Shown here: positions 1 to 64,000 of the stretch, piece by piece
Layout: each line of letters begins with the position of its first letter
How positions within the stretch are numbered: the first letter of the stretch is position 1
From: Flavobacterium sp. Root901
Lineage (GTDB): Bacteria > Bacteroidota > Bacteroidia > Flavobacteriales > Flavobacteriaceae
Direction: 5' to 3'
Length of the DNA: 64,000 bases
NCBI RefSeq assembly: GCF_001429765.1
Contig: NZ_LMJB01000007.1
Location: forward strand, 308,780 to 372,779
Position numbers and translations under genes: made by a program
Notes under the pieces: model-generated
Seen by the model: only the letters and a program-made list of their open reading frames with translations
What the model was told of the DNA's origin: nothing
Database searches by the model: none

Positions 1-534
1 TTCTACTAAAACATTGGCATCTAAAGCTGCTAATGCCACACACATATCACTTGGATGAACGGCAATACAACTATCTGAAGCACCAAAAATGGCATGCATT
101 CTGTTTGCACCGCCAATAGCTCCGCAGCCGCTTTTTGGACTTCTTTTATTGCACGGCATATCGGTATTATAAAAATATGAACAGCGTGTTTTTTGAAGCA
201 TATTTCCTCCAACCGTTGCCATATGGCGGATTTGCTGTGAAGCTCCCGCCGCTAAAGCCAAAGACAGTAAAGGATGCTTTTCTTTTATTGCAGCGTCTTC
301 GGCAACCTGACTGTTTTTTGCCAATGCACCAATAGAAACTTTTCCGGTGAGAAATTCTATTTTGTTTAAATCTAATCCGTTGATGTCTATTAATTTATCC
401 GGTGCAGTAACATTTTTTTTCATTAAATCAACCAGATTTGTTCCTCCGGCAATAAACATGGCCGAACTTTCTTTGCTGATATTACTTACTGCTGAACCTG
501 ATGATAAGGCTCTGATTATTTGGAAATTTTTCAT
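1..534 (-). CDS. Molybdenum hydroxylase FAD-binding subunit (PaoB/YagS-like), partial
   Basis: The gene runs off the window edge, so only the first 178 codons are seen. It starts MKNFQIIRAL and carries the FAD-binding signature FIAGGTNLVDLMK followed by TVGGNMLQKTRC. After this comes a cysteine cluster, C-SYF-x4-MPCNKR-x-P-K-SGC, which matches the extra [4Fe-4S] site known in the E. coli PaoB family and absent from most xanthine dehydrogenase FAD subunits. The start codon overlaps the stop of the upstream 2Fe-2S subunit as ATGA, so the two are translationally coupled. By family knowledge it passes electrons from the Mo and 2Fe-2S centres to FAD. The Mo-binding subunit is expected just beyond base 1. 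Confidence 0.88.
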   Translation of the reverse strand, partial: MKNFQIIRALSSGSAVSNISKESSAMFIAGGTNLVDLMKKNVTAPDKLIDINGLDLNKIEFLTGKVSIGALAKNSQVAEDAAIKEKHPLLSLALAAGASQQIRHMATVGGNMLQKTRCSYFYNTDMPCNKRSPKSGCGAIGGANRMHAIFGASDSCIAVHPSDMCVALAALDANVLVE

Positions 535-1169
535 AGTTCCTTCCCTCCTTCCTTAACTTCTGTTATAGCATCAACAATATTATGATAAGCGCCGCATCGG
601 CAGATATTTCCGCTCATGTATTCTCTTATTTCTTCGCGGCTGCCGGCATGACCTTCTTTTATACAGGCAATCCCAGACATGATCTGTCCCGGCGTACAAT
701 AACCGCACTGAAAACCGTCATGTTTAATAAAAGCTTCCTGCATTGGATGCAGTTTTTTTCCTTTTGAAAGTCCTTCGATAGTCGTAACCTGAGCATTTTG
801 CTGCATGGCTGCCAAAGTAAGGCAAGATAATACTCTTGTTCCGTTTACGTGTACCGTACAGGCTCCGCACTGACCATGGTCACAGCCTTTTTTTGTACCT
901 GTAAGTTGTAATTGCTCTCTTAACAAGTCAAGTAAAGTAGTTCTTGGCTCAATATTAAGAGTTTGTTTTTTACCATTTACTTCAATAGAAAGCGGCACTG
1001 TTTCTAAATATTCAGCAATTTTTTCATCCCATTTATTCTCTGAAGCCATTACCAACGAAGGAGGTGTCAGGGCAAGAGCGGTCAAAAGTCCTGATTTTTT
1101 TATAAAGTCACGGCGGGAATTTGAGTCGTTCTCCGTTACTTTATTCGGATCTGTTTTTTTAGAAGCCAT
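531..1169 (-). CDS. Tat-exported 2Fe-2S subunit of a molybdenum hydroxylase (PaoA/YagT-like)
   Basis: This 212-residue protein has a twin-arginine signal (SRRDFIKKSG, arginines at 19-20) followed by a hydrophobic stretch, so the complex is predicted to be periplasmic. Cysteines 96, 101, 104 and 116 form the plant-type ferredoxin site (GCDHGQCGACTV). Cysteines 155, 158, 190 and 192 form the second [2Fe-2S] site (CGYC and CRC) in the all-alpha domain. The length and domain order are those of the small subunit of the aldehyde oxidoreductase/xanthine dehydrogenase family. Tat export plus a 4Fe-4S-type FAD partner point to the PaoABC aldehyde oxidase group or the related isoquinoline 1-oxidoreductases. 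The substrate cannot be told from sequence. Confidence 0.9.
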   Translation of the reverse strand: MASKKTDPNKVTENDSNSRRDFIKKSGLLTALALTPPSLVMASENKWDEKIAEYLETVPLSIEVNGKKQTLNIEPRTTLLDLLREQLQLTGTKKGCDHGQCGACTVHVNGTRVLSCLTLAAMQQNAQVTTIEGLSKGKKLHPMQEAFIKHDGFQCGYCTPGQIMSGIACIKEGHAGSREEIREYMSGNICRCGAYHNIVDAITEVKEGGKEL

Positions 1170-1453
1170 TCTATCTATCTTTTTAATTAGGAAAATCTCT
1201 TGGGTATTCTAACAAATTTAACAATCTTAATTCACAAAAAGTTATGAAATTCAAACATTCTGCTTATTTAGAATAATTACATTTTTGATATTTTAATTGC
1301 AAACAGTCAAATATAAAATACAAGTTTCCAAATATTTACCACTCTGACTTTGCAAAATTTGTGCTAATGGCGATAATTAAAACGAAAAAACTTTGTGCGC
1401 TTTGTGCCTTAAAAAACAACAAAATTGTATTTTTACTTGATTAAGTTTTAATT
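1170..1453. other. Divergent intergenic region, Mo hydroxylase / cysteine desulfurase
   Basis: AT-rich spacer between two divergent genes. It contains a short CTTTGTGCGCTTTGTGCC motif near 1391-1408, using the same CTTTG(T/C)G vocabulary as the inverted repeat at 57864-57953. No gene or clear hairpin is visible. Confidence 0.5.
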
Positions 1454-2590
1454 ATGCCAAATCAGCCAAATATTTATCTGGACAATAATGCGACAACCCG
1501 AATTGATGAACGGGTTTTAGAAGCAATGCTTCCTTATTTTACAGATTTATATGCCAATTCTACAAGTCAGCATATCGCAGGATTAACCGTAAATGAAGCT
1601 GTAGAAAATGCTGCCTGGCAGACCGCCGGTTTAATCAATGCTGATGCGGAAGAAATCATCTTTACTTCTGGCGCAACAGAAGCAATTAATTTGGCAATTA
1701 AAGGGTTGGTCAATCAGGATCGAAAACATATCATCACATTGGTTACAGAACATAAAGCCGTACTGGAAACCTGCGATTTTATGAAAAGTAATGGTTTCGA
1801 AATAAGCTATTTGCCTGTTAATCCCGATGGTCTTTTAGATCTTAACCTTTTAAATGAATCAATTACAGATAAAACACTGGTTTTCATTGCAATGCTTTCA
1901 AATAATGAAACAGGTGTCATACAAAATGTCAGTGAAATTTCTGAAATTCTTAAAAGCAAAAATGTTCTTTTTATGTGTGATGCAACTCAGGCTGTCGGAA
2001 AAATTACAGTTGATGTAAAAACTTTGGGAATTGATCTTTTGACGTTGTCTGCACATAAATTCTATGGCCCAAAAGGTATTGGCGCTTTATATGTTTCGGC
2101 AAAAGCCAGATTAAAATTGCTTCCTCAGATTTCCGGCGGAGGACAGCAGCGAAAATTAAGAAGCGGTACACTAAATGTTCCCGGAATTATCGGTTTAGGT
2201 AAAGCATCGGAAATAGCTCTGAATGAATTAGAAAGAAATAAAAAAAACATAAAAATATTACGGGACAAACTGGAAAACAGTTTGCTCCAATTTGAAGGTT
2301 CATTTGTAAATGGAAATGTTGAAAACCGAATTTATAATACTTCGAATATTTGTTTTCCATGTGTAAATTCAGAAAAACTTATTATGGCTTTGGGAAATAT
2401 TTTAGTTTCAAATGGTGCTTCCTGCTCATCTGTCACTTCTGAGGCTTCTCATGTTTTAAAAGCAATGGGTTTATCGGATGAAAAAGCCTTGAGTTCGATC
2501 CGCTTTAGTTTAGGCAGATTTAATACTTTGGAAGAAATTGATATTGCTGTTGAAAAAGTTTTGGATCTGGCGAAGAAATTAAAAGTTTAA
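1454..2590 (+). CDS. Cysteine desulfurase (NifS/IscS-type)
   Basis: This 378-residue class V aminotransferase-fold enzyme removes sulfur from L-cysteine as a protein persulfide, using PLP. The N-terminus YLDNNATTRID, His100 (TEHKAVLET), Asp176 (CDATQAVGK) and the PLP lysine at 202 (SAHKFYGPKG) are all present. The reactive cysteine is Cys324 in SNGASCSSVTSEASHVL. It stands alone on the plus strand, with no scaffold protein or Suf/Isc partner beside it. It lies between a molybdenum hydroxylase operon and the mocA/xdhC-like genes. By analogy with NifS-type proteins that sulfurate xanthine dehydrogenase cofactor, a role in making the sulfido ligand is plausible but inferred. A general Fe-S or thiolation role remains possible. 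Confidence 0.9.
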   Translation: MPNQPNIYLDNNATTRIDERVLEAMLPYFTDLYANSTSQHIAGLTVNEAVENAAWQTAGLINADAEEIIFTSGATEAINLAIKGLVNQDRKHIITLVTEHKAVLETCDFMKSNGFEISYLPVNPDGLLDLNLLNESITDKTLVFIAMLSNNETGVIQNVSEISEILKSKNVLFMCDATQAVGKITVDVKTLGIDLLTLSAHKFYGPKGIGALYVSAKARLKLLPQISGGGQQRKLRSGTLNVPGIIGLGKASEIALNELERNKKNIKILRDKLENSLLQFEGSFVNGNVENRIYNTSNICFPCVNSEKLIMALGNILVSNGASCSSVTSEASHVLKAMGLSDEKALSSIRFSLGRFNTLEEIDIAVEKVLDLAKKLKV

Positions 2591-2654
2591 ATTTAATCTA
2601 CAGTTTTTTTATTTCTCAAATAAGACTCACAATAACAAAAAGCATTATTTTCAT

Positions 2655-3272
2655 CTAAGAAATTAGTTTTTCGTAATCCTCTTCTGTATCAATATCGATG
2701 TTCCCTTTTTCGAATAAAACCGGAACAGTATCATCCAAATACTTTTTAATGATTTTTTTTGCTCCTCCCTGTCCTTTTAGTTCCAGTAACTCACCAAAAT
2801 ACTTTTTATCAAACAAAACCGGGGTTCCCAAAGTTTCAGAATAAGCAGAAGCTATAATGCCTTTTGAGGTTTTATAAGATTTGCCGATTAAATTCTCAAA
2901 AACTAAAGCTGATACAAATGGCTGATCACAGACTGCAAAAATGCATTGTTCACAATCTTCATTCAATTTCAATAATTCTGATAATCCTTTTGCGATTGAC
3001 GATGACATTCCGCTTTCCCAATCAGGATTTTTGCAAATATTTATTGCTGTTGAATTTATCTCTTTTTCAATAATTTCGTGATTGGCGCCTGATACTACAA
3101 TTATAAATGAATTGGACACTTTTAGCGCTTCAGAGATCGTGTTTTTTAAAAGTGTTGAATCTTTGTATCTCAATAACTGTTTTGGTCTTCCTAAGCGCGA
3201 AGAATTGCCTGCAGCCAAAATTACAATACCCGTTTTATTTTGAGATTTATTTTTCATCCTAAATTTCATCAT
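2655..3272 (-). CDS. MocA/MobA-like nucleotidyltransferase (molybdenum cofactor cytidylyltransferase candidate)
   Basis: This 205-residue protein begins with the NTP-transferase loop VILAAGNSSRLGRPKQLL (about 17-34). It has the NPDWESGMSSSI segment and the metal-binding CDQP at 115-118, as in the MocA family that makes molybdopterin cytosine dinucleotide. That cofactor form is used by PaoABC-type enzymes. The start overlaps the end of the upstream XdhC-like gene by 14 bases. An internal ATG five codons later would remove the overlap, so the exact start is unsure. Substrate (CTP versus GTP) is inferred from the neighbouring hydroxylase. Confidence 0.8.
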   Translation of the reverse strand: MMKFRMKNKSQNKTGIVILAAGNSSRLGRPKQLLRYKDSTLLKNTISEALKVSNSFIIVVSGANHEIIEKEINSTAINICKNPDWESGMSSSIAKGLSELLKLNEDCEQCIFAVCDQPFVSALVFENLIGKSYKTSKGIIASAYSETLGTPVLFDKKYFGELLELKGQGGAKKIIKKYLDDTVPVLFEKGNIDIDTEEDYEKLIS

Positions 3273-4365
3273 GAATTTTACCCTGCTTATATTTCAAAGA
3301 AAATCCAGATTTTTGAGTTGAAAAAGCTTTAATTTCAGATACAATCGACAAGGCTATTTCTTCTGATGTTTCTGCACCGATATTTAAACCAATCGGGCTG
3401 TAAATGCTTTTTAATTGCTCTTCCGTTACATTGATTCCTTCATTTTCAAGGTCATTAATCATTTGATTTAATTTGCTTTTTGGACCCAGAATACCCAAAT
3501 ACTGGCAGTCAGTTTCCAAAAGTAATTTTAAAACTGCCAGATCGTATTTGTAATTGTGCGTCATGAGCACAAAATACGTTTGATTATCAATTACAATATC
3601 GTCTGTAAATTGTTCGGGTTTTACAACTCTGATTTTATCTGCTTCCGGAAAACGTTTTTCAGTTGCATGTGTTGCACGGCCGTCGCCTATAGTAATTTTC
3701 CATCCTAATATTGAAGCCATTTTTACCAAAGGCTTTACATCGTTTCCTGCGCCGGCTATAATAAGTGCAATGGGCGGATTAATGTATTCCAATAAAGCTT
3801 CGTTATCGTTTTGAAGTTTTTTTATAATGGATGCCTTAGTTTTCAGCACTTCTTCTGCATCAGAAATTAAATCTAAAAATTCATTATTAGGATTTAAAAC
3901 CGGAGTTTTTTCTCTAAAAAATAAAGTGGTTCCTATTTGCAAAGCATTTCTTTTTTGGGAAAAAACAGTTCCAATTACGGCTTCTTTTCTTTCTAATTCT
4001 AATTGCTGTAAAAGCTGTATTGGGTTGTCTGGCACCTCATCATCAATATATTCAAATAAAATATGAACGATTCCATTGCAGCCAAGCTGTAAACCAAGTT
4101 CTACATCATCTTCATTATTAGTATTGTACGTAATTAATTTATTTTGTTTTTGATGAATCGAAAGAAGCGCTTTACGGAGTGCATCGCCTTCCAGACAACC
4201 GCCGCTTATAGCGCCGGTTAGTTCACCGTCTTCGGTAACCAGCATTCGTGCTCCGGGCTGGCGGTAAGATGAACCTTCAACTTTGACAACGGTTGCCAAA
4301 GCCGTCTTTTTTTCTGCGGTTTTTGCTTCTGAATATGCTTTTAAGATTTCGCTGATTTCCTTCAT
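3259..4365 (-). CDS. XdhC/CoxI-family molybdenum cofactor chaperone (PaoD-like)
   Basis: The N-terminal XdhC/CoxI domain contains the conserved GSSYRQPGARMLV and AISGGCLEGDA, with the family's invariant cysteine. The C-terminal half is the XdhC Rossmann domain (IALIIAGAGNDVKPLVKMA, then VLMTHNYKYDL and GILGPKSK). XdhC proteins bind mature or sulfurated Moco and insert it into the hydroxylase. I place the start at MKEISEIL (4365). An in-frame ATG six codons upstream (4383) adds MMYIYF, which lacks family resemblance. The gene is co-transcribed with the mocA-like gene that follows it. Confidence 0.87.
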   Translation of the reverse strand: MKEISEILKAYSEAKTAEKKTALATVVKVEGSSYRQPGARMLVTEDGELTGAISGGCLEGDALRKALLSIHQKQNKLITYNTNNEDDVELGLQLGCNGIVHILFEYIDDEVPDNPIQLLQQLELERKEAVIGTVFSQKRNALQIGTTLFFREKTPVLNPNNEFLDLISDAEEVLKTKASIIKKLQNDNEALLEYINPPIALIIAGAGNDVKPLVKMASILGWKITIGDGRATHATEKRFPEADKIRVVKPEQFTDDIVIDNQTYFVLMTHNYKYDLAVLKLLLETDCQYLGILGPKSKLNQMINDLENEGINVTEEQLKSIYSPIGLNIGAETSEEIALSIVSEIKAFSTQKSGFSLKYKQGKIHDEI

Positions 4366-4517
4366 AAAATAAATGTACATCAAAAGCTTTTTAACTCCAA
4401 AAAAATATACTTAACAAATTCTAAACGATTATTTTTTAAATGTGAGGTTTTTTGTATTCTCAAGTTTTGTATTTTTATCAATAGCAAAATATTTATAGTT
4501 AACTTAAACAAAAACTA

Positions 4518-4850
4518 ATGGGAAAATTTGTAATCACTAAAAGAACCAATGGTGAATTTCAATTTAATTTGAAAGCCGGTAATGGCCAGACAATTTTAAC
4601 AAGTGAAGGCTATTCAACAAAAGCTGCTGCTTTGAGCGGAATTGAATCTGTCAAAACAAACTCGCAGGATGACAGCCGCTATGACAGAAAAGAATCTGCC
4701 AGCGGAAAACCTCATTTTAACTTAAAAGCCGGTAATGGACAAATTATTGGTTCGAGCGAAATGTACGAAAGCGTTTCTGCAAGAGAAGGCGGAATCGAGT
4801 CTGTAAAAAAGAATGCTCCTGATGCAGATACTGATGATCAGTCATCATAA
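4518..4850 (+). CDS. YegP-like DUF1508 tandem-repeat protein
   Basis: This 110-residue soluble protein consists of two copies of the DUF1508 unit. The first (about 8-48) reads GEFQFNLKAGNGQTILTSEG and the second (about 62-102) reads HFNLKAGNGQIIGSSEMYES, each ending in GIESVK. Family members such as E. coli YegP form small beta-rich dimers of unknown function. It is monocistronic and is followed within about 20 bases by a strong terminator hairpin shared with the convergent XRE regulator. Confidence 0.85.
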   Translation: MGKFVITKRTNGEFQFNLKAGNGQTILTSEGYSTKAAALSGIESVKTNSQDDSRYDRKESASGKPHFNLKAGNGQIIGSSEMYESVSAREGGIESVKKNAPDADTDDQSS

Positions 4851-4871
4851 AAATGCAAACATATAAATTAA

Positions 4872-4902
4872 AAAACGAGGTCTTTTACACCTCGTTTTTT
4901 TT
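4872..4902. terminator. Bidirectional intrinsic terminator
   Basis: A 10-bp stem AAAACGAGGT / ACCTCGTTTT with a 7-base loop has T-runs on both strands. It separates the YegP-like gene (plus) from the XRE regulator (minus), whose stop codon lies at its edge. Confidence 0.85.
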
Positions 4903-5290
4903 ACAACTGACCAAATTTTCTTTTATATCGGTTTAGTTCTTCTTCTGTTTTACTTAAAAGTTTTTCCAGAAGTTTGATTTTATCTTCGTAAAGTTCTTTT
5001 AACGCTTCGTCATTATTCGAATTGATTAATATACTTCCGTTATTGCTGTTTCCTTTTACAGTGTTAATGTTGCTGAAGTATCTCTGACTGTCAAAACTGA
5101 TAATATCTTCGACACTAACTTCTAAAATCCTGGCTATTTCTACTAATTTGACGTAGGATAAAATTGTTTTTCCTTTTTCAATTTTACTGTAGCCTGCCTG
5201 AGTGACACCAAGTTGATCTGCCATATATTCCTGAGTATAATTTTTTAACTCTCTAATGCTTCGTATTTTGTTTTTTATTGAAGTTGCCAT
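4901..5290 (-). CDS. XRE-family transcriptional regulator
   Basis: This 129-residue DNA-binding protein has an N-terminal helix-turn-helix (about 10-65) with the features IRELKNYTQEYMADQLGVTQ and YSKIEKGKTILSY. The C-terminal tail, from about residue 95, is rich in charged leucine-containing heptads (LYEDKIKLLEKLLSKTEEEL) and looks like a short coiled coil for dimerisation. No ligand-binding domain is present. The target is unknown; the nearest candidates are the small membrane genes just upstream. Confidence 0.82.
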   Translation of the reverse strand: MATSIKNKIRSIRELKNYTQEYMADQLGVTQAGYSKIEKGKTILSYVKLVEIARILEVSVEDIISFDSQRYFSNINTVKGNSNNGSILINSNNDEALKELYEDKIKLLEKLLSKTEEELNRYKRKFGQL

Positions 5291-5415
5291 AAGTTTGATT
5301 TGGGGAGGGCGTGTATAGCTGAAACAGCCGCAACTAACTTAGGGGGTTTTGCAGCTATTTTTGTTTATTTGGAATCAAAATTCTGTTTAATCGCAGGGTG
5401 ATAAAACGCAATTTT
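5291..5415. other. Upstream region of the XRE gene with an inverted repeat
   Basis: Non-coding stretch with a G-rich segment (GGGGAGGGCG) and an inverted repeat TAGCTG...CAGCTA near 5315-5361, followed by a T-rich run on the plus strand. It could be a leader, a terminator or an operator; nothing in the sequence settles which. Confidence 0.3.
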
Positions 5416-5511
5416 TTATTTTTTTCTAATTATAATTATAAAACCATATACCAGAGCGACAACTATAAAGGCCAAATCGTTGTTTGAAATTTCATTTAAC
5501 AGTTGATTCAT
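5416..5511 (-). CDS. Possible 31-residue membrane microprotein
   Basis: A short ATG-to-TAA reading frame encodes 31 residues: a polar N-terminus (MNQLLNEISNNDL), one hydrophobic helix (AFIVVALVYGFIIII) and a basic RKK end. This is the layout of single-pass small membrane proteins. It begins 8 bases after the stop of the 135-residue membrane protein gene on the same strand, so it would be co-transcribed. There is no homology support I can name. The frame is short enough to arise by chance, so this is a candidate only. Confidence 0.4.
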   Translation of the reverse strand: MNQLLNEISNNDLAFIVVALVYGFIIIIRKK

Positions 5512-5519
5512 TTTTATCT

Positions 5520-5927
5520 CTAGTTTTTTGTTCTTTCTATAATTCGCTGAAATTCTAAATTCAAATACTGATCTATTTGTTTTCCGATTAATGGCCGGTC
5601 TAAAGCATTGATTTTTACTTTAGTTTCTTTGTTGTAGATATCTTTTACGATCACAAAATAATCGAATTCGGTATTATTGTGAAACCGTGAGATAATGAGA
5701 AAGGTGTAGCAGAGTAAAGCCGGAATTACATAATATAATTCCATTAACTTTGTAAAAATCATGCAATAATAAGCTAATCCTGTAACAGCAATGAAAGAGC
5801 TGTTTTCAAAAAGATAGGTTTTCTTTCTTTTGAGCAGTCCGAGTTCTACAATTTCATTAAAATTGTACTGCCATTGTTTTGATCCGTACTGAAACTGTAC
5901 CTGATCGTGAGTGAGGGAAATGAACAT
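5520..5927 (-). CDS. Hypothetical two-helix membrane protein
   Basis: I do not recognise the family. The 135-residue protein has a soluble N-terminal part (FISLTHDQVQFQYGSKQWQYNFNEI), two adjacent hydrophobic segments at about 45-80 (SSFIAVTGLAYYCMIFTKL and YYVIPALLCYTFLII), and a polar C-terminal half with a beta-strand-like FDYFVIVKDIYNKETKVKI. The pattern of a short beta-rich start, a helical hairpin and a beta-rich end resembles small PH-like membrane proteins, but this is only structural intuition. It may form an operon with the 31-residue ORF that follows. Confidence 0.6.
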   Translation of the reverse strand: MFISLTHDQVQFQYGSKQWQYNFNEIVELGLLKRKKTYLFENSSFIAVTGLAYYCMIFTKLMELYYVIPALLCYTFLIISRFHNNTEFDYFVIVKDIYNKETKVKINALDRPLIGKQIDQYLNLEFQRIIERTKN

Positions 5928-6352
5928 AATAATTAAAATTAAATCTCTTTAAAGAAAGCTTGGTGAGAGTGCTTTCTAAAAAATTGTTTTCGGCTTAAAT
6001 GAATATATTTGGAGATACTGCAGTGGTCGGCAGCACATCGCTTCGCAATATTACGCATAATCACCTTTTTTTTCTTACAAACCAGCTTATAGAATATAAC
6101 CAGAGGTTGTAATTCAATCTAATTATAAATTTTTCCTTATAGTTTTAAATGCGCATTATAGCGTTTTACTTATATAAAAAACAAGCAAAAAGCCACCCTT
6201 TTACGGAATGGCTTTCAAAATAATATTTTAAAATGTTTAAATCTTCGATTTCTGAATGTGTTGGTTTAACTATTTGTTGTTCCGTTAGACCAAACTCTTT
6301 GGAATATGTTTGTAATTTTTCTTTGCATCGAATGATAAATCCTAAAACTCAT
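5928..6352. other. Intergenic region without a gene
   Basis: About 425 bases between the membrane protein gene and the end of the PfkB kinase gene. Apart from the minus-strand hairpin at 6186-6216, I see only AT-rich sequence and a fragment GTCGGCAGCACATCGC. A similar TCGGCAGCA occurs at about 7371-7379, which hints at a shared intergenic repeat fragment. Confidence 0.5.
6186..6216 (-). terminator. Probable terminator after the PfkB kinase gene
   Basis: On the minus strand an AAAGCCA...TGGCTTT stem is followed by a T-rich run (TTTTTGCTTGTTTTTT). It lies about 140 bases past the stop of the kinase gene, at the end of the lut/rha minus-strand cluster. Confidence 0.6.
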
Positions 6353-7252
6353 CTATCCTTTACTCATTAAATCCTCAATTTCAGATTCAGAAATTTTTGG
6401 ATTTGCTCCTGGCGATGCAGCAACCAAAGCTCCTATTGCACAAGCATAATCTAAAGCTTCCTGCGGGTTTTTATTGGTAAGCAAAGAGGTAATTAAAGTG
6501 GCAAGAAAAGAATCTCCTGCTCCAACAGTATCTGCAACTACAATAGGATAACCATTATTTACATAAAAAGTTCCTTCCCATAAAAGCAGAGCGCCGTGTT
6601 TTCCTCTTGTTACACATATTCCTTTTACGTCTGCCAAAGAAGAAATAAAATTCATACATTCTTCTAAACTTTTATGCGGAAAGTGCAATGCTGATGCTAT
6701 TTCTAAAATTTCTTCATCATTAAACTTTACAAAATCAGCAGATTTCATTAACTGCTCCAGAATTTCATACGAATAATGGGGTTTTCTTAAATTAACATCA
6801 AAAACTTTGTAAGCATTTGTATTGAGTAATTCTTCCAGTGATTGTCTTGAAACCTGATCTCTGCAAACCAAACTTCCATAAATCAAAACATCGGCTTGAC
6901 TGATTAGTTCTCTTGCTGCATCATTTAATATAATTTTATCCCATGCCGACGGATATTTAATTTCATAAGTCGCTGAGCCGTTTTTATCTAAAGTAACATT
7001 TACCAATCCGGTCGGAAAATTTTCTGATGTTATAATCGCATCTGTTTCAAGTCCGAGGTTTTTTACAGTATCGATTATAATTTTTCCGTCTTCATCGTTT
7101 CCTACGCAGCTAATCATCGCAGCATCACAGCCTAATGTTTTCATTCTTAAAGCTACATTTAGCGGTGCGCCCCCTATCTTTTTTTCATTGTCAAAAACAT
7201 CCCAAAGTACTTCTCCGTAAGCAATTGCTTTTAGGTTTTTTCCGTTTTTCAT
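6353..7252 (-). CDS. PfkB-family sugar kinase (fructokinase-like)
   Basis: This 299-residue ribokinase-fold enzyme uses ATP to phosphorylate a sugar. The substrate-side signature GGAPLNVALRM is at about 27-37, and the catalytic motif DTVGAGDSFLA near residue 240 supplies the base aspartate and the anion hole. The opening AYGEVLWDVF is typical of bacterial fructokinase-like members. It is the last gene on the minus strand after lutC, separated by 178 bases holding repeat fragments, so membership of the rhamnose operon is uncertain. No step in rhamnose catabolism needs it; rhamnulose phosphorylation is covered by RhaB. Confidence 0.82.
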   Translation of the reverse strand: MKNGKNLKAIAYGEVLWDVFDNEKKIGGAPLNVALRMKTLGCDAAMISCVGNDEDGKIIIDTVKNLGLETDAIITSENFPTGLVNVTLDKNGSATYEIKYPSAWDKIILNDAARELISQADVLIYGSLVCRDQVSRQSLEELLNTNAYKVFDVNLRKPHYSYEILEQLMKSADFVKFNDEEILEIASALHFPHKSLEECMNFISSLADVKGICVTRGKHGALLLWEGTFYVNNGYPIVVADTVGAGDSFLATLITSLLTNKNPQEALDYACAIGALVAASPGANPKISESEIEDLMSKG

Positions 7253-7430
7253 TCTAATTTCTTTTTATTATCCAGAAATATAAAAATAACGTTTTAATTA
7301 TGGACTGCCTAAAATTTGGGATTTATATAACAATCGTTATTATCATGAAAATATCTCGGAGAGATTATATATCGGCAGCATTTTATCACACTTCGGAAAT
7401 TTGTCTCGTAGGGACTGCATATTGCCTATA
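7253..7430. repeat. Intergenic repeat fragments
   Basis: A non-coding gap containing a small palindrome (ATATCTCGGAGAGATTATAT, about 7349-7368) and the phrase TTTGTCTCGTAGGGACTGC. It looks like a degraded palindromic intergenic repeat rather than a regulatory leader. Confidence 0.35.
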
Positions 7431-8018
7431 TTAATCCAATAAAAAAACAATCAATCCTCTGGCGCCATGTGCTCCCAAAACCAATGATTGTTCAATATCT
7501 GCTGTTTTTGAAGGTCCGGCAATAAAAGTTCCGAAACCATATTCCTGATTCCCAATCTTTTCATAAGCCTGCTGCATCGTGCGTACAATATCGCTTTTAT
7601 GTACAATAATCGCCAGATACTGGGCAATAAACGGAGAAACTCTTTGTCCTAAAATACTATCGGTTACCCAAAGCGCACTGTTTTCTGCTACTCCAAAATG
7701 AGCTTTAATAACCGTTAGTTCGACATCCTGAAGAGAATGCGGATCGGCGTTGTTCCAGTCTAATGAAGCAATTTCTGAAAGCTCCGGAAGCGTCGAAATA
7801 ATTCTTTTCTCCAGATTATAACTTGATTTAATGTAATTTATGATTGCTGTATAATTTGATACTTCTACAGGATCACCGCCAATTCCTTTCAAAACCGTTT
7901 TATACATTTCAAGTGTATCAAAATTCTCGGAACCCAAAAGACTCAGATCCGGAAGTTCGGTAACCAAATCTGGCTGATTTAGTTTTATTCTGTTTAAAAT
8001 TCTGGTTTTACTGCTCAT
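7431..8018 (-). CDS. lutC: LutC-like LUD-domain protein of lactate oxidation
   Basis: This 195-residue LUD-domain protein is the third subunit of the LutABC L-lactate oxidation complex by family and gene order. Features include a short basic N-terminus (MSSKTRILNRIKLNQ), VTDSILGQRVSPFIAQYLAIIVHK, and the C-terminal GTFIAGPSKTADIEQSLVLGAHGARG, the ligand-facing signature of the LUD fold. It overlaps the end of lutB by 11 bases, indicating translational coupling. No iron-sulfur motif is present, as expected for LutC. Confidence 0.9.
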   Translation of the reverse strand: MSSKTRILNRIKLNQPDLVTELPDLSLLGSENFDTLEMYKTVLKGIGGDPVEVSNYTAIINYIKSSYNLEKRIISTLPELSEIASLDWNNADPHSLQDVELTVIKAHFGVAENSALWVTDSILGQRVSPFIAQYLAIIVHKSDIVRTMQQAYEKIGNQEYGFGTFIAGPSKTADIEQSLVLGAHGARGLIVFLLD

Positions 8019-9411
8019 TGTCTTTCGCTTTAGATTCTCTTGAATTTTTCTTGTACCATTCTCTAAAAGATTCCTCAGGAACGTCGGGCATTTCGCGTTG
8101 ATCGTACCATTTATTCATTTTATTATTAACCATTACCGGAATATTTTTCATTACAAATCTTCCTGATTTTCCGGCAATATTAAAAATTTTTGGATTGGCT
8201 AATACTGCGGCCATAGTTTTCATGGCAATTGTTTTTGTTTTTGGCGTATAACCCTCTTTTACCAAAACCTGACGCCATTTATACAATTGATCGTGAATAT
8301 CAATTTTAACCGGACAAACGTTAGTACAGGAACCGCAAAGTGTGCTTGCAAAAGGTAAATCAGCATTTTTGCTCATATCCAGATTTGGTGCCAATATAGA
8401 ACCAATTGGCCCTGCAACGGCATTATGATAACTGTGTCCGCCGCTGCGTCTGTAAACGGGACAAGTGTTCATACACGCACCGCACCGAATGCATTTTAAG
8501 GAATTTCTAAAATCTTCTCTTCCTAACTGCTTGCTTCTGCCATTATCTACGATTACGATATGAAGTTCTTTTCCGTCTCTTGGTTTTTTAAAATGACTTG
8601 AAAAAGTGGTAATAGGCTGTCCTGTTGCGCTTCTTGCCAATAACCTTAAGAAAACACCTAAATGTTTACGCTGCGGAATCAGTTTTTCAAATCCCATACA
8701 AGCGATATGAACATCTGCTAAATGTGCCCCCATATCAGCATTCCCTTCGTTGGTGCATACTACAAATTCGCCCGTTTCAGCTATGGCAAAATTAACTCCG
8801 GTTAAAGCAATCTTACGCGTCAGAAATGTGTTTCGTAAACTATGACGCGCTGATTCTGTTAAATACTGCGGATTAAAATTTCCTTTTTCTGTTCCAAGAT
8901 GCTCGTGAAAAGTTTCGCTTACATCTTCTTTTTTAAGGTGAATGGCCGGCAAAACAATATGGCTTGGCGGTTCTTTGCGCAGCTGTACAATATATTCACC
9001 TAAATCAGAATCGATCACTTCGATGCCTTTTTCAGCTAAATAATCATTTAAATGGCATTCTTCCGTAAGCATCGATTTTGATTTTACCATTTGCTTTATA
9101 TCATGTTTTACCATGATTGAATGCACTATTTCGTTGTGCTCTTTTGCATCTGCCGCCCAATGTACAATGATTCCGTTTTTTTGGGCATTCGCTTCAAATT
9201 CAACTAAATAATCATGAATATTTGAAAGTACATTTGCTTTGATTCTTGAAGCTGTTTCTCGTAATAATTCCCAATCCGCAATTTGATGTGCCGATTTATC
9301 ACGTTTCGCACGAACAAACCAAAGTGTTTCATCATGCCAGTTGACACGCTCTACGTCTTTGTTAAATTTTGCTGCGGCTTCGCTGTGCTGTATTATTTTT
9401 TCTGAAGACAT
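8008..9411 (-). CDS. lutB: LutB-like iron-sulfur LUD protein of lactate oxidation
   Basis: This 467-residue protein has an N-terminal LUD domain (about 60-300, ending near CTNEGNADMGAHLADVHIACMG). It is followed by two 4Fe-4S motifs, CIRCGACMNTCPVY near 308-321 and CGSCTNVCPVKID near 358-370, and a C-terminal helical tail. This is the usual LutB/YkgF architecture. Together with LutA and LutC it oxidises L-lactate to pyruvate in the cytoplasm, delivering electrons to the respiratory chain. No lactate permease is nearby, which fits lactate made inside the cell by RhaEW. Confidence 0.92.
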   Translation of the reverse strand: MSSEKIIQHSEAAAKFNKDVERVNWHDETLWFVRAKRDKSAHQIADWELLRETASRIKANVLSNIHDYLVEFEANAQKNGIIVHWAADAKEHNEIVHSIMVKHDIKQMVKSKSMLTEECHLNDYLAEKGIEVIDSDLGEYIVQLRKEPPSHIVLPAIHLKKEDVSETFHEHLGTEKGNFNPQYLTESARHSLRNTFLTRKIALTGVNFAIAETGEFVVCTNEGNADMGAHLADVHIACMGFEKLIPQRKHLGVFLRLLARSATGQPITTFSSHFKKPRDGKELHIVIVDNGRSKQLGREDFRNSLKCIRCGACMNTCPVYRRSGGHSYHNAVAGPIGSILAPNLDMSKNADLPFASTLCGSCTNVCPVKIDIHDQLYKWRQVLVKEGYTPKTKTIAMKTMAAVLANPKIFNIAGKSGRFVMKNIPVMVNNKMNKWYDQREMPDVPEESFREWYKKNSRESKAKDNEQ

Positions 9412-9588
9412 CTTTTTTTATTTTTACCATTTAGGTATTAAGTAATTTAGCTAAGCTTTATGAGTTTAATTTCTTAATGGTTATAAGAAAATTAAGCTTA
9501 GTTAAAATCTCTTAAATCTCTTTTTATGTTACCACTAAATAATTCAAATCCAACTTTATGAACTTACTATCTTAATGGTAAAAAAAAA
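9412..9588. repeat. Intergenic repeat of the ACCATTAAG/CTTAATGGT type
   Basis: The gap between lutA and lutB has the arm-like segments TTTTTACCATTTAGGTATTAAG (near 9419) and ATCTTAATGGTAAAAA (near 9571), with an internal TTTCTTAATGGTTATAAG. The vocabulary matches the repeat at 45482-45644. It probably forms an RNA stem within the operon message. Confidence 0.45.
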
Positions 9589-10329
9589 TTAATTTTCGAG
9601 TGAATTTAATATTTCGGCAATGTGAATGGTTTTTATTCTGCTTTTCTGTCTTTTTAAAATTCCTTCCAAATGCATTAAGCACGACATATCACCGCCCGTA
9701 ATATAATCGACATCATGACTTTCGTGGTCTTTAATTCGGTCTTGTCCCATTTTTACTGAAACGGCTTCTTCGGTAACGCAAAATGTACCTCCAAAACCGC
9801 AGCATTCATCTTTTCTTGTTAAAGAAACTAAATCAAGCCCTTTAATACTGTGCAGTAATTGTTCCGGTTTAGAGAAAAATGGTGCATTCAATTCAGACAT
9901 CTGCGAAAGCTTTAATCCTCGTTGACCGTGGCAGCTTACATGCATTCCCACTTTAAAAGGAAAGCTTCCGTTAATGTGGTCTATTTTTAAAATATCGGTT
10001 ATAAACTCTGTTAGTTCATAAACTCTATTTCTTATTTCCATCGCTTTTTCTTCCTGCTTTTCGTCATGCAAATGGTCTTTAATATGAAGGACACAACTTC
10101 CGGAAGGGCAGACAATGTAATCGAATCCGGAAAAATTAGCTATAAAATTGGTATCACAGCCTTTTGTTAAATGTGCATAACCGCTGTTTGCCATTGGCTG
10201 TCCGCAGCAGGTTTGCCCCATCGGAAAATGAACTTCACAGCCTAATTTCTGCAAAAGTTCGTATGCTGCTATACCCACTTTTGGATAAAACTGATCAACA
10301 TAACACGGTATAAATAATCCGATTTTCAT
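9589..10329 (-). CDS. lutA: LutA-like CCG-domain iron-sulfur protein of lactate oxidation
   Basis: This 246-residue protein contains two cysteine-rich CCG repeats. The first runs from QTCCGQPMANSGY (about 39-51) to CPSGSCVLHIKDH (about 74-86), and the second from VSCHGQRGLK to KDECCGFGGTFCV (about 174-186). Such modules bind iron-sulfur cofactors in heterodisulfide-reductase-like and LutA/GlcF proteins. It is the first gene of lutABC and follows rhaB after a palindromic spacer, which suggests lactate oxidation is expressed with rhamnose catabolism. Confidence 0.92.
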   Translation of the reverse strand: MKIGLFIPCYVDQFYPKVGIAAYELLQKLGCEVHFPMGQTCCGQPMANSGYAHLTKGCDTNFIANFSGFDYIVCPSGSCVLHIKDHLHDEKQEEKAMEIRNRVYELTEFITDILKIDHINGSFPFKVGMHVSCHGQRGLKLSQMSELNAPFFSKPEQLLHSIKGLDLVSLTRKDECCGFGGTFCVTEEAVSVKMGQDRIKDHESHDVDYITGGDMSCLMHLEGILKRQKSRIKTIHIAEILNSLEN

Positions 10330-10351
10330 TTTTTATTATTTATTTTTAGCC

Positions 10352-10424
10352 CGCAGATCTGGCAGATTAAACAGATTTTTATTTCGTATTCACATTTTTA
10401 TCTGCACAATCTGCCAAATCTGCG
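10352..10424. repeat. Inverted repeat between rhaB and lutA
   Basis: The arms CGCAGATCTGGCAGATT (10352-10368) and AATCTGCCAAATCTGCG (10408-10424) pair with one mismatch over 17 bp around a 39-base loop. The CAGATT vocabulary recurs at 13341-13365 and in the 30555-30771 repeat. Confidence 0.75.
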
Positions 10425-10472
10425 AGAAACAAAAATCCATTTTTAATTTTTAATTCTCAATTTTTAATTGTT

Positions 10473-11834
10473 CTAATGTTTGTAAAATTTCAAATCAATT
10501 AAGTCATTCTGAATTGGCTTGGGATTCCAGTTTTGATGAATCGCCAATGCAGCTCCTAAAGCACTTGCCTGCGCCATCGAAGCGGCATAAACTTCTACAT
10601 CCGGAAAAGCCTCTGCCAATAAATTCATGAAAATGGAATTTTTACTAAAACCTCCGTCTACAAAAATCTTCTTTACAGGACTGTTATGAATGACTAAATT
10701 AGTTGAAAATACTTGTTGTTCTACCAAATCTAACATTAATTGATGGTAGGCCGTTTCGTAGCTTTTAAAAGTCGAAAGATCTCTTTCCTGAAAAGGACAT
10801 TTTTTCAGAATATCAAAATTATACTTTTTAGGGTAAATAATTTGATAGTTTAAAGCCCGTAAATTAGAAACTACATTTTTATCAAAATAAACATCTTTGT
10901 AAATTTCTAAAGGAACTTTAAAATGTTCTGCCAGCCTTTTGGTTTGTATTTCGTGCTCATTGCCGGAAAAAAGCCTTGCTGCTTTTACAGGTTTTTCTGT
11001 GTACTGCAGATAACATAAGCAATCTTGCTGCAATTCATCAAAAGTTAAAGGTTTAGTATTGAAAGGATTTAAGGAAATACTCCAGGTTCCTGTCGATAAC
11101 AAAACGAAAGGCTCGGTAAAGTTGATCGTATAAGGAATTATCGCCGATGAACTATCATGAAGACCTGTTCCTACTGCTAAACCTTCTTTGGTTTTTATAA
11201 CATCTTTTCCATAATAAAATGGAGGAATTTTATTAGATATACCTTCATTTTTCAGCCACTTGTGGTATTTCATTTTTTTAAAATTCCAAAGATTGGTATG
11301 ACAGCCAACACTTGTAATATCGGCGTAAGCTTCATTGGTCAACAGAAAACTCAGGAACTGCGGCAGATGAAGGCAGTATGACACCTGCTCAAACAAATCC
11401 GGTTTTTCTTCTTTTAATCTATAAATCTGCATTCCTGAATTTAAGCTTCCCAAAACCGGAGAAGCTGTTTTTACAGCAAATGTTTCTTTTCCTTTGTATT
11501 TATTATAAAAGTCGTTTTTTAAATCCTCCGGATAATCTTTTAAATAATTATACAGAGGAGTTAAAACTTTTCCTTTCTTATCAATGTAGACAAAACTAGC
11601 ACCATACGTACTAAAATTAATGGCCTTTAAAACATAATTTGTTAAAGCTTTTATTTCTGATAAGCGCTCAAAAATCCAGTTTTTAAGTACTTCTATATCT
11701 TCGCAGGGAAAACCGTCTTCATCTACAGTTTCATCAAGATTGACTGATTTCTCCCAAACAATTCTATAGTTTTCATCAAACAGAAAAACCTTTTTGTTTG
11801 TTTTACCAATATCAAAAATTGCAACTACATTCAT
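10473..11834 (-). CDS. rhaB: Rhamnulokinase (FGGY family)
   Basis: This 453-residue FGGY kinase has the N-terminal phosphate-binding motif AIFDIGKTNKKVFLFD (about 5-20). The C-terminal ATP-side motif is KKIFVDGGFSKNSIFMNLL, followed by ASALGAALAI. It converts L-rhamnulose to L-rhamnulose-1-phosphate. Assignment over other FGGY kinases rests on its place between rhaI and lutA in a cluster with rhaEW and rhaT. It starts 51 bases downstream of the rhamnose isomerase gene on the same strand. Confidence 0.88.
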   Translation of the reverse strand: MNVVAIFDIGKTNKKVFLFDENYRIVWEKSVNLDETVDEDGFPCEDIEVLKNWIFERLSEIKALTNYVLKAINFSTYGASFVYIDKKGKVLTPLYNYLKDYPEDLKNDFYNKYKGKETFAVKTASPVLGSLNSGMQIYRLKEEKPDLFEQVSYCLHLPQFLSFLLTNEAYADITSVGCHTNLWNFKKMKYHKWLKNEGISNKIPPFYYGKDVIKTKEGLAVGTGLHDSSSAIIPYTINFTEPFVLLSTGTWSISLNPFNTKPLTFDELQQDCLCYLQYTEKPVKAARLFSGNEHEIQTKRLAEHFKVPLEIYKDVYFDKNVVSNLRALNYQIIYPKKYNFDILKKCPFQERDLSTFKSYETAYHQLMLDLVEQQVFSTNLVIHNSPVKKIFVDGGFSKNSIFMNLLAEAFPDVEVYAASMAQASALGAALAIHQNWNPKPIQNDLIDLKFYKH

Positions 11835-11885
11835 TTTTAATTATGAGTTGTGAGTTTAGTAATGGGTTATAAGTTATAACTCAAT

Positions 11886-13160
11886 TTATAATCCAGTCGC
11901 GAATGTTTTTAATCCTCTTTCTCCAATTAAATTTTCTCTTACAGAAAGGTTTCTGTACAATTCAACCGGATTTAAAGCTGCTCCTGAACGTAAACGAGCT
12001 TCGGCAACAAGAGCTCGGACATCGGTACGGAATGCATTTTGAAGAATCTCCTGTGCTTTTACAACATCATTTTCTTCCTGTGCTTTTTCCAATGCTTTTC
12101 TGTCCACAGAAAGTGCCTGTGCATACGCAATCATAATGGCTTCAACAGATTGTAATAAATCTTCTAACGGATCTTTTATATTGTGCGAAGCGTCGATCAT
12201 CCAGCCTAAATCTTTAGCATGGTTCATTCCTCTTGCGTCCATTCCTTCAACTAATTCATTAAAAATCAAGAATAACTGATAAGGCTTTAAAGCTCCGGCA
12301 GTTAAATCGTCATCACCATATTTTGAATCGTTAAAATGGAAACCGCCAAGTTTATTTTCCATTAATAATAATGAAACAATCTGTTCGATATTAGCATTTG
12401 GTAAATGATGCCCTAAATCGACTAAGGTTTGTGCTTTGTCTCCTAATTTTTTGACATACGAATAAGATTGTCCCCAGTCTGCAACTGTTGTCGAATAAAA
12501 GTTAGGTTCTGCACATTTATATTCTAAAAATAATTTCCAGTTTGAAGGTAATGCATCATAGATTTCTTCTAAACTTTCTAATGTATTTTGATATGCTTTT
12601 CTGAAATTTAACTGTCCAGGAAAATTAGAACCGTCAGCAAGCCAGACTGTTAAAGATTCAGATCCTAATTCAATTCCGTGTTTAATAACTTCGATATTGT
12701 GAGCAATTGCCTGTTTGCGAACTGCTTTATTTACGTTTTGCAGTGAACCGTACTTGTAGGTATGTTCTGAATTTGCCTGATCCTGAAACGTGTTGGAGTT
12801 CATGGCATCAAACTTTAAATGGTGCTGCGCTGCAAGTGTTTTTATTGCTTTGTAATCTTGCGGGATATCCCACGGAATATGAAGCGAAATGGCGCCTGAA
12901 GCATTGTTTAATTTATGAAGCAGACCCACATCTTCGATTTTTTCTTCAATTGAACGCGGTTCTCCGCCGCCGGCAAAGCGTCCGAATCTTGTTCCGCCTG
13001 TTCCTAATGCCCAAGATGGAATCGCTATTTGAAAATCGATTAATTTTTGAATAATCGATTCTGTATTATCAATTTCTGATGCTGTAAAAACTAATTTGTT
13101 CTGATGTTTTTTTAATAGATCTTCGTTATGAGATTCAATCTGGTTTGATGAGATTAACAT
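11886..13160 (-). CDS. rhaI: L-rhamnose isomerase (RhaI type)
   Basis: This 424-residue TIM-barrel isomerase resembles the Pseudomonas/Bacteroidetes RhaI group rather than E. coli RhaA. Conserved blocks include PSWALGTGGTRFGRF, the metal-site region TLVDLGHHLPNANIEQIV, GGFHFNDSKYGDDDLTAGA and WMIDASHNIKDPLED. It interconverts L-rhamnose and L-rhamnulose with a divalent metal. It heads the rhaI-rhaB-lutABC series on the minus strand. Confidence 0.9.
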   Translation of the reverse strand: MLISSNQIESHNEDLLKKHQNKLVFTASEIDNTESIIQKLIDFQIAIPSWALGTGGTRFGRFAGGGEPRSIEEKIEDVGLLHKLNNASGAISLHIPWDIPQDYKAIKTLAAQHHLKFDAMNSNTFQDQANSEHTYKYGSLQNVNKAVRKQAIAHNIEVIKHGIELGSESLTVWLADGSNFPGQLNFRKAYQNTLESLEEIYDALPSNWKLFLEYKCAEPNFYSTTVADWGQSYSYVKKLGDKAQTLVDLGHHLPNANIEQIVSLLLMENKLGGFHFNDSKYGDDDLTAGALKPYQLFLIFNELVEGMDARGMNHAKDLGWMIDASHNIKDPLEDLLQSVEAIMIAYAQALSVDRKALEKAQEENDVVKAQEILQNAFRTDVRALVAEARLRSGAALNPVELYRNLSVRENLIGERGLKTFATGL

Positions 13161-13569
13161 AGTAATTTGGTATTTTAATAGAGTTTACAAGATATATATT
13201 TTTATACGATTGGTATTTTTTTTTAACACATAGAGTCATAGTTCTTCTTTGTGGATAAAGCCGTTTCAATTATTTTAACAAACATAGTTAGTTACTAAAA
13301 GCTGCTGATGTCCAGCTATGTGTTTAAATTTTCCTTGCAGATTTTGCAGATCAGGCAGATTTTTAATCTTGATCCTTATAATCTACTGGTAACATTTTTT
13401 ACTAAACATAAAATTCATATAATCTGAACTCTTGTTTAAATTCACTTTTTTGATTTTTATAAGTATAAAAATGCTATGTCCAAAAAAAATCTAACGCTCG
13501 AAAAATCGAACGTTAGACCACAAAAAACCACTTTTGCTTAAACAAACTTATAAAAAACTTAAATAAATT
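13161..13569. other. Region between rhaEW and rhaI
   Basis: About 409 non-coding bases. They hold the rhaEW terminator (13482-13517), a single repeat-like arm (TTGCAGATTTTGCAGATCAG near 13341) and a possible minus-strand -7 box TATGTTTG at 13279-13286 for rhaI, for which I found no matching -33 TTG. The rhaI promoter must lie here. Confidence 0.5.
13482..13517 (-). terminator. Intrinsic terminator after rhaEW
   Basis: The stem TCTAACGCTCGA / TCGAACGTTAGA (13490-13501 and 13506-13517, one mismatch) has a 4-base loop. On the minus strand it is followed by eight T residues. It lies about 50 bases after the rhaEW stop and separates rhaT-rhaEW from rhaI-rhaB. Confidence 0.85.
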
Positions 13570-15711
13570 TTATCGGTAAAAGCCCATTCCAACGCCGCCG
13601 TCTACGTTTAAAGCATTTCCTGTCGATTTGTTCAGGAAACCTCCAACAAACGCAAAACAAGCATTGGCGATATCATCCGGCAATATAATTTCATTTAATA
13701 ACGTACGTTTTGCATAGTAAGCCGGTAACTCTTCCACTGTAATACCGTAAGCTTTTGCACGGCCTTCTGCCCATCCGCCGGACCAAATATTCGAATCGGA
13801 GATTACGGCATCCGGATTTACCGTGTTTACACGAATTTTATCTGCCCCTAATTCGGCAGCCATCAAACGTGTTAAATGTGCCTGAGCCGCTTTTGCCGAA
13901 CCATAACCCGGATTATTCGGACCTGCAACAACTGCATTTTTAGAAACAATATTTACAATATCACCTCCAAAACCCTGCTTACGCATTATTTCGATTCCGG
14001 CTTTGGAAACAATAAATTGTCCTTTTACCAGAATATCGTATAATCTGTCCCACTCTTCCAGAGTATGTTCTGCAATAGATTTTGAAATACTGATCCCGGC
14101 GTTATTTACAATAATATCTGCACCTCCAAAAGCTAAACAAGCTTCATCAAATGCTTTTTCAGTACTTTTTTCGTCAGTAACATTTAATAAAGTACTCGAA
14201 ACGGCATCTTTCCCAAATTCTTTAATAAACTCAGCTGCAGCTCCTTCTAAACGTTCTTCATTGATGTCATTGATCACTACACAAGCACCTTCCTGAGCAA
14301 ATTTCCTCGCAATAGCTTTACCAATTCCACCGGCAGAGCCTGTAATAACGGCTATTCTTCCAGATAAAGCTTTTGGTTTTGGCATACGCTGTAATTTGGC
14401 TTCTTCTAATAACCAATATTCAATATCAAAAGCTTCCTGATGCGGCAGTGAAGTATATTCTGAAACTGCTTCTGCACCTTTCATTACATTTACAGCGTTG
14501 ATATAATATTCTGATGCCAAACGTGCCATCGTTTTATCTTTTGCAAAAGTGAACATTCCTACTCCCGGATATAAAATCACAACAGGATTTGGGTCACGCA
14601 TTGCAGGAGAATTTGATTTTCTGCAGGCATTATAATATTCTTTGTACATCGCACGATACGCTTCAAAAGCCGGAGCTAATTTTGCTTTAACTGCGTTTAC
14701 ATCTGATAGGTCTTCGTTTGGATCTAATTCTAAAACCAGCGGACTGATTTTAGTTCTCAAAAAGTGATCCGGACAAGACGTTCCTAACGGCGCTAATTTT
14801 GAAAGATCGTTTGAATTTATGAATTCTAAAACTCTTGCATCATCTGTATAATGACCAATCATCTGACGTTCTGAAGAACAGAAACCTCTTAAAATTGGAG
14901 CCACTTTTGCCGCTTTTAATCTGCGGTCTGCTTCCGGAAGACTGTCGATTTTTTTACCTCCAAAAACCGGACGTTTTTTTCCGTAGTTATCTTCTAAGTA
15001 AGAAGCGCATTTTTCAATTACTTCTAATGTATTGATGTAGCTTTCAAAAGCAGTATCTCCCCAGGTAAATAAACCATGCGAACCTAACATGATTCCGCGT
15101 AGTTGTTTCCCATTTTGGGCTGCTTCTTCTAAGCAGGCTCTTAATTGAAGCCCTAAGTCGAAGCCAGGACGCTGCCAGCCTACCCATCCAATTTCTCCGT
15201 CAAATAACTCTTGGGTAATTTTCTTTCCGTCTTTTGCGGCAGCGATTGCAATTGCTGCATCAGGATGTAAGTGATCAATATGTTTAAATGGTAAAAAACC
15301 ATGCAAAGGCGTATCAATAGAAGGCGCTTTTGAAGACAGGTCGAAAATACAATGATTAAATAATTCTACCATTTCGTCTTCAAATTCAATTCCTCTGTAA
15401 ACATTTTCAAGATTACGAAGTCTTTCCAAATACAAAGCTGCACATCCAGATTTTGTCAATGTACCAATATCTCCTCCGGAACCCTTAATCCACATTACTT
15501 CTGAACTTGCCCCCGTTAACGGATCTTTGTCTGTAATTTTTACAGAAGTATTTCCTCCCCCATAGTTTGTTAGTCTTAAATCGGCTCCTAAAAGGTTCGA
15601 ACGATAAATGAAAAGCGCTACTTCATCACCAGCTAATGCTGCTGCCTTCGCATCATCCCAAAGGTAGCTTACATGCTTAAAATTCATATTTTTTGTATTT
15701 GTATTTGACAT
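13570..15711 (-). CDS. rhaEW: Bifunctional rhamnulose-1-phosphate aldolase / L-lactaldehyde dehydrogenase
   Basis: This 713-residue fusion has an N-terminal class II aldolase domain (about 15-430) with GGGNTSVKI, the metal-histidine region DTPLHGFLPFKHIDHLHPDA (134-152) and GSHGLFTWGD (210-219). The C-terminal short-chain dehydrogenase (about 450-713) has TGSAGGIG (457-464), NNAG (536-539) and the YxxxK pair Tyr603/Lys607. The known RhaEW family cleaves rhamnulose-1-phosphate to DHAP and L-lactaldehyde, then oxidises the aldehyde to L-lactate with NAD. Both active sites look intact. It lies 25 bases downstream of rhaT and has its own terminator. Confidence 0.92.
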   Translation of the reverse strand: MSNTNTKNMNFKHVSYLWDDAKAAALAGDEVALFIYRSNLLGADLRLTNYGGGNTSVKITDKDPLTGASSEVMWIKGSGGDIGTLTKSGCAALYLERLRNLENVYRGIEFEDEMVELFNHCIFDLSSKAPSIDTPLHGFLPFKHIDHLHPDAAIAIAAAKDGKKITQELFDGEIGWVGWQRPGFDLGLQLRACLEEAAQNGKQLRGIMLGSHGLFTWGDTAFESYINTLEVIEKCASYLEDNYGKKRPVFGGKKIDSLPEADRRLKAAKVAPILRGFCSSERQMIGHYTDDARVLEFINSNDLSKLAPLGTSCPDHFLRTKISPLVLELDPNEDLSDVNAVKAKLAPAFEAYRAMYKEYYNACRKSNSPAMRDPNPVVILYPGVGMFTFAKDKTMARLASEYYINAVNVMKGAEAVSEYTSLPHQEAFDIEYWLLEEAKLQRMPKPKALSGRIAVITGSAGGIGKAIARKFAQEGACVVINDINEERLEGAAAEFIKEFGKDAVSSTLLNVTDEKSTEKAFDEACLAFGGADIIVNNAGISISKSIAEHTLEEWDRLYDILVKGQFIVSKAGIEIMRKQGFGGDIVNIVSKNAVVAGPNNPGYGSAKAAQAHLTRLMAAELGADKIRVNTVNPDAVISDSNIWSGGWAEGRAKAYGITVEELPAYYAKRTLLNEIILPDDIANACFAFVGGFLNKSTGNALNVDGGVGMGFYR

Positions 15712-15736
15712 TGTTATCCTATATTTTTTTCAATAT

Positions 15737-16786
15737 TTACAAAGAGTTTCCAATTCCGACCAAAACGATCGAAAACATAATTAATCCTATTCCCAAACAA
15801 AAAGTTCTAAATGTTTTTTGAGACACCCCAGTCCATTCTTTTAAATAAAATCCCCAGAAATTAGCTGTTAGTATAATTGTTGCCATGTGCAGGATCCATG
15901 AACTTGCGCCGTTGCCCAGTTTGCTTTCGCCCATTCCGTAAAAGAAAAACTGAAGAAACCACATTGTTCCTGCAAGTGCCGAGAAAAGAATGTTTCTTGT
16001 GATTGGTGTAGTTTTATTGGTATAATCGCCAATCGATTTGTTTTTGAAGTTCAGGTAAATACACCAGATAAAATTGGTGGTTAAGCCTCCCCAAAGTAAG
16101 ACAATATAGGTGACATTATTCTGAAAAAGCGGATTGCATCCGTTAATAACAGCTTGTTCTGCCATTGGTTTTCCGGCTTCAATTCCGTAATTAAAAAAAG
16201 AACTCAGAATCCCTGAAATTACAGCTACAGTCAAACCTTTTGCCAAACTGAAATCTTTATCTTTATCTTCGTGACCTGTCGCAAAATCTTTCTCTTTCAG
16301 CATTCCTGCTTTTCCCGAAATTGCAATTCCGGTAAGGCAGACTGCTACTCCCAATAAAACCAACTGTCCGCCTGAATTTCCAAGCATGTCTGAAAATGAA
16401 ATTTTACCTTCTGTCGGATTAAAATCATAATATATGGAAGGAACCAAAGCACCAAACGCAGAGCAAAATCCTAATGTAATTGAATTACCCAATGACATTC
16501 CCAAATAACGAACACCCAGGCCATAAGTAAGTCCTCCAATTCCCCAGATTAATCCCATCGAAAAAGTAAAAGCTTTAATGGCCGGAGAAGCTGTAATAAT
16601 AATCTCAGTAAAATTTGGAATCGTTAAATAAGCGGCAACCGGCGGTACGATTAACCATGAAAAAAAACCACCAACAAGCCAGTAGCTTTCCCAGGACCAG
16701 TCTTTAACTTTTTTAAAAGGCATATAAAAACTACCTGAGGAAAATCCTCCTATAGAATGAAAAATGATTCCTAATAATGACTCCAT
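15737..16786 (-). CDS. rhaT: L-rhamnose/proton symporter RhaT
   Basis: This 349-residue inner-membrane protein has about ten hydrophobic segments and the RhaT signature start GIIFHSIGGFSSGSFYMPFK with KVKDWSWESYW. Also present are GIGGLTYGLGVRYLGMSLG and GTMWFLQFFFYGMGESKLG. The length matches E. coli RhaT. It imports L-rhamnose with a proton. It is the first gene of the rhaT-rhaEW unit and is divergent from a GntR-type regulator, which is the probable rhamnose sensor. Confidence 0.93.
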   Translation of the reverse strand: MESLLGIIFHSIGGFSSGSFYMPFKKVKDWSWESYWLVGGFFSWLIVPPVAAYLTIPNFTEIIITASPAIKAFTFSMGLIWGIGGLTYGLGVRYLGMSLGNSITLGFCSAFGALVPSIYYDFNPTEGKISFSDMLGNSGGQLVLLGVAVCLTGIAISGKAGMLKEKDFATGHEDKDKDFSLAKGLTVAVISGILSSFFNYGIEAGKPMAEQAVINGCNPLFQNNVTYIVLLWGGLTTNFIWCIYLNFKNKSIGDYTNKTTPITRNILFSALAGTMWFLQFFFYGMGESKLGNGASSWILHMATIILTANFWGFYLKEWTGVSQKTFRTFCLGIGLIMFSIVLVGIGNSL

Positions 16787-17165
16787 TTAATAATTTGTTT
16801 GTGGTTAATTGTGATAGTTAATTTGGTTTTGTAAAATAATGTAATGTAAAAAACAAAACTGTCCTGTACTATCCTTTATGATTCGTGTATTTTTTGTTAA
16901 AAGTGCGAAGTAATAGCAAAGAACAAGCGAATTATATTGGAAAAATAAATTTAAAAAACCTATTTTAGCAATCGATTTCGTAATTATTATGTTCTCCGTT
17001 TGACATAACTGCCTGAAAATAAAGTAAGCCTTTATTTAATTTTAGTTTTTTGTAAGGAAAGTAATAAAATCAGTATATAAAGCGATTTTAAAGTCGTTTT
17101 TATAAAGTTATAATTAAAAAAATTTGTTCATTCCCAAATGTGAATCAAATTTGAAAAATACCAGC
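16787..17165. promoter_or_regulatory. Divergent rhaT / gntR control region
   Basis: About 379 non-coding bases between the divergent symporter and regulator genes, so promoters for both must be here. An imperfect palindrome TAAAGCGA...TCGTTTTTA (17078-17102) is a candidate GntR operator. A second element, GCAATCGATTTCG (about 16968-16980), resembles the core of the LacI-type operator found further along. Both are inferences from symmetry. Confidence 0.4.
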
Positions 17166-18206
17166 ATGATTAAATTAATTAAAATAGACGAAGATTCGAG
17201 GGTTCCAAAATACAAACAGATTGTTGACTCGATTTTGCAGAATATTGCTAATGGAAATTTAAAAATCAATCAAAAAATTCCCTCGATAAACAGTTTCAGC
17301 GAAGAATTTTATATGTCGCGAGATACTGTCGAAAAAGCATATAATATTTTAAAAGAGCGAAAAATCATTTCGTCAATACGCGGAAAAGGATATTATATTA
17401 CCCGGACTAAACTGGAATCTAAAGTCAATATTTTGTTTTTGTTTAATAAACTCAGTGCTTATAAAATGAAAACTTACAGTTCTTTTATTGACACTCTTGG
17501 CGCAAACGCACATACAGATCTTCATATTTACCATTGCGACGAAACATTGTTTTTAAATTTACTCGACAAGTTTGAAGGAGCTTACGATTATTATGTAATT
17601 ACAACACATTTTAAAACAGATGAATTAAAACATTTAAGTTTTACAGATGAAGTTGCAAAAGCAATCCAGCGAATTCCTGAAGAAAAACTCGTTTTAATGG
17701 ATAATATTAAATTAAATCACGAAGGTGAAATTATTAAAATATATCAGGATTTCGAAAACGACATTTACAATGCTTTAAAGGAAGGTTTAAGCAAAATTTC
17801 CAAATACAAGAGATTAATTCTGGTTTATCCTGATAAAGCGGTTTACCCGTATCCGAGGAGAATTCTGCACGGATTTCGAAAATTTTGTGTTGAACACGAA
17901 ATCAATTTTGAGATTCTGAGTGAAGTTTATGATGACATGATTCTTAAAAAAGGTGATTTATTTATCACCATAGAAGAATCGGATCTTGTAAATTTGATGA
18001 AACAGATTCGCGATGAAGAATTTGTTTTAGGAAAAGATATTGGGGTTATTTCTTATAACGATACGCCTTTAAAAGAATTACTTGGCATTACAGTTATGTC
18101 TACTGATTTTAATATTATGGGCGAAACTGCGGCAAGAATGATCTTGAATAAAGAAAAAGGACAATTTAAGGTTCCGTTTAATTTTATTGACAGGAATTCG
18201 ATTTAG
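17166..18206 (+). CDS. GntR-family transcriptional regulator, probable rhamnose regulator
   Basis: The N-terminal GntR winged helix (about 1-75) shows VPKYKQIVDSILQNIANG, INSFSEEFYMSRDTVEKAYN and the wing RGKGYYIT. The rest, to about residue 346, resembles a periplasmic-binding-protein-like sugar sensor (LFLFNKLSAYKMKTYSSFID, DIGVISYNDTPLKELLG, ending near GETAARMILNKE). This GntR plus LacI-type sensor layout is common in Bacteroidetes sugar loci. I start it at MIKLIKIDED; an upstream in-frame ATG at 17124 adds 14 residues of no family character. The divergent position next to rhaT makes it the likely rhamnose regulator. Confidence 0.85.
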   Translation: MIKLIKIDEDSRVPKYKQIVDSILQNIANGNLKINQKIPSINSFSEEFYMSRDTVEKAYNILKERKIISSIRGKGYYITRTKLESKVNILFLFNKLSAYKMKTYSSFIDTLGANAHTDLHIYHCDETLFLNLLDKFEGAYDYYVITTHFKTDELKHLSFTDEVAKAIQRIPEEKLVLMDNIKLNHEGEIIKIYQDFENDIYNALKEGLSKISKYKRLILVYPDKAVYPYPRRILHGFRKFCVEHEINFEILSEVYDDMILKKGDLFITIEESDLVNLMKQIRDEEFVLGKDIGVISYNDTPLKELLGITVMSTDFNIMGETAARMILNKEKGQFKVPFNFIDRNSI

Positions 18207-18246
18207 AATTTAATCAAATGCGATTTTCTCTTATTTTATTATAATG

Positions 18247-18284
18247 AAAACCTCCAAAATTTAATTGAAGACTGGAGGTTTTTT
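18247..18284 (+). terminator. Intrinsic terminator after the gntR gene
   Basis: A stem AAAACCTCCA / TGGAGGTTTT (18247-18256 and 18273-18282) is followed by a T-run, about 40 bases after the regulator stop. Confidence 0.85.
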
Positions 18285-18354
18285 TATTCCATTATCTATA
18301 TTTAGCTTATTCACAAACTAAGATTCTGAGATAATAAGGAAGATTTGATATAAA

Positions 18355-18380
18355 AAAACCTCGTCGGATGACGAGGTTTT
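18355..18380. terminator. Terminator of the histone H1-like gene
   Basis: A perfect 11-bp stem AAAACCTCGTC / GACGAGGTTTT has a 4-base GGAT loop. On the minus strand it ends in TTTTTTT just after the histone H1-like gene. Confidence 0.85.
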
Positions 18381-18387
18381 AATTGTA

Positions 18388-18564
18388 TTATTTTTTTGAT
18401 TCTTCGATAGAAACTTTTCTGAACTCTTTTAAAAGTTTTTCGATTTCTAAAGTAGCTTTACGTGCTCTTGGTCCTGCAGCTTTGATACCTTTTTCAGTTA
18501 AAGATTCAGCTTCTGCCTTGAATGTTTCAATTTCGGCGTTGATTTTTACTAATAGATCTTTCAT
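18388..18564 (-). CDS. Histone H1-like small basic protein
   Basis: This 58-residue lysine/glutamate-rich protein (MKDLLVKINAEIETFKAEAE, then KGIKAAGPRARKATLEIEKLL) matches the short histone H1-like proteins annotated across Flavobacterium. They are thought to be nucleoid-associated; their exact role is not settled. The start MKDLL is preferred because the upstream nine-residue extension (MRLNLIIIS) is hydrophobic and absent from the family. The gene has a clear terminator and no operon partners. Confidence 0.85.
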   Translation of the reverse strand: MKDLLVKINAEIETFKAEAESLTEKGIKAAGPRARKATLEIEKLLKEFRKVSIEESKK

Positions 18565-18591
18565 GCTTATAATTATTAAATTAAGGCGCAA

Positions 18592-18955
18592 AAATAGAAG
18601 TTTGATTGGTAGTTACAACAAATTTGCTGTTAAAATTATCATTGTTTTTTGCAGTTTTACTTAACCTAAAATTTACTTCTCTTTTTTTCCAAAATCAGCT
18701 TCTCACAATAAACTATTAATCAGACAATTATTATCAAAATTTAATTTACTGATCTCTTGCAGTCATTTCTAAAAAGGCTTGTAAAAAAATCTAATGCAAT
18801 TATAAAGTATAAGATTTTAGCTTAAAAAGGAAAAATTATTTTGAGAATGTGAGTAAAAATTCCCCAATTGACTGCTCATTTCTATGTAGATATATAAAAA
18901 AGCTCCTATTTATTAACATTACTGTAAATGGAAAATATCTTAAAACATCTTCTGA
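18592..18955. other. Intergenic region, nothing recognised
   Basis: About 360 bases of AT-rich DNA between the histone-like gene's upstream side and the end of the DUF4861 gene. I see no coding frame, no strong hairpin and no repeat. Confidence 0.5.
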
Positions 18956-20245
18956 TTACTTTACTTGTATTTTAATTTTAGAAGAAAGCTGCTTTGCCAG
19001 ATTCGTTACATAATTTGTAAAATAAGCCGCATCATTAAAGCCTTTATCTGCGCTTAATTCCCAGCCGGCAATAGGATAATAACTGATCTGTTTATTATTT
19101 TTTGCTTTTAATTTTATCAAATAAGAATCTGTCAGCTGTCCGGTTTTTGGTGCTTCAATATATCCTTTATAAATATTCTTGGGTACAATAACAGCTGTTC
19201 CTAAAATCCACTGGCGCTCGTATGTTAATTTATCGTGCTGTATAAAGCAGACAAAATCTCCTGAATCGATTACTTGCAGCGGGTTTTTATTATTTAAATT
19301 AGAAAGCGTTATGAGCAGCATTTCATTGCCTTTCAGTCCATTTAGCGTAACGGTGTTTTTATAACCATACATTCCCGGCCAGATAGAAGTAGTTTCCTGT
19401 GCCTGATATTTATTTCCGGAAATTTGCCAGTTTTCGTAGTGATAACTTAAAACCGAGTTTACAGGACCTTCACTAACTATTTTAAAAGTAGTTTTCTCGA
19501 TATTATTTAAAGTATCGCTGGCAATTATTCCAAGCCTGTTAATTTTATTGTCAGCTAAAAGGGCAAAACCTCCTAATCCCGCAGAATTTCCAACAGGAAA
19601 AATATCTCTTCCCCAATCGTACATAACATGATAATTATCTTCAACGGCACCGTTACTGTTTATTCCAACATTTTCCGGAGTAATTGCAGGTATTTTTTTT
19701 CCAAAAACATCTTTTGAATTTCTTCCATCCAAATAATGCCTAAAACCCACTTTATCATTCTCCCAAGTTGGCCCATCGGTTTGATATTTCTGATAGCCTA
19801 ATTTTTTATGAACCTGATTGGCCATTAAAATTTCCTGCGTATCCGGATGCACCGGCAGTTCTTTTCCTTCTCTTTTACCAAAACGAACACTTGTTTTTAT
19901 TGGAAACCCAGGATCTGTTTTTGACCAGTTTAAGGATACTGTTTTCTCTTCACCTGCCAAAAAATCAATTACAAAAAAGAGTTCATCCCATTTTCCATCA
20001 CCATCAAGATCGTTTACCTGTGCCGGAATCGTATCGTTTTTACTTGTTATAATTGGATAATTTTTTAAATCACTGTTTAATGAAAGCTGACTTCTTTTTA
20101 TCGAAACTGCCTTTTGTGATAATGCTATTTTCGAGGTATTTTTTAAAACAATTGTATTTTTAGATGTCTTTTGCTGTGCACTGCAGTTTATTAAAATCAA
20201 TAAAAACAATACAGTTGATCCCGCTATTTTAAATTTGCTTTTCAT
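18956..20245 (-). CDS. DUF4861 family lipoprotein linked to pectin use
   Basis: This 429-residue protein has an N-terminal lipoprotein signal (FLLILINCSAQ). It has the DUF4861 core YQTDGPTWENDKVGFRHYLD followed by RNSKDVFGKK and YHVMYDWGRDIFPVGNSAGLG. Members occur in pectin and rhamnogalacturonan loci beside GH105 enzymes; no reaction is established that I know of. A second, shorter relative lies at 30777-31742 with the equivalent motif GPGWENNRIGYRLYLDWRN. This copy has about 110 extra N-terminal residues that look like a beta domain. It is not in a tight operon, so it may be controlled separately from the main locus. Confidence 0.82.
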   Translation of the reverse strand: MKSKFKIAGSTVLFLLILINCSAQQKTSKNTIVLKNTSKIALSQKAVSIKRSQLSLNSDLKNYPIITSKNDTIPAQVNDLDGDGKWDELFFVIDFLAGEEKTVSLNWSKTDPGFPIKTSVRFGKREGKELPVHPDTQEILMANQVHKKLGYQKYQTDGPTWENDKVGFRHYLDGRNSKDVFGKKIPAITPENVGINSNGAVEDNYHVMYDWGRDIFPVGNSAGLGGFALLADNKINRLGIIASDTLNNIEKTTFKIVSEGPVNSVLSYHYENWQISGNKYQAQETTSIWPGMYGYKNTVTLNGLKGNEMLLITLSNLNNKNPLQVIDSGDFVCFIQHDKLTYERQWILGTAVIVPKNIYKGYIEAPKTGQLTDSYLIKLKAKNNKQISYYPIAGWELSADKGFNDAAYFTNYVTNLAKQLSSKIKIQVK

Positions 20246-20399
20246 TTTGATACTTTATTTTAAAAACAATTTACTGATTTTATCTAAATGAAAAATACCA
20301 TACAGTAAATTTATTCTTATCGATGTTCAAGGTCAATTATGTTTAAATTTAAAAGAATAAAATATCTTTTGTATCCTGCGCTTCCCTGCTGCGTAAAAA

Positions 20400-20433
20400 C
20401 AAAAATCCCAATCGCAGGTAAATGCAATTGGGA
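20400..20433 (-). terminator. Terminator after the hypothetical 133-residue gene
   Basis: The imperfect stem TCCCAATCGCA / TGCAATTGGGA (20406-20416 and 20423-20433) is followed on the minus strand by ATTTTTGTTTTT. Confidence 0.75.
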
Positions 20434-20478
20434 AAGCAAAAATTATTATGCATGATCGGTATAAAAGTTTTTACAGCT

Positions 20479-20880
20479 TTAAACCTGCATCATAAAAAAT
20501 AAAGCTTTTTGAAAATTGTCAAAATGCTTTTGATAAATTCCTGTATCTGAAAATTTAATTTCCGGAATTTTTGAAATTAAATCTGATTTTTTAAAATAGA
20601 ATTTCAGGTCATTTAATATTTCTGTTCTTGATTTTGAAGCATCTAACATTACCAAATTCTTAATTCCGTCAAAGTACAGTAAACAGTTGTGCAAATGTTT
20701 ATTAAAAAAACAAACCATTACATTTGTTCCTTTTTTATCTAATTTTAAAAATTCCATAAGTTCCGACTTTTCATAAATAACAAAAATTGAACGTTCAAAA
20801 TCTTTAAATTTAGTATTGTTTTCCAGTAAAAAAGACTCCTCAGAAAATTCAAATTCATCTTTAAATTTTCTTTTAAACAT
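20479..20880 (-). CDS. Hypothetical protein
   Basis: I do not recognise this 133-residue protein. It has no signal peptide or membrane segment and is rich in Lys, Phe and Asp (MFKRKFKDEFEFSEESFLL, KGTNVMVCFFNKHLHNCLLY). It looks like a small alpha/beta cytoplasmic protein. I start it at MFKRKF; an 18-residue upstream extension would overlap the collagen-like gene in another frame. It begins about 20 bases after that gene and has its own terminator, so the two are likely one transcript. Confidence 0.6.
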   Translation of the reverse strand: MFKRKFKDEFEFSEESFLLENNTKFKDFERSIFVIYEKSELMEFLKLDKKGTNVMVCFFNKHLHNCLLYFDGIKNLVMLDASKSRTEILNDLKFYFKKSDLISKIPEIKFSDTGIYQKHFDNFQKALFFMMQV

Positions 20881-20899
20881 TTTTAAAAAAATCCCTTTA

Positions 20900-21388
20900 T
20901 TATCTCGGACCTGCAGCACCGTCATTACCTGCAACTCCCTGAATTCCTTGAGGACCTTGTGGGCCTGCCTGTCCTATTAATTGTAACACATTTGAAATAC
21001 CGTTTTCATCTTTATACGTTAATTCATTTGTTGTATTATTATAGGTTAAAGTAGTTAATGTCTCATTGAATACAATAGGATCACTTTGTGCTAATAATCT
21101 AACCCATTTATTTGTCTGCCAATAGTAAAACCCTGGGGTAACATCATTTACTCCTGCCGTATTATAAACCAATAAACTGTTTAAAATTTGTCCTGAAACC
21201 GGACTTTGATTTGTTGTTGCTGTAAGAGCAAGTCTGGGAACCAGCAAACCTTTGTTTGCTGAAGTTATATCAAGCTGGGCAGTACTTGCTGGACTGAGTG
21301 TCCCTATTCCTACCTGAGCATAACCAACGGTACTTACATAAAGTACCAAACAAATAAGTAAAATTTTCTCTAGTAATTTTGATTTCAT
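20900..21388 (-). CDS. Secreted collagen-like surface protein, apparently truncated
   Basis: This 162-residue protein has a signal peptide (LLICLVLYVSTVGYAQ) and then a flavobacterial surface-protein head: QVGIGTLSPASTAQLDI, NKGLLVPRLAL and FYYWQTNKWVRL. It ends with eight G-x-y collagen triplets (GQAGPQGPQGIQGVAGNDG, then AAGPR) and a stop. In proteins of this type the collagen segment usually joins a long repeat or C-terminal domain. Here two stop codons in tandem (TAATAA) follow the last triplet, so the product is either a short variant or the remnant of a longer gene. Confidence 0.65.
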   Translation of the reverse strand: MKSKLLEKILLICLVLYVSTVGYAQVGIGTLSPASTAQLDITSANKGLLVPRLALTATTNQSPVSGQILNSLLVYNTAGVNDVTPGFYYWQTNKWVRLLAQSDPIVFNETLTTLTYNNTTNELTYKDENGISNVLQLIGQAGPQGPQGIQGVAGNDGAAGPR

Positions 21389-21988
21389 GGTACATAAAAT
21401 TTAGTTATATAGTCTCTCTGTACATCGAACTAGTACTTAAAAATGTGGACAATATCTCTACTTCGATCTACTCTTTGTTAATTTTAAATTTATTTTAGAA
21501 TAAGAAATGCCAGCGGATAAAATCTCAAGAAAATTTGGAAATTTTCCTGAATTTTTTAATAAAATGATTTTAGTATATTCAATTATTAATGAATAAGAAG
21601 TAAAAATATTAAGCAAATTAAACTACACTATTTAGAATTTAAGATTCTGGATATGTGCTTAAATTAATACGTAATATTTTTGTCTGAAGAAGGGCTTGTA
21701 GGAATTTTTATTTATAAAACATGTAAATATACTGAATTTCAATGTATTACAAATAAAAAATCTTACATTTATTTTTATTAAAAAATTTAGGAACAAAAAG
21801 AGAGGACAAAATGTCCTCTCTTTTAAAATTATTAAATTATTAAAAACCTAAAAATATTTAAGTAATTCCAAAAACAAACTATCTAAGGGTATTTAATCAA
21901 TTGCAAATCTCGTCCTAATTGTTACAGGAAATATCTACTAAAAGTTTTTAAAATAATAGTTTAGGGTACTTATTTTTCTATTTTAAAT
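21389..21988. other. Non-coding gap at the end of the PUL
   Basis: About 600 AT-rich bases. They hold the PUL terminator (21796-21824) and the upstream region of the collagen-like gene. No other frame or repeat is convincing. Confidence 0.5.
21796..21824 (-). terminator. Strong terminator ending the CE12 side of the PUL
   Basis: A perfect 13-bp stem AAAAGAGAGGACA / TGTCCTCTCTTTT has a 3-base loop. The minus-strand read-out continues with TTTTTGTT. It lies about 165 bases past the acetylesterase stop. Confidence 0.85.
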
Positions 21989-22732
21989 TTATTTAATTTC
22001 TTTTTGAAGGTTTTGAAATTGTGAATCTTCTGATGCCTTAATATTGGCTATAACAATTTCAGCGATTTTCCTGGCCCCTAATAACGAAAGATGCGTATCA
22101 TCTGCTTTAGCTTTATCATAATAAGCATTTTCGCCAGCATTGAAATGTAAATGCAGTTGTTTTGATTTTTCGGGTCCGTATGACTGTTCTAATAATTCGG
22201 TATAATATTCTAAATCAATAAATGGAACTTTATATTCCTGAGCAGTCAAACGGGTTTCTAATGGATAATCGCCGTGAGTAGGAACCAAAACTCCTTTCTC
22301 ATTAAAATTACGTCTGGCAATTGAAGTCAATAAAACTGGAATAGCTCCTTTTGATCTGCTTTCTTTTATAAAACGTATTAAATTGTACCTATATGCAGTA
22401 TGAGGATTTGTGTAGCGTGCAGAATCTTCAATTTTTTCATCATTATGACCAAACTGAATAAAAACATAATCTCCTTTTTTCAGCTTTTTATAAATTGAAT
22501 CCCAGCATTTTTCATTAATAAAACTTTTAGTGCTTCTTCCGTTGACTGCTTTATTTACAACGACTATATTGTCTGTAAAAAAAGGTTGCAAAACCTGCGC
22601 CCAGCCATGCTCCGGATTATGCTCCGGATCTTTTTTATCCGCCATTGTAGAATCACCAATGGTATATAAAGTTCTTTTTTGGGCAAAACAGGCTGTAGTA
22701 ATCAATAACGTGATCAGGATATATTTTTTCAT
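21989..22732 (-). CDS. Rhamnogalacturonan acetylesterase-like SGNH hydrolase (CE12)
   Basis: This 247-residue secreted esterase has a signal peptide (ILITLLITTACFAQ). Its SGNH blocks are nucleophile Ser in YTIGDSTMAD (about 24-33), Gly/Asn in NKAVNGRSTKSF, Asn in FIQFGHND and the Asp-x-x-His pair in DDTHLSLLGAR. The GDST form with GWAQVL is typical of CE12, which removes acetyl groups from rhamnogalacturonan or pectin. It is the last gene of the PL10-CE8/GH28/CE12 unit, 36 bases after the GH28 gene, and precedes a strong terminator. Confidence 0.88.
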   Translation of the reverse strand: MKKYILITLLITTACFAQKRTLYTIGDSTMADKKDPEHNPEHGWAQVLQPFFTDNIVVVNKAVNGRSTKSFINEKCWDSIYKKLKKGDYVFIQFGHNDEKIEDSARYTNPHTAYRYNLIRFIKESRSKGAIPVLLTSIARRNFNEKGVLVPTHGDYPLETRLTAQEYKVPFIDLEYYTELLEQSYGPEKSKQLHLHFNAGENAYYDKAKADDTHLSLLGARKIAEIVIANIKASEDSQFQNLQKEIK

Positions 22733-22768
22733 TCTAACTTTTTTATATTTAAGAATAAGGATAGCTAA

Positions 22769-24124
22769 TTAATGTTTCGAAACCGCCGATGGAACTGTCG
22801 CTCTGCGCCCTATAAAAACATCTGTCATTAAAACATTTTCTGCATTTTCATTTGATAATGGATTTTTAGCCTCTTTAATTTCTATAGTGTTTAAAGATAT
22901 GTTTCTGATTTTTTTATCAGCAAAACCCTGAATTACAATTCCCCACTCTGATGCTTTATTACAAGTAATATCTGAAAATGAGATATTAGAAATATCTGAC
23001 TGATATCCTTTTCCTTCTCCATGATAATTTGCTGTTATATACAGACAATCTTCAACCTCATCCAACTTAATATTTCTAACAAATATATTTTTTATAAAAC
23101 CTCCCCTGTCTGCGTTGGTTTTCAAGTAAATACCTCTTTTTAAATAACCAATAGTCCGGCAGTTTTCTACAAATATGTTTTGCACTCCCGCCGACATTTC
23201 ACTTCCAATAACTACACCGTGAAGTCCTTTAAAATTACAATTCCTAATCACAATATTTTCACTCGGCGTGGTTGCATTTGCTCTGCCTTCATGGTCACGT
23301 CCGGCTTTTATGGCAATATTATCATCTCCGTTATTAAAGTTTACATTTTCTATCAAAACATTTTTTGCATATTCCGGATCGATGCCGTCATTATTATAAT
23401 TTAATGATTTATAACTTATGCCACGTACCGTTATGCTTTGTGATTTTAAAAGATGCAGACACCAGAAAGGAGAATTCTCAATGCGGATATTTTCTACCAA
23501 TATATTTTTACAATTTAAAAACTGAATCATATGCGGACGCAGAAAATAACCTTCCCCAAATTTTCTTTCTTCTAAAGGAGTATTGTTGTGGTTCATTTCG
23601 CGACTGCGCATTTTCCCGTCGTTTTCTTTTGCTTTAAAGCTTTTCCATATTTTACCGCCTTCGCCGTCAATTGTTCCTTCCCCGGTTATGGCAATGTTTG
23701 AACATTCATTTGCATAAATCAACGGACTGTAATTGTACAACATAGTTCCCTCCCAGCTTGTCAGCACCAGGGGTAAATAATCTTTTGGGTTGTCACTAAA
23801 TTTAATTTTAGCGCCTTTTTCTATTATCAAATTTACATTGCTGACAAAATGAATGGGTCCGTTTATTTTATAAATTCCTTTAGGTACTATAATTGTCCCG
23901 CCATTATTTTTTTTGCATAATGCCATTGCTTTATCAAACGCAGCTTTGTTATTTGAAATTGAATCTCCTTTTGCACCTAATTTTATTATATTTATTTGAT
24001 AAGCAGGAATAACAGGAAGCTGAATTCTATGCACTATCGAATCTGCTTTTGATGATGGAAAAGCATTTTCCTGAGCAAAAGAAATACAGGAAATAAAGGA
24101 AAACAGTAAATATTTTAATTTCAT
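22769..24124 (-). CDS. Glycoside hydrolase family 28 (polygalacturonase-like)
   Basis: This 451-residue right-handed beta-helix enzyme has a signal peptide (YLLFSFISCISFAQ). The GH28 catalytic blocks are NNDGIDPEYAKNV, NGDDNIAIKAGRD, GLHGVVIGSEMS and the RGIYLKTN region. This NDG-D, GDD, G-H-G and R-x-K series supplies the three catalytic aspartates. It should cleave galacturonosyl bonds, probably as an exo-type enzyme on oligogalacturonides, but side-chain uronidase activity cannot be excluded. I start it at MKLKYLL; a frame extending 50 residues upstream (to 24274) overlaps the PL10-CE8 gene and would bury the signal peptide. Confidence 0.9.
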   Translation of the reverse strand: MKLKYLLFSFISCISFAQENAFPSSKADSIVHRIQLPVIPAYQINIIKLGAKGDSISNNKAAFDKAMALCKKNNGGTIIVPKGIYKINGPIHFVSNVNLIIEKGAKIKFSDNPKDYLPLVLTSWEGTMLYNYSPLIYANECSNIAITGEGTIDGEGGKIWKSFKAKENDGKMRSREMNHNNTPLEERKFGEGYFLRPHMIQFLNCKNILVENIRIENSPFWCLHLLKSQSITVRGISYKSLNYNNDGIDPEYAKNVLIENVNFNNGDDNIAIKAGRDHEGRANATTPSENIVIRNCNFKGLHGVVIGSEMSAGVQNIFVENCRTIGYLKRGIYLKTNADRGGFIKNIFVRNIKLDEVEDCLYITANYHGEGKGYQSDISNISFSDITCNKASEWGIVIQGFADKKIRNISLNTIEIKEAKNPLSNENAENVLMTDVFIGRRATVPSAVSKH

Positions 24125-24177
24125 AAATGCTTTTTTTAGGTTCGAAGATACTGAGTTGCTGAGAGACTCAGATTTAT

Positions 24178-26190
24178 TTATTGTTTTGAAGAATACCAAT
24201 TTGGTATTATCTCTTTTAGGATATTTTCTATGGAATACTGATCTGCTTGTGTTTTGGTAAGCTGATATGACCAAATGACTCTTTTTTGAGGCTGAAATCC
24301 TTCTCCCGTATTATTATATTCTGCATAAAAAGCATTTTTTTCAGCATCAGGTTTAGACCAGTTTTCCCAGCCTTGAGGCTTAATATGTCTGCCAAGTTCA
24401 CAATTGATAAAAACAGTTTTCGCATAAATACGCCACGGCCTGCCTAAATAAACATCTGTTGCAGAAGGCTCTGCTGTGAGTCTGCAGTTTTTAAAAACAA
24501 AACCATATTCAGATTCTTGCGGAGTTGAAGCTGCCGTAATATAAGAGCTTTTTATACTATGAATAATACAATTTTCGAATAATGCTGTTGCGCCGCCGAA
24601 AATAAAATCGGTTGTTCCTTCGATATAACAGTCTTTAAAGTATTGTTTTGCATTTTTTCCTGACAAATACAACGTATCCTGATTACCTAAAATAATACAG
24701 TTTGAAATTCTTACCCGAGTTCCTGTAACTGATAAAGCTATTGCCTGCCCATTATCTCCCGAACCATTTTTTATTGTCAGATTGGATGCTGTAAAATCAT
24801 CTGCTTCGACGCATAATGTTGAAGTATAAAAAGTACTGTTTCTTCCTAAATTAACCTTCGAAAAATTATCATCATAAGTAATAATCGTATTCTCTTTGCT
24901 TTCTCCCAATAGGATCAAATTGGTATTCCATTCCGGGACTCTTACTTTTTCTTTATAAAGTCCATTTTTAATGTAGATTGTTACTTTATCATAAGGAAAT
25001 GATGGCGCCGCATAAATGGCATCTTGTATTTTAGAATAGCCTCCGGAACCATCCTGAGCAACGGTTAAAAAGTTAGCTTTTTTTTTATCCGAAGGATTTT
25101 CAGAAACTTTTACCCCATTATTTACTGCCCATGAATCGTATTTTTTCAACACTTCTTTGGGTTCATCAGTATACCAGGCGTAACCATTTCTGCGTTCAGA
25201 ACCAATTTGGTCCAATGATTTCTTTTTTATTCCGTCGCGGTCGCAAAAGAAAGGCTCATTGTTTTCCAGTTCCATAAATCTCGCCCAGATGGGTGAACCA
25301 TTTTGCACCACAATCATTTTTTTATCGATAACTTTTCCGGCGTCATTCAGTACACGTTTTTCTTCAAGATTGGTTATTTTAGTTTTTTCAAACCATACTT
25401 TTGCATTTTTAACTGCAGTAATAATCTCTGCAGAAGGATTTTTAACTGACATTAAAAGCAAAACAATTTTAGCAGATTCTTTTCCGCTAAGCGAAGGAAG
25501 TTCATAAGCTCTTGCTTTTGCAGGAAGCAGTGTTACCTCATCATGCTGTGCACACCACGCCGTTAAAACTCCATTTTGTTTATACTGTGTTTTTAAAATG
25601 CAGTATATTCCTTTATCAAATGCTGTTTTTGCTTTTTGAACAATTTCTTTTGATGGCTTAATACTATAAAAATCCGTTTCCTCGCTAATCTCTTTCAGCA
25701 CATTTAAAATGTGAACCATCGAATCGTCATTGTATGTAATATGGGTGTAATATCCTTTTTTTAACGGATAAAACTGTGGCCATCCGCCATTTGCATATTG
25801 CGCTTTCAGCAAATAATTTAAGCCTTTTAGAAAAGATTCTTTGTAGCGGTCGTCTTTAACCTGTGCATACATTTTAGACATAAAAAGCATTTCCTGAGTT
25901 GTTGCTCCATTGTCAGTTGTGGTTTCTTTTGTCGTTTTCTTTATTTCGAGTAATTCTTTTTTTTGCACGGGAGCCAGCTCATTTTGCATCTGAATGTTCT
26001 TTGGCCATCCTCCAATATCTCTTTGATAAAGTAATACATTTTCTGCAATCTTTTTAGCTTCTTCTGTGCCAAACCAAGATGCATTATTTTTACGAATAAT
26101 ATCCGGCCAGTTCTTATAAGTATTTTGTGCGTGGGCTGCAAAACTAAAACCAACAATAAAAAGTAAAGCTATTTTTTTTAATCGAATCAT
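24178..26190 (-). CDS. Pectate lyase (PL10) - pectin methylesterase (CE8) fusion
   Basis: This 670-residue secreted protein joins two pectin enzymes after a signal peptide (IALLFIVGFSFAAHAQ). Residues about 25-355 are a PL10-type pectate lyase (GGWPKNIQM, DNGATTQEM, YTHITYNDDSMV, WCAQHDEVTLLPAKARAYEL, NGYAWYTDEP). Residues about 374-665 are a CE8 pectinesterase (LTVAQDGSGGYSKIQDAI). Its acid Asp505 is in GNQDTLY, nucleophile Asp528 in GTTDFIFG and Arg584 in LGRPWR. The esterase strips methyl groups so the lyase can act. Both catalytic sets look complete. It is followed 53 bases later by GH28. Confidence 0.9.
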   Translation of the reverse strand: MIRLKKIALLFIVGFSFAAHAQNTYKNWPDIIRKNNASWFGTEEAKKIAENVLLYQRDIGGWPKNIQMQNELAPVQKKELLEIKKTTKETTTDNGATTQEMLFMSKMYAQVKDDRYKESFLKGLNYLLKAQYANGGWPQFYPLKKGYYTHITYNDDSMVHILNVLKEISEETDFYSIKPSKEIVQKAKTAFDKGIYCILKTQYKQNGVLTAWCAQHDEVTLLPAKARAYELPSLSGKESAKIVLLLMSVKNPSAEIITAVKNAKVWFEKTKITNLEEKRVLNDAGKVIDKKMIVVQNGSPIWARFMELENNEPFFCDRDGIKKKSLDQIGSERRNGYAWYTDEPKEVLKKYDSWAVNNGVKVSENPSDKKKANFLTVAQDGSGGYSKIQDAIYAAPSFPYDKVTIYIKNGLYKEKVRVPEWNTNLILLGESKENTIITYDDNFSKVNLGRNSTFYTSTLCVEADDFTASNLTIKNGSGDNGQAIALSVTGTRVRISNCIILGNQDTLYLSGKNAKQYFKDCYIEGTTDFIFGGATALFENCIIHSIKSSYITAASTPQESEYGFVFKNCRLTAEPSATDVYLGRPWRIYAKTVFINCELGRHIKPQGWENWSKPDAEKNAFYAEYNNTGEGFQPQKRVIWSYQLTKTQADQYSIENILKEIIPNWYSSKQ

Positions 26191-26401
26191 TTTAATCGGT
26201 TTTGAATTTTTATTAGTTCAGTCAAAAGTCTTTTGGTTACATTTTTCAAACGAAAAAGTAAGAAAAATCAAATAAATTTAATTTCAGCTGTTTTTAGAGC
26301 ACTAAAGATATCTGAATATCATTTTTTATTTTTCGTTCAAATTATCCAATTTATGAAAGCCATTTTTTCCAAAATGGAGAAAAATTTACTTTTTACTAAT
26401 T
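26191..26401. other. Upstream region of the PL10-CE8 gene
   Basis: A 211-base gap with imperfect CAAACGAAAAA and TTTTTCGTTCAAA segments in opposite orientation. It is large enough to hold a promoter for the PL10-CE8/GH28/CE12 genes, but I found no LacI-type operator core in it. Confidence 0.35.
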
Positions 26402-28000
26402 TTACTTTGTAACTCGAAACCAGTCTATTGCCACATTGCCGGAATCATTTGTAATTTTTTCGCTTAAAGCAAAAAGTCCGATTTTGGCACCAATCCATTT
26501 TCCTTCTTTAGAAATAAAATCATTTCCAATTGGTTCATAACTTTTATCATCTAAACTATAAAAGAAACTGCAGACACCACCTTTCTTAACTGTCACTTTC
26601 AAATAAATGGTATTGTTAGAAATTAAAATCGATTTTGTTTCTGTTTCTGAAACCGTTTTATTAAATGTTCCTGTTTTTTGATTCAGATATAATTTTCCAT
26701 TTTCATTCTTAAAACATAAATAACTATAATCTAATCCCATTATGATTAATCCCGTCGATTCCCCATTTAATCTTGAATTAAAAGTTAATCTGGCTGCAGC
26801 CGAAAATTCTTCAGCAGGAAATTTTTGCAAAAGCAGATTCGGAGCATCAAATATATTTTTGCTGTCTTTTATTGTAGGCAGACAAAACAAATTCAAATAA
26901 CCCAGACTTGTTGGAAATCCCCAATTTGTTTTAGAATTGGCCTGCCATTGCCATTGTAAACCCAGCTTTGGTTCGTTAAACTCATCTGAAGCTGTAGGAT
27001 TTTCAACAGGATATTTTTTTCCTACATTTGGTTTTTTAAAAGTCGTTATCGGTTCTCCAATTCCGTTTTTATCGAAATCCTGTCCCATAACCGGCCAGTC
27101 ATTTTCCCATTTCACAGGCTGTAAATGAACAATTCTTCCGTAAGCTCCTTTATCCTGAAAATGAATAAACCAGTCTTCACCAGTTTGTGTCTGAACCCAC
27201 GCTCCCTGATGCGGACCATTAACAGAAGTTGTTCCCTGTTCTAAAACTTTTTTCTTTTCATAAGGTCCAAAAACATTTTTAGATCTTAAAACAGTCTGCC
27301 AGCCAGTTGCAACACCGCCTGCAGGAGCAAAAATGTAATAGTAATTATTTCGCTTATAAAATTTCGGACCTTCGATTGTTCCTTCTCCGTCATGGCCGTC
27401 AATTACCATTACTTCATCATTATTCACGATTGTACCTTCAGGATTCATGGTACAAACCACTAATAAACTTTTTATCTGAGCACGGCTTCCGGCAAATGCG
27501 TGTACCAAATAAGCTTTTCCGTCATTATCCCAAAGCGGACTCGGATCTATCAGTCCGGTTCCTGCTTTTACCAGCAACGGCTCCGACCATGGTCCTTCGG
27601 CTTTTTTGGCTTTAATCATATAAATTCCAAAATCAGGATCGGGGTAATAAATATAAAATTCTTTGTTATGAAAAGTAATACTTGGTGCCCAGACACCATT
27701 TCCATGCTGTACTTTATCGTAAGTATCAAATGGAGGCTGTTTTGGCAGCGCATAACTTAAAATCTTCCAGTTAACCAGATCTTTAGAATGCAAAATTGGT
27801 AATCCCGGAATGCAGTTAAAAGACGATGCCGTCATATAAAAATCATCTCCAACCCGAACCACATCAGGATCTGAATAATCAGCATGAATAATTGGATTTG
27901 TATACGTTCCGTCTCCATTGTCCGGTGTCCAGACTTGTGCCGTGTTTTTCTGTATAGAAAAAACGGAAAGAAAAAGAAAGATGATTTTTATGTTTTTCAT
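26402..28000 (-). CDS. Glycoside hydrolase family 43 (arabinofuranosidase/xylosidase-like)
   Basis: This 532-residue secreted enzyme has a GH43 five-bladed propeller at about 30-330. Catalytic candidates are base Asp44 in ADYSDPDVVR, a pKa-modulating Asp in GLIDPSPLWD and the acid Glu in GTIEGPKFYKR. Residues about 340-532 form a beta-sandwich (ENPTASDEFNEPKLGLQWQW to GNVAIDWFRV) of the kind attached to GH43 subfamilies acting on arabinose or xylose side chains. In a pectin locus it probably removes arabinosyl or galactosyl side chains. The exact linkage cannot be read from sequence. Confidence 0.88.
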   Translation of the reverse strand: MKNIKIIFLFLSVFSIQKNTAQVWTPDNGDGTYTNPIIHADYSDPDVVRVGDDFYMTASSFNCIPGLPILHSKDLVNWKILSYALPKQPPFDTYDKVQHGNGVWAPSITFHNKEFYIYYPDPDFGIYMIKAKKAEGPWSEPLLVKAGTGLIDPSPLWDNDGKAYLVHAFAGSRAQIKSLLVVCTMNPEGTIVNNDEVMVIDGHDGEGTIEGPKFYKRNNYYYIFAPAGGVATGWQTVLRSKNVFGPYEKKKVLEQGTTSVNGPHQGAWVQTQTGEDWFIHFQDKGAYGRIVHLQPVKWENDWPVMGQDFDKNGIGEPITTFKKPNVGKKYPVENPTASDEFNEPKLGLQWQWQANSKTNWGFPTSLGYLNLFCLPTIKDSKNIFDAPNLLLQKFPAEEFSAAARLTFNSRLNGESTGLIIMGLDYSYLCFKNENGKLYLNQKTGTFNKTVSETETKSILISNNTIYLKVTVKKGGVCSFFYSLDDKSYEPIGNDFISKEGKWIGAKIGLFALSEKITNDSGNVAIDWFRVTK

Positions 28001-28104
28001 TTTTTACTTTTTAGTTAAACCCGACAGGTTTTATTTTCAATTGATGTTATGTCGGCGAAATTATAAATGACGTAAATTCATAACCCTGACTCATAACTCA
28101 AAAA

Positions 28105-29325
28105 TTATCTATTCAATTCCAAAGCGGCCAAAATAAAAGGTCCGGTTGCTTTAGGATCATTATCTTTTTTTCTTTCGTTCACATAATACTCATAAGAACC
28201 GTCGCGATATGGATTTCCTCCTAAACCAGCAACCTGACAGCAGTTTGTTAAAGTAATTCCGCCATCTTCATCAACCTTTTTGATTAAGACTTTCGTTAAT
28301 CCGTCAAAAGCTTTGTTTGCCAGTTTTTTATATTTTGAAGGTAAATATCCTTTGTTTGCTCCTTTTGCAAAAGCATAAGAAAACATTGCAGATCCTGAAG
28401 CTTCTAAGTAATTTCCTTTTTCCCCGCCTTTGTCTGTAACCTGATACCACAAACCCGATTTATCCTGATATTTTGCCAAAGCTGCAGAAACATTATTCAG
28501 GTATTTAATTAATTCGGCTCTTTTTGGATGTTCTTTTGGCATATAATCTAACACATCAACCAATGCCATTACATACCAGCCCAGAGCTCTCGACCAGAAG
28601 TTTGGAGAATTTCCTGTTTCTTTATTTGCCCACGGCATTTCTTTACTTTCGTCCCAGCCGTGATATAACAATCCTGTTTTTGGATCCGTGGCATGAAGTT
28701 GAATCAATTCAAATTGTTTGGCAATATCATCGAAACTTTTACCGTTTTCAAACGTCGCTGTGTATTGTGCATAAAATGGTTCTCCCATATATAAACCGTC
28801 CAGCCACATTTGATTTGGATAAATCTGTTTGTGCCAAAATCCGCCGCTCGCTGTTCTTGGCTGTTCTGCCAATTGTTTGCGAACTAACTGCATTGCTTTC
28901 AAATATTTATCCTGTTTTGATTCGGCATAAATATCAAAAAGCAAACGTCCGGGTACAACCAAATCAATATTGTATTTATCAAATTCATAGGTTTTAATAC
29001 TTCCGTCTTCCTGAACTAATTCATCTACATAGGCTCTTACATAAGCTTTGTAGCGCGGATCCGGATTTTTTTTGTACAATTCTTCTATCGAATGCAAAAC
29101 TAAAGCGTGAACATAATCCCATTTTGGCTTTTTAGAATCGTCCAGCATATAGCTTTCTGTATGACGCTTCATTAAGGTTAAAGCCATTTTATCTGACCAT
29201 TTCATTTCTTTAGAAATAACAATTTCTTTTTTTGCCGTTTCCTGAGAAATCACTTTACAGTTTGTGAAAGCCAGTAAACAAACCAATAAAACCGACATTA
29301 CACTTTGTTTTCTACTATTCTTCAT
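28105..29325 (-). CDS. Unsaturated rhamnogalacturonyl hydrolase (GH105), lipoprotein
   Basis: This 406-residue GH105 protein has a lipoprotein-like signal (LLVCLLAFTNCKVISQ). GH105 enzymes hydrate the double bond at the non-reducing end of lyase products and release 4-deoxy-unsaturated galacturonate. Family features include KPKWDYVHALV, GGFWHKQIYPNQMWLDGLYM with its catalytic Asp, FWSRALGWYVMALVDVLDY and GGNPYRDGSYEYYVNE. It follows a diverged paralogue by 23 bases. The released unsaturated uronate is the substrate for KduI. Confidence 0.9.
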   Translation of the reverse strand: MKNSRKQSVMSVLLVCLLAFTNCKVISQETAKKEIVISKEMKWSDKMALTLMKRHTESYMLDDSKKPKWDYVHALVLHSIEELYKKNPDPRYKAYVRAYVDELVQEDGSIKTYEFDKYNIDLVVPGRLLFDIYAESKQDKYLKAMQLVRKQLAEQPRTASGGFWHKQIYPNQMWLDGLYMGEPFYAQYTATFENGKSFDDIAKQFELIQLHATDPKTGLLYHGWDESKEMPWANKETGNSPNFWSRALGWYVMALVDVLDYMPKEHPKRAELIKYLNNVSAALAKYQDKSGLWYQVTDKGGEKGNYLEASGSAMFSYAFAKGANKGYLPSKYKKLANKAFDGLTKVLIKKVDEDGGITLTNCCQVAGLGGNPYRDGSYEYYVNERKKDNDPKATGPFILAALELNR

Positions 29326-29348
29326 TTCAAAATATATTTTTAATTCTA

Positions 29349-30539
29349 CTATTTTTCTAATTCAGTTGAAGCCAATAAAAAGGCTCCCAAACCTATTGCT
29401 CCATTCTCTTTTGTTTTGGCAATAAGATAATAATCATTTGTACCGTCCCTAAAAGGTTTTCCGCCTAAACCAACATTTGAGGAAACATTGAGAATATTGA
29501 CTTCTCCTTTTTTATCAACTTTGACAAATTCTTTGACAAAACTGTCAAATGATTTTTTGGCTTCTTTTTTATAACTTGAAGACAAATAACCTTTTCGTGC
29601 ACCTTTTGCAAAAGCATAAATAATCATAACGGAAGCTGATGGTTCTGTATAATTTGCATACAATTGCGTTTTATCTGCAACCTGATACCATAATCCGGAA
29701 TCGCTTTTGTAGTCATTTACATTTTTTGAAATTTCATTTAAATACTGCACCAAAACTTTATATTTTGGATGGGATTTAGGAAAATAATCCAGCGTTTCGA
29801 CCAAAGCCATCATGTACCAGCCAATACCGCGTCCCCATACGGTTGGCGAAGTTCCCGTTTGTTTGTCCGCCCAGGCAATTTCTTTACTTTCGTCCCAGGC
29901 CTGATAAACCAATCCCGATTTCTTATCAATCATATGATCGTGAACTAATTCAAACTGTCTGGCGATATCATCCAGGCTTCTTCCTTTTTCATATTTAACG
30001 GTAAACTGTGTATAAAAAGGTTCAGCCATATACAATCCGTCAATCCACATTTGATTTGGATAAATTTGTTTGTGCCAAAATCCTCCACTTGGTGTTCTGG
30101 GCTGATTTTCCAATTGATTTCTCAGTTTTCCCGTAATCTCAAAATAACGTGAATCTTTTGTAATCTCATATAAATTAAAGAGCAGTTTTCCCGGGTTTAG
30201 ACAATCAATATTGTATTCTTTACTATCGTACTTTTTAAGATTTCCGTTGGTGTCAATCATCCCGTCAACATAACTTTTTATGTAGTCGAGATATTTTTTA
30301 TCCTTTGTTTTTTCATATAATTTTTCAAAACCAGACAATACAAAACCCATTTTATAATCCCATTTTGGACTGTCGTTGCCATCAAGTTTCCATGCTTCTG
30401 GATATTTATCTAAAATAGAAAGTGCAGTTCTTTCAGACCATTTCAAATTATCAGGAAGAACATTTTCAGGATTGTTTTGCGCAATTGCAAAACCGCTGAA
30501 AAGCAGCAGTAATACTAGGACTATTTTTTTATGCTTCAT
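29349..30539 (-). CDS. Unsaturated rhamnogalacturonyl hydrolase (GH105), second copy
   Basis: This 396-residue GH105 protein has a Sec signal peptide (IVLVLLLLFSGFAIAQ) rather than a lipobox. It keeps the family blocks SPKWDYKMGFV, GGFWHKQIYPNQMWIDGLYM (catalytic Asp), VWGRGIGWYMMALVETLDY and GGKPFRDGTNDYYL. The tandem pair looks like an old duplication, since identity is concentrated at the catalytic blocks. Different signals suggest different locations (periplasm versus membrane anchor) or different substrates, such as unsaturated GalA-GalA versus GalA-Rha. Confidence 0.9.
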   Translation of the reverse strand: MKHKKIVLVLLLLFSGFAIAQNNPENVLPDNLKWSERTALSILDKYPEAWKLDGNDSPKWDYKMGFVLSGFEKLYEKTKDKKYLDYIKSYVDGMIDTNGNLKKYDSKEYNIDCLNPGKLLFNLYEITKDSRYFEITGKLRNQLENQPRTPSGGFWHKQIYPNQMWIDGLYMAEPFYTQFTVKYEKGRSLDDIARQFELVHDHMIDKKSGLVYQAWDESKEIAWADKQTGTSPTVWGRGIGWYMMALVETLDYFPKSHPKYKVLVQYLNEISKNVNDYKSDSGLWYQVADKTQLYANYTEPSASVMIIYAFAKGARKGYLSSSYKKEAKKSFDSFVKEFVKVDKKGEVNILNVSSNVGLGGKPFRDGTNDYYLIAKTKENGAIGLGAFLLASTELEK

Positions 30540-30554
30540 ATTTATATCTTTTTT

Positions 30555-30771
30555 GCCACAGATTTCACAGATTAAATGGATTATTCTTTACTAACTTTTA
30601 AACACACAGAAACATAGTTTTCTGAAACTTTAATAAAAAGGCGTTTGAGAAGCCAGCTTCTTTTTTATACTCTTTTAAAACTAAATAAAATCTATGTTTC
30701 TATGTGTTAAATAGTTTTCTCGCAGATTCAGCAGGTTTTTTATCTTTTTGATCCTTTAATCTGTGACAAAA
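30555..30771. repeat. Large nested inverted repeat upstream of the GH105 genes
   Basis: The outer arms CACAGATTAAA (30566-30576) and TTTAATCTGTG (30755-30765) are perfect. The inner arms AACACACAGAAACATAG (30601-30617) and CTATGTTTCTATGTGTT (30692-30708) pair with one mismatch over 17 bp. The whole gap could fold as one long hairpin in the message. It separates the susCD-side genes from the GH105/GH43 genes. Confidence 0.8.
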
Positions 30772-30776
30772 ACAAT

Positions 30777-31742
30777 TTACATTTTACCTTTTTTATTCAG
30801 GATTTCTAATTGCGCATCTAAATATTTCACAAATTCTTCCTGAGATTTAATTCCGTTTTGTTCTTGTTCCCAGGCACCTAAAAGATAAAAAGAAGTTTCC
30901 TTAGTTGTTGGTTTAAAAATCAATAAATAATCCAAATCAGTATCGGCAATATTTTCGATTGTTTTTACTTCATAAAAAATTGCCATTCCTAATTTATCCG
31001 GCACCAATGATTGTGTTCCGTAAGTAGCCAGATAAGCCCATTTTTTGTTTTTGCTTTCCTTTTTAAGCAATTCTGTATTCTTTTGTTTTACAATTCCCGT
31101 GCAGATTCCTTTAATTTCTTTTGAAGCCTGAATCGTATGTTTTGTATACAGCTGATCTGGTTTTATGGTTAATACAGAAGTAAAATCAATTTTATCCGAA
31201 GCTGTTTTCCAGCCGTAGTAATTCACTTTTACACCAGACTGATCATTTTTATTTACAACCGCTGCAATTGTAGAATCGACTTCGCGGAAATGCAGCTTTT
31301 CATTGTTTAAATAACGATCAATAGAACCAATTCCAATTCCTTTTCCGGCTTTTAGAATATCTGCTCCCCAATCACTCATTTCGTGATAAGAATCAAAATT
31401 ATCCTGTCCAACTTTCGGCAAAATCATTTCAGATGTTTTCTTTCCAAAAATATCAATAGCATTTCTCCAGTCTAAATACAAACGATATCCTATTCTGTTA
31501 TTTTCCCAGCCCGGACCTTCATAACGAATATCAAAAGAATGGTCTGTATGTTCCGGAGCCAGTTTTAAACGGTCAACATTTTTAAAAGCTGTTCCGCCAA
31601 TGTATTTACGTCCTTCCCAGTGCCCGTCTGTTTTTGCAGAAATTTCAGCATATGTTTTGGCCGTTTTAATATCATACTTTTGGGCATTAACCGACGTAAA
31701 GCCAATTAAAAATAAAGCTGCGACTGTGATTTTTGTTTTCAT
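30777..31742 (-). CDS. DUF4861 family secreted protein
   Basis: This 321-residue protein has a signal peptide (ITVAALFLIGFTSVNAQ). The DUF4861 core FDIRYEGPGWENNRIGYRLY leads into LDWRNAIDIFGKK and YHEMSDWGADILKAGKGIGI. It is shorter than the relative at 18956-20245 and lacks that protein's extra N-terminal domain. The gene follows the alpha/beta esterase by 11 bases in the susCD operon. DUF4861 proteins recur next to GH105 in pectin loci, so a role on rhamnogalacturonan fragments is likely, but no activity is known to me. Confidence 0.85.
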   Translation of the reverse strand: MKTKITVAALFLIGFTSVNAQKYDIKTAKTYAEISAKTDGHWEGRKYIGGTAFKNVDRLKLAPEHTDHSFDIRYEGPGWENNRIGYRLYLDWRNAIDIFGKKTSEMILPKVGQDNFDSYHEMSDWGADILKAGKGIGIGSIDRYLNNEKLHFREVDSTIAAVVNKNDQSGVKVNYYGWKTASDKIDFTSVLTIKPDQLYTKHTIQASKEIKGICTGIVKQKNTELLKKESKNKKWAYLATYGTQSLVPDKLGMAIFYEVKTIENIADTDLDYLLIFKPTTKETSFYLLGAWEQEQNGIKSQEEFVKYLDAQLEILNKKGKM

Positions 31743-31753
31743 TTTATGGTAAA

Positions 31754-32689
31754 TTATTTGAATATCTTGTTTAGAAAATTTGTGGTGTAAAGAACGGTTT
31801 GGTCAAACCAGGGCTGAAAAAACCAAAAAGAATGAGGCGAGTTTTCGATAGTATGAACCTCATTGTAAATTTTATTTTGATTTAAAATCTTTATCACATC
31901 GTCTCTTCCGGCATGAAACCTGTCAATACTGCTGTTGATAAACAAAATTGGCGGTGTATTTTTATCGGCATGATTTAAAGCCGAAGCATTTTTCCAGTTT
32001 TCCGTTTTTTCTTCATAAGAACCTCCGAGCCAAAATGAAGCCATTTCGCCTTCTGAAGATTCCGGATGCCTGAATGCCAAAACTCCGTCAACATTAATAA
32101 TCGCATTTACTTTTGAAGATCCTTTACTTTTACCGGAAGGATCATCAAAAGCCGGATTTTCATTTGTCGTACCAATCAAAGCTGCCATTTGCCCGCCTGA
32201 AGAACAGCCTAAAACCGCAATTTTGTCTGGATGAACTTTGAATTTCGCTGCATTATCTTTTATAAATTTAATAGCATTTTTTACATCATAAATTCCGTGT
32301 GGATATTTCGCTTCAAGTGATAACCTGTATTCTATTGTAAAACACGAATAACCTTTTGAAGCAATTTCTTTTGCCAAAAGATTCATTTGGTTTTTATTTC
32401 CTGATCTCCAGCCGCCGCCGTGAATCATAATAACCGCCGGATTTCTTTTTTTTGTTTTGTACACAAACGCATCTAGATGCAATGCTCTTTCATTTTCCTG
32501 AGAATAAATAATATCTAAACTTTGATCAATATTGTTGCTTGTTTGAACTGCCGGAATTGTTATTGAAGGGTATTTTTTGATGAGTTTATTATACGTGCTT
32601 TTTACCGTGTACGAAGTGTCGACACTGTACGTATTCTGCGCCTTGGCTACGCAGGAAAACAGAAATAAAATCAATACAATCTTTCGCAT
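31754..32689 (-). CDS. Secreted alpha/beta hydrolase, probable carbohydrate esterase
   Basis: This 311-residue protein has a short signal peptide (IVLILFLFSCVAKAQ). It has the oxyanion motif MIHGGGWRSGNKNQ, the nucleophile elbow VLGCSSGGQMAAL and a catalytic histidine in ENSPHSFWFF. It belongs to the BD-FAE/esterase-lipase group common in polysaccharide loci. Its position between susD and the DUF4861 gene suggests it removes acetyl (or feruloyl) groups from pectin. Substrate is not determined by sequence. Confidence 0.82.
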   Translation of the reverse strand: MRKIVLILFLFSCVAKAQNTYSVDTSYTVKSTYNKLIKKYPSITIPAVQTSNNIDQSLDIIYSQENERALHLDAFVYKTKKRNPAVIMIHGGGWRSGNKNQMNLLAKEIASKGYSCFTIEYRLSLEAKYPHGIYDVKNAIKFIKDNAAKFKVHPDKIAVLGCSSGGQMAALIGTTNENPAFDDPSGKSKGSSKVNAIINVDGVLAFRHPESSEGEMASFWLGGSYEEKTENWKNASALNHADKNTPPILFINSSIDRFHAGRDDVIKILNQNKIYNEVHTIENSPHSFWFFQPWFDQTVLYTTNFLNKIFK

Positions 32690-32794
32690 TAAAAATCAAT
32701 TTACATTTTTAGTTAAGAAAGAGTCTGGCATTTTTTGCCAAACTCCTTTTTAACTTCTTCAAAAAACAAATAGTCTCAAAAAACTAAAAAATTA

Positions 32795-34468
32795 CTAATA
32801 ACCAGGATTTTGAGGAAAATCTTTATTTTGGTTTAAGTCCAATGCCACTTGCGGAATTGGTCTTAAAATTTTAAGTTGTCCACCCACACCAACAAAATTT
32901 GATGCTTTAATTTTATAATTATGAGCCGATGCTCTTGCCACCAATGTTCCGGTACGTTTTAAATCGAACCAGCGTTTGTATTCACCTAACAGCTCTCTTC
33001 CTCTCTCATCTAAAATATAATCGATATTGAATTCTGCTAATGTGGCATTGGCAACACCTGCTCTTCTTCTTACTTCGTTTAAACGATCCAGCCCAGTTCC
33101 TGGCTGTCCTGCTTTTAAATAAGCTTCTGCAGCGATTAAATACGTTTCTCCAAGTCTCGAAACAATAATATCTCTCGTGCTTACAGGTCCTGTACTTGAA
33201 GGTGTTGTAGGATCCGGATCATCAAATTTCTTAACCGGAATAGTATAGCAATCCAGATTTTTAATTAAAGTATGCGCTGCAGAATATTCTCCCCAAGGAT
33301 GGTATACAAATGTTGCAGATAATCTGGAAGCATTGGCTGTCATCCAGGCAGTTTTATCGGCAGGCGTAAACCATTTTGGTTCGTAAAAATGTCTGACTTT
33401 TAAGGAAGCCGGATTGGTACTTCTGTAATATGGATAATACAAAACATTTTTTGTAACACCATTTGTAGTTTCCGGACCTTCTAAAATTTCTGTCATAAAA
33501 GTTCCTTCCCATCTTTTATCTCCTTTTTCATAAAGACCCAAAGCGTAATCAGTCGGACATAAATTATAACTTCTTAACGGCGCGCCGGTTTCTGCTCCGC
33601 CTAAATAAGAACTGAAATAATAAAACTGATTATTTCCTAATGTTGTCGGACTTGTACTTGTTGAAGCTTTGTCGTATTGAACTGAGAAAATAGTTTCGGC
33701 ATTTAAATCATTTCCCGGTTTAAATAACTGATCGAAAGATATAGCGAGAGTTTGTCCGCCAATTGCAGCATCGGCATAAGCGGCAGCTTTTGTAAAATCA
33801 TCGGCTTTGCCAAAAGTTTCATATCCTCTGGTTAAATAAACTTTTGCCAGTAAATCGTTTACCGCTCTTTTGTTTACTTTTCCTGTTGTGCCGTATGAAT
33901 TTGTTCCAACACTTGCCAGAGCTGCATCTAAGTCACTTATAATTTGTGTGTATACTTCTTCTGCCGTATTTCTTTTAAAAGATAAAACGGGCGTCGTAAT
34001 ATTTTCATTTACAATAGGTACTCCGCCATAAGTCTGCACTAATAAGAAATAAGCATTTGCTCTTAAAAATCTGGCCTCGCCAACCAAAGTGCTTAAATTA
34101 GCGGTCTGTTCTGTAATTGTTGAATAATACATTGTTTTATTAACAGACTGAATAAGCTGATAGCAAGAATTATATAAATCTTCTACATTGGTCGAAGACG
34201 GAATTAAAAGCGTGTACTGACTTAATCCTGCAGGTTCCGGCGTTCTGCCTTCTGCATACATGTCTGTTCCGGCTTCAAATAACCATGGGTTTCCGCCGTA
34301 AATTCCTTTTAACCATGCATAATTGGTATTCACTAAAAGCTGAAATCCGGATGCGGTTTTATATGTACCATCGGCAGGAACATTTGAAAGGCTTTCCTCG
34401 TCGATATAATTACTGCAAGAGCTTAAAACTGCCACAGCTATTCCTAACATTATTATTATTTTTTTCAT
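32795..34468 (-). CDS. SusD/RagB-family glycan-binding lipoprotein
   Basis: This 557-residue protein has a lipobox (GIAVAVLSSCSNY) and the SusD helical N-terminal repeats (LYNSCYQLIQSVNKTMYY, VGEARFLRANAYFLLVQTYG). The C-terminal region has ETYLIAAEAYLKAGQPGTG, LDRLNEVRRRAG and DERGRELLGEYKRWFDLKRTG. It caps the SusC transporter and binds oligosaccharides at the cell surface. It lies 12 bases after susC. The embedded enzymes suggest the ligand is oligogalacturonide or rhamnogalacturonan. Confidence 0.95.
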   Translation of the reverse strand: MKKIIIMLGIAVAVLSSCSNYIDEESLSNVPADGTYKTASGFQLLVNTNYAWLKGIYGGNPWLFEAGTDMYAEGRTPEPAGLSQYTLLIPSSTNVEDLYNSCYQLIQSVNKTMYYSTITEQTANLSTLVGEARFLRANAYFLLVQTYGGVPIVNENITTPVLSFKRNTAEEVYTQIISDLDAALASVGTNSYGTTGKVNKRAVNDLLAKVYLTRGYETFGKADDFTKAAAYADAAIGGQTLAISFDQLFKPGNDLNAETIFSVQYDKASTSTSPTTLGNNQFYYFSSYLGGAETGAPLRSYNLCPTDYALGLYEKGDKRWEGTFMTEILEGPETTNGVTKNVLYYPYYRSTNPASLKVRHFYEPKWFTPADKTAWMTANASRLSATFVYHPWGEYSAAHTLIKNLDCYTIPVKKFDDPDPTTPSSTGPVSTRDIIVSRLGETYLIAAEAYLKAGQPGTGLDRLNEVRRRAGVANATLAEFNIDYILDERGRELLGEYKRWFDLKRTGTLVARASAHNYKIKASNFVGVGGQLKILRPIPQVALDLNQNKDFPQNPGY

Positions 34469-34480
34469 TTGATATCTTTA

Positions 34481-37400
34481 TTAAAATTTAACACTTAATC
34501 CCAATTGTGTAGTTACAGATGCCGGACGGTTTACTCCAAAAGGAGAAGCTGCCCATTCCGGATCATATCCGTCAAAGCTGGTAAATACAAACGGGTCTAA
34601 AACATTCACATAAATTCTCAAATTACTGATTTTAAGCTTTTTCAATAATTCAGGACTCAATGTGTAACCTAAAGATATATTTTTGATTTTCACATAAGAA
34701 ACATCTCTGTAGTAAGCAAATAATGAAGTCCAATACGCTCCTGCTCCGGTTGCAACCGGCCCGGGTCTTGGGTTTGTATTATTTGCATTGGCCTCAATAC
34801 CGGCACTGTTTGTTGGAATAAAATAATCCATGGCCAGTTTTTGACGGCCTCTGTCGCTTACATCGGCAAAGTTTTGGTGAAAAGTACTCAAAACCGTCTG
34901 CCCCTGACTTGTCAATATTGAAAAATTAAAATCGAAATTACCAACAGTCAGTTTAGAATATAAACTTCCCTGCCATTCCGGATTTGCATTTCCAATTACA
35001 GTTCTGTCATCCTGATTAAATTTACCGTCATTGTTTAAATCCTTTGGTCTGGCCTGTCCCGGAGCTTGTCCGTAAGAGGCTGCAAGCGCTGCTTCGCTTT
35101 CCTGCCACACACCATCATAAACATAATTGTAATTTGGGTTTAACTCTGAACCCAAAATTAATTTATTACCAATATCACTTACCTTATCCTGATTGTAAAT
35201 TGACTCTAGTTTGTTTACGTTTTTAGTAAAAGTAAAAGTCGTTTCCCAATTTACTTTTTCACTTTTGATGTTTTTTGTAGTTAACAACACCTCAACTCCT
35301 TTGTTGCTCACAGATCCTACATTGGCAAAAGTATTTTTCCAGCCGCTTTCTGCCGGCAATTGCTGTTTGTAAATTAATTTATCCGATAATCTGTCATAAA
35401 CATCAACACTTCCGGAAATCCTGTTTTGCAGGAAACCATAATCAAGACCAAAGTTCAATTCGCGGGTTTTTTCCCAGGTTAAATCCTGATTGGCCAGATT
35501 TTCAGACTGCCATCCCGAAACTACATTTGCCCCGTTTGCATAAAATGTCTGCTGGTTTAATAAAGCCTGAGACGTGTAAGGCGCTACGTTATCATTACCT
35601 GTATAACCTAAACTCGCTCGAAGTTTTAAATCTGATATTACAGTACTATTGGCTAAGAAAGATTCTTTGTTAATTTTCCATCCTAATGCTACAGATGGGA
35701 AACTCTGCCATTTATTTCCTTCAGATAAAACAGAAGAACCGTCCCATCTTGTAGAAGCTGTCAATAAATATTTGTCTTTAAAAGTATAATTTAAACGAAC
35801 CGCATACGAACTCAAAGTATTTTTTTGGTATCCTGAACTGATGTTATAACTGGTTTGCACTCCAGATCCCATATTGTCTGATCCAACATCAAAAGGCTGA
35901 TTGTTTGAATATAAATAAGAAGTCTCATCAACATTTGAATACAAACTCTGCAGTAATAAAACGCTAAAATCATGTACTTCTCTAAAAGTATGTTTCAGGT
36001 CAATTTGATTATCCCAAGTGTAATTGAAGTTATTGAAGTTTTTAATCGATGCCGAATTTTTTCCGTTTAATGTAACTCCTGCATTGGTCTGTGCACCATA
36101 TGAAGCACTTGTAACAGTATTTTCTATACCAGCAGAAAATGTTGTTTTAAACGAAAGCCATTTTAAAGCCTGATATTGAAAGAAAACATTTCCAACGGTC
36201 TGCCATGTTTTTTCTCTTTGTGATGAATTGGCAATTTCCATTAACGGATTTACAGTACTCGTTTTATTAATGGCCCATGAACCGTTTGGGTAAGTTAATT
36301 TTCCCGGAAGGAAAAATAAAGTTCCTATTTTTTCATTTCCATCAGCGTCAATTGCCCACGGAGACATTAATGGACTCAACCTAAAAGCGTCCTGCATGGC
36401 TAAATCACTTCCTAACTGCGTATCAACACGGGCAATAGTGACATTGGCACCTGTTGTAAATTTGTCATTTATTTTATGATTTAATCCTAACTTAAAAGAA
36501 TATTTATCTGTTCCGTCGTTTTCAATAAGTCCTTCATCACTTTGAATTCCGAATCCAAGGTTGTAACTCAAACCAGAATCTGAACGTCCTGTAACGTTTA
36601 AATAATTATTTTGAGTCATTCCTGTTTTCAGCACAGCATCTGCCCAGTCAAAATTATAACCGCTGTTGGCTCTTGAAACTAATAACGGACTTTGATTTCC
36701 TGCCAATGCAGCAAGCTGAGCCGGAGTCTGTGTTGTTGGTACTGCACTCATATAAGCAACCTGATGAAATTTCCACCATTCTTCTCCGCTCATCATTTTT
36801 GGCATTCTTGCTGCAGTTTTAGTCCCATACGAAGAATCAAAAGTGACATTAATACCGGATTTTACATTTGCACCGCTTTTGGTTGTAACAATGATAACAC
36901 CGCTTGCTCCTCTTGAACCATAAATTGCTGCTGACGAAGCGTCTTTCAGTACATCCATTCTTGCAATATCCTGCGGATTTAGGAAATCAATATTTTCAAC
37001 AGGAACGCCATCCACTACATACAATGGAGATGATCCTACTAATGAATTATTTCCTCTAATAACCACTTTGAATCCGTCTCCGGAACGTCCTGAACTCGAT
37101 GAAATCTGAACTCCGGGCGTACTTCCCTGAATAGCTTCTAGTGGACTAGTGGTATTTCTTTCTGTAATTACTGCCGCACTAATCGTACTCACAGAACCTG
37201 TAAGATCTGTTTTCTTTACAGAACCATATCCTACCACGACAACTTCATTTAAGGAATTGGATTGTTCTGCAAGACTAACATTGATTGTTGTTTTTCCGGC
37301 AACACTGACTTCTTGTGTTTGAAAACCTAGATAACTGATAATTAAAACCGCTTTATTATTGGTAACGTTTATTTTAAAGCTGCCTTCAAAATCTGTTGAA

Positions 37401-37585
37401 GTTCCGTTTTTGGTTCCTTTTTCCTGAATATTAACACCTGGCAGTGATAATCCTGACGCATCGGTAATTTTTCCCTCTACTACAGAAGACTGCGCATATA
37501 TTGTATTGCTCAGCAGGAAATTCAGGAAAAATAAAAATACAAGATTGTATTTTATTTTTTTCTTTAATGATTGTTTAATTTTCAT
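34481..37585 (-). CDS. SusC/RagA TonB-dependent outer-membrane transporter
   Basis: This 1034-residue protein has a signal peptide and a carboxypeptidase-regulatory-like N-terminal domain (VEGKITDASGLSLPGVNIQE). The plug domain begins near VVVGYGSVKKTDLTGSVS, and the SusC signature ADVLKDASSAAIYGSRGASG appears as MDVLKDASSAAIYGSRGASG. A long beta barrel ends in aromatic-terminated VTTQLGLSVKF. No STN signalling domain is present, so control is not through an anti-sigma factor. It imports oligosaccharides with TonB energy. It is transcribed after GH28 (43-base gap) and before susD. Confidence 0.95.
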   Translation of the reverse strand: MKIKQSLKKKIKYNLVFLFFLNFLLSNTIYAQSSVVEGKITDASGLSLPGVNIQEKGTKNGTSTDFEGSFKINVTNNKAVLIISYLGFQTQEVSVAGKTTINVSLAEQSNSLNEVVVVGYGSVKKTDLTGSVSTISAAVITERNTTSPLEAIQGSTPGVQISSSSGRSGDGFKVVIRGNNSLVGSSPLYVVDGVPVENIDFLNPQDIARMDVLKDASSAAIYGSRGASGVIIVTTKSGANVKSGINVTFDSSYGTKTAARMPKMMSGEEWWKFHQVAYMSAVPTTQTPAQLAALAGNQSPLLVSRANSGYNFDWADAVLKTGMTQNNYLNVTGRSDSGLSYNLGFGIQSDEGLIENDGTDKYSFKLGLNHKINDKFTTGANVTIARVDTQLGSDLAMQDAFRLSPLMSPWAIDADGNEKIGTLFFLPGKLTYPNGSWAINKTSTVNPLMEIANSSQREKTWQTVGNVFFQYQALKWLSFKTTFSAGIENTVTSASYGAQTNAGVTLNGKNSASIKNFNNFNYTWDNQIDLKHTFREVHDFSVLLLQSLYSNVDETSYLYSNNQPFDVGSDNMGSGVQTSYNISSGYQKNTLSSYAVRLNYTFKDKYLLTASTRWDGSSVLSEGNKWQSFPSVALGWKINKESFLANSTVISDLKLRASLGYTGNDNVAPYTSQALLNQQTFYANGANVVSGWQSENLANQDLTWEKTRELNFGLDYGFLQNRISGSVDVYDRLSDKLIYKQQLPAESGWKNTFANVGSVSNKGVEVLLTTKNIKSEKVNWETTFTFTKNVNKLESIYNQDKVSDIGNKLILGSELNPNYNYVYDGVWQESEAALAASYGQAPGQARPKDLNNDGKFNQDDRTVIGNANPEWQGSLYSKLTVGNFDFNFSILTSQGQTVLSTFHQNFADVSDRGRQKLAMDYFIPTNSAGIEANANNTNPRPGPVATGAGAYWTSLFAYYRDVSYVKIKNISLGYTLSPELLKKLKISNLRIYVNVLDPFVFTSFDGYDPEWAASPFGVNRPASVTTQLGLSVKF

Positions 37586-37628
37586 AAGTGGTTTAGTGGT
37601 TTGGTTAAATGATAGTTACTACTTTTAT

Positions 37629-39053
37629 TTATTCTGTTTTTTTTCCATTGATATAAGTATTTATAAAATTGATATTTTTCACATTTTTTAATAAATAGAC
37701 CGAGTCTACTTTTTGAATTTTGACATTTTTAAGTGTAATGTTTTCTACCGGCGATTCTTCGTAACCTTCTGCCCAGACACTGTACTTTCCACCATTTTTT
37801 ACATTGACATTTTCCAGGCTGATGTTTCTGACAGTTGGTATAAAGTTTCCTGTCTGCGAACCGTAAACGTTGTAAAACATTGTTACAAGCAAAACACATT
37901 CTTTTACAGTTCCCACTTCAAGATTTCTTACATAGACATTTTCGATAACTCCCCCGCGTTTTGAATTGGTTTTTATTCGAATGGCACGATCCAGATTGGG
38001 ACTGTCCATGACACAGTTTTCTACAAAAACATTATTTACCCCGGCAGAAATCTCGCTCCCAATTACAACGCCGCCGTGGCCGTCAATCATTTTACAGTTT
38101 TGAACCACAATATTTTTACTCGGAACTGCCACTCTTCTTCCATCGGCATCACGGCCGGATTTAATTGCAATACAGTCATCTCCGGTATTAAAAGTGCAGT
38201 TTTTAATTATTACATTTTGCGAATATTCAGGGTCGCAGCCGTCATTATTGGGACCGTGGCTGTTTACCGTTACACCGTCAATAATAATATTGTTTGTTTT
38301 TATGGGGTGAAGAATCCAAAAAGGAGAATTAATCACTTTTATATCTTTGACCAAAACGGTATTGCATTCAAAAAATTCAATAAAATTCGGTCTCAGGTAT
38401 CTTCCATCTCCAAAAATTCTTTCTGCAATCGGAATTCTTTTTTCAGCCATATCCACCAATACCTCACGATTTGTTGGATCGTTTTGAGACGGAATTCCCT
38501 TTTTCCATCCATACCCTTTTCCACCGGACCAAATCCACCAATTAGTGTTGTCTGCCTGACCGTTTAAAGTTCCTTTTCCGGTAACGGCAACATTAGTTTT
38601 ATTTTTTGCATAGATTAGAGGGGAATAATTCATGAGTTCTGTCCCTTCCCAGGAAGTATGAACTATTGGATAATCTTTTGGGTTAAGACTAAAAAGAATT
38701 TCTGCCTTATCTTCTAAATGCAGATTTATATTGCTTTCTAGGTGAATTGCTCCGGTAAGATATATTCCATTCGGAACTAAAACTTTTCCGCCCCCATTTT
38801 CTGAACAGGCTTTAATTGCTTTTGCAAACGCTGCTGTATTCAAAGTTTTACCATCAGCAACAGCTCCAAAATCATTTATATTATAGGTTTTATCCTGAAA
38901 TTTGGTTTGAGGAAGACTTTTAATAGTTGATTCCATAATTTTCCAAGGATCAGATTCAGAAACAGCTGTAACTTTTTTAGAGCATGATATGGTCAAACCA
39001 ACCATTATGGTAAAAAAAACAGTTCTGTATGCCCTAACCTTGTCTGCAGCCAT
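37629..39053 (-). CDS. Glycoside hydrolase family 28 lipoprotein (polygalacturonase-like)
   Basis: This 474-residue GH28 enzyme has a lipobox-like signal (FFTIMVGLTISCSKK). Catalytic blocks are NNDGCDPEYSQNV, GDDCIAIKSGRDADG, DGHGGVVIGSEIS and the RAIRIKTN arginine-lysine pair, closer to classical polygalacturonases than the first copy. It opens the GH28-susC-susD-esterase-DUF4861 operon. Its promoter has a TTG / TAATTTCG pair and a perfect operator palindrome (39099-39112), so it is the likely entry point for control by the divergent LacI-type regulator. Confidence 0.92.
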   Translation of the reverse strand: MAADKVRAYRTVFFTIMVGLTISCSKKVTAVSESDPWKIMESTIKSLPQTKFQDKTYNINDFGAVADGKTLNTAAFAKAIKACSENGGGKVLVPNGIYLTGAIHLESNINLHLEDKAEILFSLNPKDYPIVHTSWEGTELMNYSPLIYAKNKTNVAVTGKGTLNGQADNTNWWIWSGGKGYGWKKGIPSQNDPTNREVLVDMAEKRIPIAERIFGDGRYLRPNFIEFFECNTVLVKDIKVINSPFWILHPIKTNNIIIDGVTVNSHGPNNDGCDPEYSQNVIIKNCTFNTGDDCIAIKSGRDADGRRVAVPSKNIVVQNCKMIDGHGGVVIGSEISAGVNNVFVENCVMDSPNLDRAIRIKTNSKRGGVIENVYVRNLEVGTVKECVLLVTMFYNVYGSQTGNFIPTVRNISLENVNVKNGGKYSVWAEGYEESPVENITLKNVKIQKVDSVYLLKNVKNINFINTYINGKKTE

Positions 39054-39098
39054 GTGTATGGAATTTATAGTTAAACAAACGAAAAACGCTAATAATCA

Positions 39099-39143
39099 TG
39101 TAATCGATTACACGAAATTAGAAAATATGTTCCATCCAGCCAA
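39099..39143 (-). promoter_or_regulatory. Promoter and LacI-type operator of the GH28-susCD operon
   Basis: On the minus strand, TTG (39141-39143), a 20-base spacer and TAATTTCG (39113-39120) fit the flavobacterial -33/-7 promoter with one change from TAnnTTTG. Immediately downstream is the perfect palindrome TGTAATCGATTACA (39099-39112). The same arrangement occurs before exuT and kduI. Confidence 0.7.
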
Positions 39144-39262
39144 ATTTATTTAGAAATAAATTGTATTTTTAATTTTTATTAAGAATTATAATTACATTTA
39201 ATGCAAAAAATATTATAATTTATTATCATTGTAGAATATAAAACGTTGTAGTAAGCTGCTAT

Positions 39263-39312
39263 GGTAATCGATAACATTAAGTATCAGATTATATAAAAAA
39301 AATGTATTTTTG
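39263..39312 (+). promoter_or_regulatory. Operator-like site and -7 box upstream of the lacI-type gene
   Basis: GGTAATCGATAAC (39263-39275) is a relaxed form of the TGTAATCGATTACA operator. TATTTTTG (39305-39312) fits the flavobacterial -7 box TAnnTTTG, 31 bases before the start codon. I found no clear -33 TTG. The layout suggests autoregulation. Confidence 0.5.
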
Positions 39313-39343
39313 TCAAAGAATTTAACTTGTAAAACCCTTTTTA

Positions 39344-40372
39344 ATGAGCGAAAAAGTAACCATTTATGATATTGCTGAGAAATTGAATATCACTGCAGCT
39401 ACTGTTTCCAGAGCGTTGAACAACAACCCGAAGATTAAAGAAAGTACTCGTGAGTTGGTTATCAAAACTGCTGCCTCAATGAACTACAAGCAAAACAAGC
39501 TTGCTTTAGCATTAAAAAGCGGCCGTAGTAATAATATTGGTGTAATTGTACCCCGTATAGACAGTAATTTTTTTGCCTCTGTAATCAGAGGAATTGAAGA
39601 GGAACTGCATCCGCATGGTTATCAGGTTATTATTTGCCAGACGCATGAAAGCAAAAAAAGAGAAAACGAAAATTTATATACTTTAATAGATGCCCAGGTT
39701 GACGGAATTTTAATGTCTGTAACTGATGTAACTGATGAAAATGACGGTGCATTTCAGTATGTACTGCAAAAGAACGTCCCGCTGATTTTTTTCGACAGAA
39801 GCAAACATATTGAAGGTGTAAGTTCTGTAACGATAAACGATTTCAGAGGCGGCTATTTAACTACCAAACATTTAATAAACGAAGGATGTAGAAAAATTGC
39901 ACATTTCTCCGGAGATCAGTCCTTAGAGATTTTCAAAAACAGGTTTTTAGGCTACAAACAGGCTTTATTAGATCACGGAATAGATTTTAAAGAAGAATAT
40001 GTTATTTATACAAAAAGTGCCGTAGAAGCCGGAAAAGAAGCAGTTGATAAACTGTTACAGTTAGAAACTCCTCCTGACGCTATCTTTTCTGCGAGTGATT
40101 TTGCTGCATTGGGTGCCATTCAGGAATTAAAAGAAAGAAATATCAGTATCCCGAAAGAATTTTGTGTAGCCGGTTTTAGTAACGAACCTTTTACTAAGTT
40201 TATGGAGCTGTCGATTACTTCTGTAGATCAGTCACCGCTTGAAATGGGTAAAATGTCAGCCCGTGTTTTCCTGGAGCAGGTTGACAAAACAGATACTATA
40301 AAAATCGAAAAAAAGGTAGTTCTTGCCCCTGAACTGCATATTCGCAAATCTTCTTCCCGAACTAACTTTTAA
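39344..40372 (+). CDS. LacI-family transcriptional regulator of pectin/uronate genes
   Basis: This 342-residue regulator has the LacI helix-turn-helix and hinge (VTIYDIAEKLNITAATVSRA, NYKQNKLALALKSGRSNNIG). Its periplasmic-binding-like sensor domain has IGVIVPRIDSNFFASVIRGI, DAQVDGILMSV, AHFSGDQSLEIFKNRFLGY and SVDQSPLEMGKMSARVFLEQ. It lies divergent from the GH28-susCD operon and convergent with the uxaA end of the uronate operon. Conserved TGTAATCGATTRCA palindromes at its neighbours' promoters are its likely binding sites. The inducer is probably an intermediate of uronate catabolism; this is inference. Confidence 0.9.
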   Translation: MSEKVTIYDIAEKLNITAATVSRALNNNPKIKESTRELVIKTAASMNYKQNKLALALKSGRSNNIGVIVPRIDSNFFASVIRGIEEELHPHGYQVIICQTHESKKRENENLYTLIDAQVDGILMSVTDVTDENDGAFQYVLQKNVPLIFFDRSKHIEGVSSVTINDFRGGYLTTKHLINEGCRKIAHFSGDQSLEIFKNRFLGYKQALLDHGIDFKEEYVIYTKSAVEAGKEAVDKLLQLETPPDAIFSASDFAALGAIQELKERNISIPKEFCVAGFSNEPFTKFMELSITSVDQSPLEMGKMSARVFLEQVDKTDTIKIEKKVVLAPELHIRKSSSRTNF

Positions 40373-40400
40373 ACATTAAAAGATTAATACCTTAATGACA

Positions 40401-40426
40401 AAAAAAAGACGCACTGCTGTGCGTCT
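40401..40426 (-). terminator. Terminator of the uronate operon
   Basis: A perfect 8-bp stem AGACGCAC / GTGCGTCT with a TGCT loop is followed on the minus strand by TTTTTT. It lies between the convergent lacI-type gene and uxaA and fits as the end of the long minus-strand uronate series. Confidence 0.8.
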
Positions 40427-40449
40427 CTACATTATATTTTAAATTCTTT

Positions 40450-42072
40450 TTATAAAGAAACTCCTCTTTTCCAAGGAATAAAATCGTTTTGATTTAAAAG
40501 TGCTGCTTTGGTTTTAATTGTTCCGCTGGCAACATCAATAATAAATTCTAACATTTCATCTGCCATTTCATCAATTGATTTTTCTCCGGTGATAATTCCA
40601 CCTGTATCAATATCAATGATATCAGACATTTTGTTGGCTAATTGTGTGTTGGAGGAAATTTTTACAACCGGTGCGATCGGGTTTCCTGTCGGAGTTCCTA
40701 AACCTGTTGTAAACAATACCATATTCGCTCCTGAACCCACCATTGCCGTTGTACACTCAACATCATTTCCTGGTGTACAAAGTAAAGTTAAACCTGGTTT
40801 TGTAATGTATTCACCGTAGTCAAAAACTCCTGTAATTGGCGAAGTTCCTCCTTTTTTAGCAGCACCTGCAGATTTCATTGCATCTGTAATCAAACCATCT
40901 TTGATGTTTCCCGGAGAAGGATTCATATCAAATCCTGAACCTGCATCAACAACTGTTTTTTCATACCACTGCATTAAATCAAGGAAACGTTTTCCGCTTT
41001 CATCTTCAACGCATCTGTTTACCAATTCCTGTTCAACACCACATAATTCCGGAAATTCAGAAAGAATTGTTGTGCCGCCTAAAGCCGCTAATAAATCTGA
41101 AGTCACACCTAAAGTCGGGTTTGCAGAAATTCCTGAAAAACCGTCAGATCCACCGCACTCTAAACCAATTCTTAGTTTTGATAATGGAGCAGGTTCTCTT
41201 TTTATTTCGTTTGCTTTTTTAATGGCTTCAAAAGTATCTTTTACAACACTGCTTAACATTGTTTCAATTGTTCCGATAGATTGCTGGTCGTAAATTAAAA
41301 CCGGCTTTTTACTATTTGGATTAATGGCATCTAAAGCATCTTTGAAGATCTGGATCTGAAGATTTTGACATCCTAAACTTAAAACTGTTGCCCCGGCAAC
41401 ATTGGGATTATTTACATATCCGGCCAATAATTTAGCCAGACTATGAGAATCCTGACGGATTCCGCCGCAGCCGCCTTGGTGCGTAATAAATTTAACTTCA
41501 ATATTATTGAACAAATTAGCGTCGTTTGAAGCTTCCTGATTTCCTGCTCCTCCCGTTTCTGATTTTACTAAAGAACGAAGCAATAATTGATAATCGTTTT
41601 CTTTTGGTTTCATTAATTCCTTTTCAAAAATATCTTTTAAAATTTCAATATTTCTGTTTTCACAAAAAACCAAAGGAAAAAACAACCATACATTCTCAGT
41701 TCCAACCTGTCCGTCTTCTCTGTGATAGCCCTGCCATGTTCTGTCTTTCCATTTGTCAATATTGGGAGCAGTCCAGCCAATCGTTTCTGTTTTACCGGTG
41801 ACTTTATCACTTTCGTGTTTTACATTTGCAGTAGAAAGCAATCCACCTCTTTCGATTCTGGCACTTGCCTTCCCTACCAAAACTCCGTACATAATGATTC
41901 TGTCTCCTACATTAAAAGGAACCATTGCAATCTTATGTTTCATTTTTACATCTGTCTCAACCGTAACTGATTCTCCCTCGAAATCAATTACTTCGCCAGC
42001 TGTAAGGTTCACCAGTGCAACCGCAACATTGTCGGTTGGATGAACTTTTATTAATTTTTTCTGCGTTGCCAT
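40450..42072 (-). CDS. uxaA: Altronate dehydratase
   Basis: This 540-residue protein has an N-terminal SAF-type domain (about 1-100, KVHPTDNVAVALVNLTAGE) joined to the large UxaA domain: TFWHREDGQVGTENVW-like TWQGYHREDGQVGTENVWL, then THQGGCGGIRQDS, GLECGGSDGFSGISANPTLG and GNPIAPVVKISSN. It dehydrates D-altronate to 2-keto-3-deoxygluconate in the isomerase route of galacturonate breakdown. It follows uxaB by 32 bases and precedes the terminator at 40401-40426. Confidence 0.95.
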   Translation of the reverse strand: MATQKKLIKVHPTDNVAVALVNLTAGEVIDFEGESVTVETDVKMKHKIAMVPFNVGDRIIMYGVLVGKASARIERGGLLSTANVKHESDKVTGKTETIGWTAPNIDKWKDRTWQGYHREDGQVGTENVWLFFPLVFCENRNIEILKDIFEKELMKPKENDYQLLLRSLVKSETGGAGNQEASNDANLFNNIEVKFITHQGGCGGIRQDSHSLAKLLAGYVNNPNVAGATVLSLGCQNLQIQIFKDALDAINPNSKKPVLIYDQQSIGTIETMLSSVVKDTFEAIKKANEIKREPAPLSKLRIGLECGGSDGFSGISANPTLGVTSDLLAALGGTTILSEFPELCGVEQELVNRCVEDESGKRFLDLMQWYEKTVVDAGSGFDMNPSPGNIKDGLITDAMKSAGAAKKGGTSPITGVFDYGEYITKPGLTLLCTPGNDVECTTAMVGSGANMVLFTTGLGTPTGNPIAPVVKISSNTQLANKMSDIIDIDTGGIITGEKSIDEMADEMLEFIIDVASGTIKTKAALLNQNDFIPWKRGVSL

Positions 42073-42104
42073 AACCCTCGATCTTTGTTCTTTTTGTTTT
42101 CTTT

Positions 42105-43553
42105 TTATTTTATTCTTTCCTGGAATTTAGCAAAACCAGCTTCAATACCGTTTGCATCAATTTCTTCCAAAGCAATTGTTATTGCATTTGTTAATGACGG
42201 AATCTCCGTTAAATCTTCATCCCAGAAACTTTTGTTCTGCAAAGTAAGCCTTGCAATTTTTTCATAATCGTCTGATGTCCATAAGCCATCAAAAAATGCA
42301 ACTATATCCTCACTGTCATTTACAGGTAAACTCTGACCGTTCCACGTTCCTTTATAGAAACGAATTAAAGCGGCAAATGCATAAGTTAAATGAACCGGAA
42401 GTTTTTTGTGGATTTTTACATATTCTGTTAAACTTGGTAAAACGCGAACCTTAAATTTAGAAATAGAATTTAAAGCAATGGATGACAATAAATGTTTAAT
42501 AAACGGATTTCTGAAACGGTCTAAGATTTCTTCAGAGAAACTTGCCAGTTCTTGCTTATCCATGTTTAAGGTTTCGTTGATTTCCTCAAAAACAGCTTTA
42601 TTTATAAATTCTCCTGTAAAAGGATTATCAACGGTTTCTTTTACGGTTTCGTTGCCATAAAGTAATGAAAACGGCACCATAGCGGTATGCGCTCCATTTA
42701 AAATCCTTACCTTACGTGTTCTGTAAGGCTGCATGTCTTCTACAATTTTTACGTCAAGATCTGTTTTTTCAAACGGAAGTTTTGCTTTCAATTCGTCATC
42801 GCCTTCGATAACCCATAAAAAGAAAGTTTCGGCACTAACAATCAAATCATCTTTGTAATCTAACTGGCTGTTATATTCTTCAATTTGATCTTTAGGATAT
42901 CCCGGAACAATTCTGTCTACTAATGTATTGTGGAAAGAACAGCTGTTTAAAATCCAGGAAACAAATTCCTGGCCTAATTTCCAATCTGTACAATATTTTA
43001 AAATAACTTCTTTTAAAGTATCTGAATTATAATTGATTAACTCACAAGGAATAATTGTTAATCCTTTATTATCAGCACCATTAAAATGTTTAAATCTTTC
43101 ATACAAAAGTACGGTTAACTTTGCAGGGAAAGATACTGGAGGCTGCATAGAAGGCAGGTCTGAAGCAATATACTCGATTCCGGCTTCTGTTGTATTTGAT
43201 ATAATAAAAGCCAGTTCTTCTTCTTTGGCTAAAGCCAGATATTCCTGAAAAGAAGCATAAGGATCTACTGCTTTTACAATATTGGTAATCAATTCTTTTT
43301 CCTGAATTTCCTCACCTTTTTTTACACCTTTCATAAACAAAGTGTACAATCCGTCCTGTTCATTGATCATATTCACCAATCCTTTATCAATAGGCTGAAC
43401 CACAGCAATTCCCGCATTAAAATCAGCTTCCTGATTTAATTTCTGAATTGCATATTCTACAAAAGCCCTCAAGAAATTACCTTCTCCAAACTGAACTATT
43501 TTAATTGGCAGTCTATTTGATAATTCTGAATTTGATCTGTTTATTTTTTCCAT
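42105..43553 (-). CDS. uxaB: Tagaturonate reductase
   Basis: This 482-residue protein of the mannitol dehydrogenase fold begins with the NAD-binding VQFGEGNFLRAFVEYAIQKL. It has the substrate-site lysine region RTRKVRILNGAHTAMVPFSLL, typical of UxaB. It reduces D-tagaturonate to D-altronate with NADH. Gene order uxaB-uxaA with uxaC upstream supports this over fructuronate reductase (UxuB). I see no UxuA (mannonate dehydratase), so the glucuronate branch is not completed here. Confidence 0.92.
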   Translation of the reverse strand: MEKINRSNSELSNRLPIKIVQFGEGNFLRAFVEYAIQKLNQEADFNAGIAVVQPIDKGLVNMINEQDGLYTLFMKGVKKGEEIQEKELITNIVKAVDPYASFQEYLALAKEEELAFIISNTTEAGIEYIASDLPSMQPPVSFPAKLTVLLYERFKHFNGADNKGLTIIPCELINYNSDTLKEVILKYCTDWKLGQEFVSWILNSCSFHNTLVDRIVPGYPKDQIEEYNSQLDYKDDLIVSAETFFLWVIEGDDELKAKLPFEKTDLDVKIVEDMQPYRTRKVRILNGAHTAMVPFSLLYGNETVKETVDNPFTGEFINKAVFEEINETLNMDKQELASFSEEILDRFRNPFIKHLLSSIALNSISKFKVRVLPSLTEYVKIHKKLPVHLTYAFAALIRFYKGTWNGQSLPVNDSEDIVAFFDGLWTSDDYEKIARLTLQNKSFWDEDLTEIPSLTNAITIALEEIDANGIEAGFAKFQERIK

Positions 43554-43759
43554 TTTAATTTTTACTTTAAAGTGTTATAAATAACCACTTAATACCTTAT
43601 TGATCAATTTTATTACATTGTAAATGAAACATTACACTCGTAATAAATAAATCCTGCTGTGAGGAGTCACAAGATTTATCTGCAAGCGTAATGCTCAATT
43701 ACAATCTCTAAAATCTAAAAAAACGCATCTAAATAAGGATTGGCATGATTACTCCTTAT
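43554..43759. other. Gap between kdgA and uxaB
   Basis: A 206-base gap inside the uronate series. A weak hairpin (ATAAATC...GATTTAT, about 43645-43681) is present. There is no terminator with a T-run and no operator core, so read-through from kdgA to uxaB is likely, or a promoter I cannot see. Confidence 0.4.
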
Positions 43760-44428
43760 TTATTTTCTTATATTTTTTATGATGTCCAGAACCTGTTTTA
43801 CCCTGGCGGTTAAACCATCGAAATCTTTATTGTCTAATATATCTTTTGAAATCAGCTGTGAACCTAAACCAACACAAGTTGCTCCGGCTTTTAACCATGA
43901 ACTAAGACTTTCTTCTGTTGGATAAACACCTCCTGTAGGCATAATGCTTGTCCACGGACAAGGTCCTTTTATTGCTTTTATAAATTCAGGTCCGTAAGTA
44001 TCTGCAGGAAATAATTTTACAATTTCACATCCTAATTCTTCTGCTCTGGCAATTTCTGAAAGCGTACCGCAGCCCGGCGACCATAATACTTTTCTTCGAT
44101 TGCAGGCAATTGCAATATCTTCTCTAAAAACCGGTGTTACAATAAAATTGGCTCCCAAACTCATGTACAATGAAGTCGAAGCTGCATCTGTAACAGAACC
44201 AACTCCTAAAATCATTCCCGGAAGTTCTGCTAAAGCATATTTATTTAAAGCTCCAAAAACTTCATGGGCAAAATCACCACGACTCGTAAATTCCATTAAT
44301 CTGGAACCGCCATCGTAACACGCTTTTAAAACTTGTTTACTTAATTCAATATCAGAATGAAAAAACAACGGTACCATTCCATTATCTTTCATTGTCTGCG
44401 CAACCTCTATTCTTGAATATTTTGCCAT
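43760..44428 (-). CDS. kdgA: KDPG/KHG aldolase
   Basis: This 222-residue class I aldolase has the TIM-barrel blocks GSRLMEFTSRGDFAHEVF, GVGSVTDAASTSLYMSLGANFIVTP and the Schiff-base lysine in CEIVKLFPADTYGPEFIKAI. The C-terminus has PTGGVYPTEESLSSWLKAGATCVGLG. It splits 2-keto-3-deoxy-6-phosphogluconate into pyruvate and glyceraldehyde-3-phosphate. It follows kdgK by 10 bases and is the last step of the uronate pathway. Confidence 0.94.
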   Translation of the reverse strand: MAKYSRIEVAQTMKDNGMVPLFFHSDIELSKQVLKACYDGGSRLMEFTSRGDFAHEVFGALNKYALAELPGMILGVGSVTDAASTSLYMSLGANFIVTPVFREDIAIACNRRKVLWSPGCGTLSEIARAEELGCEIVKLFPADTYGPEFIKAIKGPCPWTSIMPTGGVYPTEESLSSWLKAGATCVGLGSQLISKDILDNKDFDGLTARVKQVLDIIKNIRK

Positions 44429-44438
44429 ATTTCTATTA

Positions 44439-45461
44439 TTATCTTGATACTAATGCAGAACCATCACCATCAATCATATTTTCAACTTCTTTTAATGTAA
44501 CCAGATTGTAATCGCCTGCAATTGTATGTTTTAAACAACAGGCCGCCACTGCAAAATCTAATGCTCTCTGGTTGTTATTTTGATACTCTAATAATCCGTA
44601 AATCAATCCGCCCATAAAAGCATCGCCGCTCCCAACTCTGTCTACAACCGGTGTTACCTCTTTTACGGCAGCCTGATACAATGCTTTTCCGTCAAACAAA
44701 ATACCTCCAATTCTTTGGTGTGAAGCACTTACTGAATAACGAAGTGTTGTCGCCGCCACTTTTAAATTAGGAATTAATTCAAACAGCTTTTCATATAAAA
44801 CCGGAAGCGATTTCTCATCCTGATAATTAGGGTTTACTTTTGGAATTCCCAGCATGAAATAAGCGGTGTCGATATCTCCTAAAATTACATTGCTGTATTG
44901 GAGCATTTCAGGCATTACATTACTTGGCGTTTTACCATACTGCCAAAGTTTTGATCTGTAATTTAAGTCGCATGAAATTTTAATTCCTTTTTTATGGGCT
45001 GCTTTTATAGCTTCTAAACAAGCTTCTGCAGCGGTTTGAGAAATAGCCGGAGTAATACCGCTCCAGTGAAACCATTCGGCTCCTTCCAGAACTTTGTCCC
45101 AGTCTATTTGTCCTTTTTCAATAGTTGCCATCGCGCTGTGTGCACGATCGTACACAACATTGCTCCCTCGTGTCCCGGCTCCGGTTTCCAGAAAATAGAT
45201 TCCTAAACGATCTCCTCCATACACTATATTTTGGGTTCCGACATTCATTTTTCGCATTTCCTTTAATGCAGATAAACCAATCTCGTTTTGAGGCAGTCTG
45301 GTAACAAATTCAGCATTTACACCATAATTTGCCAACGAAACACACACATTAAATTCACCGCCTCCGTATGTAGCACCAAATGCCGCAGACTGCGAAAAAC
45401 GCAAATGTCTTTCTGTTGATAAACGCAGCATGATTTCTCCAAATGCAACTACTCTACTCAT
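44439..45461 (-). CDS. kdgK: 2-keto-3-deoxygluconate kinase
   Basis: This 340-residue PfkB-family kinase starts VVAFGEIMLRLSTERHLRFS and has YGGGEFNVCVSLANYG (sugar side). The catalytic DRVGSGDAFMGGLIYGLLEY is near residue 275. It phosphorylates 2-keto-3-deoxygluconate, made here by both UxaA and KduD. It lies directly before kdgA. The gap to uxaC upstream holds an inverted repeat and no clear terminator. Confidence 0.92.
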   Translation of the reverse strand: MSRVVAFGEIMLRLSTERHLRFSQSAAFGATYGGGEFNVCVSLANYGVNAEFVTRLPQNEIGLSALKEMRKMNVGTQNIVYGGDRLGIYFLETGAGTRGSNVVYDRAHSAMATIEKGQIDWDKVLEGAEWFHWSGITPAISQTAAEACLEAIKAAHKKGIKISCDLNYRSKLWQYGKTPSNVMPEMLQYSNVILGDIDTAYFMLGIPKVNPNYQDEKSLPVLYEKLFELIPNLKVAATTLRYSVSASHQRIGGILFDGKALYQAAVKEVTPVVDRVGSGDAFMGGLIYGLLEYQNNNQRALDFAVAACCLKHTIAGDYNLVTLKEVENMIDGDGSALVSR

Positions 45462-45481
45462 TTTTATATTTTTTTATTTTT

Positions 45482-45644
45482 ACCATTAAGGCATTTTTGT
45501 TTTTAACATTAAGAGATTGAGAAAATTAAGCTTTACGTATTGTTTTCTTTGCTATTAAGTTTATTAAGCTCTTTTTCTTAATCTTCTTTTCAACATTAAG
45601 ATCGGATTTCAAAAAAAACTTAATTTTCTTAATACCTTAATGGT
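45482..45644. repeat. Inverted repeat between uxaC and kdgK
   Basis: The arms ACCATTAAGGCATT (starting 45482) and AATACCTTAATGGT (45631-45644) pair with one mismatch. Inside are GAAAATTAAG and CTTAATTTTC, also complementary. The vocabulary is the same as in the lutA-lutB gap at 9412-9588. Confidence 0.7.
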
Positions 45645-45652
45645 TCAAAAAA

Positions 45653-47059
45653 TTAAAATTTGAAATACTCTTTTGCGTTATTGTATGAGATGTCTGAAAC
45701 TAATTTTCCAATCCATTCCATATCGTTTGGCAGTTCTCCTCTTTTGATTTCGTCTCCCAGAAGATTACACAAAATACGTCTGAAATATTCGTGTCTTGGA
45801 AATGATAAAAAGCTTCTTGAATCGGTAAGCATCCCAACGAAACAGCTGATTAATCCCATGTTTGAGAGGGCATTTAACTGCTTTGTCATTCCGTCTTTTT
45901 GGTCTAAAAACCACCATCCGGAACCAAATTGTACTTTTCCGCGAACGCTTCCGTCATTGAAATTTCCAATCATCGTGGCCATAACTTCATTATCGGCCGG
46001 ATTTAAGTTATAAATGATTGTTTTAGTTAATTTATCTTTGCTGTCCAAAGCATTTAAAAAAGCGGATAATTTTTGTGCCTGCGGATAATCCCCGATAGAA
46101 TCCCAGCCGGTATCCGGACCTAAGATTCTGTGCATACGTGCATTATTATTTCGCAATGCGCCTAAATGAAACTGCTGTACCCATCCAAATTCATGATACG
46201 TTTCGGATAAGAATAATAAAATTGCACTTTGGAATTTTAAAGCTTCTTCAGGAGACAACTCACCATTTTCTCTTTTCTTTTTAAATATTGCGTTAACTTC
46301 ACTTTCTGTAAAGTTTTCAAAATCAATTTGATTTAAACCGTGATCACTTAATTTACAGCCATTTGCATTAAAGAATTCAATTCTTTTTCTTAAAGCAGAT
46401 TGCAAATCGGCATATGTATTAATTGCATTTCCGGACACATCCCCTAATGTGTCCAGATATGCATTATAACCATCATTATTGATTAAGATGGCTTTATCAG
46501 GTCTGAAAGCCGTACTCATTTTAATACCAGTCGAATTGTTGGCGAATTTTTGGTGAAATTCTAAAGTATCGATCGGATCTTCTGTAGTACAAACTAATTC
46601 AGCTTTTACTTTTTTAAGAAGGTTTTGTGTGCTGTACGCCTGGGAATTAATTTTTTCCGTTGTTTCTATGTAAATTTTCTCAGCAGATTTTTCATTCAGC
46701 AGGTCGTAAATATCAAAATAACGCGCTAATTCTAAATGTGTCCAGTGATACAAAGGATTACGCATTGTATACGGAACTGTTTTTGCCCAGTTTAAGAACT
46801 TATCTTTATCTGAACCATTTCCCGTTACAAACTGTTCGTTGATTCCTAATGTACGCATTGCACGCCATTTGTAATGATCTCCGTTAATCCATACATTAGT
46901 GATATTATCAAAAATCTTATCCTCTGCAATAAACTGTGGATTTAAGTGATTGTGATAATCAATAATCGGCTGGTTTTTTGAGTAATTGTGATATAACTCT
47001 TCAGCATATTTATTTTCTAATAGAAAATTATCGTGTATGAATGTCTGATTCGCGCTCAT
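45653..47059 (-). CDS. uxaC: Glucuronate/galacturonate isomerase
   Basis: This 468-residue amidohydrolase-superfamily TIM barrel has the UxaC signatures NQPIIDYHNHLNPQFIAED (HxH metal site near 34-40), VWINGDHYKWRAMRTLGI and LGALRNNNARMHRILGPDTG. Also present are GMLTDSRSFLSFPRHEYFRRILCNLLG and GSGWWFLDQKDGM. It converts D-galacturonate to D-tagaturonate (and D-glucuronate to D-fructuronate). It follows kduD by 23 bases. It is the entry step for saturated galacturonate released by GH28. Confidence 0.96.
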   Translation of the reverse strand: MSANQTFIHDNFLLENKYAEELYHNYSKNQPIIDYHNHLNPQFIAEDKIFDNITNVWINGDHYKWRAMRTLGINEQFVTGNGSDKDKFLNWAKTVPYTMRNPLYHWTHLELARYFDIYDLLNEKSAEKIYIETTEKINSQAYSTQNLLKKVKAELVCTTEDPIDTLEFHQKFANNSTGIKMSTAFRPDKAILINNDGYNAYLDTLGDVSGNAINTYADLQSALRKRIEFFNANGCKLSDHGLNQIDFENFTESEVNAIFKKKRENGELSPEEALKFQSAILLFLSETYHEFGWVQQFHLGALRNNNARMHRILGPDTGWDSIGDYPQAQKLSAFLNALDSKDKLTKTIIYNLNPADNEVMATMIGNFNDGSVRGKVQFGSGWWFLDQKDGMTKQLNALSNMGLISCFVGMLTDSRSFLSFPRHEYFRRILCNLLGDEIKRGELPNDMEWIGKLVSDISYNNAKEYFKF

Positions 47060-47082
47060 GTTATTTTAATATATTTTTAGAA

Positions 47083-47874
47083 TTATTCTTCGTTAGAAGG
47101 TTTTCCAATTGTTGCAAGGATTCCGCCGTCAACATATAAAATGTGTCCGTTTACAAAATCGCTTGCTTTGGATGATAAAAATATGGCAGCTCCGGCTAAA
47201 TCTCCCGGATCACCCCATTTTGCAGCCGGTGTCCTGCTGATAATAAAATCGTTAAACGGATGTCCGTCAACTCTAATTGGTTTAGTTTGTTCTGTAGCAA
47301 AATATCCCGGGCCGATTCCGTTAATCTGAACATTGTATTTTGCCCATTCTGTTGCCATGTTTTTAGTCAGCATTTTTAAGCCTCCTTTTGCAGCTGCATA
47401 AGCAGAAACGGTGTTTCTTCCTAATTCGCTCATCATAGAACAAATGTTGATTATTTTTCCTTGTCTTCTTTCAATCATTCCTTTGGCAACATGCTTAGAA
47501 ACGATAAACGGACTTACTAAATCAATATCAACCACTTCTCTGAAATCTGAAACTTCCATTTCCAAGAGTGGAATTCTTTTGATAATTCCAGCATTATTGA
47601 TTAAAATATCGATTGGTCCTACTTCCTTTTGAATTTTCTGAACTGCTTCTGCAACTTCTTTCTCTTTTGTTACATTAAATCTGTAACCCACAGCCTTAAT
47701 ACCTTCGCTTTTTAATTCTGCCACGGCATCATCAATCTTTTGCTGAGAGGAATTACCGTTTACTACAATTGTTGCCCCGGCCTGACCTAATCCTTTTGCC
47801 ATTGCCATTCCTAAGCCGTGGGTACTTCCTGTAATAAGGGCAACTTTTCCTTGTATGTCAAATAAATTTGTCAT
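47083..47874 (-). CDS. kduD: 2-keto-3-deoxygluconate oxidoreductase (KduD)
   Basis: This 263-residue short-chain dehydrogenase has ALITGSTHGLGMAMAKGL, NNAGIIKR, catalytic Ser in CSMMSELG and YxxxK in AYAAAKGGLKML. The closing segment VNGHILYVDGGI is usual for the family. It reduces 2,5-diketo-3-deoxygluconate to 2-keto-3-deoxygluconate. It starts 4 bases after kduI ends, so the two steps for unsaturated uronate are coupled. Confidence 0.93.
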   Translation of the reverse strand: MTNLFDIQGKVALITGSTHGLGMAMAKGLGQAGATIVVNGNSSQQKIDDAVAELKSEGIKAVGYRFNVTKEKEVAEAVQKIQKEVGPIDILINNAGIIKRIPLLEMEVSDFREVVDIDLVSPFIVSKHVAKGMIERRQGKIINICSMMSELGRNTVSAYAAAKGGLKMLTKNMATEWAKYNVQINGIGPGYFATEQTKPIRVDGHPFNDFIISRTPAAKWGDPGDLAGAAIFLSSKASDFVNGHILYVDGGILATIGKPSNEE

Positions 47875-47878
47875 TTTC

Positions 47879-48718
47879 TTATCTTAAATGAGTGATTTTA
47901 CAAACATCCATATCTCCGTAATCTAAATTTTCACCCGCCATTCCCCATATAAAAGTATAATTGCTGGTTCCTGAACCGGAGTGAATTGACCATGGCGGAG
48001 AAATAACCGCCTGATGATTATTCATCCAGATATGTCTTGTTTCCTGCGGCTGTCCCATAAAGTGGCAAACTGCCTGATCTTGTGGAATATCCAAATAAAA
48101 GTAAACTTCCATTCTACGATCGTGAACGTGAGCCGGCATGGTGTTCCAAACGCTTCCCGGTTTCAATTCCGTCATTCCCATTTGCAATTGGCAGGTGGTC
48201 ACCACGCTACCAATAATCATTTGGTTTACGGTACGGTGATTTGCCGTTTCCATTGTTCCCAATTGTAATTTATTTGCTTCTGCTAAACTTACTTTTTTAG
48301 TTGGATAACTCGTGTGTGCCGGAGCAGAGTTTAAATAGAATTTAGCAGGATTGTTTTTGTCGTCACTTTTAAAAACTACATCTTTATTTCCAGCTCCGAT
48401 ATACAAAGCATCTTTAAAACCTAATTCATAATTTGTTCCTTCTACCACAACAGAACCGCTTCCACCAACATTTATAATTCCCAGTTCTCTTCTTTCTAAA
48501 AAATAAGGCGCCTTTAAAGGATCGATTTTTTCTAAAACCAAATCACCTTTTACCGGAACTGCAGAACCTGCAATATATCTGTCGTAATGAGAATAAACCA
48601 GTACGATTTCATCTTCCTGCATTAAATCATCAATTAAGAATTCTTCTCTCAATTGCTGAGTATCATACTTTTTCACTGCTTCAGGGCTTGACGCGTATCT
48701 TGAACTATATTTTGTCAT
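47879..48718 (-). CDS. kduI: 5-keto-4-deoxyuronate isomerase (KduI)
   Basis: This 279-residue cupin-type isomerase shows the family blocks YSRYASSPEAVKKYDTQQLR and MPAHVHDRRMEVYFYLDIP, with the metal-binding histidines and glutamate, and PPWSIHSGSGTSNYTFIWGM. It isomerises 5-keto-4-deoxyuronate (from unsaturated galacturonate released by GH105 and PL10 activity). It is the first gene of the uronate series. Its promoter has a -7 box TAATTTTG directly followed by the operator at 48732-48745. Confidence 0.96.
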   Translation of the reverse strand: MTKYSSRYASSPEAVKKYDTQQLREEFLIDDLMQEDEIVLVYSHYDRYIAGSAVPVKGDLVLEKIDPLKAPYFLERRELGIINVGGSGSVVVEGTNYELGFKDALYIGAGNKDVVFKSDDKNNPAKFYLNSAPAHTSYPTKKVSLAEANKLQLGTMETANHRTVNQMIIGSVVTTCQLQMGMTELKPGSVWNTMPAHVHDRRMEVYFYLDIPQDQAVCHFMGQPQETRHIWMNNHQAVISPPWSIHSGSGTSNYTFIWGMAGENLDYGDMDVCKITHLR

Positions 48719-48731
48719 AATTTTTATTTAA

Positions 48732-48753
48732 TGTAATCGATTGCACAAAATTA
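48732..48753 (-). promoter_or_regulatory. kduI promoter -7 box and LacI-type operator
   Basis: On the minus strand TAATTTTG (48746-48753) fits the flavobacterial -7 consensus and is followed at once by TGCAATCGATTACA (48732-48745 on the plus strand as TGTAATCGATTGCA). A -33 TTG at normal spacing was not found. The start codon is 13 bases downstream. Confidence 0.65.
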
Positions 48754-48825
48754 ATTTTTTATATTGAAAAAGCATAATTCAAATCAAAATTTATTTCAAT
48801 TCTACGTTTGAATTAGTGAAATATA

Positions 48826-50421
48826 CTAAAGATCCGTAATAGGCTGATATTTTGGAACTAAAGTTTTCATTACCACCCATCCAATTAAATAACAAACCGC
48901 ACAGATTGAAAAAATAATCATATATCCTGAGTTAATACCGTTTACTACCGTATCTCCTGATTTGGAAACTAATTTTAAAAATTCCTCCAGATTTGCCACT
49001 CCTTTTTGAGCAAGAAAAGCTTTTTCTGCATCTGGATTTAGAAATTGCGGATATTTTTCTAAAAGAGGCTGGCCATTTACTAAACTCCAGTTTCTCTGTG
49101 TAAAATCAAATAAAACTCCTGAGCCTTTGTTAATTAAAGTAGAACCTAAACCTCCGGCTAAACCGCCAATTCCTGTAATTGTTGCAATTGCTTTTTTAGG
49201 AAACATATCTCCTACAGTGGTAAAAATATTTGCAGACCAGGATTGATGTGCCGCTCCTGCAATACCTATAATAATAACCGGAACCCAGTAACTTATATAC
49301 CCTAATGGCTGTGCAATTAATGCTAATAGCGGAAAAAAAGCAAAAATAAGCATAGCTCTCATCCTGCCTTCATACGGATTCATTCCTTTTCTTTCAACAA
49401 AATACGTTGGAAGCCAGCCGCCAATAATGGACAATAAGGTAATCATATATAAAACAAATAATGGCAGCGCTGCTTCTGTTGAATCCATTTCATATACAGA
49501 GCTTAAGTATGCTGGTGTCCAGAATAAGAAAAACCACCAAACGCCGTCTGTCATAAATTTACCAAATGCAAAAGCCCATGTTTGTTTGTATTTAAAACAA
49601 TCTGCAAGAGATACTTTTGTTTTGGTTTCCGGAACAAAACCTGCCAATTTGCTGTCGGCAATGTCGTCTTGTTGAATATATTCCAGTTCTGCTGCGTTTA
49701 CTTTAGCATGTTTTTCCGGCTTATCGTACATAAACATCCAGAATCCCATCCATACAAAACCTAGCGCACCGATAATAATAAATGACATTTCCCAGCCGAA
49801 AGATTCGGCAATAAAAGGAATAGAGATTGGTGCGGCTAAAGCGCCAACCGTTGCCCCTGCATTAAAAATACTGGTTGCAAGAGCCCTGTCTTTTTTAGGA
49901 AAATATTCGGCTGTAGTTTTAATCGCTGCCGGAAAATTTCCTGCCTCACCTATTGCCAGTACAAGACGGGCAAAAATGAACAATGCTACACTTACATTAA
50001 TTACTTTTGAAGTATTGCTTACCGCACTGATAATTTGTTTAGAACCTTCAAAACCAACAAACCATTCTCCTGTAATAATTCCTGAAGTTGCTATTCCGCA
50101 AAATGCATGAAGACATGCACCTACAGACCAAATTCCGATTGCCCACAGAAATCCTTTTTTGGTATCTAACCAGTCTACAAAACGTCCTGCAAACAATAAT
50201 GAAACAGCATAAAAAATAGAAAAAAGCGCCGTAATATCTCCATAATCACTGTTTGTCCAATGAAATTCAGGAGCAATAAAATCTTTCCAGGTTAAAGAAA
50301 GCACCTGTCTGTCGAGATAATTAATTGTTGTGGCAAAAAATAGTAAAGCACATATACTCCAACGATATTTCCCTGCAGATTTAATGGTTTGATTTACTGT
50401 AACAGCGTCGGTTTGATTCAT
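48826..50421 (-). CDS. exuT: Hexuronate MFS transporter (ExuT-like)
   Basis: This 531-residue anion:cation symporter-type MFS protein has the signature TTINYLDRQVLSL in helix 1 and about 12 hydrophobic segments. It is longer than typical ExuT because of two loops, near residues 115-150 (GEWFVGFEGSKQ) and near 440-495 (NWSLVNGQPLLEKYPQFL). The second loop recurs in Bacteroidetes homologues as far as I know. It imports galacturonate or glucuronate across the inner membrane. It has its own promoter and operator at 50526-50569 and lies 107 bases before kduI. Confidence 0.88.
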   Translation of the reverse strand: MNQTDAVTVNQTIKSAGKYRWSICALLFFATTINYLDRQVLSLTWKDFIAPEFHWTNSDYGDITALFSIFYAVSLLFAGRFVDWLDTKKGFLWAIGIWSVGACLHAFCGIATSGIITGEWFVGFEGSKQIISAVSNTSKVINVSVALFIFARLVLAIGEAGNFPAAIKTTAEYFPKKDRALATSIFNAGATVGALAAPISIPFIAESFGWEMSFIIIGALGFVWMGFWMFMYDKPEKHAKVNAAELEYIQQDDIADSKLAGFVPETKTKVSLADCFKYKQTWAFAFGKFMTDGVWWFFLFWTPAYLSSVYEMDSTEAALPLFVLYMITLLSIIGGWLPTYFVERKGMNPYEGRMRAMLIFAFFPLLALIAQPLGYISYWVPVIIIGIAGAAHQSWSANIFTTVGDMFPKKAIATITGIGGLAGGLGSTLINKGSGVLFDFTQRNWSLVNGQPLLEKYPQFLNPDAEKAFLAQKGVANLEEFLKLVSKSGDTVVNGINSGYMIIFSICAVCYLIGWVVMKTLVPKYQPITDL

Positions 50422-50525
50422 AAGTGTGGTTATTATAGTTAGAAATTTTTCTTTTAAAATCTGTACATAAAAGCATAATTTAAACTCATTAGAATCAACT
50501 GATTAAAATTATAAAACTGCAATAA

Positions 50526-50569
50526 TGTAATCGATTGCACAAATATAGTTTTTAATCTTTATATTCCAA
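50526..50569 (-). promoter_or_regulatory. exuT promoter and LacI-type operator
   Basis: On the minus strand TTG (50567-50569), a 19-base spacer and TATATTTG (50540-50547) match the flavobacterial consensus exactly. They are followed by TGCAATCGATTACA (50526-50539 on the plus strand as TGTAATCGATTGCA). The operator sits at the expected transcription start, so binding would block initiation. Confidence 0.75.
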
Positions 50570-50826
50570 ATAAATTGTATATAAAATTATTTTGTATGTC
50601 AAATTTAATGCATTACTTAAAAAAAAGAACTCAAAATTACACATTAAACAATATATTTGTTAAAAGGGAAGATACTAAAATTATCCTTTATTGGGGGTAA
50701 AATTGTCCCGAAACCATATCCTTTTAAAAATTGTTTTCAGCTGGAAATGTTATTTAGCGGAAGTTATTTTTGAAATCGATTAATAATATGTAAATAATTA
50801 CTAACCAACTAATTAAAATTAAAAAA
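50570..50826. other. Upstream region of the second esterase gene
   Basis: About 257 AT-rich bases. A partial operator core TGAAATCGATTAAT (50771-50784) lies about 45 bases before the esterase start and may be a weak site for the LacI-type regulator. Nothing else is evident. Confidence 0.4.
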
Positions 50827-51765
50827 TTGAAAAATATAAAAAACAAATTTGGTAGAAAAACTGCTTTTAGTATTATACTATTTTCAAGTATTTTATTTCA
50901 TTGTACTGCTCAAAATCAGGTAATTCAGCTTTGGAATAAAATTCCGGATGAAATAAAAGCCGGAGATTACAAAGAAAAGGAAGTCACAAACGACGGGAAG
51001 GTTCAAAGTACTAGTTTAGTTACAATTCCCACTTTGACTGCTTTTTTTCCCAGTATAACAAAACCTAATCAAACAGCAGTAATTATTCTTCCTGGCGGCG
51101 GATATCAGCATTTAGCCATTGATAAAGAAGGGACAAAAGTTGCGCAATGGTTTAATACTTTAGGAATTCCCGCCTTTGTATTAAAATATCGCCTTCCTAG
51201 TGATTTAATTATGAAAAATAAAAATATCGGCCCGTTACAAGATGCACAGGAAGCTATTCGCTATGTGAGACAAAATGCCGCAAAATGGAATATCGATCCT
51301 AATAAAATTGGAATTTTGGGATTTTCTGCCGGAGGACATTTAGCTTCAACTGCATCAACGCATTATGATGATAAAGTATATGAATCTGCCTATAAGGTAA
51401 GTGCGCGTCCGGATTTTTCTCTTTTAATTTATCCGGTTATTTCTATGGAAAACCAAATTACACACAAAGGTTCGCAGATCAATTTGTTAGGCAATAACCC
51501 TTCCCAAAATTTAATCGATTCGTTTTCAAACGAAAAAATGGTTACTGCCCAGACACCTCCGGCATTTTTAATTCACGCAACTGATGATACTGTAGTGATT
51601 CCGGAAAACAGTATCAATTACTATTTGGCTCTTAAAAAAAATGGCGTTGCAGCAGAATTACATTTATATGAAAAAGGCGGACACGGTTTTGGTTTAGGGG
51701 TTAACCATACCAGTAAAAACTGGACCAGAGATTGTGAAGAATGGCTTAAAGCTAATGGATATTAA
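50827..51765 (+). CDS. Secreted alpha/beta hydrolase, probable carbohydrate esterase (TTG start)
   Basis: This 312-residue protein has the oxyanion motif VIILPGGGYQHLAID, the nucleophile elbow LGFSAGGHLAST, an acid in HATDDTVV and His in KGGHGFGLG. It belongs to the acetyl-xylan/pectin-esterase-like group seen in polysaccharide loci. The frame has no ATG until about residue 130, inside the fold. A TTG at 50827 gives a complete signal peptide (FSIILFSSILFHCTAQ), so TTG is the likely start. A partial operator core sits upstream, so it may belong to the pectin regulon. Substrate unknown. Confidence 0.82.
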   Translation: MKNIKNKFGRKTAFSIILFSSILFHCTAQNQVIQLWNKIPDEIKAGDYKEKEVTNDGKVQSTSLVTIPTLTAFFPSITKPNQTAVIILPGGGYQHLAIDKEGTKVAQWFNTLGIPAFVLKYRLPSDLIMKNKNIGPLQDAQEAIRYVRQNAAKWNIDPNKIGILGFSAGGHLASTASTHYDDKVYESAYKVSARPDFSLLIYPVISMENQITHKGSQINLLGNNPSQNLIDSFSNEKMVTAQTPPAFLIHATDDTVVIPENSINYYLALKKNGVAAELHLYEKGGHGFGLGVNHTSKNWTRDCEEWLKANGY

Positions 51766-52250
51766 TTTAGAAGATTAGAGTCCTGAATTCTGATTAAGAA
51801 TGAGTTGAATTGAAATGAAAATTTTAAGTAATTGAGATTAATCTCATTGATGCAGCATTCTATATTGTTTTTCATCTGCTGTAAAATAACCCGCTTCTAT
51901 CCTGCCCGTTTTATGCTTACATAACCGCTTGTGTTATGAGCATAAAAAAAGGCTCTTAGATAAAGTCAAATAATTAACCAAATCTAAAAACCTATAAAAA
52001 ATTAGACAATTGCTGTATTGTTTGCAAATTTATACAAGCTATCCACTTTAAAATGAATATGTCAATTTTTAAAAATTAAAAAAATTGTTTCTCCAAAAAC
52101 AGTTTAACATCAAGATCTGGTTAGGTATAATTTAAAAGGCAATAAATTATTTCAGAATCTCAACAAGACAAATCTAATTGAGGTTTTTTAAATCCTGTTA
52201 CGGGTTTTCCGTAATTCTTTTAAGTCTAATAAACTTCAGACATCTTTCTT
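51766..52250. other. Non-coding stretch with one hairpin
   Basis: No coding frame is convincing. An imperfect hairpin, TTTATGCTTACATAAC (51910-51925) with GTTATGAGCATAAA (51933-51946), is present and is followed by an A-run on the plus strand; it lacks a T-run on either strand, so it is not a standard terminator. Confidence 0.5.
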
Positions 52251-52256
52251 AATCAA

Positions 52257-52745
52257 GATTAAGTTACGGCCGTGATGAAACCAATAAATTTGCATAGTAA
52301 ATTAAACGTTCTGTCAAAACTGGAATCAAAAAGAAAAGAAAAACTTAGAATCTCAGATCTTAGAACCTTAGCATCTTTCTTGTTCTACATTAAGTTACAG
52401 CCATGACAAAAGCAGTAAATTTGTAAAGTAAATTAAACGTTCTGTCAAAAACTGTAATTAAAGAGAAAAGAAAAAAACTTAGAATCTCAGCATCTTAGAA
52501 CCTTAGCATCTTTCTTATTCGTTCTGTCAAAAACTGGAATCAAAAAGAAAAGAAAAAACTTAGAATCTCAGCATCTTAGAACCTTAGTATCTTTCTTATT
52601 CGTTCTGTCAAAAACTGGAATCAAAAAGAAAAGAAAAACTTAGAATCTCAACATCTTAGAACCTTAGCATCTTTCTTATTCTAGATTAAGTTACAGCCAT
52701 GATAAAAGCAATAAATTTGTAAAGTAAATTAGAAGTTCTGTCAAA
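52257..52745. repeat. Composite direct-repeat array, about 82-bp units
   Basis: Units starting CGTTCTGTCAAA occur at 52307, 52438, 52520 and 52601, with a partial TTCTGTCAAA at about 52735. The spacing between the last three full units is 82 and 81 bases. Each full unit runs through an A/G-rich segment and AGAATCTCAGCATCTTAGAA to CCTTAGCATCTTTCTT. A second block, TTAAGTTACAGCCATGA with TAAATTTGTAAAGTAAATT, occurs near 52257, 52389 and 52685. No long frame crosses the array. Confidence 0.85.
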
Positions 52746-52805
52746 CTAATTTTCAAAGTAAAAACTTTGTATCTCAGTATTTCAGACTTCAGAAACTTAA
52801 AAAAA

Positions 52806-53120
52806 ATGAAAACACTTGAATTCTTATTACTCGGAAAAAACGAAGCGATCCTGGCCATTTTACTTCGCCTTGTAAACGCATATGAAGATTGGAACGCAGT
52901 TTCTTTCAACAATGAAAAAGAAGCTCAGGAATATTTTCAGAATCACAAAATCGATGTTGTCCTTTTGAGTTCCGGAATCGAAGATCATCTCGAAAAAGAA
53001 TTTACTTCATTTTGTTTAAAACAACAGCCGGATGTAGAAGTAATTGAACATTTTGGCGGAGGGAGCGGGTTATTAAAATCAGAAATCCTTCACCGATTAC
53101 ATCTAAAAGGAAAAATTTAG
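52806..53120 (+). CDS. Small receiver-like protein of unknown function
   Basis: This 104-residue protein has alternating strand and helix segments (KTLEFLLLGKNEAILAILLR, KIDVVLLSSGIEDH, QQPDVEVIEHFGGGSGLL) like a response-regulator receiver. The strand-3 position where receivers have the phosphorylated Asp reads VVLLSSG, so phosphotransfer is unlikely. I start it at the ATG; an earlier TTG-initiated extension (52767) is not needed. It follows the repeat array directly and is followed by 226 non-coding bases. No function can be assigned. Confidence 0.6.
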   Translation: MKTLEFLLLGKNEAILAILLRLVNAYEDWNAVSFNNEKEAQEYFQNHKIDVVLLSSGIEDHLEKEFTSFCLKQQPDVEVIEHFGGGSGLLKSEILHRLHLKGKI

Positions 53121-53346
53121 GTACCAGCATTTTTCTCTTTTAAATTTCATTAAAAGCTTAACGACAATTCATTAACGAATATCCAATTTTTATTGACGAT
53201 ATATCGCTAGGATCACTATTGCCTTTTCTGAAAAACCTTTTAAAATCAATACATTATAAACAAGGCATTTAATTTGAATGCAAAACACTGAAAATCAAAT
53301 ACAAAATATTTTAAAAACCTTTTATTAACAACAAAATCAAATTATC

Positions 53347-54036
53347 ATGAAAAAATTAATCCTAACAGCAGTTTTATTATTAGTAACTTTTATCGGTTTC
53401 GCTCAAAAACCAAGTCCGTCTTTACTGGATCCAACAAATCACACTTTGGTCTTAATTGATTATGAAAGCCAGATGGCATTTGCAGTAAGCAATATTCCAA
53501 TCGATCAGCTTAGAAACAATACCGCTTTGGTAGCCGGAGCATCTAAAATATTCAAAGTTCCAACTATTGTCACAACGGTAGCAGAAAAATCATTCAGCGG
53601 ACCTGTTTTTAGAGAAATTGAAGAATTCTATCCACAAAAAACATCTAACTATATCGATCGTACTACAATGAATACCTGGGAAGATGCACCTGCACGCAAA
53701 GCTATTATTGCAACTGGCAAAAAGAAAATTGTTTTTGGCGGTTTATGGACAAGCGTTTGTATTGTTGGACCGGTTTTATCTGCCATCAACGAAGGTTATG
53801 ACGTTTATGTAATTACGGATGCAAGCGGAGACGTATCTAAAGAAGCGCACGAAATGGCTGTAACCCGTATGGTTCAGGCTGGTGCTCATCCTGTAACTTC
53901 ATTACAATATTTATTAGAATTACAACGTGACTGGGCTCGTCAGGAAACTTATGTACCTGTAACAGATTTAGTTAAAAAATACGGTGGTGCTTATGGTGTA
54001 GGTGTACAATATGCACACGAAATGCTAAAACACTAA
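53347..54036 (+). CDS. Secreted isochorismatase-like cysteine hydrolase
   Basis: This 229-residue protein has a signal peptide (ILTAVLLLVTFIGFAQ) and an isochorismatase fold. The expected catalytic triad is Asp38 (LVLIDYESQMAF), Lys81 (TVAEKSFSG) and Cys138 (GLWTSVCIVG), as in the YcaC-like amidase group. Export to the periplasm is less usual for this family. It is followed by a terminator and, 87 bases later, by an amidohydrolase gene. A shared role in hydrolysing a small amide or a related compound is possible but the substrate is unknown. Confidence 0.85.
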   Translation: MKKLILTAVLLLVTFIGFAQKPSPSLLDPTNHTLVLIDYESQMAFAVSNIPIDQLRNNTALVAGASKIFKVPTIVTTVAEKSFSGPVFREIEEFYPQKTSNYIDRTTMNTWEDAPARKAIIATGKKKIVFGGLWTSVCIVGPVLSAINEGYDVYVITDASGDVSKEAHEMAVTRMVQAGAHPVTSLQYLLELQRDWARQETYVPVTDLVKKYGGAYGVGVQYAHEMLKH

Positions 54037-54062
54037 TTAATAATTGCTTACTGATTAGTCAT

Positions 54063-54092
54063 AAAAAGACTGTGTTAAGTCACAGTCTTTTT
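54063..54092 (+). terminator. Intrinsic terminator after the isochorismatase-like gene
   Basis: A perfect 12-bp stem AAAAAGACTGTG / CACAGTCTTTTT with a 6-base loop ends in a run of T. It may attenuate, rather than end, transcription into the amidohydrolase gene. Confidence 0.85.
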
Positions 54093-54123
54093 TTTACCCA
54101 AAACCAAACAAAAACCACTTATT

Positions 54124-55911
54124 ATGAAACTGAATATCAAACTACTGGCATTTTTATTTCTTATTTCCTTTCCTATTTTCGCCCAAGGCAAAAAAGCTTC
54201 ACTTATTGTTCATCACGCAGTAATTCATACTTTGGATGATAAAAATACAATTGTCGAAGCAATGGCTGTCGCCGATGGAAAAATTATCAAAACTGGAAAA
54301 AACAGTGAAATCTTAAAACTAAAAGACAAAAAAACAACCCTAATCGATGCCAAAGGAAAAGTAATTATTCCCGGAATATTTGATTCTCATATGCACATTA
54401 TTCGCGGCGGAAGGTTCTTTAATACTGAATTACGCTGGGACGGTGTCCGATCATTAAAAAGGGCTTTGGCAATGCTGAAAGAGCAGGCCCAAAGAACTCC
54501 AAAAGGACAATGGGTTCGCGTTGTCGGCGGTTGGAATGCGTATCAGTTTGAAGAAAAAAGACTCCCAACTTTAGCAGAAATCAATGAGGCAACCGGAAAT
54601 GTTCCCGCTTTTGTTCTTCACCTATATGGGCACGCTTATTTGAACAAAGCAGGTTTAGAAGCTTTAAAAATTGATGCCAATACACCAAATCCGAATTCAG
54701 GATTGATTGAAAAAGATCCTGACGGAAATCCAACCGGATTGTTAGTTGCCGAGCCCAATGCTTTCATTTTATACTCTACTCTTTCTAAACTTCCGGAGTT
54801 AAACGCAGATGAAAAAATTAACTCAACCAAACAATTTATGACAGAAATGAATCGTCTTGGCGTAACTGCCATTATGGATGCAGGAGGCGGATTTCAAAAC
54901 TTTCCGGACGATTACGGCGTAACAAATGGTTTGTGTAAAGACAGCGATCTAACAATCAGAATGCCTTATTATTTGTTCGCACAAAAAGCAGGAAGTGAAC
55001 TAAACGATTATACTAAATGGATTAATACTGTTGAAATTGGTGAAGGCTGTGATGATGACCATCATTCAGATAAAGTAGAATACCACGTGCAGGGTGCCGG
55101 AGAAAATCTGGTAATGAGTGCCGGAGATTTTGAAAACTTCGATAAACCAAGACCAGAATTAAGTCCGGCGATGGAAGGACAATTAAAAGAGGTTTTGTCT
55201 TTATTAATCAAAAACAGATGGCCGTTTAGAATTCATGCAACTTATAATGAAAGCATTACACGTTTTTTAAATGTAATTGAAGACATCAATAAAGAAACAC
55301 CTTTAAACGGACTTTTATGGTTCTTTGACCACGGAGAAACGGTTTCTTTCGAAAATTTAAAACGCATAAAAGCTTTAAACGGCGGATTGGCAATTCAGCA
55401 CAGAATGGCATACCAAGGAGAGAGTTTCATTAAAAGATACGGAAAAACAGCTGCGGCAAATACAGTTCCGCTAAAGAAAATTTTAGAAATGGGAATCAAA
55501 GTAGGAATGGGAACTGACGGAACCAGAGTCGCGAGTTACAATCCGTGGGTAGGTTTGTATTGGCTGACAACAGGAAAAACTTTAGGCGGATTAAAATATA
55601 TGAACGACGAAAATATTCTGGACAGAACAACCGCTTTAAAATTATTCACTTACGGAAGTGCACAGCTTATCAATATCGAAAAGGACAGAGGAATGCTAAC
55701 AGAAGATAAACTTGCCGATTTTGCAATCCTTTCTGATGATTATTTTTCTGTTCCGGAAGAAAAAATATTAAACATAGAATCCAAATTGACTGTTGTAAAC
55801 GGAAAAGTAGTTTACGCAGACAACGACTTTAGAACATTTGCAAACCCAACACCAAAAGCAATTCCGGACTGGAGTCCCGTAAATTACTTTGGAGGTTATC
55901 AAAAAAATTAA
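54124..55911 (+). CDS. Secreted YtcJ-like metal-dependent amidohydrolase
   Basis: This 595-residue protein has a signal peptide (LLAFLFLISFPIFAQ). The amidohydrolase-3 fold shows IIPGIFDSHMHIIRGG (HxH), RIHATYNESITRFLNVIED, LLWFFDHGETVSF, and the C-terminal catalytic Asp in GMGTDGTRVASYNPW. The metal-site residues look intact. The YtcJ group is poorly characterised, so the substrate is not predictable. It overlaps the next gene by one base (TAATG), so the amidohydrolase and the outer-membrane porin are made together. Confidence 0.85.
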   Translation: MKLNIKLLAFLFLISFPIFAQGKKASLIVHHAVIHTLDDKNTIVEAMAVADGKIIKTGKNSEILKLKDKKTTLIDAKGKVIIPGIFDSHMHIIRGGRFFNTELRWDGVRSLKRALAMLKEQAQRTPKGQWVRVVGGWNAYQFEEKRLPTLAEINEATGNVPAFVLHLYGHAYLNKAGLEALKIDANTPNPNSGLIEKDPDGNPTGLLVAEPNAFILYSTLSKLPELNADEKINSTKQFMTEMNRLGVTAIMDAGGGFQNFPDDYGVTNGLCKDSDLTIRMPYYLFAQKAGSELNDYTKWINTVEIGEGCDDDHHSDKVEYHVQGAGENLVMSAGDFENFDKPRPELSPAMEGQLKEVLSLLIKNRWPFRIHATYNESITRFLNVIEDINKETPLNGLLWFFDHGETVSFENLKRIKALNGGLAIQHRMAYQGESFIKRYGKTAAANTVPLKKILEMGIKVGMGTDGTRVASYNPWVGLYWLTTGKTLGGLKYMNDENILDRTTALKLFTYGSAQLINIEKDRGMLTEDKLADFAILSDDYFSVPEEKILNIESKLTVVNGKVVYADNDFRTFANPTPKAIPDWSPVNYFGGYQKN

Positions 55912-57281
55912 TGATGAAAAACATATTTGCATTATTGCTGCTTTTGGGAATCTTTTCTGCAAATGCACAGCAAAAACCAGTTTTCCAAAAGCTGCGATAT
56001 GACGATGATTTCACCTATCTGAAAGCAGACTCAGCGAAAAACTTATATGAGAAAATAAAATATATTCCGCTTGCGAAAAATGAAAAATTCTACGCTTCAA
56101 TTGGCGGTGAAATCAGGGAACAATACTTTTATACGGTTAATGATAAATGGGGCGATGAAACAAATGGCGGAGATGGATATTTACTTTCCCGCTATTTGCT
56201 GAACGCTGATGTTCACTTCGGAAGATTCAGAACTTTTGTCGAATTGCAAAGCAGTCTTGCCAGCAGCAAAATTGATCCGAGTCCGGTTGACAAAAATGAA
56301 CTGGATTTTCATCAGGCTTTTTTAGATATTGATTTCATTCAGAATAAGGATCAGCAGTTAACTTTTAGAGTGGGAAGACAGGAAATTGCATATGGTTCCC
56401 AGCGTTTGGTAAGTGTTCGTGAACGCCCGAATAACAGAATTTCTTTTGACGGTATGAAGCTTTTCTTCAAGAATAAAAACTGGCAGACCGATGCTTTTTA
56501 CACCCATCCTATTGCAAATGTTCCGGGCATTTTTAATGATGATTTTAATGAAAATGCCAAACTTTGGGGAAGCTATACTGTGATTCATAAAGTGCCGTTT
56601 CTTCAGAATATTGATTTATATTATTTAGGATTATGGAAAAAACGTGCTGTTTTTGATAATGCGGTTGGCGAAGAAACCAGACATTCTGCCGGAACAAGAA
56701 TCTGGAAAACAAAAGGCAGCTGGAAATACGATTTTGAAGCTTTGTATCAATTTGGAAAAATCAATTCGCAAAATATTTCAGCGTGGACACTTTCTTCGAA
56801 CACTTCTTATACTTTTGAAACCGTAAAATTTAATCCTGAAATAGGTTTAAAAACCGAATTCATTTCCGGAGATAAAAACAACAACGACAACAAGCTGCAA
56901 ACTTTTAATCCTTTGTATCCAAAAGGCGCCTATTTTGGTTTAGTCGGTTTGATTGGTCCATCGAATTTAATTGATATTCATCCGTCGCTTGCTTTAGATT
57001 TAACTGAAAAACTAGGTTTTGGGATCGATTATGATATTTTCTGGAGAAGCTCCATTCATGACGGATTATATGCGCCAAACATGCAGCTTTTATATTCCGG
57101 AGATAATATAATCGAACGGTTTATAGGAACACAATTAATCGCAAATTTTGATTATAATGTCAATTCCTTCTTAACTCTTTCTGCAGAAGGTGCCTGGTTT
57201 AATGCAGGCGCTTTTTTAAAAGAAGCCGGATCAGGAAAAGATTATTTTTATTCTGCTTTGACAGCACAATTTAAGTTTTAA
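55911..57281 (+). CDS. Outer-membrane beta-barrel protein, alginate-export family
   Basis: This 456-residue protein has a signal peptide (IFALLLLLGIFSANAQ). Its alginate-export-type barrel includes KFYASIGGEIREQYFYTVND, GRFRTFVELQSSL, FRVGRQEIAYGSQRLVSVRE, NRISFDGMKLFF and AGTRIWKTKGSWKYDFEALY, ending in an aromatic-terminated strand (ALTAQFKF). Family members are passive or selective pores in the outer membrane. Translational coupling to the amidohydrolase suggests uptake or release of that enzyme's substrate. An in-frame ATG one codon later (55914) is equally possible. Confidence 0.82.
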   Translation: MMKNIFALLLLLGIFSANAQQKPVFQKLRYDDDFTYLKADSAKNLYEKIKYIPLAKNEKFYASIGGEIREQYFYTVNDKWGDETNGGDGYLLSRYLLNADVHFGRFRTFVELQSSLASSKIDPSPVDKNELDFHQAFLDIDFIQNKDQQLTFRVGRQEIAYGSQRLVSVRERPNNRISFDGMKLFFKNKNWQTDAFYTHPIANVPGIFNDDFNENAKLWGSYTVIHKVPFLQNIDLYYLGLWKKRAVFDNAVGEETRHSAGTRIWKTKGSWKYDFEALYQFGKINSQNISAWTLSSNTSYTFETVKFNPEIGLKTEFISGDKNNNDNKLQTFNPLYPKGAYFGLVGLIGPSNLIDIHPSLALDLTEKLGFGIDYDIFWRSSIHDGLYAPNMQLLYSGDNIIERFIGTQLIANFDYNVNSFLTLSAEGAWFNAGAFLKEAGSGKDYFYSALTAQFKF

Positions 57282-57306
57282 ATTTGTGTAATTCAAAGCT
57301 TCTAAA

Positions 57307-57867
57307 ATGGAAAAAACATACTCGGTTGTATTTTATTCTAAAACATTGGTTGAGCCAGTTAAAAAAATGAAAGATTTTTTAAGAAGCAAAATCAATTGGT
57401 ATAACAGCTGCAATTCTGAAGCGCATATTACAATTTGCGAATTTACAATTGAGGAATCTCAATTCAGCTCGATTAAACAAAAACTTTCTAAAATTTCAGA
57501 TGGTTTTGTGCCTTTCCAGGTGTCTTTAAATCATTTTGATTCTTTTCCAAATAGTGGTGCTTTTTTTATTGGTGTAACCGAAGATTCAGAAAAAAATCTT
57601 GTCCCAATAATGAAAAAGATTCATGAAACTTTGAAGTTTTTAAAACTCAAAAAAAGTGACAATCCGCACCTGTCAATCGGGCGAAGGTTAACTCCTGAAA
57701 ATCTTAAAATTGCTTCTGAACTTTTTACCACAATCGATCTAAATTTTCTATGCAATGAAATTGTTTTAAGAGAATTTGATCCCATTGTAAAACAGTTTTT
57801 TGTAATTGATTCTTTTCCTTTTGGAAATAATCCTGAACCTGAATTTGTACAGGGAAGTCTTTTTTAA
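57307..57867 (+). CDS. 2'-5' RNA ligase-like (2H phosphoesterase) protein
   Basis: This 186-residue cytoplasmic protein has the two H-x-(T/S)-x motifs of the 2H superfamily, HITI at 40-43 and HLSI at 121-124, spaced as expected for LigT-like enzymes. Such proteins cleave or join 2',5'-linked or cyclic nucleotide phosphates. The actual substrate is not known. It starts 25 bases after the porin gene on the same strand, but nothing links it functionally. Confidence 0.8.
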   Translation: MEKTYSVVFYSKTLVEPVKKMKDFLRSKINWYNSCNSEAHITICEFTIEESQFSSIKQKLSKISDGFVPFQVSLNHFDSFPNSGAFFIGVTEDSEKNLVPIMKKIHETLKFLKLKKSDNPHLSIGRRLTPENLKIASELFTTIDLNFLCNEIVLREFDPIVKQFFVIDSFPFGNNPEPEFVQGSLF

Positions 57868-57953
57868 CCGCAAAGAACACTAAGGTTTATGCAAAGTTCG
57901 CAAAGAAATAAAATAGTGTGCTTCGTGTAAATCTTAGTGTTCTTTGTGATTAA
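57864..57953. repeat. Inverted repeat after the 2H gene
   Basis: TTAACCGCAAAGAACACTAA (57864-57883, continuing to 57889) is complementary to the segment ending GTTCTTTGTGATTAA (57928-57953), with three mismatches over 26 bp. The loop includes GCAAAGTTCGCAAAG. It overlaps the end of the upstream gene. Its CTTTGCG vocabulary recurs near 1391-1408. Confidence 0.8.
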
Positions 57954-58004
57954 ACTTACGAAGTATATTTTTTCGTATATTTGAATTTTACAATTCGAAA
58001 CAAT

Positions 58005-58928
58005 ATGAAATCCCTAGATTCATTTTACCAGGATATTACACAAGGTTCAACCGTAGAACCTACTTCATTATTACCAAACGACATTCAAAAAGAAATCGGT
58101 CATTTTAATGTTTTTGATATTAAGGAGCTTTTAGAACGCATGAAAGGAAAACCCGGAATGCCTTATGACAGAAGAGCTTACTATAAAATAAGCTTAATAA
58201 GAGGACACAATAGAGCAGAATACGCCAATAAAATAATTGAAATCGAAAAACAGGGATTGTTATTCGCAACACCAAAGATTCCGTATAATTATGTTCCGCA
58301 GGATACTAATCAGGGTGGACAGTTTTGCGTATTTACAAGTGAATTTTTATCCAAAAACAAAAGCGGGATTGATCTGGATGAACTTCCGATTTTTGCATCA
58401 GACGGTTATCCAATTTTTCAGTTATCAGATGAAGAAGTTGAAGAAGTTGCTTTGATTTTCAACAAAATACAAAAAGAAATTAATTCTGATTATATCTATA
58501 AATATGATTTAATCCGAAATTATGTTGCAGAACTAATTCATTTTGGACAAAAATTACAGCCTATAACAGCACTGTATTCTAAACATAATTCGGCAGCACG
58601 GGTTTCTTCTTTATTTGCTGAATTGCTGGAAAGACAGTTTCCAATTGAATCTCCGCGTCAGCGTTTAGAACTAAGGACTGCTAAAGATTTTGCGGCCAGA
58701 TTATCCGTACATGTCAATCATTTAAATAAGGTTTTAAAGGAAAATACCGGAAAAACCACCACAGAATTAATCAGCAACAGATTAACTAACGAAGCGAAAA
58801 TCCTTTTAAAACAAACGGATTGGAATATCTCAGAAATTGCTTATTCCTTAGGTTTTGAAGAATTAGCGCATTTTTCTAACTTCTTTAAAAAGCAGACTTC
58901 TTTGACGCCGATTGCTTTTAGGAGTTAG
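58005..58928 (+). CDS. AraC-family transcriptional regulator
   Basis: This 307-residue regulator has an N-terminal cupin-like sensing region (about 1-190) and a C-terminal AraC double helix-turn-helix, seen as RLSVHVNHLNKVLKENTGKT and SEIAYSLGFEELAHFSNFFK with the closing TSLTPIAFRS. I start it at ATG 58005; an upstream TTG frame (57981) adds eight residues without support. It precedes two short-chain dehydrogenase genes on the same strand and may control them. Confidence 0.86.
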   Translation: MKSLDSFYQDITQGSTVEPTSLLPNDIQKEIGHFNVFDIKELLERMKGKPGMPYDRRAYYKISLIRGHNRAEYANKIIEIEKQGLLFATPKIPYNYVPQDTNQGGQFCVFTSEFLSKNKSGIDLDELPIFASDGYPIFQLSDEEVEEVALIFNKIQKEINSDYIYKYDLIRNYVAELIHFGQKLQPITALYSKHNSAARVSSLFAELLERQFPIESPRQRLELRTAKDFAARLSVHVNHLNKVLKENTGKTTTELISNRLTNEAKILLKQTDWNISEIAYSLGFEELAHFSNFFKKQTSLTPIAFRS

Positions 58929-59253
58929 GTTTGGTTTCGGGTTTCAAGTTTCAGGGTTTTCTAAGCTTGAACATAACGTTTGTCCTCCTAAGCGAAGTCG
59001 AAGGGTCGCATTCTAAATCCATGCAGTACGTTCTACGATGCGTGTCCTTCTACTTTGCTCAGGATGACATAAAATGAGAATTAGAATTTTTAATTATCAA
59101 TTTTTAATTATCAATTTTTAATTATCAATTTTTAATTTTTAATTTTTAATTCCAATATCTGATTTGAATTTTGCAAACATCGGTTTGATATTTACAATTC
59201 CCCACATCTGCTTTGCTCCTACCTTTGTCTTATCAATTTAAAAGATAGAAAAG
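58929..59253. repeat. Palindromic repeat and short tandem repeat region
   Basis: TGTCCTCCTAAGCGAAGTCG plus AAGG (58981-59004) and TCCTTCTACTTTGCTCAGGA plus TGACA (59045-59069) are imperfect inverted copies of a flavobacterial TGTCATCCTGAGCGAAGTCG-like element. They are followed by about three tandem copies of a 14-base AATTTTTAATTATC unit at about 59088-59135. No gene is present. Confidence 0.75.
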
Positions 59254-59976
59254 ATGAATTTATCAAACAACAAAATTTTAATAACAGGAGGTGCAACCGG
59301 AATTGGATTTGGACTTACTGAAAGATTTATTCAGGAAAACAATACCGTAATCATTTGCGGCAGAAGAGAATCTGTACTAAACGAAGTAAAAGCAAAATTT
59401 CCTTCGGTTATTACAAAAGTCTGTGACATATCTGTAGAAAAAGAAAGAATCGCACTTTACGAATGGATTTCTGAAAATCATCCGGATTTAAATGTTTTAA
59501 TCAACAATGCCGGAATTCAAAATTGGATTTCAGTAACAGATCCCGGTTTTTACGAAAGTATGAAAGCGGAAATTACGACAAACATTGAGGCGCCGTTACA
59601 TTTAACTTCATTATTTATTAAGTTAAAATCCTTAACAACAGTAATGAATGTAACCTCTGGACTGGCATTTTCACCATTTGCCAAAGTTCCGGTTTATTCT
59701 GCTACAAAAGCATTTTTCAGATCGTTTACGATTTCCCTTCGTCATTTATTAAAATCAAATAATATCGAAGTAATCGAGATTATTCCACCGGCGCTAAACA
59801 CAGATCTTGGCGGAATTGGTTTGCACGATGCGCACCCAAGCGTAAGCAGTTTTATAGAATCAATTTTTGAACAACTGAAAGAAGGAAGATCTGAACTTAC
59901 TTTTGGAACCAGCGAAACCAGATTAAATGCAAGTGCTGAGGATCTTCGAAATCACTTTAATGCAATGCATAATTAA
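59254..59976 (+). CDS. Short-chain dehydrogenase (DltE-like)
   Basis: This 240-residue SDR has ILITGGATGIGFGLTERF (cofactor loop), NNAGIQNW, a catalytic Ser in NVTSGLAFSPF and YSATKAFF (YxxxK). The lack of a clear C-terminal substrate loop and the close match to DltE/YciK-type SDRs leave the substrate open. It precedes another SDR by 28 bases. Confidence 0.85.
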   Translation: MNLSNNKILITGGATGIGFGLTERFIQENNTVIICGRRESVLNEVKAKFPSVITKVCDISVEKERIALYEWISENHPDLNVLINNAGIQNWISVTDPGFYESMKAEITTNIEAPLHLTSLFIKLKSLTTVMNVTSGLAFSPFAKVPVYSATKAFFRSFTISLRHLLKSNNIEVIEIIPPALNTDLGGIGLHDAHPSVSSFIESIFEQLKEGRSELTFGTSETRLNASAEDLRNHFNAMHN

Positions 59977-60004
59977 AATAAATTAACAATTCATAATTAA
60001 AAAG

Positions 60005-60769
60005 ATGGCAGTAAATACAAAAATAGCTCTGGTTACAGGAGGAAGCAGAGGTTTGGGAAAAAATATGGCAATTGCAATTGCTAAAAAAGGACTTGACGTT
60101 ATTATTACTTACAACAGCAAAAAAGAAGAAGCTGATTTAGTGGTAAAAGAAATTGAAAATTTGGGGCAGAAAGCAGCCGCACTTCAATTAAATGTTGCCG
60201 ATTCAGGAAGTTTTAATTCTTTTTTTGAAGAAGTAAAATTAGTTTTAAAAAATACTTTTAAAACGGATACATTTGATTATCTGGTAAATAATGCCGGAAT
60301 TGGAATTCATAATTCTTTCATTGGAACCACCGAAGCAGAATTTGATCAATTGACTAACATTCAGTTTAAAGGTCCTTTTTTCTTAACCCAAAAAGCTTTA
60401 AACCTTATGAATGACGGCGGCGGAATTGTAAACATTTCCACTGGTCTGGCAAGATTCTCTTTCCCTGGTTATGCGGCTTATGCTTCTATGAAAGGTGCAA
60501 TTGAAACCTTAACAAAATATCAGGCAAAAGAATTAGGCGAAAGAAAAATCAGAGCAAATGTTGTTGCTCCCGGTGCTATTGAAACTGATTTTGGCGGCGG
60601 CGTTGTTCGTGATAATGAACAAATGAACAAACAAATAGCTTCTGTAACTGCTCTAGGAAGAGTTGGTTTACCTGATGATATTGGCAGTGTAGTAGCATTT
60701 TTATGTACTGAAGATGCGCGCTGGGTAAATGCTCAAAGAATCGAAGTTTCCGGAGGAATGATGTTGTAA
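60005..60769 (+). CDS. Short-chain dehydrogenase (FabG-like fold)
   Basis: This 254-residue SDR has ALVTGGSRGLGKNMAIAI, NNAGIGIHNS, a catalytic Ser in NISTGLARF and YASMKGAI (YxxxK), and ends in NAQRIEVSGGMML. The glycine-rich loop with Arg (GSRGLG) suggests NADPH use. With the preceding SDR and AraC gene it forms a likely inducible reductase unit, perhaps for aldehyde or ketone detoxification; this is inference. Confidence 0.86.
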   Translation: MAVNTKIALVTGGSRGLGKNMAIAIAKKGLDVIITYNSKKEEADLVVKEIENLGQKAAALQLNVADSGSFNSFFEEVKLVLKNTFKTDTFDYLVNNAGIGIHNSFIGTTEAEFDQLTNIQFKGPFFLTQKALNLMNDGGGIVNISTGLARFSFPGYAAYASMKGAIETLTKYQAKELGERKIRANVVAPGAIETDFGGGVVRDNEQMNKQIASVTALGRVGLPDDIGSVVAFLCTEDARWVNAQRIEVSGGMML

Positions 60770-60844
60770 TAAACATAAAATTTAAAAACCCCGACAGTTG
60801 TTAAAGCTTTGGGTTGTTATTTAACAGAATATTTTTCAAAAAAC

Positions 60845-60876
60845 AAAACCCGGTAAGTATAGAACTCACCGGGTTT
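60845..60876. terminator. Probable bidirectional terminator
   Basis: The stem AAACCCGGT / ACCGGGTTT lies between the convergent SDR and PepSY-like genes. The minus-strand read-out continues as TTGTTTTTT, so it serves best as the end of the PepSY-like gene. Confidence 0.7.
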
Positions 60877-60909
60877 GTCGTTTTAAATATAATTGAATTA
60901 GTAAGTATT

Positions 60910-61368
60910 CTAATCTTTTTGGATTATGACATCAAATCCGCCGTTTTTATCAAAAATAACATCATAAAATTTTGAGTCCTTCTCTACTCCAACTTCGTAA
61001 GTGGTTTTGTTTTTATCATCTACCACTACAGCAATTTCCTTAACTGCCTTTGCTGCGTAATTTTTCTTTAAATAAGACTGAGCTTTTGCCGGCAGCTGAC
61101 TTAACGGAATCTGCAATTCGTATGCTTTTAAAACTCCTGAATTATCATAAACGGCAAGAGCCTTAGTATTTTGATCTGTGTTAAATTTTGCCAGATATCT
61201 TATTTCGTCATTATCGTCGCCTGTATATTCAACAGACCAGACCGGAATTTTATTTGGGTATTCTTTTTCAAAAGTAAAACTCACTTTTTCCGGCGGTTTT
61301 ACAACTTCATTTTGAGCACTCAAAAAACTAATCCAGAGTAAAACTACTGCTAATAATACGTTTTTCAT
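60910..61368 (-). CDS. Secreted PepSY-like protein
   Basis: This 152-residue protein has a signal peptide (VLLAVVLLWISFLSAQ) and two beta-rich modules: VSFTFEKEYPNKIPVWSVEY, and YLKKNYAAKAVKEIAVVVDD followed by YEVGVEKDSKFYDVIFDKNG. This pattern fits the Bacteroidetes PepSY-like (DUF2874) periplasmic family, which has no known enzyme activity. It lies just downstream of the LytTR gene on the same strand, separated by 89 bases, so it may be a target or partner of that system. Confidence 0.78.
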   Translation of the reverse strand: MKNVLLAVVLLWISFLSAQNEVVKPPEKVSFTFEKEYPNKIPVWSVEYTGDDNDEIRYLAKFNTDQNTKALAVYDNSGVLKAYELQIPLSQLPAKAQSYLKKNYAAKAVKEIAVVVDDKNKTTYEVGVEKDSKFYDVIFDKNGGFDVIIQKD

Positions 61369-61457
61369 GATCTGACTATTAAATTAAACATCAAAAACAA
61401 CGTAATAAATTTATTACTTTTTAAATAAATTGCAACTATTTTTTAATAAAAAGAATA

Positions 61458-62156
61458 TTACTTTTTCAATCGATCCGTCAATTCCCTTTTGTAGGTTATT
61501 CCAATAGGTATTTTTTCATTTTTAATACTGACAAAATCTTTTTCTGTGACCTCAATTTTGTCCAAAGCAACAATATAAGACTTATGAATACGGATAAAAT
61601 TCTTTTCCGGAAGGCATTTCTCAAACTCCGTTGTTGTAATCGAAGCCAGATAAGTTCGTTTTGTAGTATGCAGTTTCACATAATTTCCAAAACTCTGCGC
61701 ATACAAAAGCTGATCCAGTTCAATATCGATAAAATATCCGTCGACTTTTACGCTGACTTTATTTACGGTTATTTCATCTTCTTTTGTTTTTAAATTTTCC
61801 GTAGAGAAAAAGCGGTCAACAGCTTTTAAAAATCTCGGAAAATAAATAGGTTTCAGCAGATAATCAATAACACCGTAATCATAGCTTTCAAGCGCAAATT
61901 CAGAGTACGCAGTCGTTAATATTGTTTTGGGATGATTGGGAATAATCTTCAACAATTCCATTCCCGAAATCTCCGGCATATTGATATCCAGAAACATCAG
62001 ATCGACTTTGTTTTCCCTGAGATAATCCATTGCTTCAATGCCGTTATATCCCTGAAAAACCAATTCTAACTGCGGATTTTGTTTTATATAATTGGCTAAA
62101 ACATAATGCGCCGCCGGTTCGTCATCAACAATAATGCATTTTTTTGGATCTTTCAT
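61458..62156 (-). CDS. LytTR-family response regulator
   Basis: This 232-residue regulator has an N-terminal receiver with Asp11/Asp12 (IVDDEP), the phosphoacceptor Asp57 (MFLDINMPEISG) and Lys in LLKPIYFPRF. The C-terminal LytTR DNA-binding domain (about 130-232) has LYAQSFGNYVKLHT and FIRIHKSYIVALDKI. Its start codon overlaps the stop of the kinase gene by one base (TAATG), so the two are co-translated. Confidence 0.93.
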   Translation of the reverse strand: MKDPKKCIIVDDEPAAHYVLANYIKQNPQLELVFQGYNGIEAMDYLRENKVDLMFLDINMPEISGMELLKIIPNHPKTILTTAYSEFALESYDYGVIDYLLKPIYFPRFLKAVDRFFSTENLKTKEDEITVNKVSVKVDGYFIDIELDQLLYAQSFGNYVKLHTTKRTYLASITTTEFEKCLPEKNFIRIHKSYIVALDKIEVTEKDFVSIKNEKIPIGITYKRELTDRLKK

Positions 62157-63193
62157 TACGCAAATCTTTTCAACTGCAGTTTTAAATCGACTATATAAGT
62201 GTTTTTATTTTCCTGAATATCGAGTGTATAGTTTTTTCCGAAAATTAAATTCAGTCTTTCAATTGTATTTTTCAAACCAATTTTAGTCGAAACCACATCT
62301 GTCTGCTTTGTTGGAATTGAATTTACGACATGAAGGTGCAGTTGTCCTTCTTCAACAGTAATAAAAATTTGAACAAAACATTTTTCAATCGCACAGGTTC
62401 CGTGTTTAAAAGCGTTTTCAATAAAGGCAATTAAAAGCATCGGCGAAATTTTATAGGCATTTTCGTTGTCAACTTTAGAATCAAACGTAATATCACAGCG
62501 ATAGCCAACACGTTCTTTTTCAAGCTGAACATAACTGTTTATAAACTCTAATTCGTCTTCTAAAGATACGCATTGTTTACTGTTACTCTCTAATTGATAA
62601 CGCATTAACTGTGAAACTTTCATAATTAAATCCGGCGTTCTGTCCGGAAATTCCAAACTTATTCCGTACAGCGTATTAAAAGTATTAAATAAAAAATGCG
62701 GATTTAATTGTCCTTTTAAGGAATTCAGCTGCATTTGATTGAACAAAAGCGCTTCTTCGGTACGTTTTCTATGAATTCTGTAGAATTTAAAAACAATAAT
62801 CGGACTCAGGATACAAACCAAAGTTCCTAAAACGCTGGCCAGCTGGTACAAATAACTTCTTTGATGCGAATTTTGATAAAAATAAAGATTTCTAAACATA
62901 TCCAGCATTGTAATCTCATACAAAACAATCGAGAAAACAATTACCCCAAAAAGCGTTAAAAGCAGGTACGTAAAAGGGCGTCGGGTTTTAAATAATATGG
63001 GAAAAAGAAAAAAACGATTGAACTGGGCGTGCATATAAAGAATGCAGTAAAAGAAAATCCCCATTAAAACGGATGTTAAGGAACTAAATAACATCCAGTC
63101 GTTTTTTAAGGTATATATGGTAAAGGAAAATCCGACGACGGCAATTTCCTGCCACCACTTATTATCCAGTATGTTATCAAATTTGAGATTCAT
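62156..63193 (-). CDS. LytS-type sensor histidine kinase
   Basis: This 345-residue inner-membrane kinase has about four transmembrane segments in its first 140 residues and no large periplasmic domain. Its His_kinase domain follows, with phosphoacceptor His in LKGQLNPHFLFNTFNTLYGI, an N-box-like ALIAFIENAFKHG (read here as MLLIAFIENAFKHG) and IGLKNTIERLNLIFG near the end. It pairs with the LytTR regulator. The stimulus is unknown. It is divergent from a TolC-type gene, which makes efflux or envelope control a reasonable guess. Confidence 0.9.
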   Translation of the reverse strand: MNLKFDNILDNKWWQEIAVVGFSFTIYTLKNDWMLFSSLTSVLMGIFFYCILYMHAQFNRFFLFPILFKTRRPFTYLLLTLFGVIVFSIVLYEITMLDMFRNLYFYQNSHQRSYLYQLASVLGTLVCILSPIIVFKFYRIHRKRTEEALLFNQMQLNSLKGQLNPHFLFNTFNTLYGISLEFPDRTPDLIMKVSQLMRYQLESNSKQCVSLEDELEFINSYVQLEKERVGYRCDITFDSKVDNENAYKISPMLLIAFIENAFKHGTCAIEKCFVQIFITVEEGQLHLHVVNSIPTKQTDVVSTKIGLKNTIERLNLIFGKNYTLDIQENKNTYIVDLKLQLKRFA

Positions 63194-63323
63194 TTTTTAA
63201 ACTTAAATAGTTCACAAAGTACGGACAAATATTTAATTAATATTTCCAAAAAATGACAAATTGAATTGGTCATTTATTATTGCAGTACATCACTTAACAT
63301 GACCTTTATCAGTATAAGAGAAA

Positions 63324-63331
63324 TAAATTTG
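63324..63331 (+). promoter_or_regulatory. Possible -7 box upstream of the TolC-type gene
   Basis: TAAATTTG fits the flavobacterial -7 consensus TAnnTTTG and lies 25 bases before the start codon. I found no -33 TTG at the usual spacing. Confidence 0.35.
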
Positions 63332-63355
63332 TCCTATAATTTCACACTTGAGTTT

Positions 63356-64000
63356 ATGTATTTCAAAAAAATTACCTTATTATTTTTCTTGATTTTTGCC
63401 TCGATTGGTTACTCACAAACCTTGTCTTTAAAAGAAGCAATAAAAACAGGGCTTGAAAACTACGGTTCAATCAAAGCAAAAAACAATTACACCAATGCTT
63501 CAAAAGAGCTTTTAAAACAGACTCGCCGTGATTATCTGCCTAATCTTAATTTATCTGCACAACAGGATTACGGAACAATCAACGGGCAAAATGGCGCCTT
63601 GTACGGCTTTAATGGTTTAGGAACAGCTTCTTCCGGACCAGCCCTGGCAGAACAAAACTGGAATTCGGCATTTGGCGCGCTTTACCTTGTCAACATGAAC
63701 TGGGATTTTTTCACTTTTGGAAAAACGAAGGAAAAAATTAATTTATCTAAAATTGATGTTCAGGCTAAAGAAAATGACTTAAAACAGGAAAAATTCCAGC
63801 AGCAAATCAAAATTTCTGCTGCATATTTAAATTTGCTGGCGAGCCAGAGGTTACTGATTTCACAGCAAAAAAATCTGGATCGTGCAGAGGTTTTCAAAAA
63901 GACAGCCGCTGCAAGAGTTAAAAACGGATTATTGGCCGGAGTAGACTCGACATTGGCAACGGCAGAAGTATCTAAGGCTAAAATTGCCCTGAATCTTGCG
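63356..64000 (+). CDS. TolC-family outer-membrane efflux protein, partial
   Basis: The gene runs off the window, and its first 215 codons are seen. It starts with a signal peptide (MYFKKITLLFFLIFASIGYS) followed by the TolC-type repeat TLSLKEAIKTGLENYGSIKA and long amphipathic helices (FQQQIKISAAYLNLLASQRL, AAARVKNGLLAGVDSTLATA). It forms the outer-membrane channel of a tripartite efflux pump. The membrane fusion protein and pump are expected downstream. It is divergent from the LytS/LytTR pair. Confidence 0.9.
   Translation, partial: MYFKKITLLFFLIFASIGYSQTLSLKEAIKTGLENYGSIKAKNNYTNASKELLKQTRRDYLPNLNLSAQQDYGTINGQNGALYGFNGLGTASSGPALAEQNWNSAFGALYLVNMNWDFFTFGKTKEKINLSKIDVQAKENDLKQEKFQQQIKISAAYLNLLASQRLLISQQKNLDRAEVFKKTAAARVKNGLLAGVDSTLATAEVSKAKIALNLA

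Follow-up and report, generated by a model that had tools for sequence, protein, structure and literature searches.

The repeat array at positions 52,257 to 52,745 of the window (the whole 64,000-nucleotide stretch of Flavobacterium sp. Root901 DNA that was analysed) is probably a tandemly duplicated, regulated promoter, neither a free-standing repeat nor a small-RNA locus. We think it likely that the array represents the duplicated 5' control region of the gene that follows it, which encodes a protein of 104 residues, and that its repeating parts are regulated promoter units of the class II type. The parts are as follows.

52248..52263, + strand: palindrome 1, CTTAATCAAGATTAAG, a perfect inverted repeat and predicted operator
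52285..52292, + strand: -7 box 1, TAAATTTG, 21 bp past palindrome 1
52307..52343, + strand: leader block U1
52344..52374, + strand: octamer tract O1
52379..52394, + strand: palindrome 2, CTTGTTCTACATTAAG, three mismatches to the consensus
52416..52423, + strand: -7 box 2, TAAATTTG
52438..52477, + strand: leader block U2
52478..52512, + strand: octamer tract O2
52520..52593, + strand: U3-O3 copy, without palindrome and without -7 box
52601..52673, + strand: U4-O4 copy, without an upstream palindrome or -7 box of its own
52675..52690, + strand: palindrome 3, CTTATTCTAGATTAAG, the gene-proximal predicted operator, predicted centre -41.5
52712..52719, + strand: -7 box 3, TAAATTTG, with a predicted start at about 52724 and a leader of 82 nt
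52735..52792, + strand: U5, the diverged proximal leader, with degenerate octamers O5
52806..53120, + strand: gene for the 104-residue protein, with a receiver-like fold lacking the phosphorylation residues

A full unit, about 131 bp long, consists of a 16-bp palindrome (consensus CTTATTCTAGATTAAG), a 21-bp spacer, the -7 box TAAATTTG, a leader block and an octamer tract, the last made of the 8-base repeats CTTAGAAT CTCAGCAT CTTAGAAC CTTAGCAT. The order of the parts is P1-U1-O1, P2-U2-O2, U3-O3, U4-O4 and P3-U5-O5, followed by the start codon at 52806; there are thus three full units and two leader-octamer copies without a promoter, and sequence similarity extends back to about 52241. Palindrome 1 is perfectly symmetric, while palindromes 2 and 3 are imperfect. 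An earlier note on this DNA had described four to five copies of a CGTTCTGTCAAA-led block, our U, and three copies of a second, TTAAGTTACAGCCATGA block, our P. TRF places a repeat there (three copies of 81 bp at 52438-52681, 95% matches), four good U copies begin at 52307, 52438, 52520 and 52601 with a diverged fifth at 52735, and the longer block recurs at 52226, 52357 and 52653. The repeats are therefore real and lie at the stated place. The second block is likely the functional core, which contains the palindrome together with the promoter that serves the gene downstream, and the 82-bp unit is the leader belonging to that core. The period of 81-82 bp arises because U3-O3 and U4-O4 lack the P block.

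The same note saw no coding frame and no CRISPR features, and both observations hold: among open reading frames of at least 60 residues, only the end of a reverse-strand 73-residue frame (52691-52912) overlaps the array, and the units are long and contiguous, with no unique spacers of similar length between short identical repeats. A CRISPR, a transposable element and a coding repeat were rejected on the layout and the reading frames of the array. A plasmid collection gave no match.

Promoters of the primary sigma factor in F. johnsoniae carry the Bacteroidetes -7 box TAHHTTTG, which spans -12 to -5 (PMC6847099, as far as the available part of that paper describes it). The array has three exact boxes of this kind, one per full unit. 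(A sigma-70 promoter scan, which is uninformative for Bacteroidetes, found 6 promoters where 7.1 were expected.) With the box at -12 to -5, the gene-proximal palindrome falls at -49 to -34, centred at -41.5 from the predicted start. In the accessible part of PMC3688515, E. coli FNR is described as binding TTGATnnnnATCAA, with the site at -41.5 (+/-4) in 19 of 23 FNR-activated promoters of known start. A site centred about 41.5 bp before the start, which is predicted here, is thus common to class II FNR promoters and the array, and like the sites for E. coli FNR at dmsA and narG (PMC3688515, same part) the palindrome has a 4-bp centre, with TTAATnnnnATTAA here in its symmetric form against TTGATnnnnATCAA for FNR. 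The array differs from those E. coli promoters, so far as that source describes them, in its half-site, in having a Bacteroidetes -7 box and in the duplication of the entire promoter unit, and activation is a prediction here; it differs from the F. johnsoniae primary-sigma promoters of the cited excerpt in having a conserved palindrome just upstream of the expected position of the -33 element. We regard the predicted class II placement, together with the predicted regulon described below, as well supported by sequence.

A scan of genome contigs recovered 68 loci with an ortholog of the 104-residue gene, of which 64 are recorded as Flavobacterium, three as Flavobacteriaceae bacterium and one as [Flexibacter] sp. 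All except one have a palindrome with at most four mismatches to CTTATTCTAGATTAAG, followed after 21 or 22 bp by TANNTTTG, and the exception (L116) is the most distant ortholog, at 43% identity; the conserved core is therefore the operator-promoter, and the array is its amplification. The 67 loci have from one to eight palindrome-box copies. Counting the window as well (69 loci), there is one copy in 39, two in 8, three in 10, four in 6 and five in 3, while six, eight and zero copies occur in one locus each; the counts for L058, L065, L073 and L111 are lower bounds because they have less than 400 bp of upstream sequence. A single unit may stand close to the gene, about 63 bp ahead of the ATG, or at a greater distance. 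A coding-sequence tree of 64 loci, 8 of whose 66 inner branches are well supported, requires at least 5 changes between one and several units and at least 18 changes of copy number. The nearest relative lies in the same locus for 30 of 70 distal units, and distal units are 80% identical within a locus against 64% between loci, in keeping with the earlier suggestion that the expansion is recent or is kept uniform. Doubt had also been attached to the array should close relatives lack it or should it be an assembly artefact. The first is partly the case, as L053, whose protein is 97% identical, has one unit, which therefore reflects variation in copy number and not an artefact; nor is the array peculiar to one assembly, since there are five units in the single-contig 5.9-Mb genome G042 and three in the SLB02 chromosome.

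Tandem promoters and duplicated upstream regions, in which several promoters serve one gene, are familiar in bacteria. The array is like them in that respect, and unlike them in that a complete unit of operator, promoter and leader is repeated head to tail, in a number that varies among species and reaches eight.

Under neutral slippage, an alternative that we judge somewhat unlikely, the gene-proximal unit alone works, and the distal units are idle tandem copies that stay similar through recent duplication and gene conversion. In its favor, 39 of 69 loci have a single unit, copy number is volatile, some copies in the window lack a promoter and one site there is degenerate, and palindromes are shared by descent among recent duplicates. 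It fits poorly with the pattern of differences within loci, where the share of differing sites is 6.8% in distal palindromes, 22.7% in spacers and 11.7% in the 20 bases that follow the box; of 18 informative loci, 15 have palindromes less diverged than their spacers (p 7e-4). Between loci the palindromes are 92% identical against 61% for the spacers (47 units), and the palindrome (0.92) and the -7 box are conserved above the 45 bases downstream (0.73 and 0.65). The distal units of both comparisons were found by palindrome similarity, which biases the set toward conserved palindromes and counts against our preferred reading. A count anchored on the leader instead finds palindrome and -7 box kept in 45 of 49 distal leader copies (at most three mismatches), and U3 and U4 of the window account for two of the four that do not keep them. 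The window's own two distal palindromes are 25% divergent, close to the 29% of their spacers, which is a point against the reading that we prefer. The conservation of the palindrome and the leader-anchored retention favor the view that the distal units are functional in the family, and the operators of the promoter stack look selected across the genus.

We also considered where else the predicted operator occurs. The pattern of palindrome, spacing and box has five matches in the window's own genome against one for a reversed control: two in the array, one before a YceI gene and two before pirin genes. The last three (G000:C8:96542-97857, covering L121, L122 and L195, and G000:C6:304344, L125) are predicted operators, and would point to a small Flavobacterium regulon under Crp/Fnr control. 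Searched by itself and with two mismatches allowed, the 16-mer shows little enrichment (12 matches counted by strand, 8 in the reversed control). The signal in this genome comes from adding the spacing; on reading, L118, L123 and L124 have no -7 box at the right spacing. A stricter pattern, with a spacer of N20-23, was matched 56 times, in 29 of the 61 Flavobacterium genomes searched, whereas its reversed control was never matched; the spacing is 22 bp at 40 sites and 21 bp at 16, and a spacer of N24-54 gives no match in the 61 genomes (its reversed control gave single matches in 6). Outside the genus the motif is near background, in 4 of 147 other genomes of the family against 2 control matches.

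The genes behind these sites are few in kind. From 34 loci we obtained 45 site-gene pairs, 37 of them distinct by sequence, which belong to pirin (17), YceI (16), the 104-residue gene (3) and an FMN reductase (1); the distal sites of arrays are too far from the gene to count as pairs, L130 has no open reading frame within 450 bp of its site, and no downstream reading frame was found for one site of the genus search (G022). The palindrome occurs in the forms CTTAATCTAGATTAAG and CTTAATCTAGGTTAAG in the genus, the latter being the commonest. That of the 104-residue gene, CTTATTCTAGATTAAG, differs from it and has a spacer of mostly 21 and not 22 bp, which counts against our preferred explanation. 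A literature search for a regulator of pirin or YceI found no paper, subscription journals being mostly outside its scope.

The repeated palindromes might instead be targets of a repressor or a sink for a scarce regulator, in which case the copies would buffer expression rather than boost it. Several sites at one gene, where the pirin and YceI genes of the same genome have single sites, would suit such an operator sponge or repression array, and a factor bound at the array could also repress. We think it improbable, as all 56 genus sites keep a fixed phase of 21 or 22 bp relative to the -7 box, the layout of a class II activator, and every extra site has a promoter of its own.

Returning to regulated promoter units, the regulator is most likely a Crp/Fnr-type protein of the pirin locus or a paralog of it. 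A gene of about 191 codons with a cNMP-binding domain, a likeness to class II Crp/Fnr systems, is present in 11 of 16 regions, which were fetched because they hold palindrome sites, and in 10 it lies directly before pirin on the same strand. An ortholog (at least 55% identity) is present in 40 of the 61 genus genomes; the motif occurs in 29 of these 40 and in none of the 21 others (Fisher 1e-8), an association that shared ancestry inflates and that falls to 23 of 30 against 6 of 31 at a 75% identity cut-off. The 11 genomes with an ortholog and without the strict motif count against our preferred explanation. The window's own genome has an ortholog at G000:C8:103198-103767, 80% identical and 5.4 kb from pirin. 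By Pfam the candidate matches cNMP_binding above the cut-off and HTH_Crp_2 below it (E 0.029), a weak recognition of the helix-turn-helix, and the ortholog was missing from the results when the own genome was searched with HTH_Crp_2. In sequence the candidate closely resembles the solved regulator 3dn7 (PDB) and, weakly, FNR-type regulators. An AraC-family gene lies beside YceI in the own genome, but we rejected it as the regulator, since such a neighbor is found in 7 of the 16 regions against 11 for Crp/Fnr.

Divergent homologs of the 104-residue gene lie no more than about 1.5 kb from pirin, YceI or Crp in 7 of 12 loci, and in G013 and G030 such a homolog is the first gene of a cluster that also contains a Crp/Fnr paralog and pirin, and is preceded by the palindrome. 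The close homologs have the palindrome in 11 of 11 cases, and none has a pirin, YceI or Crp neighbor. The operon-linked Crp/Fnr regulators are paralogs of the pirin-locus regulator, which counts against our preferred explanation. Upstream of two divergent homologs (L235 and L236) we noticed a shared string (TTTCTTGTCCCAGTTCAATGC / TTTCTTGTCTTAGTTCAATGC) before a TTTG box, perhaps a different operator. One site of the genus search lies at G004:C27:18711-19324 (L213:1700-2325), where the related palindrome CTTAAACCAGCTTAAG begins some 10 bp or less past a Crp/Fnr paralog and is separated by 21 bp from a -7 box. The gene past it is of the carboxymuconolactone-decarboxylase family, again a point against our explanation, and variant palindromes with unchanged spacing may serve other Crp/Fnr paralogs.

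The 104-residue protein belongs to no Pfam family, and NCBIfam gives only weak response-regulator matches, far below cut-off. A model built by AlphaFold2 (AF2) from 30 orthologs has a pLDDT of 88 and a CheY-like fold, with receiver chains aligning at Z 12.2-13.4 and rmsd 1.9-2.7 over 94-103 residues. The best Foldseek E value is just 1.5e-3, and a non-receiver Rossmann protein scores like the receivers against the model, so the fold says little about function. Read from the sequence, the acidic pair after strand 1 is absent (G10-K11-N12), as is the phospho-acceptor aspartate after strand 3 (S55-S56); the protein therefore has the appearance of a degenerate receiver.

The octamer tract is a repeat in its own right, dispersed between genes and abutting their ends, and is carried within the array as part of the leader. 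The earlier note had proposed a search of the genome for further copies of the array: it has 51 matches in its own genome, itself included, and the run CTTAGAATCTCAGCATCTTAG that its blocks share is octamer tract, found elsewhere too. Octamer tracts are not specific to the array and match in 13 of 41 genus genomes, the five genomes with at least 15 matches all being at least 5.0 Mb. Defined as CTYAGnAn at least three times in a row, the dispersed tract occurs 13 times in 400 kb of random stretches and not at all in three shuffles of these stretches plus the window. None of the 13 lies inside an open reading frame, and all 13 have their 3' side nearer to one (median 13 bp against 130), the end facing it being a same-strand start or an opposite-strand stop. 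Of 52 tracts in 39 stretches retrieved by BLAST, 2 are inside reading frames, and 46 of 50 turn the 3' side to the end of one. Examples in the own genome are at L179:2913-2990, L180:6679-6749 and L193:14606-14810, beside those in the window at 52344-52673. Twenty-one pairs are inverted with their A-rich sides facing each other, none has the opposite arrangement and two are on one strand; two inverted pairs are common to both samples. We considered and rejected hairpins, as the arms of the 21 inverted pairs match each other at 0.66 and the arms of other loci at 0.69. A full-text literature search for four octamer strings found no paper.

REP and BIME elements are interspersed intergenic repeats. 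Octamer tracts resemble these and Flavo-1 (PMC9723704, in the part of that source available) in being extragenic, dispersed, and both sense and antisense. They are unlike them, to the extent that this source describes Flavo-1, in the 8-base period, in the 3' side directed toward the end of a reading frame, in paired arms that are not specially complementary, and in having no Rfam match in the window (none in 51700-53400 at E up to 1, and none across the window at gathering score).

Small-RNA sequencing had been proposed earlier to look for transcripts, and the leader blocks do lie downstream of predicted starts and so would be transcribed, but a repeated RNA element, acting through leader structure or giving small RNAs, is very improbable, as the fold is no better than that of shuffles (z 1.39 for one unit, 0.29 for the whole leader), Rfam has no match, and the palindrome and -7 box are conserved above the bases downstream of them.

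If the array is a stack of class II-type promoters, each full unit would consist of a promoter read by the main sigma factor of Bacteroidetes, a leader, and a palindromic site whose centre lies near -41.5, on which a Crp/Fnr-family dimer would recruit polymerase, and the leader after each promoter would end in an octamer tract. The 104-residue gene would then belong with the pirin/YceI regulon. Duplication and deletion between repeats would alter how many promoter units there are (relatives have one to eight), and the extra units would probably add sites of initiation and of regulator binding and thereby scale induced expression. A bolder proposal, which we find rather unlikely and offer tentatively, is an evolvable promoter-copy rheostat, in which duplication and deletion of units set the Crp/Fnr-type induction of a degenerate receiver within an undescribed pirin/YceI regulon, and the receiver may feed back on the regulator.

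What had been an anonymous repeat can now be tested as a regulatory system of Flavobacterium, a Crp/Fnr regulon predicted to comprise pirin, YceI, FMN reductase and a degenerate receiver, with a predicted operator, a spacing and a candidate regulator. The natural series of one to eight promoter units before one conserved gene makes the effect of unit number on expression directly measurable, and such a copy-variable stack may be a natural way for these bacteria to adjust how strongly a gene is switched on.
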